Shown piece after piece: positions 1 to 40,266 of a DNA stretch of 40,266 nt (within the stretch, counting starts at the first letter, position 1; each line of letters starts with the position of its first letter). Position numbers and translations under genes: made by a program. Source of the DNA: Actinobacteria bacterium HGW-Actinobacteria-6 (GTDB lineage Bacteria; Actinomycetota; Coriobacteriia; Anaerosomatales; Anaerosomataceae); contig PHEU01000019.1 of NCBI GenBank assembly GCA_002841295.1, positions 1 to 40,266 on the forward strand, given 5' to 3'. The notes under the pieces were generated by a model. It did no database searches, had not been told where the DNA came from, and saw only the letters and a program-made list of their open reading frames with translations.

Positions 1-165
1 GTCCTGCACCTTGTGGCAAACCTCGGCGCAGAACCAGTACGTTGATGTGGCGGTAAACGCCACGACGACAAACGCGGCCAGCACCAAGACAGCAACGCCG
101 GTCCAGATGAGGTATCGAGGACGCCTTACCGGGTCTTTGAAACCGGCGAGAGATATCTTGGCCAT
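1..165 (-). CDS. NapC/NrfH-like membrane-anchored cytochrome c, N-terminal part (cut by window edge)
   Basis: Only the first 55 codons lie in the window; the rest is beyond base 1. The ATG at 165 follows an AAGGAG ribosome site about 11 bases upstream, and the gene begins 46 bases after the 15-haem cytochrome's stop. The protein has a basic N-terminus, one membrane helix at about residues 19-41, then STYWFCAEVCHKVQD, a haem-binding motif of the CX3CH form (C46, C50, H51) right after the helix. An N-terminal anchor followed at once by the first haem is the layout of NapC/NirT/NrfH quinol dehydrogenases. These take electrons from menaquinol and pass them to a partner cytochrome. The neighbouring multihaem cytochrome is the obvious partner. 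The family call is an inference from this short segment, and the number of haems is unknown. Confidence 0.75.
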   Translation of the reverse strand, partial: MAKISLAGFKDPVRRPRYLIWTGVAVLVLAAFVVVAFTATSTYWFCAEVCHKVQD

Positions 166-211
166 CAGGATCTTGACTCCTTCGTTGCTGGTCTCAGTAC
201 CCGTGTTCGTA

Positions 212-1672
212 CTAGTAGTCGATACCTACCCGCGGGTAACCGACCTTGCCGTGACACTGCAGGCACTGCCCGTCATAGGGCGACGAGTAGTTGCGAAGCA
301 GGAAGTTCTGGTCGCTACCGTGGGGATTGTGGCACGTCGAAGTGCACGTCAATGGCTCCTGTGCATTCACATCGAAATCCGTCGGATGCGTCGGGTGATT
401 GTTGCCCTTGGTGTCGTCGTAGTACTTCGGATTATGGCACTTCAAGCACACCTCGGGATTACGCTCCTGTAGTAAGGGCGCATAGTCGGATCCATGAGGG
501 GTGTGGCAGCGGATGCACAGGACCTCTTTATGCGCCGAGGCATCATACGACGTCTGGATCGCAACCCTGTGGCACTGATAGCACATCGCGTTGTCTTTTG
601 CCGAGAGCAGCGCAGGGTACATCGCGGCGTGTGGATCGTGGCAGTCGGCACAAGCCAGCTTGACCGTGCCGACCGGGTGATGACTCTTGCGCAGGAAATC
701 CTGGTTGATATCAGGATGGCAGTCGTAGCACAGCGCCGGCTGGTCCTTGCGAAGCAGCGGCAAGTAGTCCGAGCCATGCGGCTCATGACAACCCGTACAG
801 TTGTCGTACTCGAACGGACTGTGCTGCACAGGCAGGAGGCTCAGCGGAGCCACGCTCGGATGACACCTGAAGCAAAGATCCCGCTGACCGGCGACAAGGA
901 TGCCGCGATACTCAGACGCGTGCGGGTTATGGCAGTTGAGACAGAAGCGGCCTGCCACCGGCGCATGGACCTGCTTGCGCGCAAGCTCCGGACCGATGCG
1001 ATGGCAGGTGACACACAAGTCGCGCTCATCTTGCTTCAAGAGCACCCGGAAGTCCGACGCATGCGGGTCATGACAGTTCGTGCAGTAGCCGCTCTCAAAC
1101 GGAACGTGCGTGAACTCCATGTTCTTCATCGCGCCAAGACTGCCATGACACACCCAGCACAGCTCGGTCTCAGGAAGCACGAGGCTTGACTCCTCGCCCT
1201 TGACCCGGGCTTCGGTGACCTCAGTTGAGATGCTGCCTATGCTCGTGGTCTCTTCGCCTGAGTAGAAGACGTCGAGAACGAGCTTGAGCGGCAGCCATTC
1301 TACGAGTGTCTTGGTTCGCTCCCATGACTGCTTGGCCCCGGTGATAACGGACTTCTCAACGATCTTCCCGTGCGGCGTATGACAAGCGGTGCAGCCCTTG
1401 AGCATGAACGGGTTATGGACTGACGCCTTGGACATCGCGGGGATGAGCTCGCTGTGGCACTGAAGGCATTCGATGTTCCTGGTGATGCTCCGGATCTGAT
1501 CCGGCGAGCGGCTAACGAGCGTCTCGATAACCGTCGTGATGCTGCACAGGAGGAGCAGGAGGACGAGGATGACAGCAAACACGAGACGACCCCGCCGGTT
1601 CGATGAACCGTCGAGGGCAACCGAGTCGTTTATCTCCCCAACCGAGGTGTCCGGAATATCGGACCCGCTCAA
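212..1672 (-). CDS. Membrane-anchored 15-haem c-type cytochrome (paired CXXCH family)
   Basis: The protein is 486 aa if translation starts at the TTG at 1672, which sits 4 bases after AAGGAGG. A TTG at 1705 would add 11 residues but has no spaced ribosome site. A single membrane helix lies at about residues 30-53 and the rest should be outside the membrane. I count 14 CXXCH haem sites plus one CX3CH site (CTSTCH) near the C-terminus, so 15 predicted c-type haems. Many are followed by NPHAS/EPHGSD-type segments, typical of the doubled CXXCH repeat cytochromes. Two haems lie near the N-terminus, then a haem-free stretch of roughly 75 residues, then 13 closely spaced haems, suggesting an electron wire. 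It shares a direction with the NapC-like gene downstream. The likely role is passing electrons from a quinol dehydrogenase to an extracytoplasmic acceptor; the acceptor cannot be read from sequence. Confidence 0.93.
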   Translation of the reverse strand: MSGSDIPDTSVGEINDSVALDGSSNRRGRLVFAVILVLLLLLCSITTVIETLVSRSPDQIRSITRNIECLQCHSELIPAMSKASVHNPFMLKGCTACHTPHGKIVEKSVITGAKQSWERTKTLVEWLPLKLVLDVFYSGEETTSIGSISTEVTEARVKGEESSLVLPETELCWVCHGSLGAMKNMEFTHVPFESGYCTNCHDPHASDFRVLLKQDERDLCVTCHRIGPELARKQVHAPVAGRFCLNCHNPHASEYRGILVAGQRDLCFRCHPSVAPLSLLPVQHSPFEYDNCTGCHEPHGSDYLPLLRKDQPALCYDCHPDINQDFLRKSHHPVGTVKLACADCHDPHAAMYPALLSAKDNAMCYQCHRVAIQTSYDASAHKEVLCIRCHTPHGSDYAPLLQERNPEVCLKCHNPKYYDDTKGNNHPTHPTDFDVNAQEPLTCTSTCHNPHGSDQNFLLRNYSSPYDGQCLQCHGKVGYPRVGIDY

Positions 1673-1737
1673 GAGTCCTCCTTCTTGAAGCGATGTGCGG
1701 TGCAATCTCCCGCGGCCGCGCCAAATCGCTCAACCGA

Positions 1738-1765
1738 AGTCTACCATGCAGATGCAGACTGTTAA
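1738..1765 (-). promoter_or_regulatory. Candidate sigma70-type promoter for the 15-haem cytochrome
   Basis: Reading the minus strand, TTAACA (1765-1760; 5 of 6 matches to the -35 consensus) is followed after 16 bases by TAGACT (1743-1738; 4 of 6), with an extended -10 TG one base upstream. A second TTAACA lies just upstream, giving a short direct repeat in an unusually AT-rich patch. The start site would fall near 1731, about 60 bases before the TTG start at 1672. It lies in the 138-base gap after the NHL gene, the largest gap in this block, so the cytochrome genes may be transcribed independently of the glycan/rex operon. Confidence 0.5.
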
Positions 1766-1810
1766 ACGTGTTAAGAACTATTACTCAAGAGGAGGCTCTG
1801 CTGCCATCGC

Positions 1811-2896
1811 CTACGGACCGACCAGTCGCACGACTTGCAGTCGTCCATTCTCTTTGTCAGCTATCGCTAGGAATCCCCGAAGTACTGCAACGTCATTCGC
1901 AAAGTTGAGCTGCCCGGGCTCAACGCCCCGCACACCATACTTGGCGACAAGCTCCCCGTCCGCCGAGAGACGCACAAGCGAGAAACCGAACGCATCAGCG
2001 ACCACGATCGAACCGTCATCGAGCACCGTCAGCCCTCGAGGGAGTTCGATCTCACGCTCGGTGGTGTCATCAATGCCCGTTGGCGGCGTTCCGAAGTTCC
2101 ACTTGGGCTCGCCCTCGGCAGTGAATGCCGTCACACGAGCGTGGTTGGAATCCGAGACATAGATCGTGCCGTCGTCGCCGACTGCAATGCCGTTAGGATG
2201 ATCCAGACCGCCGGCAGCGATACCCGGCATGCCGAACTGACGAACAAATGTGCCATCCGTCTTGAACACGACGATCTGATAGGCATCGCACGCATAGACC
2301 AACCCATCGCCTACGGCGATGTCGGTCACGGCGATTCCGGTGCCGTCCTGACCCGACGAACCACGCCCGACCACCTTCAACGGATCCGGGAAGCGTCGGA
2401 GCGGCTTGCCGTTCGGGTCGTAGACTTCGATTGAGTCGTTCCTGAAACTCGCGACGTAGATGTTGCCATCCTCGTCAGCATCGATGCCGACGGGATAGTT
2501 GAGCGAGCCCGGCTTGTAGGTATTGACCGCTCCCGGCAGCGGCTTCGCCACACCAAAACCGCCAAACTCGAACAAGAAACGTCCGGAAGAATCGAACGCG
2601 CAGACTCTGTTGTTCTGCGTGTCGGTCACGTAGACGTGTCCCGAGTTGCCGACTGCAACGCCCATAGGCCGGTCGAACAGCGGAAGAGCACCTTCGCCGG
2701 GACCATCCACTGACCAGACCGGCTGTATTCCAGCTTGAACCGGGCTCTCGGTCAGCTGCTCGGGGCGACCAAGGAAATAGAGCAGGTAGATTATCAATCC
2801 GACAAGGAGAACCGCGAGGATCGCCGCAAGGACGCCAAACCACTGACGCGGCGTCAAGCGAATCCCGCGTTTCAGCGGCGCGAGAATTCTCGGCAT
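1811..2896 (-). CDS. Membrane-anchored NHL-repeat six-bladed beta-propeller protein
   Basis: The 361-aa protein has a short basic cytoplasmic end, one membrane helix at about residues 18-42, and then six repeats of the NHL type. The repeats carry phrases such as PMGVAVGNSGHVYVTDTQNN, YPVGIDADEDGNIYVAS and HPNGIAVGDDGTIYVSDSNH. Six blades make a closed propeller, displayed outside the membrane. NHL propellers mostly bind proteins, peptides or glycans, and no catalytic residues are evident. The ATG at 2896 follows AAGGAG by 4 bases. It begins one base after the stop of the TPR gene, so the two are translationally coupled. NHL proteins often accompany multihaem cytochrome genes, so a scaffold or assembly role in the electron-transfer block is an inference. 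Confidence 0.85.
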   Translation of the reverse strand: MPRILAPLKRGIRLTPRQWFGVLAAILAVLLVGLIIYLLYFLGRPEQLTESPVQAGIQPVWSVDGPGEGALPLFDRPMGVAVGNSGHVYVTDTQNNRVCAFDSSGRFLFEFGGFGVAKPLPGAVNTYKPGSLNYPVGIDADEDGNIYVASFRNDSIEVYDPNGKPLRRFPDPLKVVGRGSSGQDGTGIAVTDIAVGDGLVYACDAYQIVVFKTDGTFVRQFGMPGIAAGGLDHPNGIAVGDDGTIYVSDSNHARVTAFTAEGEPKWNFGTPPTGIDDTTEREIELPRGLTVLDDGSIVVADAFGFSLVRLSADGELVAKYGVRGVEPGQLNFANDVAVLRGFLAIADKENGRLQVVRLVGP

Positions 2897-2897
2897 G

Positions 2898-3635
2898 TTA
2901 CTCCTTCACACCGAGACGGCTCAGTGCTTCCTGAGCCTCGGCGAGATCGAATTTTGCAGCGGCCTTGTAGCGCTCGATGGCCGTATCCTTGTTGCCAAGC
3001 CGCTCGTTCGCCACTCCTGAGATGTACTGCAAGTCCGCCAAGTCGGCCCGAACCTCAAGCACCGGGTCCACGGCGACGAGGGCCGACTTGTAGTGTTTCT
3101 GCTGGATGTAGAGATCGCCAAGCGACTTTGCGGCAAGAGCGTGGTCCGGGGCGATCTTCAGGACCTCCCAGAAGGTCTTCTCGGCAGACTTGGCCTGTCC
3201 GATTTCAAGCTGGACAGCGCCCTTGTTGTAGAGCGCGGCGAGGTTCTCCGGATCGAGGCTGAGTACTTTGTCGTATTCCGCGATCGCTTGGTCGAACTGA
3301 CCGTCCTGCTGATATGCGTAGCCCAGATTCAGGTGGCTGTCGGCATCATCAGGGTTTGCTTTGGACGCGGATTCCATCTCGGTGACCGCAAGACCGGTCC
3401 TCGTGACCGTGGCGTCATTCGTAAGCACACCGCGAAGAACGTATCCGCCAAGTGCCGTCACCGCGAGCAAGAGCAGAAGCACGAGCAGCGCCAGCCATCC
3501 GGGAACGAGATCCTCCTCGCGAACAGCATGTGCGGACGACAGCGCAGGGGTGCCATCGTCCTCTTCCGTAAGCACAGGAAGTGCCTCGTCTACGTGCGGC
3601 AGTTCCTCATTATTCTCTTCGATGGCTCGTGTCAT
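2898..3635 (-). CDS. Single-pass membrane TPR-repeat protein
   Basis: The protein is 245 aa. The ATG at 3635 overlaps the rex stop in an ATGA, so the longer upstream reading is unlikely. The N-terminus is acidic (about residues 1-43), followed by one membrane helix at about 45-67. The remainder is tetratricopeptide repeats with typical signatures (HLNLGYAYQQDGQFDQAIAE, ALYNKGAVQLEIGQAKSA). TPR domains are protein-interaction scaffolds. After a single N-terminal helix the repeats should face outside. Its tight coupling with rex upstream and the NHL gene downstream suggests the TPR and NHL proteins work together, possibly in assembling or holding the cytochromes. No enzymatic function is indicated. 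Confidence 0.85.
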   Translation of the reverse strand: MTRAIEENNEELPHVDEALPVLTEEDDGTPALSSAHAVREEDLVPGWLALLVLLLLLAVTALGGYVLRGVLTNDATVTRTGLAVTEMESASKANPDDADSHLNLGYAYQQDGQFDQAIAEYDKVLSLDPENLAALYNKGAVQLEIGQAKSAEKTFWEVLKIAPDHALAAKSLGDLYIQQKHYKSALVAVDPVLEVRADLADLQYISGVANERLGNKDTAIERYKAAAKFDLAEAQEALSRLGVKE

Positions 3636-4273
3636 AGGTCGGTCTTTCCGCCTTGCGCCAGATGGAATGAAAGAATCTGAAGATCTGTAGACAAGCACAC
3701 TTGTCTGACGGCAACGCCCTCAGGAACGTTCAGGAGAACCGGAGCGAGGTTAAGTATAGCCTTGACTCCGCCGGACACAACCTTATCAGCGGCGCCCTGT
3801 GTGGCCGCGGCGGGCGTCGCGAGAATGACGATCTCAACGTCAAGCTCTCTCAAGACGCGCTCGATATCATCCATGCCGTGGACCATGAGCCCATCGGCCG
3901 ATGTGCCGATCTTGGAGCGATCATTGTCAAACACCGCAACGATCTCGAACCCGCGCTCACCAAAGCCACTGTAGCCAAGCAGTGCGCCACCAAGCTTGCC
4001 GAACCCGACAATAGCGGCACGGCGGCGCTCGACAATACCGAGAACACGCGAGATGTGCCCTATAAGCTCGCCGACGTCATAGCCGATTCCCCGCGTGCCG
4101 AGCTCCCCGAGATACGAGAAGTCCTTGCGGACCTGGGCGGCGTTCGTGCCGCACATCTCTGCGAGTGAGTTCGAGTTCACAAGCGGCATCTGGTTGGCTT
4201 GAGCCTGTAACAGACACCGCAAGTACGCGGGCAGTCGCTGGATAGTGGTCTGGGGTACCTGAGCGTTCTCCAC
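3632..4273 (-). CDS. rex: Redox-sensing transcriptional repressor Rex
   Basis: The 213-aa protein has the full length of the Rex family, with a GTG start at 4273, 16 bases after the ligase-family gene's stop. The N-terminal winged helix carries the family hallmark AAQVRKDFSYLGELGTRGIG (about residues 45-64). The C-terminal Rossmann domain has GFGKLGG (90-96) and an acidic residue in VFDND that fits NADH ribose binding. Rex dimers bind DNA when NAD+ is high and release it when NADH rises, switching on fermentation and anaerobic respiration genes. Its place between glycan genes and the cytochrome block suggests local redox control. I did not find a clear Rex operator (TTGTGAA...TTCACAA type) in the gaps of this window. 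Confidence 0.96.
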   Translation of the reverse strand: MENAQVPQTTIQRLPAYLRCLLQAQANQMPLVNSNSLAEMCGTNAAQVRKDFSYLGELGTRGIGYDVGELIGHISRVLGIVERRRAAIVGFGKLGGALLGYSGFGERGFEIVAVFDNDRSKIGTSADGLMVHGMDDIERVLRELDVEIVILATPAAATQGAADKVVSGGVKAILNLAPVLLNVPEGVAVRQVCLSTDLQILSFHLAQGGKTDL

Positions 4274-4289
4274 TGAGCGTCATCCCTAT

Positions 4290-6410
4290 CTACTGTGCCG
4301 AACCGGCTGCGGCAAGACTGGCCTCAACCGAGTCCAATGACTGCTGAACATCAGAACGCCCCGGATCGAGGACAAGTGCTCGTTCGTAGGCTTTCTTCGC
4401 GTCCTCCAATCTACCTGCAAACCGATACGAATCTCCTAGAGACGCGATGGCCTCAAGGTAGTTCGGGTCCATCTCAACAGCGCGCTCGGAGACCTGAATG
4501 GCCTCGTCATATCGGCCGAGATTGGAGTACGCGAATGCAAGCTGCACGCGTATGGCGGGACCGAACGGTTCCACCTCGATGCCCTTCTTGGCGATTGCGA
4601 TAGCCTTGTCAACGTAGGTGATATCGAAGTAGTAGCCGCCCTGGTTGTACAGATTGGCCAAGAAGACGTAGTTGTCGTATTCGGTCGGCACGAAATCGAT
4701 CGCTTTGAGGAGTCCGTCTTCGGCGTTCTTGAAGTACTTGAGCGCCTGCTGCTGGGCTGCTGCATCCTGTGGTGAGCTCTGGCTGACTGTTGCGAGGAAC
4801 ATGTCCTGCCATGCGAGCCCAAGCTCCGAGCGATACATGTCGTTGTACGGGTTGTATTCGATTGCCTTCTCGACATCAGCCACGCGCTGCGTACCCGAGC
4901 CCAGCACGCGGCCCTTAAGGTAGTAGTTGTCCGCGACGATGTAGCGAACATTGGCAAAAGACAGGACCGCGCAAACGATGACGATCGCAGTGGCTGCATA
5001 CAGGCCCCATGATGGCGCCTTGACCTCGCGGACCGAGGCGCCGGGGGAAAGCAGAACTCCGATTGACAGCCACAGGAAGACGGTAGAGCCCGTCACCGAC
5101 AGCCCGAAGAACAAGTGCATGAGATAACCTACCGCCGCAGCCCAAAATGCTGCCAGGACAAGTCGCTCGGCACCCTTACCCCGGGCAAATGCCTGGGGTG
5201 CCGAAATGATCAGTCCCCAGATGAACAGCCCGTACAGCATGAACAGACCAGGTATGCCGAGGGCAGATGCAAGCTGCAGCGGATAGTTGTGGACGTTGTC
5301 CGCTACCGAAAGATAGCCAGCAGTCTGTGTGTACGCCTCAGGTTTGAACTTGGGGAAGATCAGCCGGAAGGTATCGGCACCCCAGCCGGTGATCGGTCGG
5401 GCTTTGATCGCGTTCCATGCAGCTTCCCAGATCTGAAATCGCGTGAGCGCACTACCGGCTCGAAAGTCGAAGATCGACGTGATGCGAGCAAGAACGTTGG
5501 TCACCTCGGACGGCGAGGTAAGACTCTTGACGGTCACAGCACCAAAGACTGCGGCAATCGCACCGGTGAAGCTCCAGTCGACGACCGTCAGCTTGGCCTT
5601 CGCCCAGATGAGCGCGAAGACGATGATCACGAGCGCGACTGCGCCGCCGATCCATGCACCGCGCACGAAGGCGACCAGCCAACAGAACGCGACCAGCAGG
5701 AATCCGCTCCAGTACGTGATGCGACCCCATAGCTTCTCGGAAGAGAGCGCCAGGCCGAGCGAGATGGCGAGTGGGAAGATCAGATACCCGCCGAGCAGAT
5801 CAGGGTTGCCGAACGTAGAAAACGCGCGGTTCGTCTCGAACGGCAGCGCGCCCCATGATGCCGGGTCAGCACCCGCGAACTGAAGCACACCGTAAAATGC
5901 GACGATCGCGCCACCCACGAGCAGCGTGCGGGCAAGCGACCGTATCCGAGACGGACGGTCTACGACCTGCAACGCCATGAAGAAGACGACCATGTAGTTG
6001 ACGAACGAGATCAGGCCCTCGAAACGACGGTACTTGCCGAAGATAGCCGTTGCCGGATGTATCGAGAGCGCCGAGGTCAGGACCAGCCAAGCCAGGAATG
6101 CGAGAATCAGCCACTCGACCTTCGTGGTGCGCACACGTCCACCCCTGGTGAGCAGCCCCCAGCTCCAGGCTCCCGCAGCGACCAACATGATCGCGCGCTG
6201 CAAGAAGATCTTCACGATATCGAACTGGTCGTATGTGAAGGGCAGACCCTTGCCGCCCCAGATGCTCGTGTTCGACATAGCGATCGGCACCATGAGCACA
6301 AGCAGATGTAAGCACACCCACACGATGCGATCGGTCGTGCTCATGGGCGCCCTCGTCGATACGGGCTGCGCCGCTGCGGGCTGCGACGCTCTCTTCTTCT
6401 TCTTGGCCAC
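4290..6410 (-). CDS. O-antigen ligase/polymerase-family (Wzy_C) membrane protein with C-terminal TPR domain
   Basis: The 706-aa protein starts at the GTG at 6410, with AGGAGG 4 bases upstream; that site overlaps the previous gene's stop. After a lysine-rich start there are about a dozen hydrophobic segments to roughly residue 480. Between them is the Wzy_C/WaaL signature region GWGADTFRLIFPKF...NVHNYPLQLASALGIPGL, with the conserved His in the periplasmic-type loop. The final ~200 residues are TPRs (LAFAYSNLGRYDEAIQVSER, LGDSYRFAGRLEDAKKAYER). This family moves lipid-linked glycans onto an acceptor or polymerises repeat units outside the membrane. In a cell without LPS the acceptor may be a surface-layer protein or another lipid glycan. 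The TPRs may select the acceptor. Whether it is a polymerase, ligase or protein oligosaccharyltransferase cannot be decided from sequence. Confidence 0.88.
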   Translation of the reverse strand: MAKKKKRASQPAAAQPVSTRAPMSTTDRIVWVCLHLLVLMVPIAMSNTSIWGGKGLPFTYDQFDIVKIFLQRAIMLVAAGAWSWGLLTRGGRVRTTKVEWLILAFLAWLVLTSALSIHPATAIFGKYRRFEGLISFVNYMVVFFMALQVVDRPSRIRSLARTLLVGGAIVAFYGVLQFAGADPASWGALPFETNRAFSTFGNPDLLGGYLIFPLAISLGLALSSEKLWGRITYWSGFLLVAFCWLVAFVRGAWIGGAVALVIIVFALIWAKAKLTVVDWSFTGAIAAVFGAVTVKSLTSPSEVTNVLARITSIFDFRAGSALTRFQIWEAAWNAIKARPITGWGADTFRLIFPKFKPEAYTQTAGYLSVADNVHNYPLQLASALGIPGLFMLYGLFIWGLIISAPQAFARGKGAERLVLAAFWAAAVGYLMHLFFGLSVTGSTVFLWLSIGVLLSPGASVREVKAPSWGLYAATAIVIVCAVLSFANVRYIVADNYYLKGRVLGSGTQRVADVEKAIEYNPYNDMYRSELGLAWQDMFLATVSQSSPQDAAAQQQALKYFKNAEDGLLKAIDFVPTEYDNYVFLANLYNQGGYYFDITYVDKAIAIAKKGIEVEPFGPAIRVQLAFAYSNLGRYDEAIQVSERAVEMDPNYLEAIASLGDSYRFAGRLEDAKKAYERALVLDPGRSDVQQSLDSVEASLAAAGSAQ

Positions 6411-6418
6411 GCGTCCTC

Positions 6419-7807
6419 CTATCGGGCTCCCCGTCCGGTCAGCACGACCCTGACCGTCTCAACGAGGATCTGTACATCCATGAGCAAGCTCTGATGATAC
6501 ATATAAATGAGGTCATACTTCAGTTTACGTTCAGGAGTCGTGGCGTACGTGCCGCTCACCTGAGCCAGGCCGGTCGCCCCGGGCTTGATTCGGAAACGCT
6601 CTCGATAGCCAGGGATGTCTCGCAGGTGCTGTTCGACAAAGAACTGCCGCTCCGGTCTCGGACCGACAAAACTCATATCGCCGCGGATGATATTGACGAG
6701 CTGCGGCAACTCGTCGACGCGATAATGGCGAAGGAATCGCCCGAGAGGCGTGATGCGTGGATCGTCTTGCTCGGCAAGAACAGGTCCCGATAGCGCCTCG
6801 GCATCTTTAACCATCGTGCGGAACTTCAGGACGTGGAACTCGCGAAGACCTTTGCCGACACGCTCCTGCGTGAAGACGATCGGCCAGCCCATCGTGAGCA
6901 AGATCGCCGCCGAGGAAAGCACGAACACCGGCGACAGGATGACAACGAATGCGAGCCCCGCGCACATGTCTATCGCGCGCTTGAGAACGATGAACCACCC
7001 GGGCGTTGCGGTGTGGGTGATCTGCATGAGCGGAATATCGCTGACGGTGCTGTCCACGGTGCCGATGAAGATCTCGTACAGGTCAGGGATGACCTCCACG
7101 CGAACCTCAGCCTCATCCGAGAGCGCAAGCTCTTCAACCACCTCGCGAAGCGCCGCAGGCGACGCGATGATCACGCGGTCGATATGCCGGGTCGCCACGA
7201 TTCGAGCCGCGTCTGTGATGCCTCCAAGCACCGGATGCACGGCCTCGACGTCGGCAGGCAGCGCCGGATCGCCCTCTCTGCGCAGAAAGCCGACGACCCG
7301 ATAGCCCCAGTACGAACGGCGAGTGAACTCGGATGCGAGCTCGATCGCTAGATCGCTGGTTCCTACGATGAGTACGTGCTGATCGGGCCACCGGATCGGC
7401 GTGACGCGCAGCACAGCCAAACGCCAGCCCACCAAAACGATCAGTTGAAAGGCCCATGCGATGACGATAACAAGGCGGCTGAAGGAGAAGAACTCCGGGC
7501 CGAGGAAGAATGCGGCGGCCGTGGTGAGAAGGATGCCGAGCGTCGCCGACCGGAACACTGCTTGTGTGAGCGCCCATGAGCCCTCGGTTCGCTCCGGCTC
7601 GTAGAGGCCATAGATGTACCCTGCGCCGAGATACACGATCGTGATGAGCGGCCAGAGCGCGGTGTATGCGCTGTAGTTGAATGCTGGTAGCGTGCCCTGA
7701 TGATCGATGACGATGAACTTCAGGAAGAACGCGCCGACGAAGCATGCGTTCACAACGAGCGCGTCGAAGAGCACTGATAGCGTTATGAACCGTCCTCGGG
7801 ACATCAT
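6419..7807 (-). CDS. Polyprenyl-phosphate sugar-1-phosphate transferase (WbaP/WcaJ-type initiating enzyme)
   Basis: The 462-aa protein has the usual three-part layout: four to five N-terminal membrane helices (to about 135), a Rossmann-like middle domain (VLIVGTSDLAIELASEF) and a C-terminal bacterial sugar transferase domain. The last shows KRAIDMCAGLAFVVILSPVF, FTQERVGKGLREFHVLKFRT, RVDELPQLVNIIRGDMSFVG and GPRPERQ. The Asp-Glu pair in RVDELPQ matches the catalytic dyad of this superfamily. It moves a hexose-1-phosphate from a UDP-sugar to undecaprenyl phosphate at the inner membrane face and so starts the glycan. Substrate (glucose, galactose or another sugar) is not readable, but galU in the window makes UDP-glucose plausible. 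Its ATG overlaps the upstream GT4 stop as ATGA. Confidence 0.95.
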   Translation of the reverse strand: MMSRGRFITLSVLFDALVVNACFVGAFFLKFIVIDHQGTLPAFNYSAYTALWPLITIVYLGAGYIYGLYEPERTEGSWALTQAVFRSATLGILLTTAAAFFLGPEFFSFSRLVIVIAWAFQLIVLVGWRLAVLRVTPIRWPDQHVLIVGTSDLAIELASEFTRRSYWGYRVVGFLRREGDPALPADVEAVHPVLGGITDAARIVATRHIDRVIIASPAALREVVEELALSDEAEVRVEVIPDLYEIFIGTVDSTVSDIPLMQITHTATPGWFIVLKRAIDMCAGLAFVVILSPVFVLSSAAILLTMGWPIVFTQERVGKGLREFHVLKFRTMVKDAEALSGPVLAEQDDPRITPLGRFLRHYRVDELPQLVNIIRGDMSFVGPRPERQFFVEQHLRDIPGYRERFRIKPGATGLAQVSGTYATTPERKLKYDLIYMYHQSLLMDVQILVETVRVVLTGRGAR

Positions 7808-8961
7808 GCGACTCCTCGTGCCTCGGCATAGACCGCGATCGTATCATCCACCATACGCGGAATCGTGAACTGCGAGTGCGCACGCTCACGCGCCTGTCTG
7901 CCGAGACGCTCCCGCAGCGCTGCGTCATCCACAAGCGTGCGCAGCGCTACTGCAAGCGCCGGCACGTCGGCGGGCGGCACGGTGAGCCCCGTGACGCCAT
8001 CGGGGTTCACATACGGAACACCCGTTGTGAGCCGCGTCGATACAACCGGCGTGCCTGCAGCGTGAGCTTCAAGCTGCACGAGGCCGAACGCCTCGGAACG
8101 CGCAACGCTCGGCAGGCAGAAGACGTCGGCGGCGTGATACCACGCCACAAGGTCGTCGAAGCCGAGCGGCTCGGCGAACGTGATTCGATCAGCGATGCCG
8201 AGAGACGCCGCGAGGGCCTCGAGCTCAGCACGCAGTGGACCCTTCCCCACCAGCACCAGGTCAGCATCAACGCTGGCCATGGCCCGGACGAGAACATCGA
8301 CGCCCTTGTAGTAGATCAGACGACCGACAAAGAGAACGACCGGGCGTGCGTGCGACGCCTTGAGTTGCGCGGCGCGCTCCAAGATGGCGGGTGTCTCGGC
8401 AAAGGCATCGACGTCGATACCGAACGGAACGACGCGGCACTTCTCGGCAATGGGCGCGAGGAAGGGACTGTGCTCGACCATGTCGGGACTTGAGGCGATC
8501 ACAAGATCGACGCGATCAAGGACCCGGCGCAAAAACGGCGCGTAGCCCTTGAGCATGAGGCGCTGACGGACGATGTCGCTGTGGTAAGTGAGCACGGACG
8601 GCAGACCAGGCTTGGCCCGGAGCCACTCGAGCTCGCCCCACGGGTACGGCGAGTGAAGGTGCAAGATGTCGGCGGGCTCGGGGCGTGTTGCCTCGGCTCG
8701 CAGTGCGCGGCCCATCCCGAATGCCACAGGAGCCGAGGAGATTGCGCACGAGCGGCCGAGCCGGGTAACCTCGACGCCGCTCATCGTCTCTGTGACCATG
8801 CGCGGTCCCTCGTTGGCGACGATCGCCCGGACACCGTGACCACGGGCAGCGAGTGCGGTCGCAAGGTCGCGAACGTGATACTCGATGCCACCGAGATGCG
8901 GAGGGTAATGCTTGTTCACCATCGTCACGCGCATGCGAGCGGCCGCCTCCGGGGTTGGCAC
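7804..8961 (-). CDS. Glycosyltransferase family 4
   Basis: The 385-aa protein has the GT-B fold plan of family 4. The N-terminal acceptor domain opens with VTMVNKHYPPHLGGIEYHVR. The C-terminal donor domain has PVVLFVGRLIYYKGVDVLV and the EX7E nucleotide-sugar motif in SEAFGLVQLEAHAAGTPVVS. GT4 enzymes are retaining transferases using nucleotide sugars such as GDP-mannose or UDP-glucose. The GTG at 8961 lies 4 bases after the phosphohexomutase stop. An internal ATG at 8934, preceded by GGAGG at 11 bases, is an alternative start. It overlaps the initiating transferase, so it may add an early sugar of the same lipid-linked unit. Donor and linkage are unknown. Confidence 0.92.
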   Translation of the reverse strand: MPTPEAAARMRVTMVNKHYPPHLGGIEYHVRDLATALAARGHGVRAIVANEGPRMVTETMSGVEVTRLGRSCAISSAPVAFGMGRALRAEATRPEPADILHLHSPYPWGELEWLRAKPGLPSVLTYHSDIVRQRLMLKGYAPFLRRVLDRVDLVIASSPDMVEHSPFLAPIAEKCRVVPFGIDVDAFAETPAILERAAQLKASHARPVVLFVGRLIYYKGVDVLVRAMASVDADLVLVGKGPLRAELEALAASLGIADRITFAEPLGFDDLVAWYHAADVFCLPSVARSEAFGLVQLEAHAAGTPVVSTRLTTGVPYVNPDGVTGLTVPPADVPALAVALRTLVDDAALRERLGRQARERAHSQFTIPRMVDDTIAVYAEARGVA

Positions 8962-8965
8962 GTAA

Positions 8966-10363
8966 TCAGACGCCCGTCGCGAGCGTACGACCCTCGGCTA
9001 GCAAATCATCGACCACGCCTGCCGAGGAGGCCTCGGCGTAGATGCGAACGAGCGGCTCCGTGCCCGAAGTGCGCAGCAGGAGCCACGCGTCGTCCGGAAG
9101 CAGGAACTTGATGCCGTCGGTGCGGATGACCTCGCGGACCTCGAGGCCCGCGAGTGTCGTCGGTGCGAGCGTTGGCATGCTGGCAACGAACGCGGCCACG
9201 GTAGCGGCGTCGAGCTTGAGGTCGACCCGGCTGTATTCCATGGGGCCGGTGACGGCAAGCAGGTCATCGACGAGCTCAGCCAGACCCTGGCCGCGCTGGC
9301 CCATCATCTCGGCGAGCAGCAGCGCCATGAGTAGGCCGTCGCGCTCCCGCACGTGCGCAGGAATACCGATACCACCAGACTCTTCTCCGCCGAGCAGAAC
9401 GCCGCCTTTGACCATCTCTTCGTAGATCCACTTGAAGCCGACCGGCGTGGTCGTGACCTCAAGGCCGAGATGCGCGGCCAGGCGGTCGACGAGAACGCTC
9501 GTGGAGAGCGTCTTCACAATGCGTCCGGTCATCCCGCGGTCCTCGACCAGGTGACGGGCGACGAGCGCGATGATGCGATGCGGGTTCACGAAGGTACCGT
9601 TGCCATCGGCCGCACCGATACGGTCGGCATCGCCGTCCGTGATGAACGCGGCGTCGAGCGCCTCGCGTCTCACGAGCTCGCTGACTTCGTTGATGTGCGG
9701 CGGGATGGGCTCGGGATGCAATCCGCCGAAGCTCGGGTTGGCCTCACCATGGATCTCGGTGACGGTCACGCCGAAGGAGCGGAGCGTCTCGGCAAGGTAA
9801 CCCTGGCCAGCGCCGTAGAGCGGATCGACGGCCACATGCAGGCCGGAGGCGCCGATCGCGTCGGCGTCGACGAAGCTGCGGAGTGCGGTGAGATACGGGC
9901 CGACGAGGTCGACGACCTCGTACTCGCCGCGGGCGGTCGGCTCCTCGGGCAGCAGTGCGGCTTCGACGCGCTTGGTGAACGAGACGGGGCTCGCGCCACC
10001 GTCTTGCATCCGGAGCTTGAAGCCGAGGTACGGCGCCGGGTTGTGGCTTGCGGTGAGCATGACGCCACCTACAGCATCTTCATCACGCGCGACTGACAGG
10101 CAGAGTGCGGGCGTGGGCAGATAGCGGTCCGAGATCTTCACGCGCAGGCCATGCGAGGCGATGACCTCGGCTGCGGCGGCGGCGAAGCTTCCAGCCTCGA
10201 AGCGGGTGTCGTAGCCGATGACGATCAGGCCACCGGGGCTGTCCTCGGCGAACACGCGAGCGGCTGCGTCGGCAACGCGACGGAGGTTCGCGTAGGTGAA
10301 ATCATCGCCGATGACGGCGCGCCAGCCGTCAGTACCAAAGTGGATTTCGGTTGTGGAGGCCAT
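8966..10363 (-). CDS. Phosphoglucomutase/phosphomannomutase
   Basis: The 465-aa protein carries all four alpha-D-phosphohexomutase signatures. These are the phosphoserine loop LTASHNPAPYLGFK (Ser106), the metal loop TDGDADRIG (Asp243, 245, 247), the sugar loop GGEESGGIG (about 325-333) and the phosphate loop RTSGTEPLVRIYAE near the C-terminus. It interconverts hexose 6-phosphate and 1-phosphate, supplying glucose-1-phosphate for GalU and RfbF and/or mannose-1-phosphate for ManC, all encoded in this window. The length and motifs do not separate glucose from mannose preference, and it may serve both. The ATG at 10363 has AAGGAG about 9 bases upstream. A 96-base gap separates it from the preceding gene, where I see a CGACTAGTCG palindrome (10409-10418) but no convincing promoter. 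Confidence 0.94.
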   Translation of the reverse strand: MASTTEIHFGTDGWRAVIGDDFTYANLRRVADAAARVFAEDSPGGLIVIGYDTRFEAGSFAAAAAEVIASHGLRVKISDRYLPTPALCLSVARDEDAVGGVMLTASHNPAPYLGFKLRMQDGGASPVSFTKRVEAALLPEEPTARGEYEVVDLVGPYLTALRSFVDADAIGASGLHVAVDPLYGAGQGYLAETLRSFGVTVTEIHGEANPSFGGLHPEPIPPHINEVSELVRREALDAAFITDGDADRIGAADGNGTFVNPHRIIALVARHLVEDRGMTGRIVKTLSTSVLVDRLAAHLGLEVTTTPVGFKWIYEEMVKGGVLLGGEESGGIGIPAHVRERDGLLMALLLAEMMGQRGQGLAELVDDLLAVTGPMEYSRVDLKLDAATVAAFVASMPTLAPTTLAGLEVREVIRTDGIKFLLPDDAWLLLRTSGTEPLVRIYAEASSAGVVDDLLAEGRTLATGV

Positions 10364-10459
10364 GAGACGCTCTCCTTAGGGTGCGCGAGGCATGAGCCGC
10401 GCGAGGTTCGACTAGTCGTCTACATTGTGCCGCAAGATTGGGGTTGGCGGTACTGTGGG

Positions 10460-11578
10460 CTACCCGAGCGAGGCAGCAAGCTTCCGGTAGACCGCCAGAT
10501 GCCGCTCGACTGCGGCAGTCGACGAGTACTGATCGACGACGCGCAGCCTTGCACGCTCTCCCATCGCGGCTGAGCCGCTGGGGTCGCCCAGCAGGTGCAG
10601 GATCGTCTCGGCAAGGGTCGAGGCCTCTCCGGGGGTCACAAGCGCGATCTCGTCGCTATCATCGAAGACGTCCGCGATTCCATGCACCGCCGAGGCGACG
10701 ATCGGCTTGCCGAGAGCAGCGGCCTCGAGCAGTGACGTCGGCGTTCCCTCGTCGGCCACCGGAAAGACGCAGATATCGAGCGCGGCGAGAACCGCCGGGA
10801 CGCTCTCAACCCGCCCGAGAAGCTCGATCCGACCGTCGGAGAACGCGGGCAGCAATCGCGCGCGTGCGGGGCCTTCGCCAGCGACAACGACGGTGATGTC
10901 GGGGTAGACGGCGCGAAGCGCAGGCACAGCAGCAACAAGCACGAGCAGGCCTCGGCTGTGTTCAAGCGCGCCTGCGTAGCCGATGAGCGGGTGACCGAGC
11001 GGCGGCTCGAAGGGCGCGGCGGCTTCACGAATCACTCGCGATAGCGACACACCCGGTGGATCGAGGACGATGCGGTCTCGCGGCAAGCGCGCGTCCACGA
11101 GCCGTTCAACCAGATCCGAACAGTCAGCAAAGAACACGTCGACACGTGGCAGAGAATCGCGATCGAGGCGACGCCGAACCCATGTACCGAAGGAACCCAC
11201 GCCCTGCGGCGGCCATGATCCGCACACGGCGGAGGCCGCGACTTTGACCGGGAGATTCTTGGCTGCCCAACGAAGCAACACGTCGGCTTCATAGCCGGTC
11301 GAGTGCGCCACCACGGGGCGATACCGCTTGAGGTATTTGCGCAGCCGGGAGCGCGTACGCACAAGATTCAATTTATCGAGCCTATATGGAGCAATGGTAA
11401 CGCCCAGGGCTCTTGCGGGGTCTTCCAGGGCTGCCTTCGGGGTGCAGATGAGCATCACCGTCGCACCGCGCTCGAGCAGCGCAGCCATCACCCTCAGCCA
11501 GCGGCGCTCGACACGCCCCAGTGTGTCGGAGGAGCGACTGGTGACGAAGAGAAACGTGCTGTGACGAAATGGACTCAC
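10460..11578 (-). CDS. Glycosyltransferase family 4
   Basis: The 372-aa GT-B protein is recognised mainly by its C-terminal donor half: LIGYAGALEHSRGLLVLVAA, ITVVVAGEGPARARL, and DICVFPVADEGTPTSLLEAA, where EGTPTSLLE is an EX7E-type motif. The N-terminal half begins with a beta strand (STFLFVTSRSSD) and a long basic stretch rather than the common GG loop. The GTG start at 11578 overlaps the upstream GT4 stop by four bases (GTGA), so the two are co-translated. It likely acts at the inner face of the membrane in the same glycan pathway. Donor sugar is unknown. Confidence 0.88.
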   Translation of the reverse strand: MSPFRHSTFLFVTSRSSDTLGRVERRWLRVMAALLERGATVMLICTPKAALEDPARALGVTIAPYRLDKLNLVRTRSRLRKYLKRYRPVVAHSTGYEADVLLRWAAKNLPVKVAASAVCGSWPPQGVGSFGTWVRRRLDRDSLPRVDVFFADCSDLVERLVDARLPRDRIVLDPPGVSLSRVIREAAAPFEPPLGHPLIGYAGALEHSRGLLVLVAAVPALRAVYPDITVVVAGEGPARARLLPAFSDGRIELLGRVESVPAVLAALDICVFPVADEGTPTSLLEAAALGKPIVASAVHGIADVFDDSDEIALVTPGEASTLAETILHLLGDPSGSAAMGERARLRVVDQYSSTAAVERHLAVYRKLAASLG

Positions 11579-12648
11579 CGCTGCTTCGCCACCTCCTGAT
11601 ACACCGCAACTGTCTCCTCGGCGGTTCGCGCCCAGGAGAAGATCGCCGCTCGAACACGGCCGGCCTCGATGAGCCGAGAACGAAGCGACTCGTCGGATGC
11701 GATAGAGTCGAGTGCGTGCTCCAGGATCCGCGCATCTCCCACCGGGACCACGAGCGCCGCATCACCCACGACTTCGGGCAGCGATGCTGCATCAGTGGTG
11801 ACGACCGGGGCACCAAGCGCCATCGCCTCAAGCGGCGGCAAGCCGAAGCCCTCGTAACGTGACGGGTACACGAACGCGAGAGCATTGGCGTACAGCGCGC
11901 GCAGGACGCTGTCATCCACTGAGGAGATGATGCGAACGCGGTCTGCTGCCCGTGATCTCTCGAACATCGACGCCACCATCGACACCGCCTCCGCACCGAC
12001 GATCACCAACTCGACATCGTGATGCGTTTCCGAGAACGCCGCGAACGCCCGCAGCAGCGTGGACAGATCCTTGTTCGGCTTTGGATTCCCAAAGGCGAGG
12101 AAGTACCGCACTCCCTGCAAGTCGCCCGGAAGCTCCCCTATCGGTCCCGCCGAGAAGTCATCAGCCGCCTCCGCCACCACACGCGTCTTGTCGGCAGCAG
12201 CAGGATAGAGCCGGGCGATGTCGGACGCGGTGTGCTGAGAAACTGCGATGAGCCGCGTCGCAACACGAAACGCTCGGCCGAGCCACCATCGGTAGGCTGC
12301 TCGCCTGAGAGCCGAGGGCATCACCTCGGGCATGATGATGGGCGTAAGGTCGTGCATTGAGACGACGAGCGGCGCCGGCGCCGGCATCGGAGTTGGGAAG
12401 TGCAGGGCGTGCATGACATCCGGCGCGACTTCACCCACGATGCGAGCCATCTCGCGCGCGCCGCGCAACGAAAATGGATGCTGCTGGACTCGAATCGTGC
12501 GCGCCTCAGGAACAGGTGCATCACCGACGGAGCCGACGACCTGCACGATTTCGACGTCATCTCTCGCCGCAAGCTCGCGGACAAGCCCGTGTGTGTACCG
12601 TCCGACACCGGACCACGAAGCCATTCGGCAATCGAGCAGCACTCGCAT
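11575..12648 (-). CDS. Glycosyltransferase family 4 (mannosyltransferase-like)
   Basis: I place the start at the ATG at 12648 (357 aa), preceded by GGAAGG at 8 bases. An upstream extension to 12789 would run through a divergent gene's start and lacks family sequence. The protein opens [20 protein letters not shown], the usual GT4 glycine-rich start. It continues with [20 protein letters not shown] and [20 protein letters not shown], and has the EX7E motif in [19 protein letters not shown]. This form is common among mannosyltransferases of the MtfB/WbaZ kind, which fits GDP-mannose made in this window, but the donor is an inference. It heads a minus-strand transcription unit divergent from the plus-strand glycosyltransferase at 12746. 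Confidence 0.92.
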
Positions 12649-12693
12649 TAAGACGACCTTCCAGGAGAGCACGTGCGAATCCTTCGGACAATC

Positions 12694-12699
12694 ATCATA
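12694..12699 (-). promoter_or_regulatory. Candidate -10 element for the minus-strand glycan operon
   Basis: TATGAT on the minus strand (5 of 6 to consensus) lies about 45 bases upstream of the ATG at 12648, in the 97-base gap between two divergent glycosyltransferase genes. No good -35 is visible at 16-18 bases. It overlaps head to head with the plus-strand promoter proposed at 12709-12738. Confidence 0.4.
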
Positions 12700-12708
12700 C
12701 CCTTGTGC

Positions 12709-12738
12709 GTGACAGCGTAGATGGCGCTCGACTACCAT
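12709..12738 (+). promoter_or_regulatory. Candidate leaderless promoter of the plus-strand glycosyltransferase
   Basis: GTGACA (12709-12714) and TACCAT (12733-12738) are separated by 18 bases, and the ATG at 12746 follows the -10 by 7 bases. Transcription would therefore begin at or next to the start codon. No Shine-Dalgarno sequence is visible. The same layout recurs at 16403-16440: TTGACA, 18 bases, CACCGT, 7 bases, ATG. This strengthens both calls. Confidence 0.5.
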
Positions 12739-12745
12739 TGCGCAC

Positions 12746-14023
12746 ATGAGCCACACAAGCACCCCCACGCGCGTCGACTTCGGCGTCAACCTCTTCGGCT
12801 ACCTCACCTCGAACCTGGGACTGGGGGTCGCCGCCCGCAACACCGCCCACATGTTGCTCGCGAACAATGTGCCATGCCGGTTCATCGACGTGAGTCCGGG
12901 TGGCGGCATGCAGGGCAAAGACACAACGTTCGCCGAGAAGACCCGCAGCGACCTTGGCGCCGAGTCGTACAGCATCAACCTCTTCCACATCAACCCCGAT
13001 CAGGTACCGTATCTGCTGAGTCCTCTCTCGAAGACCGTAGCGCTCACCGGACGCGTGAACGCATGCGTCCCGTTCTGGGAGTTGCCGCGCCTTCCTGATT
13101 CATGGGTAGAACCGCTGTCGGGGATGGACGCCGTCTTCGCGCCGACGCACTTCGTCGAGGCCGCCGTCCGCGACAGGCTCCCAGATCTCAAAGTCATCCA
13201 CTACCCGCAGGCCGTGCACGTACCCGGTGACGTTCAACCGAATCGCGCCGCGTTCGGGCTTCCGGACGACGCGCTTGTCTTCGTGATGAGCTTCGACATG
13301 CGCAGCGACATCGAACGCAAGAATCCTGTCGCTGCAATCGAGGCATTCTTGCAGGCGTTCCCCGACCGCAAAGACGTACGCCTGCTTATCAAGGCGAATA
13401 ACGTGGAGACGATCGCCGGACTCGAGCGCAACGTGACCCGCCTGCGCGAGGTTTCGCGTGACCCACGGGTCATCGTTCTCGATCATGCCATGGGGTACCG
13501 CGAGGTGCTCACGATGTATGCGTCCTGCGATGTACTCGTCTCGCTTCATCGCGCGGAAGGACTGGGCCTGAGCCTTCTCGAGGCCATGGCACTCGGCAAG
13601 CCGGTTATCGCGACGGGGTGGTCCGGCAACATGGACTTCATGACCCCTGATAACTCATGCACGGTCGGGTTCGAGATGATCGACGTTGTGTCGAGCACGC
13701 AGCCTGCGTACGGCAAAGGCATGAGCGGCAGCCAGCAGTGGGCGAATCCGAGCATCGAGGAAGCCGCTATGTGGATGCGCAGACTCGCAGAGGACGAAGA
13801 GCTCCGGCGCGTGATCGGAGCGAAGGCGAGAGCTGACGTCTCGGCGATAACAGCGCGCTACGATGGTGGCGGAACACTGCTCCCTGCGCTCGAGTCGCTT
13901 GAAGCGAACCCCGCAGCGAGTGAGCGCATGATGCGTCTGCGACGACGCTATCCAGTGAATCAAGCCAGGAGAATCGCCCGTGCCGCCGTTCATCGGCTGC
14001 GCACCCGGATCGGCCTCACGTAG
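12746..14023 (+). CDS. GT-B glycosyltransferase (family 4-like), paralogue A
   Basis: The 425-aa protein is a GT-B type transferase. The N-terminal domain has DFGVNLFGYLTSNLGLGVAA and VPFWELPRLPDSW. The donor domain has MSFDMRSDIERKNPVAAIEA, VLVSLHRAEGLGLSLLEAMA (EX7E) and GKPVIATGWSGNMDF. It shares many of these strings with the minus-strand protein at 14898-16262, so the two are paralogues. It faces opposite to the surrounding genes. There is no clear ribosome site, and the start codon probably lies at the 5' end of the transcript. Its stop is two bases from the stop of the convergent GT2 gene. Sugar donor is unknown. Confidence 0.88.
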   Translation: MSHTSTPTRVDFGVNLFGYLTSNLGLGVAARNTAHMLLANNVPCRFIDVSPGGGMQGKDTTFAEKTRSDLGAESYSINLFHINPDQVPYLLSPLSKTVALTGRVNACVPFWELPRLPDSWVEPLSGMDAVFAPTHFVEAAVRDRLPDLKVIHYPQAVHVPGDVQPNRAAFGLPDDALVFVMSFDMRSDIERKNPVAAIEAFLQAFPDRKDVRLLIKANNVETIAGLERNVTRLREVSRDPRVIVLDHAMGYREVLTMYASCDVLVSLHRAEGLGLSLLEAMALGKPVIATGWSGNMDFMTPDNSCTVGFEMIDVVSSTQPAYGKGMSGSQQWANPSIEEAAMWMRRLAEDEELRRVIGAKARADVSAITARYDGGGTLLPALESLEANPAASERMMRLRRRYPVNQARRIARAAVHRLRTRIGLT

Positions 14024-14025
14024 CG

Positions 14026-14901
14026 CTACCGCTGCAGGTGGATATCCTCATAGCGGCCGAATCTACCGCGCCTGAAGTCCCGCCAACCCTGATACATGAA
14101 CTTCAGTTTGCGGAGCTTGTCTGGCTCGGCAAGGAACATCTTCGGGAGATCCTTGATCCACTGCCGTCGCTCATCTCTGAGCCAATCCGCATTCTCGGAA
14201 CCGAACACCCTCCTGGTCTCCAGGAGATTCCTGACCATGTAGTACCGGCGGAGCGCGCTGTAGTTGGTGTAGTAGAACCGGAACGGACGTCGGGCCTGGG
14301 TTAGCTCACCCATGCGATGCTCAAGCACTGCATCACGTCGCTGGAGGATCCTCCAGCCGTTCCGTCTGGCCCGCATGCAGAACTCGTGGTCGACCTGATC
14401 GATGAAGTAGTCCTCGCGGAATCCGCCGAGCGCAGCCGCTCCGCTCAACCGAAGGATCGCGCCACTGGTTATCGCGTACGAGAGCTCGATGCAGGACGCC
14501 TGCAGCTCGATTGGAAGGCCACCTACCTGCTGAAGCCTGGGGACAACGCTGATAACGTCGTCTGAGTCGCCTTCTCCCAAACAAGAGAGCAGCCGCTCAA
14601 CCATCCCGCGTGCGGCCGCGCTGTCCTGGTCAAGTGTTATGGCGAACTCGCTACCGAGTTCCATCGCTTTCTCGCAACCGAGATTGAGCGCAGCTCCGAT
14701 ACCGCGGTTCTCGCCGAGCGCAATGTGAACAACGCCCATCTCCTCAAGCGTCGCAACTATCTCGGCCGCCGGCTCGGGAGTGTTGTCGACCGCGATCACC
14801 CGCTCCACCTGGCCGAGGTACGAGCGGATGTTGTCGGCCAAATCGTCCGGTGGGTTGAATAGCACGACCACAGCCGCAACCCCGGCGCCGCGCACCTTCA
14901 C
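14026..14901 (-). CDS. GT2 glycosyltransferase, rhamnosyltransferase-like
   Basis: The 291-aa GT-A protein has the plan of the RfbF-type rhamnosyltransferases. It opens VAAVVVLFNPPDDLADNI, followed by ERVIAVDNTPE, ENRGIGAALNLGCEKAMELG and the DXD-bearing ITLDQDSAA, then DYFIDQVDHEFCMRARRNGW. These inverting enzymes usually use dTDP-L-rhamnose or another deoxy sugar. No dTDP-rhamnose genes are in the window, so the donor may be made elsewhere or be the CDP- or GDP-deoxysugar made here. The GTG start at 14901 overlaps the upstream gene's stop by four bases. The C-terminal 60 residues are basic and may touch the membrane. Confidence 0.88.
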   Translation of the reverse strand: MKVRGAGVAAVVVLFNPPDDLADNIRSYLGQVERVIAVDNTPEPAAEIVATLEEMGVVHIALGENRGIGAALNLGCEKAMELGSEFAITLDQDSAAARGMVERLLSCLGEGDSDDVISVVPRLQQVGGLPIELQASCIELSYAITSGAILRLSGAAALGGFREDYFIDQVDHEFCMRARRNGWRILQRRDAVLEHRMGELTQARRPFRFYYTNYSALRRYYMVRNLLETRRVFGSENADWLRDERRQWIKDLPKMFLAEPDKLRKLKFMYQGWRDFRRGRFGRYEDIHLQR

Positions 14902-16262
14902 GACAGTATCTCCGGTGGTCCCCAGTGAAAGTGATCTGGAGGATATGGAGGCTTAAGACCAACACGCCGCAACAGGCGTCCGCCGGTGCGTTTGGCTGAT
15001 TCAAGAACCGCTGCGGGAGAGTAGGTCTTCTCTCGGACATAGCGCTTGGCCGCCTTTACCCGCGCCGCATGCAGCGGCGTGTCGGTGAGCCCCGAAGCGG
15101 CAAGCTCGAGCAGCTCGTCGAAGACTCCGGGGACAGCCTGACGCCTCCAGCGCTCCTCCATCGATACCCGAGCTGCCTCGCCTAGGCGCGCCCGCAGCTC
15201 CGGGGAATCTGCAAGCGAGCGAAGCGCTTTCGCTGCCGCATCAATATCCGGATCAGCCCACTGCTGCCCATGCTCCCCCGCATAGAGCGGGTGACTCACG
15301 TCTGAGACCGGAATCAGCGTGTATGGAATGAGAATCGAGTTCTCTGAATCCATGAAGTCGAGATTGCCAGACCATCCCGTCGCGACCGTTGGCGTGCCAA
15401 CCGACATTGCCTCCATCATTCCAAGGCCCAACCCCTCGGCTCGGTGGAGCGAGACATAAGCGTCCGCTGACGCGGAGAGACTCCAGAGGTCGTCTCGGCT
15501 GAGGTGTTCGGTCATAAGAGCGATTCGTTCGTCCCGCGCGGCCAACTCTCGAAGCCGGGCAAACCGCTCCGCATGCCGCGCCGTATTCGCATTCCCCACC
15601 TTGACCACGAGAGACACGTCGTCGCGACCAGCAAAGGCAGCTTGGAACGCCTCTATGGAAGCCCAGGGATTCTTGCGCTCAATATCGCTCAGGATGTCGA
15701 ACGTGCACAGAAACGTCGTTCGGTCCGCACGATTCTTGAACCAGCGAGTGCGGTCAGGTACCGCACTATGCGGGGGCCGAATCGCCTGGGGGTACTCGAT
15801 GATGTTCGGCATCATCTCCCCTGACACGCCCGCGAGAACCGCGTCGTGCACGAAGCGAGTAGGCGCTAGCACGACGTCGAAGAGTTCAAGCAGAGGCACC
15901 CAGCTCTCGGGAATCCGCGGAAGCTCCCAGAACGGGACGATGGCGTTCAGCGTGGATTCGCGGTCGAGCCCGGTGCGACGCGCCCAACGAAGAACCAGGT
16001 TGTCGAACGAATCAGGGTTCAACTGGAACACGCTAACCCCGTAGGGCAGCCCAGAAAGTGCGGAGAAACGCGGCGCCGAGGTGGGAATAGGCTCCATGGT
16101 CGCGTGACCGCTCAGACCAAGATCGATGGCCACGTGAGCGATCTTGCGGGCATTCAGGACGCTAAGGGTAGAACGACCTGCCGCACCGAGCCCGGTGCCA
16201 GTGCTGAGTATCCCAATCACGTTTATGCCAGGCGAAGACGGTGTAGGTGCCTCATGTGTCAT
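14898..16262 (-). CDS. GT-B glycosyltransferase (family 4-like), paralogue B
   Basis: I choose the ATG at 16262 (454 aa) because GAGG lies 9 bases upstream; the ATG 9 bases earlier would abut that site. The protein has NVIGILSTGTGLGAAGRSTL, IVPFWELPRIPESWV, CTFDILSDIERKNPWASIEA, YVSLHRAEGLGLGMMEAMSV (EX7E) and VATGWSGNLDF, matching the protein at 12746-14023 through most of its length. The C-terminal ~60 residues, rich in Lys and Arg, have no counterpart that I can see. It forms a two-gene unit with the GT2 enzyme. Related proteins add sugars to surface polysaccharides; donor and linkage are not readable. Confidence 0.88.
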   Translation of the reverse strand: MTHEAPTPSSPGINVIGILSTGTGLGAAGRSTLSVLNARKIAHVAIDLGLSGHATMEPIPTSAPRFSALSGLPYGVSVFQLNPDSFDNLVLRWARRTGLDRESTLNAIVPFWELPRIPESWVPLLELFDVVLAPTRFVHDAVLAGVSGEMMPNIIEYPQAIRPPHSAVPDRTRWFKNRADRTTFLCTFDILSDIERKNPWASIEAFQAAFAGRDDVSLVVKVGNANTARHAERFARLRELAARDERIALMTEHLSRDDLWSLSASADAYVSLHRAEGLGLGMMEAMSVGTPTVATGWSGNLDFMDSENSILIPYTLIPVSDVSHPLYAGEHGQQWADPDIDAAAKALRSLADSPELRARLGEAARVSMEERWRRQAVPGVFDELLELAASGLTDTPLHAARVKAAKRYVREKTYSPAAVLESAKRTGGRLLRRVGLKPPYPPDHFHWGPPEILS

Positions 16263-16317
16263 TTCGCGCATCCTCGGTGAAGTCGATGCTCCAGAATCCA
16301 CGCTCGCGCGCACTGGA

Positions 16318-16323
16318 AACATA
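16318..16323 (-). promoter_or_regulatory. Weak candidate extended -10 for paralogue B
   Basis: TGG followed by TATGTT on the minus strand (4 of 6, with the extended TG) lies about 55 bases before the ATG at 16262, in a 177-base divergent gap. No -35 is evident. Apart from the plus-strand promoter at 16403, I see nothing else in this gap. Confidence 0.28.
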
Positions 16324-16402
16324 CCATGCCTAACACAAGCAGCCTACCGCACTGAGACGCTGATCGAGCTGCAGTACCGACATGTTCGGCCAGGCACCAG
16401 GA

Positions 16403-16432
16403 TTGACACCCGTTGCCCCAACCTGCCACCGT
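16403..16432 (+). promoter_or_regulatory. Candidate leaderless promoter of the GT2-flippase unit
   Basis: A perfect TTGACA (16403-16408) is followed after 18 bases by CACCGT (16427-16432), and the ATG at 16440 follows by 7 bases. There is no Shine-Dalgarno sequence. From the -10 to the start codon the sequence (ACCGTTGCGGACATGA) is nearly that at the 12746 start (ACCATTGCGCACATGA). The -10 is poor for the housekeeping sigma factor, so another sigma factor is possible. Confidence 0.5.
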
Positions 16433-16439
16433 TGCGGAC

Positions 16440-17543
16440 ATGAACACTAACGACGTGACTCGACCCATTGCAGCGGGCGCATCGGTGCAGCCTTCCCGAG
16501 AAGGTACGCCACCGTTCCTCAGTATCGGCCTTCCTGTTTACAACGGCTCGCTCCACCTTGCCGAGGCCATCGAATCCCTGCTCTCACAAGACATCGACGA
16601 TCTTGAACTCGTGATCTGCGACAACGCGTCAACTGATGCCACGCCACAGATTTGCGCCGATTACGCGAGCAAAGACGGTAGGATCCGCTACGTTCGCAAC
16701 GACATGAACATCGGCGCCGCCGCGAACTTCAACCTGGCATTTGAGCTGTGCGATGGCACTCACTTCATGTGGGCTTCGCACGATGATGTATGGGAACCAC
16801 AGTTCGCCAGCACCTGTATCGCGAAGCTTGAGCTCCACCCAGAGGCGGTCCTCTGTACGAGCCAGGTGCAACTCATCGGAGACGACGGACATCCAAAGGC
16901 CGAAACCTACCACAGCATGGATACGACCGGCATGAGCGCATCTGAGCGGGTGCTCGAACTCCTTCGGCGGCCGGTCTGGTACGACATGTACAGTGTGTTC
17001 CGGCCAAGCGCGCTCAGGTCGACGGGAATGTACTCCCCCACGTTCGGCGGAGACGTTCATCTCCTTCTTGAGCTGGCGCTGCTCGGCGACTTCCTCACCG
17101 TGCCCGACGTGCTGCTGAAGTACCGCATTCCGGACACGCTCAAGACGCCAAGCCAAATGACTACCGAAATAGGCGTCCATACCGAGAAGCGCGAGCAGCA
17201 CGAAGAGCCATGGAGCTTCCTCGCCCGCGACTTGGCGGACGTCATCAAGGCGTCGGACCTGGGATCCGCGGCGATCGACGGCATCGTCGCGGCGTTTGTT
17301 CAGCAGCTTGCCACAAGAGACTCGTCATGGGGACGCGCAATCATGCGCGAGCGCGGCTGGGTCATTCTCCCACCTGACCGGGTCGCAAGGCGCGAGGTCC
17401 AGGCAACGCTCCGGCCGCAGACGCCGCTCTCACCATCCGCGATTGCTCTCAAGAGGCTACAATCCTCCGTGGTTCGCGTCGGCAAACGAGTCAAGGCCGC
17501 TGGCCGCAGGCTCCGCCAACTACTCAACCGAGGCAGGACATGA
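16440..17543 (+). CDS. GT2 glycosyltransferase
   Basis: The 367-aa protein (ATG at 16440; an ATG 27 bases upstream lies inside the proposed promoter) has a classic GT-A family 2 domain. It shows LSIGLPVYNGSLHLAEAIES, LELVICDNASTDATPQIC, DMNIGAAANFNLAF and the metal-binding ASHDDVWEP. The core ends near residue 250 and is followed by about 110 residues ending in a basic tail. Enzymes of this kind add sugars to lipid-linked repeats on the cytoplasmic face. The downstream flippase overlaps by four bases (ATGA), so the two are co-translated. The donor is unknown. Confidence 0.92.
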   Translation: MNTNDVTRPIAAGASVQPSREGTPPFLSIGLPVYNGSLHLAEAIESLLSQDIDDLELVICDNASTDATPQICADYASKDGRIRYVRNDMNIGAAANFNLAFELCDGTHFMWASHDDVWEPQFASTCIAKLELHPEAVLCTSQVQLIGDDGHPKAETYHSMDTTGMSASERVLELLRRPVWYDMYSVFRPSALRSTGMYSPTFGGDVHLLLELALLGDFLTVPDVLLKYRIPDTLKTPSQMTTEIGVHTEKREQHEEPWSFLARDLADVIKASDLGSAAIDGIVAAFVQQLATRDSSWGRAIMRERGWVILPPDRVARREVQATLRPQTPLSPSAIALKRLQSSVVRVGKRVKAAGRRLRQLLNRGRT

Positions 17544-19072
17544 GCGAAAAGCGCCGCCTGATTTCCAACACCCTAGCCAACGGCGCCGCGCAGTTCACCG
17601 CGATGGCCTCATCTTTCGTCTTCATGCCGATGCTGATTCGCAGCTTTGGACTGACTGAGTTCGGGCTCTACCTACTGGCTACCTCTATCGCCGCATATGC
17701 GTCGCTCGTCGATTTCGGAGTTGGCACGTCGCTGATCAAGAACGTGGCCGAGAGAGCAGCCACGCGCGACGATCATGCACTAGGCAAGTACGTCTCCACG
17801 TCCCTGGCGTTCTACATCGCTGCAGGACTTCTAGTGGCTGGACTCCTGACTGGGCTGGCCTTCATGTCTGGCTCACTCTTCAACGTCACAACCGACGGTG
17901 CCCGTCTTCTTAGGAACATGCTCCTCGTTGTCGCGCTCACGTCCATCTGGACATGGCCCGCTACCACTGGAGGACTGGTACTCGCCGGTCTCCAGCGCTA
18001 CACCCTGAGCGCAACCACGGCGATCGTAGCCGCGCTCGCGAACGTCGGAGTGGCTGTCGCGGTCCTCGTTATGCATGAAGGACCTCTCGCGCTGGTCATC
18101 GGTCAAAGTGCCGTAGGCGCCGTGGCCTCCGGCGTGAACATACTGCTCGCGAAGCGAGCTATCGGAGACGTACGGGTCCACCCCGGCGACGCAGACTTTG
18201 ATGTCCTTAAGGACATCATCAGCTTCTCGTGGGTGATCTTCGTCCTTCAGATCTGCACGGTCATCATCTACCAACAGACCGACCGAATCGTACTGGGCGT
18301 CTTCCTGGGCGCCTCGGCAATCACGCTCTACGAATCAGCCGGCAAGATGCAGGGCCTCGTTACACAGATCTCGCAGTTCGCGACCTCTGCAGTCCTGCCT
18401 TTTGCCACCCAGCTGGATGCAGAGGGTCGCTCATCCGCACTCCAGACGCTCTTTCTTCGCGGCACAAAGTACGTGATGGCTCTCGTGCTCCCCGTGGTGC
18501 TGGCTCTTATGATTCTTGCGAGACCCATCATCACGCAATGGCTCGGGCCTAGCTTCGCGAGTCAGTCATTGGCAGCGCAGGTGCTGCTTTCCTACCAGCT
18601 GCTCGGAGTAAGCGTAGTCGTCGGCGAACACATCCTTGCGAGCCGTGGACACGCGAAGAGGAGGCTCTTCAACAGCATCTTCGTGGTCACACTCGGCAAC
18701 CTTGTACTGAGCATTCTGTTGGTTCAGAAGATTGGGATACTTGGCGTCGTCATCGGTACAACAGTCCCGTGGCTCGTGGACTTCCCATGGAGACTAAGAG
18801 TTGCCCTGACCGAGGTTGATGTGTCGCTCCGAAGCTGGCTTCAGGCTGCTGCGGGGCCAGTCTATTTGTCCCTGATCGCGACAGCCACCGTAGCCGTCAC
18901 ATGCGGCCTGTCTCCGCTTTCGCAATCGCTTTGGGGGCTGGCACTGACCATGATACTGGCAGTAGGGGCGTCATGGGCGACACTGATTACTTTCGCAATG
19001 ACCCCTATTGAGAAGGCAGAACTACGCGGTCTCGCAACACAGACATTGAGCCGCTTCAGTGGTAATCACTAG
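17540..19072 (+). CDS. Wzx-type lipid-linked oligosaccharide flippase
   Basis: The 510-aa protein is hydrophobic throughout, with about 12-14 predicted helices. It opens with SNTLANGAAQFTAMASSFVF, MPMLIRSFGLTEFGLYLLAT and SLVDFGVGTSLIKNVAERAA, the pattern of MOP-superfamily polysaccharide exporters (PST/Wzx). It should flip the undecaprenyl-diphosphate glycan to the outer face of the membrane. It is the only flippase of this large type in the window, so it probably serves the glycan started by the transferase at 6419. A mid-protein segment (QQTDRIVLGVFLGASAITLY) matches the central helix pair of this family. It ends 35 bases before a convergent gene. Confidence 0.92.
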   Translation: MSEKRRLISNTLANGAAQFTAMASSFVFMPMLIRSFGLTEFGLYLLATSIAAYASLVDFGVGTSLIKNVAERAATRDDHALGKYVSTSLAFYIAAGLLVAGLLTGLAFMSGSLFNVTTDGARLLRNMLLVVALTSIWTWPATTGGLVLAGLQRYTLSATTAIVAALANVGVAVAVLVMHEGPLALVIGQSAVGAVASGVNILLAKRAIGDVRVHPGDADFDVLKDIISFSWVIFVLQICTVIIYQQTDRIVLGVFLGASAITLYESAGKMQGLVTQISQFATSAVLPFATQLDAEGRSSALQTLFLRGTKYVMALVLPVVLALMILARPIITQWLGPSFASQSLAAQVLLSYQLLGVSVVVGEHILASRGHAKRRLFNSIFVVTLGNLVLSILLVQKIGILGVVIGTTVPWLVDFPWRLRVALTEVDVSLRSWLQAAAGPVYLSLIATATVAVTCGLSPLSQSLWGLALTMILAVGASWATLITFAMTPIEKAELRGLATQTLSRFSGNH

Positions 19073-19107
19073 CCTCAACGCTCACCCAGATGAGTGTGAG
19101 CGTCTTC

Positions 19108-19890
19108 TCAAAGTCGAATGCGAGCAATCACGGCCCTCACCCGCCCGCCAAAGCCGCTGTTTGGTACTGTGTCGGCCAGGCGTCGCTGCTCTCGTCGCTC
19201 GTCCTCGCTGGCCTCGGCATACACATCGAAGTACCGATCAAACGCCAGGGTATTAGACTGATCTCCACTCCGAAACGTATTGGGAATCGATCGGCAGCGC
19301 TTGAGCGCGTATGTTCGGCCCCAAGTCACCACGCGACATGGCAACCCCTGCGAGATAGCAAGCCTCGTAAGCGACTCCATGCTGGCCTCGAATGCGTAGC
19401 GCTCATCCCAAGTGGTGACCCTTTTGGGATAGTCGCAAAGTAGCCCAGGGTGACACCAGAAAGTGGTCGTTCTGATGTGGGGGTCACGCTCCATAGAGCC
19501 GGATGCACCAAACAAGCCGGGGCCGAACTTCACGAACGCCTCCACCATGCGGAGCAACCAGCCTGCCTTGGCCCAATATGTATGCCCCCCGGCACACACG
19601 ATCAAGTCGCACTGAATGTCTTGTGCAGCATGCTGGAAAGCGCCGATATCCCATCCTGAATCATCATGCTGGAAGAACTCGCACTCCACACCCGCCCATC
19701 GAGCATAGTCATCCGGTCCGGGCGCGCCCCCGTTGCACGCGACATACAACCGATGCGGGAATCCCGCAGAAAACTCCTTGTACGTGCGAATGAACCGCTC
19801 CGCGAGCTCTATGTGTATTTGCTCTCCGGTGATCGGATAGACGTAGACGACGGCAACATCGACGGAGGGCCGCTCGGATGTCCCTATCAC
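19108..19890 (-). CDS. Glycosyltransferase-like protein of unrecognised family
   Basis: I do not recognise a named family in this 260-aa protein. It opens with a strand like that of GT-A enzymes (VDVAVVYVYPITGEQIHIE), then HRLYVACNGGAPG. A central DSGWDIGAFQHAAQ recalls the DIGPF-type motif of rhamnan-synthesis (RgpF-like) proteins. CDLIVCAGGHTYWAKAGWLL follows, where other families have a statement about the viewer or substrate loop. No DXD is obvious. Cys are frequent. It starts at a GTG at 19890 overlapping the C-methyltransferase stop (GTGA), so it is the last gene of the CDP-sugar operon. A plausible role is transfer of the branched deoxysugar made by that operon; this is inference from position. 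Confidence 0.65.
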   Translation of the reverse strand: MIGTSERPSVDVAVVYVYPITGEQIHIELAERFIRTYKEFSAGFPHRLYVACNGGAPGPDDYARWAGVECEFFQHDDSGWDIGAFQHAAQDIQCDLIVCAGGHTYWAKAGWLLRMVEAFVKFGPGLFGASGSMERDPHIRTTTFWCHPGLLCDYPKRVTTWDERYAFEASMESLTRLAISQGLPCRVVTWGRTYALKRCRSIPNTFRSGDQSNTLAFDRYFDVYAEASEDERREQRRLADTVPNSGFGGRVRAVIARIRL

Positions 19891-21110
19891 AGCACCTCAA
19901 CCCTCGGCAGAGGCAGGACGAAGCGTCCACCCCACTCTGCTATGCCAAGATTCTGCCCGATGATTTCCTCTTTCAGGTTCCAGGGTAGCACCATCACGTA
20001 GTCTGGCTGATCCTCGAAGATCTTCTCAGGGGCATACACAGGGATATGCGTACCCGGCAAGAACTTGTCCCTCTTGTGGGGATTCCTGTCGACGGTGTAC
20101 TCGATCAAGTCCGTGCGCACACCACAGTAGTTCAACAGGGTGTTGCCCTTCGCTGGCGCCCCGTACCCAACGACACGCTTTCCCTCGTTCTTCGCCTGGA
20201 TGAGAAATGCCAGTATCTCCCTCTTTGCCGCCTCGACCAGTGGCTGAAAGCCGCGGTACGTCTCAATCGAATCGAAACCCGCCGCACGCTCGCGATCGAT
20301 CAGGCCCTCCACGGCAGCGAGGACGTCCTTGCTCCTATCCTCGGTGTGCTTGGCGTAGATGCGCAGCGAACCGCCGTGTGACTCAAGCTCTTCAACGTCA
20401 AAGAGTGTAAGCCCGTGCCGCTCAAAGACACTCCGAACAGTAATGAAGGAGAAATAGGAGAAGTGCTCGTGGTAGATCGTGTCAAACTCCAGTCGGTCCA
20501 CTAGATGCAGCAGATGCGGGAACTCGAACGTTGCGACTCCAGTCGGAGTTAGCAAAGCTTTCACGCCTGCAACGAAGTCGTTTAGGTTCGGCACGTGGGC
20601 GAGCACGTTGTTCCCAATCACAAGATCCGCGAGTTGGCCCTCTGATGCCAGACGCCTTCCAAGACTCTCTCCAAAGAACTCGACGATCGTTGGTATGCCC
20701 TTCTTGATTGCCGCCTGCGCCACGGAATCCGCTGGTTCGATGCCGAGAACAGGCACGCCGATGTCGACAAAGTACTGCAACAAATAGCCATCATTGCTGG
20801 CAATCTCAACAACATGGCTCTGAGGTCCGAGTCCCAGACGCGGAGTAATCATCGAAACATACTCAGACGCGTGTTTCAGCCAGCTGTCCGAGTACGAAGA
20901 GAAGTACGCATAGTCGCCGAAGATGACGTCAGGCGCCTCATATTCAGGCAGCTGCACCAAGAAGCACTCGGAACAAACCCGAACATCGAGCGGGAAGAAA
21001 ACCTCGGGAGCACCTAACTGGTCCGCGCGGATATATGCGTTGGAAAGTGGGCTCATGCCAAGGTCAACGAACACCTCGGTGAGCGGTGCATTACAGGAGC
21101 GGCAGTTCAT
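19887..21110 (-). CDS. NDP-hexose C-methyltransferase
   Basis: The 407-aa protein has the three parts of sugar C-methyltransferases such as TylC3 and TcaB9. First is an N-terminal zinc site with CX2C pairs (Cys3/6 and Cys46/49). A SAM-binding domain follows (VVEIASNDGYLLQYF, about 99-114) with the catalytic IYHEHFSYFS segment. The C-terminal domain has VGYGAPAKGNTLLNYCG and YTVDRNPHKRDKFLPGTHIP. These enzymes methylate the carbon next to a 4-keto group of an NDP-hexose. In this operon the expected substrate is the CDP-4-keto-3,6-dideoxyhexose made by the E1 dehydrase. Methylation could be at C3 or, after epimerisation, C5; C3 is the precedent. The ATG at 21110 has GGAGG 6 bases upstream. Function is well supported, the exact substrate is inferred. 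Confidence 0.92.
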   Translation of the reverse strand: MNCRSCNAPLTEVFVDLGMSPLSNAYIRADQLGAPEVFFPLDVRVCSECFLVQLPEYEAPDVIFGDYAYFSSYSDSWLKHASEYVSMITPRLGLGPQSHVVEIASNDGYLLQYFVDIGVPVLGIEPADSVAQAAIKKGIPTIVEFFGESLGRRLASEGQLADLVIGNNVLAHVPNLNDFVAGVKALLTPTGVATFEFPHLLHLVDRLEFDTIYHEHFSYFSFITVRSVFERHGLTLFDVEELESHGGSLRIYAKHTEDRSKDVLAAVEGLIDRERAAGFDSIETYRGFQPLVEAAKREILAFLIQAKNEGKRVVGYGAPAKGNTLLNYCGVRTDLIEYTVDRNPHKRDKFLPGTHIPVYAPEKIFEDQPDYVMVLPWNLKEEIIGQNLGIAEWGGRFVLPLPRVEVL

Positions 21111-21159
21111 CTATGACCTCCAGAAAGCGCAAAGGACCCTAGTCGGGTCACCCAGTGCA

Positions 21160-22053
21160 TCACAAGTACCCCATCGCCGCAATCACGCGGTGAACCCCTT
21201 CATCGAGCGCTATCTGCGGAGCCCATCCCGGAAGTCGTTCCCCAACCCAGGGGGTCATGACTTCCCTGCTACGATACGGCCGCGCTCCCCAGTGGGCGTC
21301 AATCCTGCGCCCGGCTGCGTGCTCGACGGCCGCGACGAGCTCCCGCAGAGAGACAGGAGTGTCCGCGGCGACAGCGTACCTGGCGCACATGGGCGACTGA
21401 CTTCGATTCAGCAATTCACCGGCCAGCATGAATGCATTGGTGATGTCATCTATGTAGACGATGTGGAGCAACTGCTCGCCTGCCGAAAGCTCAAGACTCC
21501 GTTCCCCGAAGGCGCTCCTAATCAGCAGCGGCAAGATCTTCGGGCGTGGATCATCCGGACCATACGAATCGTAGAGTGACAAAGTAACCGTGCTAATGCC
21601 CAATGCGACGTAGAACAAGGCGATGTCTTCAAACGCTTGCTTGGTCGCCGCATACAGGTTCACCGGATCGTAGTCAGGCCCGCTAAAGTGCTGCCAGCCT
21701 GTGCCGGCATTGACCAGCCTCGTGCAACCTGCCAATTTCATCGCTTCAAGGAGCTGTGTACCGAACAGCACGTTGCTGTTGACCAACGCCTCCACGTCGC
21801 CCTCTGTGTGAGTCGAGAGAAACAGCGACGCCAGGTGATAGACGATATCAGGCGCAACAGCCTCAAGAATGGCGACTGCGCCAGCGGTGCTTCCGTCGTG
21901 CACGTGAACCGTGACGCCGTCAATGCAATCAACGGATCTAGGTCGCACGATTGCGTGAACCTCAAAGCCCTCACCTACAAGTCGTCTGACGAGATGACCG
22001 CCGATGAAGCCTGTGGCACCCGTCACGAGCACACGGCGAGCTTCACTCATCAT
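21160..22053 (-). CDS. NAD(P)-dependent sugar epimerase/4-ketoreductase (extended SDR)
   Basis: The 297-aa protein has the extended SDR plan: GATGFIGG cofactor loop (12-19), Thr118 in NAGTGW, and the YXXXK pair Tyr134/Lys138 in YAATKQ. A basic AIVRPRS after the second strand hints at NADPH. The start is ATG ATG, overlapping the upstream stop by 11 bases, with GAGG 6 bases before. Given its place after E1, the C5 epimerase and before the C-methyltransferase, it most likely reduces the 4-keto group of the CDP-3,6-dideoxyhexulose (the role of AscF or Abe). It could instead be a 4-epimerase. Stereochemistry cannot be told from sequence. Confidence 0.85.
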   Translation of the reverse strand: MMSEARRVLVTGATGFIGGHLVRRLVGEGFEVHAIVRPRSVDCIDGVTVHVHDGSTAGAVAILEAVAPDIVYHLASLFLSTHTEGDVEALVNSNVLFGTQLLEAMKLAGCTRLVNAGTGWQHFSGPDYDPVNLYAATKQAFEDIALFYVALGISTVTLSLYDSYGPDDPRPKILPLLIRSAFGERSLELSAGEQLLHIVYIDDITNAFMLAGELLNRSQSPMCARYAVAADTPVSLRELVAAVEHAAGRRIDAHWGARPYRSREVMTPWVGERLPGWAPQIALDEGVHRVIAAMGYL

Positions 22054-22606
22054 TGCCCGCCTCGTTGTAGGTGAATGGGCTACTGAAGTCGCTTAGTCCG
22101 GCGAACAAGGTGTCGCGCCCCGAGACGATGGGCTCCCGAACAGGCCACTCTATGCCTGCGGAATCCCAGTGCACACCGGAATCGTGCTCGGCAGAGTACT
22201 CCGTCGTTGTCTTGTACGCGACCAGCGCTTCGTCGCCAAGTACACAGAAGCCGTGAGCGAGACCTTCGGGTACGTAGAGTCCGCGACCGTTCTCGCCAGA
22301 AAGCTCAAAGGAGAGCGCTGTGCCGTAGGTTGGCGAGCCAACGCGAAGATCGAGCACCGCGTCAAAGATCGCGCCCTGCTCGCAGAAGACCAGCTTGCCC
22401 TGAGCTGCGGGTGGCCGCTGGAAGTGAAGTCCGCGCAGAACACCGGCTCGCGAATACGAGTGGAACTCCTCCGTGAAGTCGACAGGGAGACCAGCGGCAC
22501 CGTAATCGCCACGAGTGAAGGTCTTGACGAAGTACCCTCGACCGTCCAAGCGCGGCTCGGTTATGACCTCCACAAGCCCAGGGATTTCAGTCCGGGCGAA
22601 CCTCAT
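22043..22606 (-). CDS. RmlC-type NDP-4-keto-6-deoxyhexose 3,5- or 5-epimerase
   Basis: The 187-aa cupin has the length of RmlC and its active-site pattern: [12 protein letters not shown] with the catalytic His61, Lys71 in QGKLV, GLAHGF with His118, and the YKTTTEYS tyrosines (131, 137). Family members abstract a proton from C5 and, in many, C3 of a 4-keto sugar. Because the E1 dehydrase next door removes the 3-OH, only C5 epimerisation is expected here, as in ascarylose synthesis (AscE). This would turn the D-sugar into an L-sugar before reduction. The ATG at 22606 overlaps the E1 stop as ATGA, so the two are tightly coupled. A dTDP-rhamnose role is unlikely, as no RmlA/B/D is nearby. Confidence 0.88.
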
Positions 22607-23949
22607 GCTGTCGACCTCATGCCACAGGCAGAGCGGATGTTCTCAATCATGTACTGAAGCATCTCGTCAGTAAAACCAGGATACACGCCGACCCAGAAAC
22701 CATCAGCCATGATCTTGTCAGTTGCGGTCATGTCTCCAACCGCCCGATAGCCACTCCCGCTGGCGCGAAGCTCATCGAAACATGGCTGCCGAACCATGTT
22801 GCCGGCGAACAGCATCCGAGTCTGAATTCCACTAGCCTCGAGCTTGGCGACTATCTCGTCGCGGCTGACTCCGGCACCATCGCGAACTGACATGAGGAAG
22901 CCGAACCAGCTTGGATCCGACCCCTCGGTAGCAACAGGCAAGACCAGGACATCGTCTGTGCCCTTCAGACCTTCGCGCAGAATCGCCCAGTTACGCCTAC
23001 GCGCATCGGTGAAGGAGTCCAGCTTGTCCAGCTGCGCAACGCCAATCGCCGCCTGCATTTCCGTGGCCTTGAGGTTGTATCCGAAGTGGGAGTAAACGTA
23101 CTTATGGTCATACCCATGCGGTAGCGTCCCGAAATCCTGAGAGAATCGACGCCCGCATACGTTGTCCACGCCTGAAGGGCACACGCAATCCCGACCCCAG
23201 TCTCGCATCGAGAGTGCGATCTTCGCCAGCTTCGCATCGGAGGAGCAGACCGCGCCTCCCTCGCCCATGGTCATGTGATGAGGAGGATAGAAGCTGCATG
23301 TCGCAAGGTCTCCAAACGTGCCGGTAAGCGCGCCCTTGTAGGTCGACCCCAACGCGTCACAATTGTCCTCGATCAGCCACAGCCCATGCTTGTCGCAGAA
23401 ACTCCTTACAGCATCCAGATCGAACGGGTTGCCGAGCGTGTGAGCGAGCATGACGGCCTTGGAGCGCGGAGACAAGGCTTCCTCAAGGTACGAGACGTCG
23501 ATATTCGCCGTCTCAAGTGTGACATCGACGAATACCGGGACCGCGCCGTACTGCAGTATAGGTGAGATGGTTGTCGGGAAGCCGGCAGCAACTGTGATGA
23601 CCTCATCGCCCCGATCTATCCTGCGATCACCCAAAGAATCCGCAGTCAGCACAGAAAAAGCAAGGAGGCTAGCTGATGAGCCGGAGTTCACCAAGTACGC
23701 GTACGGGACGCCGACGAACTTGGCAAACTTGTCTTCGAACTGTTTCGAGAAGCGACCGTAGGTGAGCCAGAAATCTAGGGAAGCGTCAACGAGCGATGTA
23801 ATCTCGCTGGCATCGAAGACCCGTCCAGCATACGAAAGTCGGCTCTCGCCGGGTACGAACTCCTTCGGCTGGCCGAACGCCTCAGTGTAGTAATCAGCCA
23901 CGCGATCGAGAATTTCTCGGCGTATCTGCTCTGCACGCTCATTGCTCAC
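22603..23949 (-). CDS. rfbH: CDP-4-keto-6-deoxy-D-glucose-3-dehydrase (E1)
   Basis: I start at the GTG at 23949 (448 aa), 7 bases after the RfbF stop. A longer reading to 24102 would overlap RfbF by 146 bases and has non-family sequence. The fold is that of PLP aminotransferases, but the PLP lysine is replaced by His in [16 protein letters not shown] (His224/225), the mark of the E1/ColD group. Cys197, 255, 257 and 265 form C-X57-C-X1-C-X7-C, exactly the [2Fe-2S] ligand spacing of E1. That separates it from ColD, which lacks the cluster. E1 makes the 3,4-glucoseen intermediate from CDP-4-keto-6-deoxyglucose using PMP. Completing 3-deoxygenation needs a flavin/iron-sulfur reductase (E3, AscD/DdhD), and none is in this window. 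Confidence 0.96.
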
Positions 23950-23956
23950 CGAGCTG

Positions 23957-24724
23957 TCACCAGACCTTCCACGGCGCTGTCTTCGATCTCCACAGCGTGT
24001 CGAGTGTGTTCTTGTCTCGTAGCGTATCCATCGGCTGCCAGAATCCACTATGCCGGAAGGCCGAAAGCTGGCCTGTTGAAGCCAGCGTCTCGAGCGGCTC
24101 ATTCTCGAACACAGTACTGTCTCCCTGGATGAGGTCTATGACGCTCGGCTCAAGGACGAAGAACCCGCCATTGATCCAGCCGCCGTCTCCCTCGGGTTTC
24201 TCCTGAAAGCGGTCAACAGAGTCACCGGAGAGTTCCATGGCGCCAAACCGGCCCATGGGCTGCACGGCGGTCACCGTCGCGGCCTTGCCCTGGTTGCGAT
24301 GGAACTCCAGGAGCTCCCCGATGTCGATGTTCGCGACCCCGTCACCATACGTCATCATGAATGTCTCGTCGCCCAGGTAGCTCGCGACCCGCCCGAGCCG
24401 TCCTCCGGTCTGAGTCTCTGCGCCGGTGTCTACGAGCGTGACGCTCCACGGCTCGTTCGCGTTCTGATGCACGTCCATGCTGTGGTCGCGCATGTTGAAT
24501 GTCACGTCACAGTTATGGAGGAAGTAGTTCGAGAAGTACTCCTTGATCATGTAGCCCTTGTAACCGAGACAGACGACAAACTCGTTGAACCCGAAGCTAC
24601 TGTAGGTCTTCATGATGTGCCAGAGAATCGGCTTGTCGCCGATCTCTGCCATCGGCTTTGGCTTGAGCCCGGTCTCCTCAGACAGACGGGTCCCGAGACC
24701 CCCGGCAAGAATCACGACTTTCAT
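23957..24724 (-). CDS. rfbF: Glucose-1-phosphate cytidylyltransferase
   Basis: The 255-aa protein starts at the ATG at 24724, with GGAG 6 bases upstream; a TTG 12 bases earlier is less likely. It begins with the nucleotidyltransferase signature [20 protein letters not shown], followed by [29 protein letters not shown] and [11 protein letters not shown], specific to RfbF/AscA enzymes, follow. The reaction is CTP + glucose-1-phosphate to CDP-glucose + PPi, the first step of the CDP-3,6-dideoxyhexose route. Length equals that of the Salmonella enzyme. It is separated from RfbG upstream by 190 bases holding two inverted repeats (24748-24761 and 24847-24913). Confidence 0.96.
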
Positions 24725-24747
24725 GTGAGGCTCCAATGCAGAGTCAT

Positions 24748-24761
24748 GTGGTGTACATCAC
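24748..24761. repeat. 14-base near-perfect palindrome upstream of rfbF
   Basis: GTGGTGTACATCAC differs from its reverse complement only at one symmetric pair. It lies 24 bases upstream of the rfbF ATG, before the ribosome site. Its size and symmetry fit a dimeric regulator's operator, but no regulator is evident nearby apart from Rex, whose sites differ. Chance is possible. Confidence 0.4.
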
Positions 24762-24846
24762 GTTGTATGCTGCCCTGGGCGCTTCTTCGGATGCATCTTG
24801 GTGGTGCAGCGCGATGCCGCATACTGCTAGGACAGATTACCATGCT

Positions 24847-24913
24847 GAATGCGGCAGCCGCGACCGAGGGGGCTCGGCCCAAAGCTCCGCGCGACCGACT
24901 TGGCGCCGCATTC
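24847..24913 (-). repeat. Long inverted repeat between rfbG and rfbF
   Basis: GAATGCGGC starts two bases after the rfbG stop on the minus strand and its exact complement GCCGCATTC ends the structure 67 bases later. Inside is a second stem, CCGAG-CCCC-CTCGG. No T-run follows on either side, so it is not a typical intrinsic terminator. It might damp read-through, act as an mRNA stability element, or be a structured leader for rfbF. The rest of this 190-base gap holds the palindrome at 24748 and nothing else I recognise. Confidence 0.45.
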
Positions 24914-24914
24914 T

Positions 24915-26018
24915 CTATCCGGCAGAACTCCAAGGGGAGCCTTGCGACGCGGCGTCCAAGACATAGGCGGCAATATCGGCAGCAACCAGCTCTCGAGCGG
25001 ACATCTCGGCGAGGTGATGCCGTCGATACCACTCCACAGTGCGGTCGACCGCCGTCTCAAATGCCCACACCGGACGCCAGCCGACCCTGTCGGCAACGCG
25101 CGAGATATCCAGGCGGAGGAGTGCGGCCTCATGCGGCTGCGCAACTTGCTCCGGCTGCATCCAGCTACCAGAACCCCAGCCGGCAACCAGGCGATTAACC
25201 AACTCACCGACGGTTCTCGCCGACTCGGGATCAGGACCGAAGTTGAACGCGTCAACAGCTCGCGAATCGCCTTCAAGCATGAGCGCCACCAACCACAGAT
25301 ACCCAGACAGTGGCTCCAGCACATGCTGCCACGGACGCAGGGAACTGGGGTTGCGCACGCCGATGGGTTCAGCGAGTCCAAGTGCACGCACGCAGTCAGG
25401 CACGATGCGATCAAGCGCCCAATCGCCGCCACCGATCACATTGCCAGCCCTGGCAGTCGCCATTGGTATCCGTGCTGCGTCCAGGAAGGACTGCTGATAC
25501 GACTGGGCGACTATCTCAGTGCACGCCTTGCTCGCGCTGTACGGATCGTATCCGCCGAGAGGATCGTCCTCCGAGAAGGCGGCACCGGTGTCATTGTTGC
25601 GGTACACCTTGTCTGTCGTGACGACTACGACCGCACCGACAGAGTCCAAGCCCCGTGCGGCCTCAAGTACGTTTGCAGTGCCCATAACGTTGGTCTCGAA
25701 CGTAAGTATCGGCTCGGCGTATGACCGGCGCACAAGCGGCTGCGCCGCGAGATGAAGCACCGCCTCGGGGCGTATTCGGTGCATTACGCTCTTCACGATA
25801 GCGGCGTCGCGGATGTCGCCCATGATGTGATCGATGTGCCGAGACAACCCCAGTTCGTCGTAGAGCGACGGCTGCGTGTCCGGCTCAAGCGCGAGCCCGC
25901 TGACTTCAGCACCGAGCTCAAGCAGCCACTGCGCCAGCCACCCGCCCTTGAAACCCGTGTCGCCTGTTACGAGCACCCGCCTACCGGCAAATGCACCTCG
26001 AAACAGTGCATGCGTCAC
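24915..26018 (-). CDS. rfbG: CDP-glucose 4,6-dehydratase
   Basis: The 367-aa SDR protein has RVLVTGDTGFKGGWLAQWLL (GXXGXXG with the FKGGW typical of CDP-glucose dehydratases), HLAAQPLVRRSYAEP, the TTDKVYRN catalytic segment, YSASKACTE (YXXXK) and RAGNVIGGGDWA, RPWQHVLEPL. It makes CDP-4-keto-6-deoxyglucose for E1. The GTG start at 26018 is preceded by GAGGGG about 9 bases away. All family residues are present. A C-terminal tail of about 20 residues extends past the usual end. It lies 33 bases after the GMD-type gene in the same direction. Confidence 0.96.
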   Translation of the reverse strand: MTHALFRGAFAGRRVLVTGDTGFKGGWLAQWLLELGAEVSGLALEPDTQPSLYDELGLSRHIDHIMGDIRDAAIVKSVMHRIRPEAVLHLAAQPLVRRSYAEPILTFETNVMGTANVLEAARGLDSVGAVVVVTTDKVYRNNDTGAAFSEDDPLGGYDPYSASKACTEIVAQSYQQSFLDAARIPMATARAGNVIGGGDWALDRIVPDCVRALGLAEPIGVRNPSSLRPWQHVLEPLSGYLWLVALMLEGDSRAVDAFNFGPDPESARTVGELVNRLVAGWGSGSWMQPEQVAQPHEAALLRLDISRVADRVGWRPVWAFETAVDRTVEWYRRHHLAEMSARELVAADIAAYVLDAASQGSPWSSAG

Positions 26019-26051
26019 TTATGAACACCCCTCACCAATGATGGTGCACTA

Positions 26052-27020
26052 TCAGGCCTTCGCACTGAGACGCTCCATGTCGGCATCAACCATCATATGC
26101 ACCAGCTCTGCGAACCGAACTCTTGGCTCCCATCCCAGGACCTCGCGTGCCTTGGATGCATCACCATAGAACACATGCACATCAACCGGGCGCACGAACC
26201 GGGGATCGCTCCTCACATACCGCTCGTAATCGAGCCCCAGATAAGTGAAGGCGGCCGCGCAGAACTCGCGCACAGTGTGGACTTCCCCGCTTGCTATCAC
26301 ATAGTCGTCAGGCCGTTGCTGCTGGAGCATCAACCACATCGCCTCGACGTAGTCACCAGCGAAGCCCCAGTCGCGCTGTGCATCCAGGTTGCCGAGCACG
26401 AGCTCATCGGCGAGGCCGAGCTTGATGCGAGCGACGCCGTCAGTGATCTTTCTCGTCACGAATTGCAGTCCCCGAAGAGGTGACTCGTGATTGAACATGA
26501 TGCCGTTGCTGACATGCATGCCGTATGAATCCCGATAGCTACCCACTACCTGGAACGCATACGCCTTCGAGGCGGCATACGGCGACTGCGGATGCAGACG
26601 AGTCGTCTCGCTCTGCGGCATTTCGGCGGCATTGCCGAACATCTCAGCAGAGGAAGCCTGGAAGAGCCGCGCCTCAGGCGCCAGCTGGCGAATCGCCTCT
26701 AGAATACGTAACACACCCATTGCATTCACATCAGTCGTCGCGATCGCTTCGCTCCAGGAGTTCCCTACCGAAGACTGAGCTGCGAAGTTGTAGACCTCGT
26801 CAGGACGAGCGACCTCGACTGCCGCAAGCAAGGACTCCATGTCGGTGAGATCTGCGGTGACCGAGTGCAATGCTCCACCAGAATCCTCGGCTCTTTGAAG
26901 GAAATCGCCGGAATCCGGCCCGGTGATGCCAAAGACCTCATAACCCTTGCCAAGCAACAGCTCCGTGAGATAGGTGCCGTCCTGGCCGGCTACGCCGGTT
27001 ATGAGTGCCCGCTTGCGCAC
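26052..27020 (-). CDS. GDP-mannose 4,6-dehydratase paralogue with altered cofactor loop
   Basis: The 322-aa protein aligns with the neighbouring GMD along its length ([58 protein letters not shown]). Tyr148 and Lys152 of YXXXK and Glu126 are kept. Two things differ. Where GMD has the NADP-binding RRxS segment, this protein reads GITGPDSGDFLQRA. Ser125 in the SSSEMFG loop is Ala (ASSAEMFG). It may use NAD, act on a different GDP-sugar, or form a mixed complex with the true GMD. The GTG at 27020 is preceded by AGGAG at 7 bases. I am confident of the family, not of the activity. Confidence 0.82.
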   Translation of the reverse strand: MRKRALITGVAGQDGTYLTELLLGKGYEVFGITGPDSGDFLQRAEDSGGALHSVTADLTDMESLLAAVEVARPDEVYNFAAQSSVGNSWSEAIATTDVNAMGVLRILEAIRQLAPEARLFQASSAEMFGNAAEMPQSETTRLHPQSPYAASKAYAFQVVGSYRDSYGMHVSNGIMFNHESPLRGLQFVTRKITDGVARIKLGLADELVLGNLDAQRDWGFAGDYVEAMWLMLQQQRPDDYVIASGEVHTVREFCAAAFTYLGLDYERYVRSDPRFVRPVDVHVFYGDASKAREVLGWEPRVRFAELVHMMVDADMERLSAKA

Positions 27021-27042
27021 GAATCAGCTCCTGTCCGCTCCC

Positions 27043-28030
<988 letters not shown>

Positions 28031-28056
28031 GGTCATGTGAGATCTGCCGAGCTGGT

Positions 28057-29520
28057 CTATCGACCGCTTCTCGTCCAGTCATCCTCGATGCGAACGATGT
28101 CATCTTCACCGAAGTAGTCACCCACCTGCACCTCGATTACTCGAAGCGGTTCGGTCCCTGGGTTCTCAAGACGGTGCACAGTACCGACCGGGATGAACGT
28201 GCCCTCATTCACGCCGACCGTCACGCTCTCCTCACCGCGGGTGACAAGCGCTGTGCCAGCGACAACGATCCAGTGCTCGCTTCTGTGATTGTGGAGCTGA
28301 AGGCTCAACCGGGCCCCCGGCTTCACTTCCAGAAGCTTGATCTGATGGCCCTCGCTCTTGAGCAAGCTCGTCCAGGAGCCCCATGGTCGGAGGCTGACCT
28401 TCGGCTCGATGACTTCCGGAGCCCCCATCACTTTGAGCGCTTCGACCACCGCACGAACATCTTGCACACGGTCCTTTGGGAGCACGAGCGTCGCATCGGC
28501 TGTATCCACGACGATAAGGTCTTGCACTCCAAGTGTCGCGACCAGACGATCAGTCGAGTAGACGATGCATCCCGAGGAATCCACATCGACGCCCCTGCCG
28601 AAACGGACGTTTTCGGCATCGTCAGCCTCGGCAACTGACTCGAGTGCCATGAGCGAGCCGACGTCGCTCCACTTCAGTGCGGCGGGAATGACAGCGATGC
28701 GATCCGAACGCTCCATAACGGCTGTGTCAATCGAGACGGACGGAAGCGATGCGAATCTATCGCGCACCTCATCCGAGGACCTCTCGGCAACCGGCAGTGA
28801 TGCAATCCAACGAACGACCTCGCCGATGCGAGCTATCTCGCCACCCGCAGCCGCAAGCTCGTCAAGTACGCGCGACGCCTTCATCAAGAAGATGCCGGCG
28901 TTCCAGAAATGCTTGCCACCCGCGAGGAACTCCTCAGCGCGAATGGCATCGGGCTTCTCAACGAACTCGGCAACCACGTGCGGGGTGGCACCGCCAACCG
29001 AGAATTCCGGTAGCGCATCAGCGGCCTGGATGTACCCGTAGCCAGTCTCAGGACGCGTCGGCGTGATGCCAATGGTCACCAGATAGCCAGCGGCTGCAGC
29101 CGCAGCTGCCGAGCGAATACAGTCGGTCCAGAGCTGGCCATCCTCAAGCAAGTGATCAGAAGGCAGCACGACCATGATCGCGTCGGGGTCCTCGGCCATG
29201 AACGTTGCGGCGGCAAGCGCAATCGCCGGAGCAGTATTCCTCGGCACGGGTTCGATGATGTAGCTGACGTGGTGCAGGTCCTCATCAGGCTGCGCGGTCA
29301 TATGATTGCGCAACTCATCGAAAAGACGCTCGTTTGTGGTAATCGCGATGGATGAAGGCTCAGTCGCGAACGGCATGATCCGATGGGTCGCCTGTGCTAT
29401 CAGAGATTCCGTACCGAACATCGAAAGCAGTTGCTTCGGGCTGAGCTCACGAGACAGAGGCCAGAAACGCTGACCGCTCCCGCCTGCAAGCACCGTCGCA
29501 AAGATGTGATCGTGAGTCAT
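28057..29520 (-). CDS. manC: Mannose-1-phosphate guanylyltransferase / mannose-6-phosphate isomerase
   Basis: The 487-aa protein is the two-domain ManC/AlgA type. The N-terminal guanylyltransferase shows ATVLAGGSGQRFWPLSRE and SPKQLLSMFG, then VLPSDHLLED. The C-terminal cupin isomerase domain (about 370-487) has SLRPWGSWTSLLKSEGHQIK, LQLHNHRSEHWIVVAGTALV and QVGDYFGEDDIVRIEDDW. It makes GDP-mannose from mannose-1-phosphate and GTP, and the isomerase half links it to fructose-6-phosphate. The phosphohexomutase at 8966 would bridge the two activities, and gmd downstream uses the product. The ATG at 29520 has GAGGGG about 7 bases upstream and lies 24 bases after galU, so the genes probably share an mRNA. 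Confidence 0.95.
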   Translation of the reverse strand: MTHDHIFATVLAGGSGQRFWPLSRELSPKQLLSMFGTESLIAQATHRIMPFATEPSSIAITTNERLFDELRNHMTAQPDEDLHHVSYIIEPVPRNTAPAIALAAATFMAEDPDAIMVVLPSDHLLEDGQLWTDCIRSAAAAAAAGYLVTIGITPTRPETGYGYIQAADALPEFSVGGATPHVVAEFVEKPDAIRAEEFLAGGKHFWNAGIFLMKASRVLDELAAAGGEIARIGEVVRWIASLPVAERSSDEVRDRFASLPSVSIDTAVMERSDRIAVIPAALKWSDVGSLMALESVAEADDAENVRFGRGVDVDSSGCIVYSTDRLVATLGVQDLIVVDTADATLVLPKDRVQDVRAVVEALKVMGAPEVIEPKVSLRPWGSWTSLLKSEGHQIKLLEVKPGARLSLQLHNHRSEHWIVVAGTALVTRGEESVTVGVNEGTFIPVGTVHRLENPGTEPLRVIEVQVGDYFGEDDIVRIEDDWTRSGR

Positions 29521-29544
29521 TCTTGCCCCTCGCCCGTCTCGCTC

Positions 29545-30396
29545 TTAGCCGAGCAGCTTCTCAAGACTGTCACGCAGCGCCGGGCCATACTCCTTGGACT
29601 CCAATGCGAGCGCAACGTTCGCCTCAAGCCACGAGAGCACATTGCCAGTGTCGTAACCGCTGCACTCCATGGTGATCGCATAGATGTCCTCTTGCTTGAG
29701 GAGCTCCTTGAGCGCGTCAGTAAGCTGTATCTCGTCGCCACGGCCTGGCTCGACCGTAGGAAGGATCTTCATGATGAGCGGCGTCAGCAGATACCTGCCG
29801 AAGATCGCCAGGTTGCTCGGCGCATCGTTCACCGGCGGCTTCTCAACAAGATCGGTCAGCTTCCACACACCGGGCTCAACCTCGTGACCGGCGATGACAC
29901 CGTAGCGGCTCACCAGATGCTGCTCCACAGGGGTCACGGCCAGCACGGACGCACCATACTTCTCGTGAACCTCTTTGAGGCGATTCAGGCATGAGTTGTC
30001 CGGCACGATGACATCGCCGAGCAGGACGAAGAACGGCTCGTCGCCGGTATGCGCCGCACCACAGGCCACGGCGTGACCGAGACCGCGAGGGCGCTTCTGA
30101 CGTACGTAGAACACCTCGGCTAGATCCGTGATGGCGCGAACCTGGCGGAGCTTGTCGACAGCGCCAGAGCGCTCTAACAGGTCCTCAAGCTCGAGCGAAC
30201 GGTCGAAGTGATCCTCGATTGCGCGCTTGCCTCGGCCGGTGATGAGGAGCACGTCATCGACGCCTGCGGCTACCGCCTCTTCGACGACGTACTGGATGAC
30301 AGGCTTGCCCACGACTGGCAGCATCTCTTTTGGCTGCGCCTTGGTTGCGGGAAGGAAGCGTGTGCCGAGGCCTGCTGCCGGAATAATCGCTTTCAT
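29545..30396 (-). CDS. galU: UTP--glucose-1-phosphate uridylyltransferase
   Basis: The 283-aa protein has the GalU/HasC pattern: KAIIPAAGLGTRFLPATKAQ with the activating lysine in PKEMLPVVGKPVIQYVVEEA, FFVLLGDVIVPD, and GRYLLTPLIMKIL, PGRGDEIQLTDALKELLKQE. It forms UDP-glucose from UTP and glucose-1-phosphate. UDP-glucose is a likely substrate of the initiating transferase at 6419 and of GT4 enzymes. It is upstream of manC and gmd and probably heads that operon. Its 93-base leader contains a hairpin (30417-30435) and an AT-rich inverted repeat (30454-30465). Length is normal and no key residue is missing. Confidence 0.96.
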   Translation of the reverse strand: MKAIIPAAGLGTRFLPATKAQPKEMLPVVGKPVIQYVVEEAVAAGVDDVLLITGRGKRAIEDHFDRSLELEDLLERSGAVDKLRQVRAITDLAEVFYVRQKRPRGLGHAVACGAAHTGDEPFFVLLGDVIVPDNSCLNRLKEVHEKYGASVLAVTPVEQHLVSRYGVIAGHEVEPGVWKLTDLVEKPPVNDAPSNLAIFGRYLLTPLIMKILPTVEPGRGDEIQLTDALKELLKQEDIYAITMECSGYDTGNVLSWLEANVALALESKEYGPALRDSLEKLLG

Positions 30397-30416
30397 GCGC
30401 TCTCGTCCTCGCCTTC

Positions 30417-30435
30417 CGCACGGATGCCCCGTGCG
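30417..30435 (-). repeat. 7-bp hairpin in the galU leader
   Basis: CGCACGG and CCGTGCG flank a 5-base loop about 20-40 bases upstream of the galU start. No T-run follows, so it is unlikely to terminate. It may shape the leader mRNA. Confidence 0.4.
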
Positions 30436-30453
30436 ATGATTCGGAACAACAAA

Positions 30454-30465
30454 CTAATAGATTAG
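30454..30465. repeat. AT-rich inverted repeat CTAAT-AG-ATTAG upstream of galU
   Basis: The 5-base arms are perfect and lie 58-69 bases before galU in a short AT-rich patch. On the minus strand TATTAG or TAATCT here could serve as a -10, but no -35 is convincing. It may be an operator over the galU promoter. Confidence 0.35.
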
Positions 30466-30489
30466 CACCATGTGCGTACCGCTGCGGAG

Positions 30490-31773
30490 CTAAAGCGTCG
30501 CAAGCACCTCAGCGGCGGCATCCGTCATCGCGATGATGTCGGCATCAGTGTGTGCCAGACCGACGAATGTAGCCTCGAACTGGCTCGGCGCGAGCGTGAT
30601 CTTGTGATCGAGCATCCCCTTGAAGTAGCGGGCGTAGCGATCGGTGTCGCACGTTGCGGCGGTAGTCCAGTCGCGGACCGTCTCGGCGGTGAAGAACATA
30701 CACGCCATCGAGCCCACGCGGTTGAACTGCGCGTCGATGCCCGCATCTGCTGCTGCCACGCGGAGTCCGGCCTCAAGCAGGGCGCCCTTGCGCTCGAGCT
30801 CGGCGTACACTCCGGACTGGCTGAGCGCGCCCACAAGCGCGAGGCCTGCGACCATCGCGACCGGGTTGCCAGAAAGCGTGCCGGCCTGGTAAACGGGCCC
30901 CACAGGCGCCAGGTGCTCCATGATCTCTCGCTTGCCGCCGAAGGCACCCACAGGGAAGCCGCCGCCGATGATCTTGCCGAGCGTGGTAAGGTCCGGTGTC
31001 ACGCCGTAGAGCTCCTGCGCGCCACCAAGCGCTACACGGAAACCCGAGATGACCTCATCGAAGATGAGAACGACGCCATACTCGTCGCAAAGCGCGCGTA
31101 GCCCGGCGAGGTAACCATCAGCAGGTGGAACGACGCCCATGTTGCCGGCGATCGGCTCCAAGATGATGGCCGCAACTTGCTCGCCCACCTCGGCAAGCGC
31201 TGCCGAGACGGCCTCAAGGTCGTTATAAGGCAGAACGATGGTATCGGCTGTCGCGCCGGCAGTGACGCCAGGAGTGCCGGGAATGCCGAGGGTGACAAGA
31301 CCGCTTCCGGCCGCACAGAGCAGCGCATCAGAGTGGCCGTGGTAGTTGCCGTCGAACTTGATGAACTTCTCACGCCCGGTGAAGCCGCGCGCGAGCCTGA
31401 TTGCACTCATAGTGGCTTCAGTGCCTGAGGAGACCATGCGCACCATCTCGATTGACGGCACTGCGCTGACGACCGCCTCGGCCATGCGAACCTCGACCTC
31501 GGTAGGAGCGCCGAAGCTGGTACCGCGAACGAGCTGCTCGCGAACCGCGTCGAGCACGACATCCGGCGCGTGTCCAAGGATCATCGGACCCCATGACGCC
31601 ACGAAGTCGATGTACTCGTTGCCGTCTGCATCCCAGACGTACGAGCCCTTCGCGCGATCGTAGAAGATGGGCTCAGCGCCAACGCTCTTGAAGGCGCGAA
31701 CCGGAGAGTTCACGCCGCCGGGAATGAGTTTGCCCGCCTCGGCGAAGAGGCGTGATGAGTTTGTGTGATGCAT
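30490..31773 (-). CDS. hemL: Glutamate-1-semialdehyde 2,1-aminomutase
   Basis: I choose the ATG at 31773 (427 aa, the normal length), with AAGGAG 10 bases upstream. A longer reading to 31938 crosses the upstream gene's end and has no family sequence. The protein begins [20 protein letters not shown], with [38 protein letters not shown] and the PLP lysine Lys267 in [17 protein letters not shown]. It converts glutamate-1-semialdehyde to 5-aminolevulinate, the start of tetrapyrrole synthesis by the C5 route. hemB, ahbAB and ahbD lie 5-8 kb upstream, separated by a glycan module. It has its own candidate promoter and a leader hairpin. Confidence 0.96.
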
Positions 31774-31792
31774 AGCCGACGGACTCCTTTCG

Positions 31793-31805
31793 GGCGCAAA
31801 GCGCC
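31793..31805 (-). repeat. Short hairpin in the hemL leader
   Basis: GGCGC-TTT-GCGCC on the minus strand lies just upstream of the hemL ribosome site (AAGGAG) and downstream of the proposed -10. It may modulate translation. It is preceded, not followed, by a T-run, so it is not a terminator in this direction. Confidence 0.4.
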
Positions 31806-31825
31806 GCTCAAAAATGCACCCGCAG

Positions 31826-31834
31826 AGTATAGCA
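31826..31834 (-). promoter_or_regulatory. Candidate extended -10 promoter of hemL
   Basis: TGC followed by TATACT (5 of 6 to the consensus, with the extended TGn) lies on the minus strand in the 64-base gap between the GT39 stop and hemL. The start site would be near 31819, giving a leader of about 45 bases. The -35 region is weak, as is common with extended -10 promoters. Confidence 0.55.
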
Positions 31835-31837
31835 GGG

Positions 31838-33400
31838 CTAGTTGGCCATGAAATCGCGAACGACCTTCGCGTCGTAGAGGCGGATGAATACGTCGCCCGG
31901 GTCAAGGATCTCACTGGTGAATCCAAAATACGGAGCACCGACCCATCGAGTTTGCCACACGCCGTTGGCGAAGAAGTGCCGATTCACCGGCACCTGGGTG
32001 ATCTCAAAACCGAAGAACACGACGCTGGTCTGCGACTCAGAGTACGCAGCGATGAACTCCGGGGTCGCCCCATCCTCTGAGGTCGGCTCGAATGATGTGA
32101 GCAAGTACGTGCTGCCCGTTGTCGCAAGCGGCATGTCGCGCACGAGGTCGGAGCCGTCACCCAGCTCTATTATCTTCGCGGGTGCGAGCGTGTACTCGAT
32201 CGCAGGCTGGTACGAGCCCGCCAGCTCCACCGTGTCATACACCGTGGCCTGAGCAGGCGGGACTGGCAGTGTGGCAAGAACCTGCGCCGGAGACCAGAGC
32301 CCGTATTTGTTGCCCGCGAACATGAGTGCCGTCGCCAGAAGCAAGAACGGGAGAATCACGGCATGCACCCATACGATGTGCGGCACCTTGCGAGCGAGCG
32401 CATATGTCCCGCGTGCGACGGCAATCGCCACGAACGGCGTGAGCGGGATGAGGTAGTACGAATGGAAGTTGTACACGATATGGAAGCCTATATAGGCCGC
32501 TGCCGAGAGCAACACCAGCTTGTCGCCTACGGCTCGCTTGAACACCAGGTACGCTAGCGCAGCAACGCCGAGCACCGCGAGCACCGGTGACATCACCCAG
32601 AACAACTCGTTGAGCACCTGCCAGCGGAAAGCCACCCAGCTGCTCGCGGCCGACGCGCTGCCCGCGAGCGTGGCCTGACCGCTCACGAATGACACACCGT
32701 CGAAGATGTAGCGAGCGATGTACCACGGCAGGCCAAAGGCGAACAGACCGCCGATGAAGGGCAGCACGCGCTTGCCGCGAAGCCAGGCGATGCCGTGCGT
32801 GCGCCACGTCTCCCAGAGCGCCAAGACAACCGGCGCCAATACCGAGGGCAGCTTGGTCGCGAGCGCAAGGCCCATGAATGCCCCGCCGAGAAACGCCTGC
32901 TTGCGGTTGTCGTTCGGAATCGAACGCACATAGTGATACGTGCCCGCCATCATGAAGAAGAGCATCAGCGAGTCGACTTGAATATTGTGGTTCACAATCG
33001 CGAGGCCCGGCGTGACAGCGAGAATCGCTGCCGAGAGTAACCCGATTCGCTCAGTGTAGAGCGTCTTACCGAGCAGGAACGTGTAGTACACGGTGGCAAC
33101 ACCGGATACCACCGATACGAGGCGCGCCAGCGCGACTCCCTCGCCGAAGATGAGGAACAGCACCGAGACCACAAGCGAGTACATCGGCGGATTGTTGCGA
33201 TCCTGCGGCGCCGTGAGCCAATCGAACGCTCCCCTGTGGGTATCAGCCGCGGCCAGCTTTGTATAAAAGCCCTCGTTGAACGCATGGTAGCCACCGATCG
33301 GGTCGGTGATTCGGTACGCCCGGATCGCGAACGCAGTGAGGAGTATCGCGGCAAGCACGAGAATCATCACGAGCTTGCGACGGCTGTCAGTCATCTTCAT
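31838..33400 (-). CDS. GT39-type (ArnT/PMT-like) membrane glycosyltransferase
   Basis: The 520-aa protein has about 11 hydrophobic segments and a soluble C-terminal part of roughly 130 residues. After the first helix ([17 protein letters not shown]) comes the acidic loop [16 protein letters not shown], where GT39/GT83 enzymes have their catalytic acidic residue; here Glu is kept after Asn. [20 protein letters not shown] and [20 protein letters not shown] match the family's second and later helices. Such enzymes take a sugar from a polyprenyl-phosphate carrier and transfer it to a lipid, protein or glycan outside the membrane. The nearby GT2 (35276) can make the lipid donor and the two small EmrE-like proteins can flip it. 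The ATG overlaps WecB's stop (ATGA). Acceptor unknown. Confidence 0.87.
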
Positions 33401-34515
33401 CCCAGGTACTCCTCGATAGCGTCGATGATCTTCTCAGCAGCGTGGCCGTCTCCGAACGGGTTCGGCGCCTCCGCCATAGCCCGGTACGCGTCCGCGTCGC
33501 CGAGCAGCGCGATCGTCTCACGCGCAACGGTCGCACGGTCGGTACCCACGAGCTTAAGCGTGCCTGCCTCGGCACCTTCGGGACGCTCGGTCGTTTCACG
33601 CAACAGCAAGAGCGGCTTGCCGAGCGCTGCTGCCTCCTCCTGAAGCCCGCCGGAGTCCGACAGCACGATGGTGCACTTCTTAAGTAGCTTCACGAACTCA
33701 ACATAGCCGAGCGGTTCTGTGAGGACCGCGCTTTCATGATCTCCGAGGACGCGGTTCACCGTTTCGGCAACCACGGGGTTTCGGTGCACGGGCAGCACAA
33801 CGACCAGGTCGGGTGTCGCATCAAGCGCATCGCGTATGCCGAGGCACGCTTCCTCGAGCGGCGCCCCCCAGCTTTCGCGGCGATGCAACGTGACGACCGC
33901 AAGTCGGCGCCCCTCCCCCGGCAACGTCGCAAGCAGCGCGGGCAGCTCGACGCTTCGCTCGGCCACATCCATAACCGCATCAATGACGGTATTGCCGGTC
34001 ATGATGACCGAGGCAGGACTCGCCCCCTCAGCACGCAGGCGAGCTGCCGCATGCTCGGTCGGCGCGAAGCTCAGCGTCGCAACCTGCGAGACGAGGCGAC
34101 GGTTGCCTTCCTCGGGAAACGGACTGCAGAGGTCATCGGTTCGCAGGCCGGCCTCAAGGTGGCCCACCGGTACATGCGTGTAGAACGCCGCGAGCGCGCC
34201 GGCCAACGTGGTCGTGGTGTCGCCCTGTACGAGCACGATATCGGGATCGACCTCACGGATCAGCGTCGAAAGCTCGACGAGCGCTCGTGCAAGAACTTCC
34301 TCGGGCAACTGGCGCTCACGCATGAGATCAAGATCGTACTCCGGAACGATCTCAAAGAGCTCGAGCACCTGGTCGAGCATCTCCCGATGCTGTGCGGTCA
34401 CGGCGACGACGGCTCGCATACCCGCGCGCTGACGTACGCAGTTGATCGCCGGCGCCATCTTGATGGCCTCCGGTCGTGTCCCAAAGACGAAGAGAACCGT
34501 AGTCGTCACAGTCAT
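33397..34515 (-). CDS. wecB: Non-hydrolysing UDP-N-acetylglucosamine 2-epimerase
   Basis: The 372-aa protein has the complete WecB/MnaA pattern: FVFGTRPEAIKMAPAI, AVVAVTAQHREMLDQVLELF, VLVQGDTTTTLAGALAAFYT, VGHLEAGLRTDDLCSPFPEE, TLHRRESWGAPLEEA, and LSDSGGLQEEAAALGKPLLL. It interconverts UDP-GlcNAc and UDP-ManNAc. UDP-ManNAc can feed teichoic or teichuronic-like polymers or be oxidised to ManNAcA (no WecC here). It sits between the GT39 and the small transporter genes with 3-4 base spacing, so its sugar may be used by this module. The start has only a weak GGGG ribosome site and may depend on coupling. Confidence 0.95.
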   Translation of the reverse strand: MTVTTTVLFVFGTRPEAIKMAPAINCVRQRAGMRAVVAVTAQHREMLDQVLELFEIVPEYDLDLMRERQLPEEVLARALVELSTLIREVDPDIVLVQGDTTTTLAGALAAFYTHVPVGHLEAGLRTDDLCSPFPEEGNRRLVSQVATLSFAPTEHAAARLRAEGASPASVIMTGNTVIDAVMDVAERSVELPALLATLPGEGRRLAVVTLHRRESWGAPLEEACLGIRDALDATPDLVVVLPVHRNPVVAETVNRVLGDHESAVLTEPLGYVEFVKLLKKCTIVLSDSGGLQEEAAALGKPLLLLRETTERPEGAEAGTLKLVGTDRATVARETIALLGDADAYRAMAEAPNPFGDGHAAEKIIDAIEEYLG

Positions 34516-34518
34516 CCC

Positions 34519-34893
34519 CTATCCCGCCGACAGTGCGACAAGCAGCACACCAGACACAACCGCCACGAGCCCTACCCATTGCCTGGCCGTGAACCGCTCA
34601 CCGAGAAGCTTCACCGCGGCCACCGTCACGATCACGTACGCGAGGCTGAGAAACGGATATGCGAAAGAAAGCTCCGTGCGTGACAGCACAATGATCCATG
34701 CAAGCGCCGAGGTGCCGTAGATGGTCAAACCGCCCACAACCGCCGGCGTTCGCGCCACACTCGCAACGAGCGCGAGTGGCGAACGAAGCCGCTCGGCGTC
34801 GACGACACCCACGCGGCGCATACCTGATTTGAGCAGCAGCTGCCCGCAGACCACAAGCGACACGGTTCCGAGAATAAGCGGCAGCTGACTCAT
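34519..34893 (-). CDS. Small four-helix EamA/EmrE-like transporter subunit (ArnE/ArnF-like), 1
   Basis: The 124-aa protein has four predicted helices: about residues 4-24, 40-60, 67-90 and 97-121. The EmrE/ArnE/F pattern is visible in LGTVSLVVCGQLLLKSGMRR and ELSFAYPFLSLAYVIVTVAA, then LGERFTARQWVGLVAVVSGV. In Gram-negatives ArnE and ArnF pair to flip undecaprenyl-phosphate-aminoarabinose. This gene and its neighbour at 34890 likely form an analogous pair, since both are similar and overlap by 4 bases (ATGA). The substrate is probably the lipid-sugar made by the GT2 enzyme upstream. A general drug-export role is less likely given the context. Confidence 0.85.
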   Translation of the reverse strand: MSQLPLILGTVSLVVCGQLLLKSGMRRVGVVDAERLRSPLALVASVARTPAVVGGLTIYGTSALAWIIVLSRTELSFAYPFLSLAYVIVTVAAVKLLGERFTARQWVGLVAVVSGVLLVALSAG

Positions 34894-35279
34894 GAACGCT
34901 CACGCGCCTTTACGCTTCCAATCGCCCACACGCCGAACATGATAAGCGCCACACCGAGCCACCGAAGCGGGCTCACGACCTCACCCAACACAAGCGACAC
35001 AAGCACCACGATCACGTACGAGAGCGATCCAAGCGGATATGCCACCGAGAGCTCAACGCGCGAAAGAACAACAAGCCACAGCGCCGATGAGAGCGCGTAT
35101 GCGATGAGGCCGGCCCACACAACCGGACGTCCTGCCGCCGAAGCGAGCACCAAGATCGCGCTGCCAGCGCCGTCAATGCCACCGAGCCCTGCCTTCATCA
35201 GCGCCTGCCCGGCAGAAGCCGCGACGATCGATGCGGCGATGAGCGCGTACGACGCGGTTCTCGGCGGCGAGGAGCTCAT
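34890..35279 (-). CDS. Small four-helix EamA/EmrE-like transporter subunit (ArnE/ArnF-like), 2
   Basis: The 129-aa protein starts at the ATG at 35279, overlapping the GT2 stop as ATGA; a reading from 35357 would overlap it by 82 bases. It has four helices: about 10-30, 43-62, 68-92 and 98-119. Its SIVAASAGQALMKAGLGGID, SRVELSVAYPLGSLSYVIVV and LGEVVSPLRWLGVALIMFGV segments parallel those of the protein encoded just downstream. The two probably arose by duplication and act as a heterodimer. Together with the GT2 and GT39 genes, this gives the four parts of an ArnC/E/F/T-type lipid-sugar system. Confidence 0.85.
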   Translation of the reverse strand: MSSSPPRTASYALIAASIVAASAGQALMKAGLGGIDGAGSAILVLASAAGRPVVWAGLIAYALSSALWLVVLSRVELSVAYPLGSLSYVIVVLVSLVLGEVVSPLRWLGVALIMFGVWAIGSVKARERS

Positions 35280-36073
35280 CGGCGGGCCTTGCGCTCGGCA
35301 GCTTCGAAACGGTGCACCTCGCGGACGACATCCACGTACTGCCCGACGGTGCGCCACACGCGCATCGAACTGGCGCTTCGCTTTGCCTCGTAGTGAAGCT
35401 CAAACGGCACCTCACACACACGCGCGTGGCGGCGCATCTTGCCGAGAATCTCCACCATGCAGGCGAAACCGTTCTGCGACACAAAGCCGTCGCCATGGCG
35501 CTCGAACATCTCACGCAGCAAAGTCGCGTCGTAGAGCCTGAAGCCGCAGCTGTAGTCGCGCGCGCCGGGTACGTTGAGCGCGATCGTGCAGCCGACACGA
35601 GCGCCAGCGGTCATCACTTTTCGGAACGCAGAGAGTCCATGCACCTGCGAACCCGGGCGGAAGCGCGATGCGATGACGATATCGCAGCCGCTGAGGTACG
35701 CCTCGACCATAGATGGAATGTAGACGGGATCTTGCGTGAGGTCAGCGTCGAGCGTCACGATGACGTCACCCGGACGGGCGTTCTCGGACGCCATGCGCAT
35801 ACCGCGCGCGATCGTGCGCCCAAGACCCATGTTGCGCTCGTTGCTCACTACGCGAACCGGCAGGCCTTCACCAGCGCGACGGGCATCGGCAGCGGTCGAG
35901 TCAGCGCTGCCGTCGTCAACGACGAGAATGCCGTAGTCGATTCCCTGGCCGCCGAGGACTTCGACAAGACGACCGATCAGGTCGGCAATTGAGCGCGATT
36001 CATTGAACGCCGGTAGGACGACCTCAAGGTGCCGAATCGTCCGCGCAGGTGTTGCTCCCACGATGGCGTCCAC
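35276..36073 (-). CDS. GT2 polyprenyl-phosphate glycosyltransferase (DPM1/ArnC-like)
   Basis: The 265-aa protein has a GT-A family 2 domain of the dolichol-phosphate-mannose type: LEVVLPAFNESRSIADLIGR, YGILVVDDGSADSTAADA, GLGRTIARGMRMA, VTLDADLTQDP (DXD), and CDIVIASRFRPGSQVHGL. It lacks C-terminal membrane helices, so it is of the soluble/peripheral kind. It should link a sugar from a GDP- or UDP-donor to polyprenyl phosphate at the inner face. The product would then be flipped by the small proteins next door and used by the GT39. GDP-mannose and UDP-glucose are made in this window; which is used is unknown. The GTG start at 36073 has a poorly spaced ribosome site, so the start is uncertain. 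Confidence 0.88.
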   Translation of the reverse strand: MDAIVGATPARTIRHLEVVLPAFNESRSIADLIGRLVEVLGGQGIDYGILVVDDGSADSTAADARRAGEGLPVRVVSNERNMGLGRTIARGMRMASENARPGDVIVTLDADLTQDPVYIPSMVEAYLSGCDIVIASRFRPGSQVHGLSAFRKVMTAGARVGCTIALNVPGARDYSCGFRLYDATLLREMFERHGDGFVSQNGFACMVEILGKMRRHARVCEVPFELHYEAKRSASSMRVWRTVGQYVDVVREVHRFEAAERKARR

Positions 36074-36100
36074 GCTCCGTCTCTGCAGGGCCTGAGGGAG

Positions 36101-37120
36101 TTATCCGTCACCCTCGGCGAAGTACTTCATTGAGGTCTTTTTGAACTCTCGAACAGAGTACAGCAGTCGCGGCGCCTCAAGGCCGGTCGCTTCGCGAATC
36201 CGCTCGGCCACTTTCACGACATCTTCGCGGCTTCGGCCGTGGATCATCGTGTAGAGGTTCGCGGGCCACGTGGGTGCCGACGGCCGCTGGTAGACGTGGC
36301 TCGCCTCAGGGAACGACGCCATGATGCGACCGACTTCTTCCACGCGGTCCTCGGATGCGTGCCACACGCCCATCGCGTTTGCCGAGAAGCCCGTGCGGTG
36401 GTGGCGGATTGCCGCACCGAAGCGACGGATGACCCGAGCCTCGACCCACTCGCGCGTGCACTCAAGCACCCACGCTTCGTCGACGTCGTATCCGCACTCG
36501 GTCAGCGTTGTGGTGAGCTCAAGGAACGGCCGCTCGTTGACATGCAGGTCTGCCTGCAAGAGGCGTGCGAGCGCCTTCTCCTCGCGGGAGAGCTCGACCG
36601 CCTCGGTTTCGGCTGGCTTGGTGGTTGGCGGTGCCTCGACACGCTCGCCGCGCTCGCCGCTGAAATCAAAGTCGACCTTGATCTTGAAGAGGCGGACTGC
36701 CGGCAGGTCGAGGATATCGTCGATGCCTGTGCGCTCGGCTATCTCGTCGAGAATCGCCTGTACGCGCGCAGGCGAATGAGCGATGAGTGTGAACCACACG
36801 TTGTAGCGGTCCTCGCGCTCGTAGTTGTGTGTGACATTCGGGAACTCCGAGATGAGCGCCGCAACTTCCTCGATTCGCTCCTCGGGCACAGCGATTGCAC
36901 AGAGCGTGCTCTTGTAGCCGAGGCGGTGCGAGTCGAAGATCGCGCCGATGCGGCGAATGACGCCCGAGCTCTTGAGGCCGCGAACGCTGGCGATCACGTC
37001 GGCCTCGGCCACGCCGAAGTCCTTCGCGAGCGCGGCGAACGGGCGTGAGGTCACGGGGAACGACGCCTGGATGCGATCGAGCACCCGGCGATCAAGGTCT
37101 GTCAGTTCGGCCTGGGTCAC
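36101..37120 (-). CDS. ahbAB: Fused siroheme decarboxylase, AhbA-AhbB
   Basis: I start at the GTG at 37120 (339 aa), 2 bases after the AhbD stop, with GGGGAG overlapping that stop. The protein has two tandem AsnC/Lrp-like halves joined by a charged linker at about residues 165-185. The first half has LDRRVLDRIQASFP, SGVIRRIGAIFDSHRLGYKS and VTHNYEREDRYNVWFTL (AhbA-like). The second has RVIRRFGAAIRHHRTGFSAN, ASHVYQRP, NLYTMIHGRSREDV and REFKKTSMKYF (AhbB-like). AhbA and AhbB usually are separate proteins forming a heterodimer that decarboxylates siroheme to 12,18-didecarboxysiroheme in the alternative heme pathway. A transcription factor role is unlikely: the catalytic-type HNY/HVY histidine segments and the ahbD neighbour argue for the enzyme. 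Confidence 0.92.
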   Translation of the reverse strand: MTQAELTDLDRRVLDRIQASFPVTSRPFAALAKDFGVAEADVIASVRGLKSSGVIRRIGAIFDSHRLGYKSTLCAIAVPEERIEEVAALISEFPNVTHNYEREDRYNVWFTLIAHSPARVQAILDEIAERTGIDDILDLPAVRLFKIKVDFDFSGERGERVEAPPTTKPAETEAVELSREEKALARLLQADLHVNERPFLELTTTLTECGYDVDEAWVLECTREWVEARVIRRFGAAIRHHRTGFSANAMGVWHASEDRVEEVGRIMASFPEASHVYQRPSAPTWPANLYTMIHGRSREDVVKVAERIREATGLEAPRLLYSVREFKKTSMKYFAEGDG

Positions 37121-37122
37121 CG

Positions 37123-38469
37123 CTACTCCCCGCAATCAGAACGCATCGAAGCCGGGACATACACGCAGTAGGGCTCCTCGGCAAGATAATCGCCGGTGAC
37201 GGAGAGTGCGCGCGCACGGCAGCCGCCACAGACGGCCTTGTACTCGCACACGCCGCACTTGCCCTTGAGGAGCGAGTAATCACGCAGCTCGTTGAAGACC
37301 TTGGACTCGGTCCAGATCTGCGAGAACGGCTGCTCCTTGACGTTGCCAAGCTGCATGTCGAAGTAGCCACACGGCTGCAGATCGCCCACGTGGCTGATGA
37401 AGCAGAAGGTGATTCCACCGAGGCACCCGCGCGTCATCGCGTCGAGCCCGTACTCCTCGCGCGTGACCTTCTTGCCCTCGGCTTTCGCTTTCTGGCGGAT
37501 GATGCGGTAGTAGTGCGGCGCATCAGTGGGCTTGAAGTGCAGAGGCGACGTCTTCTGACGCTCGTAGGCCCACTCAAGCACTTTCTCGTACTCCTCGGGC
37601 GGGAGCTCCTTGTCGAGCAGGTCCTCACCGCGGCCCGTCGGCACGAGCATGAAGATGTGGAATGCGTCCACGCCGAGCGACTCCGCCAGCGTGTGCATTT
37701 CTTCCATGCGATCGGCGTTCATCGTGGTGACCGTCATGTTGATCTGCACACCCACGCCGTGACGCTTGGCTATCTTGATGCCCTCGATAGTGAGATCGAA
37801 ACACCCGACCTGCCCCCGGAACGCATCGTGCTCCGCAGCCGTCGGGAAGTCCACGCTGACCGAGATACGCGGAATCTTGTGCTCGGCCATCTTTGCGGCG
37901 ATCTCGTCGGTGATGAGCGTGGCGTTCGTGCCGATGACCGGCATGGCGCCCTTCTCGTGCGCGTAGTCGACAATCTCCCAGATGTCGGGCCGCATGAGCG
38001 GCTCGCCGCCGGTAAGGATGATGATCGGGTTCGTGATGGTCACGATGTCGTCGATGTTGCTCTTGATCTCATCGAGCGTGAGCTCACCGTGATAGTGACC
38101 GAACTCAGCCGCCGCGCGGCAGTGCGCGCACGACAGATTGCAGCTGCGGGTAATCTCCCACGCGATGATGCGCGGCGCCTTGATACCGGTGCGCGCCTCG
38201 TAGGCAGCAGCAGCCTCGCCGCCGCCGGGCCTGAAGCCCATCGACCGCGCGCCTCCATGCCGCTGCGTGGCGCCTGGGTGTCCGCCGGGATGTCCGCCGG
38301 TCATCGGAACGCCAGCAGGGTGGCCCATCGGAATGCCGATGGCGGCTTGCCCGCACCCCTTCTCGGCGTCCGCCATCTCCTGCTCATCTATCGTCGGACG
38401 CTCGTCCCCGAACTCCTCTTCGAGTTCCAGATCAGGACGTGCATCTGCGTTGCCTACGTTGTCAGCCAT
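37123..38469 (-). CDS. ahbD: Radical SAM heme b synthase AhbD (Fe-coproporphyrin decarboxylase)
   Basis: The 448-aa protein has the radical SAM cluster motif CNLSCAHC (Cys110, 114, 117) after RIIAWEITRS, then IILTGGEPLMRPDIWEIVDY. Its C-terminal SPASM-like cysteines lie in CLGGITFCFISHVGDLQPCG and CGVCEYKAVCGGCRAR. The arrangement matches AhbD, which converts coproheme to heme b in the siroheme-dependent pathway; AhbC has a different N-terminus and no such start. An N-terminal extension of about 95 residues is acidic, then rich in Gly, His, Pro and Met (about 42-83, with GHPAG and GGHPGGHPG). It is unlike the core family and could bind metal. The ATG at 38469 has AAGGA 8 bases upstream. The partner ahbC is not in the window. 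Confidence 0.93.
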   Translation of the reverse strand: MADNVGNADARPDLELEEEFGDERPTIDEQEMADAEKGCGQAAIGIPMGHPAGVPMTGGHPGGHPGATQRHGGARSMGFRPGGGEAAAAYEARTGIKAPRIIAWEITRSCNLSCAHCRAAAEFGHYHGELTLDEIKSNIDDIVTITNPIIILTGGEPLMRPDIWEIVDYAHEKGAMPVIGTNATLITDEIAAKMAEHKIPRISVSVDFPTAAEHDAFRGQVGCFDLTIEGIKIAKRHGVGVQINMTVTTMNADRMEEMHTLAESLGVDAFHIFMLVPTGRGEDLLDKELPPEEYEKVLEWAYERQKTSPLHFKPTDAPHYYRIIRQKAKAEGKKVTREEYGLDAMTRGCLGGITFCFISHVGDLQPCGYFDMQLGNVKEQPFSQIWTESKVFNELRDYSLLKGKCGVCEYKAVCGGCRARALSVTGDYLAEEPYCVYVPASMRSDCGE

Positions 38470-38495
38470 CTCATGTTCCTTCGTATCGGGTCGTG

Positions 38496-38888
38496 TCAGT
38501 CGGTCATCGGAACGACGACTACGGCCGTTCCGTACGCGAATATCTCGCTCGCCGGCGCGATAGATGTCGAGTCGAAGCGGGCACCAACCACAGCGTTCGC
38601 GCCTAATTGAGTCGCGTGCTCCTCAAGGCGCTGCAACGCTTCAGCGCGTGTCATCTCGGCGAGATGGACGAACTCCGGGATCTCGCCTCCGCCGATGGTC
38701 CTGAACCCTGCAACGGTCGAGTTCACGATGTCTCGGCTACGCACGGCCACGCCCCAGCACAGCCCTATCGTACGCTCGATGCGGTAGCCCACGGGAGCAT
38801 CAGGCGTTGTGTAGACCGGTATGCGCTGCACACGTGTCTCAGGTGGCTGTGGCACATCGGTCGTCTCGGGTGGCTTCTCCCCGTACAT
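38496..38888 (-). CDS. UPF0145/YbjQ-family protein
   Basis: The 130-aa protein starts at the ATG at 38888, or a GTG 6 bases earlier; a reading from 39014 would overlap hemB. An N-terminal proline-rich stretch of about 30 residues leads to the YbjQ-type domain: GYRIERTIGLCWGVAVRSRD, AEMTRAEALQRLEEHATQLG, ANAVVGARFDSTSI, and EIFAYGTAVVVVP. YbjQ proteins form a small conserved fold of unknown function, possibly binding metal or ligand as a pentamer. It lies between hemB and ahbD in one direction, 16 bases after hemB, so a link to heme synthesis is possible but only by position. Confidence 0.85.
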   Translation of the reverse strand: MYGEKPPETTDVPQPPETRVQRIPVYTTPDAPVGYRIERTIGLCWGVAVRSRDIVNSTVAGFRTIGGGEIPEFVHLAEMTRAEALQRLEEHATQLGANAVVGARFDSTSIAPASEIFAYGTAVVVVPMTD

Positions 38889-38904
38889 CGCGCTCACGGT
38901 GGGC

Positions 38905-39885
38905 CTAGCCTTTCTTGAGCCAGCGAGCGGCATCCTTGGCGTGGTACGTGATGATGAGATCGGCGCCGGCGCGCTTGAAGCCGAGCAGCGTCTCAAGCAC
39001 GATGCGCTTCTCATCGACCCAGCCGTTTGCCGCAGCAGCCTTCACCATCGCGTATTCGCCGCTCACGTTGTACGCGCACGTCGGGTATCCGAACTCGTCC
39101 TTCACGCGCCTGATGATGTCCATGTACGCGAGCGCGGGCTTGACCATGACGATGTCAGCGCCCTCCTCGATATCGAGCGCGGTCTCGCGGAGCGCTTCCT
39201 CGCCATTGGCGGGATCCATCTGGTACGCCTGGCGATCGCCGAACGTCGGCGCGCTGTCGGCAGCATCGCGGAACGGACCGTAGTACGCGCTTGAGTACTT
39301 AGCCGAATAGGCCATGATCGGCACATCAGTGAAGCCCTCAGCATCGAGTGCTGCACGAATGGCGCCCACTCGGCCGTCCATCATGTCCGAGGGGGCAACC
39401 ATGTCGGCGCCTGCCTCGGCGTGGCTCAGCGCGGTGCTGGCGAGCATTTCGAGTGTCACGTCGTTCATCACGCAACCGTTGTCGTCGAGCGCACCGCAGT
39501 GGCCGTGCGAGGTGTACTCGCACATACACACATCGGTGATCACGTAGAACTCCGGATCGTGCGCCTTGATGATGCGAATCGCCTGTTGAACGATTCCGTC
39601 CTCGGCGAATGCGCCACTGCCGGCCTCGTCCTTGGAATCCGGGATGCCAAAGAGGATGACCGCCGGGATACCGAGAGCCTTGAGCTCGTCGATCTCTGCC
39701 GGAAGCATGTCGAGCGAGATGTTGAACACGCCGGGCATAGAGGAAACCTCACGCCGCACGCCTGTGCCGAACTCCACGAACATCGGGTAGATGAGGTCGT
39801 TCACGTCAAGCGAGGTCTCGCGCACCATCGCGCGAAGCGTCTCGGTGCGCCGTAGGCGGCGCGGCCGGTACGAGGGAAACTGCAT
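38905..39885 (-). CDS. hemB: Porphobilinogen synthase (delta-aminolevulinic acid dehydratase)
   Basis: The 326-aa protein has the full HemB sequence: the zinc site [14 protein letters not shown] (Cys120, 122, 130), and the two active-site lysines Lys196 in [17 protein letters not shown] and Lys249 in [10 protein letters not shown]. It joins two 5-aminolevulinate molecules into porphobilinogen in the cytoplasm. Three cysteines indicate the zinc-dependent class. The ATG at 39885 has GGAGG 5 bases upstream. It heads a run hemB - ybjQ-like - ahbD - ahbAB, all minus and tightly spaced. This is a heme operon of the anaerobic siroheme route, though hemC, hemD and ahbC are not in view. Confidence 0.97.
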
Positions 39886-39924
39886 GGGAACCTCCAGCTG
39901 ATCGGGTGCTAGCGCGCAGTGGTG

Positions 39925-40140
39925 CTACTCGACGAACTCATCGATCTTGATCGTTGTGGGAGCAACGACCTTCTCGCGCACAGACGAGCCGGTCTTATGG
40001 TCAACGAGCCGCTTGTACGCGAGGGCGCCATAGACAGCCGCGAAGCCAACAGCAGCCCAAAAGAGCATCTGAGCGGCGACGAAGATGACGTTTCCCCAGG
40101 AACTGAACCAGGTCAGGAACTCACTCGTGGAACCGGTCAT
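39925..40140 (-). CDS. Small single-helix membrane protein of unknown function
   Basis: The 71-aa protein has a good ribosome site (GAGGGGAG about 6 bases before the ATG at 40140), which supports it as a real gene. Residues about 17-42 form one long membrane helix with aromatic residues at its ends (WGNVIFVAAQ, LFWAAVGFAAVYGALAY). The C-terminus is charged (KRLVDHKTGSSVREK, IKIDEFVE) and probably cytoplasmic. I do not recognise a family. It is 39 bases before hemB in the same direction, so it could be co-transcribed with the heme genes; a role in heme handling or a respiratory complex is only a guess. Confidence 0.7.
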   Translation of the reverse strand: MTGSTSEFLTWFSSWGNVIFVAAQMLFWAAVGFAAVYGALAYKRLVDHKTGSSVREKVVAPTTIKIDEFVE

Positions 40141-40185
40141 TGAAGACTCCCCTCGTAGAACGCGGCGTCATGTCAGTGAAGCAGC

Positions 40186-40214
40186 CGAGGCGACCTGCTT
40201 TGCAGGCCGCCTCG
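40186..40214 (-). terminator. Hairpin terminator after the tRNA
   Basis: On the minus strand CGAGGCG-G-CCTGC, loop AAA, GCAGG-T-CGCCTCG forms a 13-bp stem (one G-U pair as RNA). It starts 13 bases after the tRNA 3' end. The following T content is modest (GCTGCTTCACTG). On the plus strand the stem has an A-C mismatch, so the minus strand is the likely sense. Confidence 0.7.
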
Positions 40215-40227
40215 ACATCGTATCTTG

Positions 40228-40266
40228 TGGTGGAGATGAGCGGGCTCGAACCGCCGACCTCTGCGT
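40228..40266 (-). tRNA. tRNA, 3' part only (cut by window edge)
   Basis: The minus strand reads AGGTC (variable loop), GGCGG-TTCGAGC-CCGCT (T arm with a 7-base loop), CATCTCC (3' acceptor strand), A (discriminator), then an encoded CCA. The sequence before AGGTC (ACGCAG) is the end of the anticodon stem. The anticodon lies beyond the window, so the isotype cannot be given. The acceptor predicts a 5' strand of GGAGATG. Confidence 0.93.

Follow-up and report, generated by a model that had tools for sequence, protein, structure and literature searches.

The gene cluster at the left end of the analysed DNA is probably the 5' part of an operon for extracellular electron transfer in the order Anaerosomatales (OPB41, Coriobacteriia), and its products would form a conduit from quinol to the cell surface. 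The stretch of DNA, called the window below, is 40,266 nucleotides long and is a whole contig (C58) of a genome with 69 contigs, 2.35 Mb and about 95% completeness. The genes for Rex, a TPR protein, an NHL-repeat protein, a 15-haem cytochrome and the fragment of a NapC/NrfH-like anchor are consecutive on the minus strand (Table 1), just as an earlier note on this sequence had described them. The same note had given one N-terminal membrane helix to four of the five. Hydropathy confirms the helix for the TPR protein, the NHL protein and the 15-haem cytochrome, and finds none in Rex; that of the anchor fragment was judged by eye.

Table 1. Features of the cluster and of the genes upstream of it, with positions in the window
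Feature	Position	Strand	Remarks
12-haem cytochrome, 5' end (55 codons)	1..165	-	NapC/NrfH-like N-terminus, membrane-anchored, first haem motif CX3CH; gene truncated by the contig end
15-haem cytochrome	212..1672	-	one N-terminal membrane helix; 14 CXXCH and 1 CXXXCH; C-terminal part MtrA/DmsE-like; likely TTG start at 1672
138-nt gap between NHL and cytochrome genes	1673..1810	-	may hold a separate promoter; no Rex operator seen
NHL-repeat propeller protein	1811..2896	-	PF01436, E 2.5e-27; one N-terminal membrane helix
TPR protein	2898..3635	-	Pfam TPR models; one N-terminal membrane helix; start codon and rex stop overlap by 4 nt
Rex redox-sensing repressor	3632..4273	-	NCBIfam NF003992, 261.5 bits, cut-off 226
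Wzy/O-antigen-ligase-type membrane protein with C-terminal TPRs	4290..6410	-	PF04932; partner in 28/29 genomes
Bacterial sugar transferase (polyprenyl-phosphate sugar-1-phosphate transferase type)	6419..7807	-	orthologue L047:2723-4093, PF02397 E 1.5e-60, 73% identical
Group 1 glycosyltransferase	7804..8961	-	orthologue L047:1590-2723, PF00534
Phosphoglucomutase/phosphomannomutase-like protein	8966..10363	-	named by eye from sequence; first gene of the close-packed run

Where does the transcription unit begin and end? An operon-like run starts upstream of rex and goes from the phosphomutase gene through the glycosyltransferase, sugar transferase, Wzy, rex and TPR genes to the NHL gene. The gaps among these seven genes are between -4 and +16 nt, and 138 nt then separate the last of them from the cytochrome gene. 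On the other side, the left end of the contig is an assembly break at a repeat. Contig C6 begins with exactly the same 99 nt as the window and contains the start of a paralogue close to a chemotaxis receptor gene; in relatives this paralogue has 24 haem motifs. In genome G004 both copies share exactly 99 nt, again at two contig ends, a length that looks like an assembler word length. The longest stretch common to both paralogues is 19 nt in G014 and 14 nt in G003, and by this comparison local homogenisation of the pair seems to have occurred in some species. A piece matching the missing left part of the locus is absent from the contigs of the source genome. Contig C4 begins with the end of the 24-haem paralogue. 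Contig C8 ends inside a fragment of a giant cytochrome (6 haem motifs), followed by genes for a ResB-like protein, CcsA, a Rex-like protein, a B12 radical SAM protein, UbiE and an amidohydrolase. Judged by synteny, C8 probably continues the locus beyond the break.

Every one of the 15 haem motifs in the 15-haem cytochrome is invariant in 33 of 33 homologues, which together with the single N-terminal helix upholds the description of a 15-haem membrane cytochrome in the earlier note. Fourteen further histidines are invariant in the same alignment, and they would suffice for bis-histidine ligation of 14 haems. TTG 1672, preceded by an AAGGAGG ribosome site, is the likely start rather than 1705. 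PDB entry 6r2q chain A, which we take to be MtrA of the MtrCAB complex although the entry names it differently, matches residues 260-416 (157 residues) with an E value of 4e-17. On the model of the DmsE decahaem family (TIGR03508) the protein reaches 177 bits, below the cut-off of 192.2, and with 15 haems instead of ten it stands outside the MtrA/DmsE decahaem group. AlphaFold2 models were of low confidence, with a mean pLDDT of 32 for the 15-haem and 37 for the 12-haem protein.

The nature of the anchor was taken from relatives, since the fragment of 55 codons is too short and gave no family match in profile searches; its sole haem motif is CAEVCH. In about half of the relatives' loci, the 15-haem gene is followed by one for a protein of about 400 residues that has 11-12 haem sites. 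One full-length homologue (L047:10378-11592) is 89% identical to the fragment across the shared part. Its residues 24-165 match positions 5-138 of the 138 in the NrfH profile with 40.4 bits (cut-off 134.2), and its TorC score is 22 against a cut-off of 478. PF03264 is present in 6 of 12 homologues, and a profile search of the family finds NrfH (2j7a_C) with an E value of 7e-5. The invariant K89 is aligned to the lysine of NrfH 'PFKAIAGARD', which lines the quinol pocket. By way of these homologues, a NapC/NirT N-terminal domain with one membrane helix is recognised, and to this extent the earlier designation as a NapC/NrfH-like anchor holds; the full protein is a 12-haem cytochrome, not a four-haem NapC/NrfH. 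A simple four-haem NrfH-like anchor was ruled out by the 11-12 haem sites in all 16 aligned full-length homologues. In function the 12-haem protein probably resembles a NapC/NrfH quinol dehydrogenase, while its haem number and its scores under the curated cut-offs place it outside the small four- or five-haem family.

How widely is this gene order kept? The loci of relatives were annotated with conservation-weighted gene calls and tblastn. Of 61 relatives, 48 have a homologue of the 15-haem gene; a survey of 296 genomes from the class at E 1e-80 gave 48 matching genomes, all from one order. The members of this order are anaerobic subsurface actinobacteria. Synteny was counted in the 29 genomes with more than 4.5 kb upstream of the 15-haem gene. 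The order Wzy > Rex > TPR > NHL > 15-haem is kept in 22 of them (18 of 20 within the family), and the arrangement noticed in a single sequence does recur in relatives. Wzy and TPR are the most constant upstream partners (28/29 each), followed by NHL (25/29) and Rex (23/29). Downstream, 14 of the 27 loci that allow the test have the 12-haem gene immediately behind the 15-haem gene, and so modest a fraction counts against the conduit reading. The variable inserts include a 7-haem gene, ResB/CcsA biogenesis genes (present in many loci), a second NHL gene and genes for giant cytochromes with 18, 19, 33 or 38 haems, which have MtrC/MtrF-type domain matches. For example, in G016 a 33-haem gene takes the place of the 12-haem gene of other genomes. 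The C-terminus of the 33-haem cytochrome consists of carboxypeptidase-regulatory-like and discoidin-type domains. In many relatives a Rex-like gene and a UbiE-type (menaquinone methyltransferase) gene also lie downstream. The absence of a catalytic terminal reductase, claimed from the window, extends to the relatives: the scanned flanks show no classic reductase beside the cluster. An MtrA homologue, a quinol-oxidising multihaem protein, biogenesis genes and Rex stand together in one locus in relatives such as L080, L056 and L040; in the source genome this set is split over C58 and C8, joined by synteny only.

How would electrons pass through such a system? We infer the following route, including its direction, its acceptor and the contacts between its partners. 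The NapC/NrfH-like N-terminus of the 12-haem protein would oxidise menaquinol, and electrons would then move through its remaining haems and the 15-haem MtrA-like wire. Both proteins would be tethered to the cytoplasmic membrane and extend into the cell wall, and electrons would leave the cell via the giant 18-38-haem cytochromes whose genes lie immediately downstream in relatives. Products of the ResB/CcsA-type genes would help haem attachment. The NHL and TPR proteins probably serve as scaffolds in the envelope, and the likely product of the Wzy-type glycan genes is a polymer at the surface by which the cytochromes are held or modified. Such a conduit probably lets the cell respire minerals. 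In the source genome, genes for MqnE (513 bits, cut-off 435), an MqnA-family protein and MqnC (481 bits, cut-off 428) stand side by side; UbiA-type genes are present, and a UbiE-type gene lies on C8 behind the presumed continuation of the locus. Together these genes point to a menaquinone pool as likely in the source species. Respiratory quinones were undetected in both isolates according to the excerpted text of Khomyakova et al. 2022 (PMC9686372), which counts against a menaquinol-fed conduit. The excerpts of that study describe Parvivirga hydrogeniphila Es71-Z0120, an obligate Fe(III) reducer with a Gram-positive wall, and its cluster MCL4079323-32 with an MtrA homologue, a quinol-oxidising multihaem protein, biogenesis proteins and Rex. 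They also describe a related isolate, M08DHB, which does not reduce Fe(III) and has a similar number of multihaem proteins, and this again counts against the conduit reading. The claim of a quinol-to-outside conduit in a monoderm cell is supported by the synteny, the NapC/NrfH-like N-terminus and the MtrA-like sequence, as well as by the giant cytochromes downstream, the futalosine-pathway menaquinone genes and the similar cluster published for an Fe(III)-reducing relative (PMC9686372).

Could these simply be unrelated housekeeping genes that happen to lie side by side? Where a family rearranges its genomes slowly, neighbours can be highly conserved, but the linkage of the Wzy, TPR and 15-haem genes persists in several families of the order, at protein identities of about 45-60%, and more cytochrome and biogenesis genes are inserted into the same stretch; we hold this explanation to be very improbable. 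The cytochromes might instead feed a reductase for a soluble acceptor (sulfur, thiosulfate, nitrite or other) that is encoded elsewhere, with the route ending in the wall. That a cultured relative respires sulfur and thiosulfate but not Fe(III) despite a similar multihaem number (excerpts of PMC9686372) would fit this, as would G012 with its retained 15-haem gene. It is unlikely all the same, given that no classic reductase adjoins the cluster in the flanks scanned and that giant 18-38-haem cytochromes with MtrC/MtrF-type matches occupy them. Multihaem conduits are able to run in both directions, and the same wire may carry electrons inwards, with minerals, metal or partner cells as donors to the quinone pool. 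NHL proteins also occur with the cytochromes of systems for iron oxidation or electron uptake, such as Uet (excerpts of PMC10734462), and with those of steel-corroding Geoalkalibacter (excerpts of PMC12016550), which agrees with an inward flow. The cultured relatives, however, oxidise H2 and formate and reduce Fe(III) or sulfur compounds in the excerpts of PMC9686372, and we consider an inward flow quite unlikely.

Is the cluster under the redox control of its own Rex, as the earlier note supposed? The protein itself passes the curated full-length model of the repressor (Table 1). In the window, a search at two spacings found no Rex operator clearly above chance, with the standard consensus, which may not be that of this lineage. 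With the standard spacing, 597 kb of homologous loci held 2 weak sites against 0-1 expected, neither of them before the genes of this operon, while the source genome has four Rex sites outside the cluster against one for a reversed control. Moreover, rex is less constant upstream than TPR and Wzy (23/29 loci versus 28/29), and several genomes have no rex at the locus; for example, G012 keeps the 15-haem gene without it. Because no operator is found at the cluster and rex is less constant than these partners, direct control by this Rex, as supposed in the earlier note, is possible but unsupported. There is about an even chance that Rex is a passenger in a long glycan and cytochrome operon, with the cytochrome genes constitutive or under another regulator. 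The lack of operators, the Rex sites elsewhere in the same genome and the weaker linkage of rex all favour the passenger explanation. The close linkage between rex and the TPR gene, the second Rex-like gene near the 3' end of many loci and the chance that the operators of this lineage differ from the consensus speak against it.

Less expected in this locus is the steady link to surface-glycan genes. These genes lie directly upstream and were overlooked in the earlier note. One explanation is that the Wzy-type ligase and the TPR protein build or attach a surface polymer which positions or glycosylates the cytochromes through the monoderm wall; we regard this as possible, if somewhat doubtful. 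If so, the 33-haem cytochrome of some members would bind the polymer with its discoidin-like C-terminus. A precedent for the glycan link is found in Geobacter, in which genes for extracellular sugar synthesis and export are important for growth on electrodes (PMC5585712).

The passage of electrons across a thick Gram-positive wall is poorly known. The locus offers a candidate route from quinol to the surface, mapped gene by gene across a whole order, and cultured relatives allow it to be tested. The conserved electron-export operon is real and largely of an already published kind. What is new is the map of the locus across the order, the finding that the anchor is a 12-haem protein, the constant partnership with Wzy and TPR, and the doubt about Rex.

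Compared with the MtrA/DmsE decahaem cytochromes of Shewanella (6r2q chain A), the likeness is a sequence match across seven haems and the paired CXXCH rhythm, whereas the cytochrome here has five more haems, an N-terminal membrane helix and a Gram-positive lineage, and a porin to go with it was not noticed. With the NapC/NrfH quinol dehydrogenases (2j7a chain C) the anchor shares the N-terminal helix, the end-to-end match to the NrfH profile and the aligned lysine, but it has 12 haems, a first motif of CX3CH and an NrfH score of 40 against a cut-off of 134. NHL-repeat proteins are likewise encoded with multihaem cytochromes in the Uet, Desulfovibrio ferrophilus and Geoalkalibacter loci (excerpts of PMC10734462, PMC9769857 and PMC12016550, respectively); those hosts are diderm with porins or outer-membrane cytochromes, and Rex and Wzy are not mentioned in the excerpts. 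Carboxydothermus ferrireducens (PMC7829351) is also monoderm, with several multihaem proteins proposed as quinol oxidases and as surface or secreted cytochromes, but its cytochrome genes are scattered or tied to pilus genes, whereas here one operon-like order includes Wzy, TPR and NHL. A close version is the cluster of Parvivirga hydrogeniphila, from what appears to be the same order, which bears Rex, is similar in make-up and has multihaem proteins proposed for Fe(III) reduction; the NHL, TPR and Wzy genes, and with them the surface-glycan partnership, as well as the order-wide conservation, are additions to the excerpted account (PMC9686372), which does not mention them.

At least 99 identical nucleotides are common to the genes of the membrane-anchored 12-haem protein and its 24-haem paralogue at the ends of two contigs of this genome, and likewise in the relative G004. 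No such stretch was found between the copies compared in genomes G014 and G003. Its presence in these two genomes of the genus and its absence from G014 and G003 suggest a recent gene conversion between the paralogues. The identical stretch breaks both assemblies at this same gene.

Features discussed, in the window and in stretches (L) of this genome and its relatives
Feature	Location
Paralogue identity, this genome	window 1-99; L002 1-99
Paralogue identity, G004	ends of L082 and L084
Residue-54 cysteine (frame from 1705)	window 1544-1546
24-haem paralogue beside a chemotaxis gene	L100 1-2141; L091; L093
Second Rex-like gene	L047:13173-13880 and orthologues
Radical SAM gene	L047:13858-15768 and orthologues; L103
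Operator-like palindromes	L104 1501; L105 1501
Giant cytochromes (38 and 33 CXXCH motifs)	L058:3575-8974; L043:4699-8754; L044:4920-9032

In several genomes a methyl-accepting chemotaxis protein gene adjoins the 24-haem paralogue, which hints that electron export and sensing are linked; against this, isolates of the family are described as non-motile.

The 15-haem cytochrome has a cysteine kept in 94% of homologues, placed where its membrane helix ends and outside any haem motif, and a normal lipobox is mostly absent around it. The 33-haem giant cytochromes carry discoidin-like and regulatory-like domains at the C-terminus.

Many genomes have, close to the 3' end of the locus, a second Rex-like gene that scores below the Rex cut-offs. 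Elsewhere in the genome, two palindromes resemble the Rex operator with one mismatch each, and these candidate sites may point to the real targets of Rex. Downstream of the locus, UbiE adjoins a B12-binding radical SAM protein gene (TIGR04190, above cut-off), whose product could be an unrecognised quinone-modifying enzyme.
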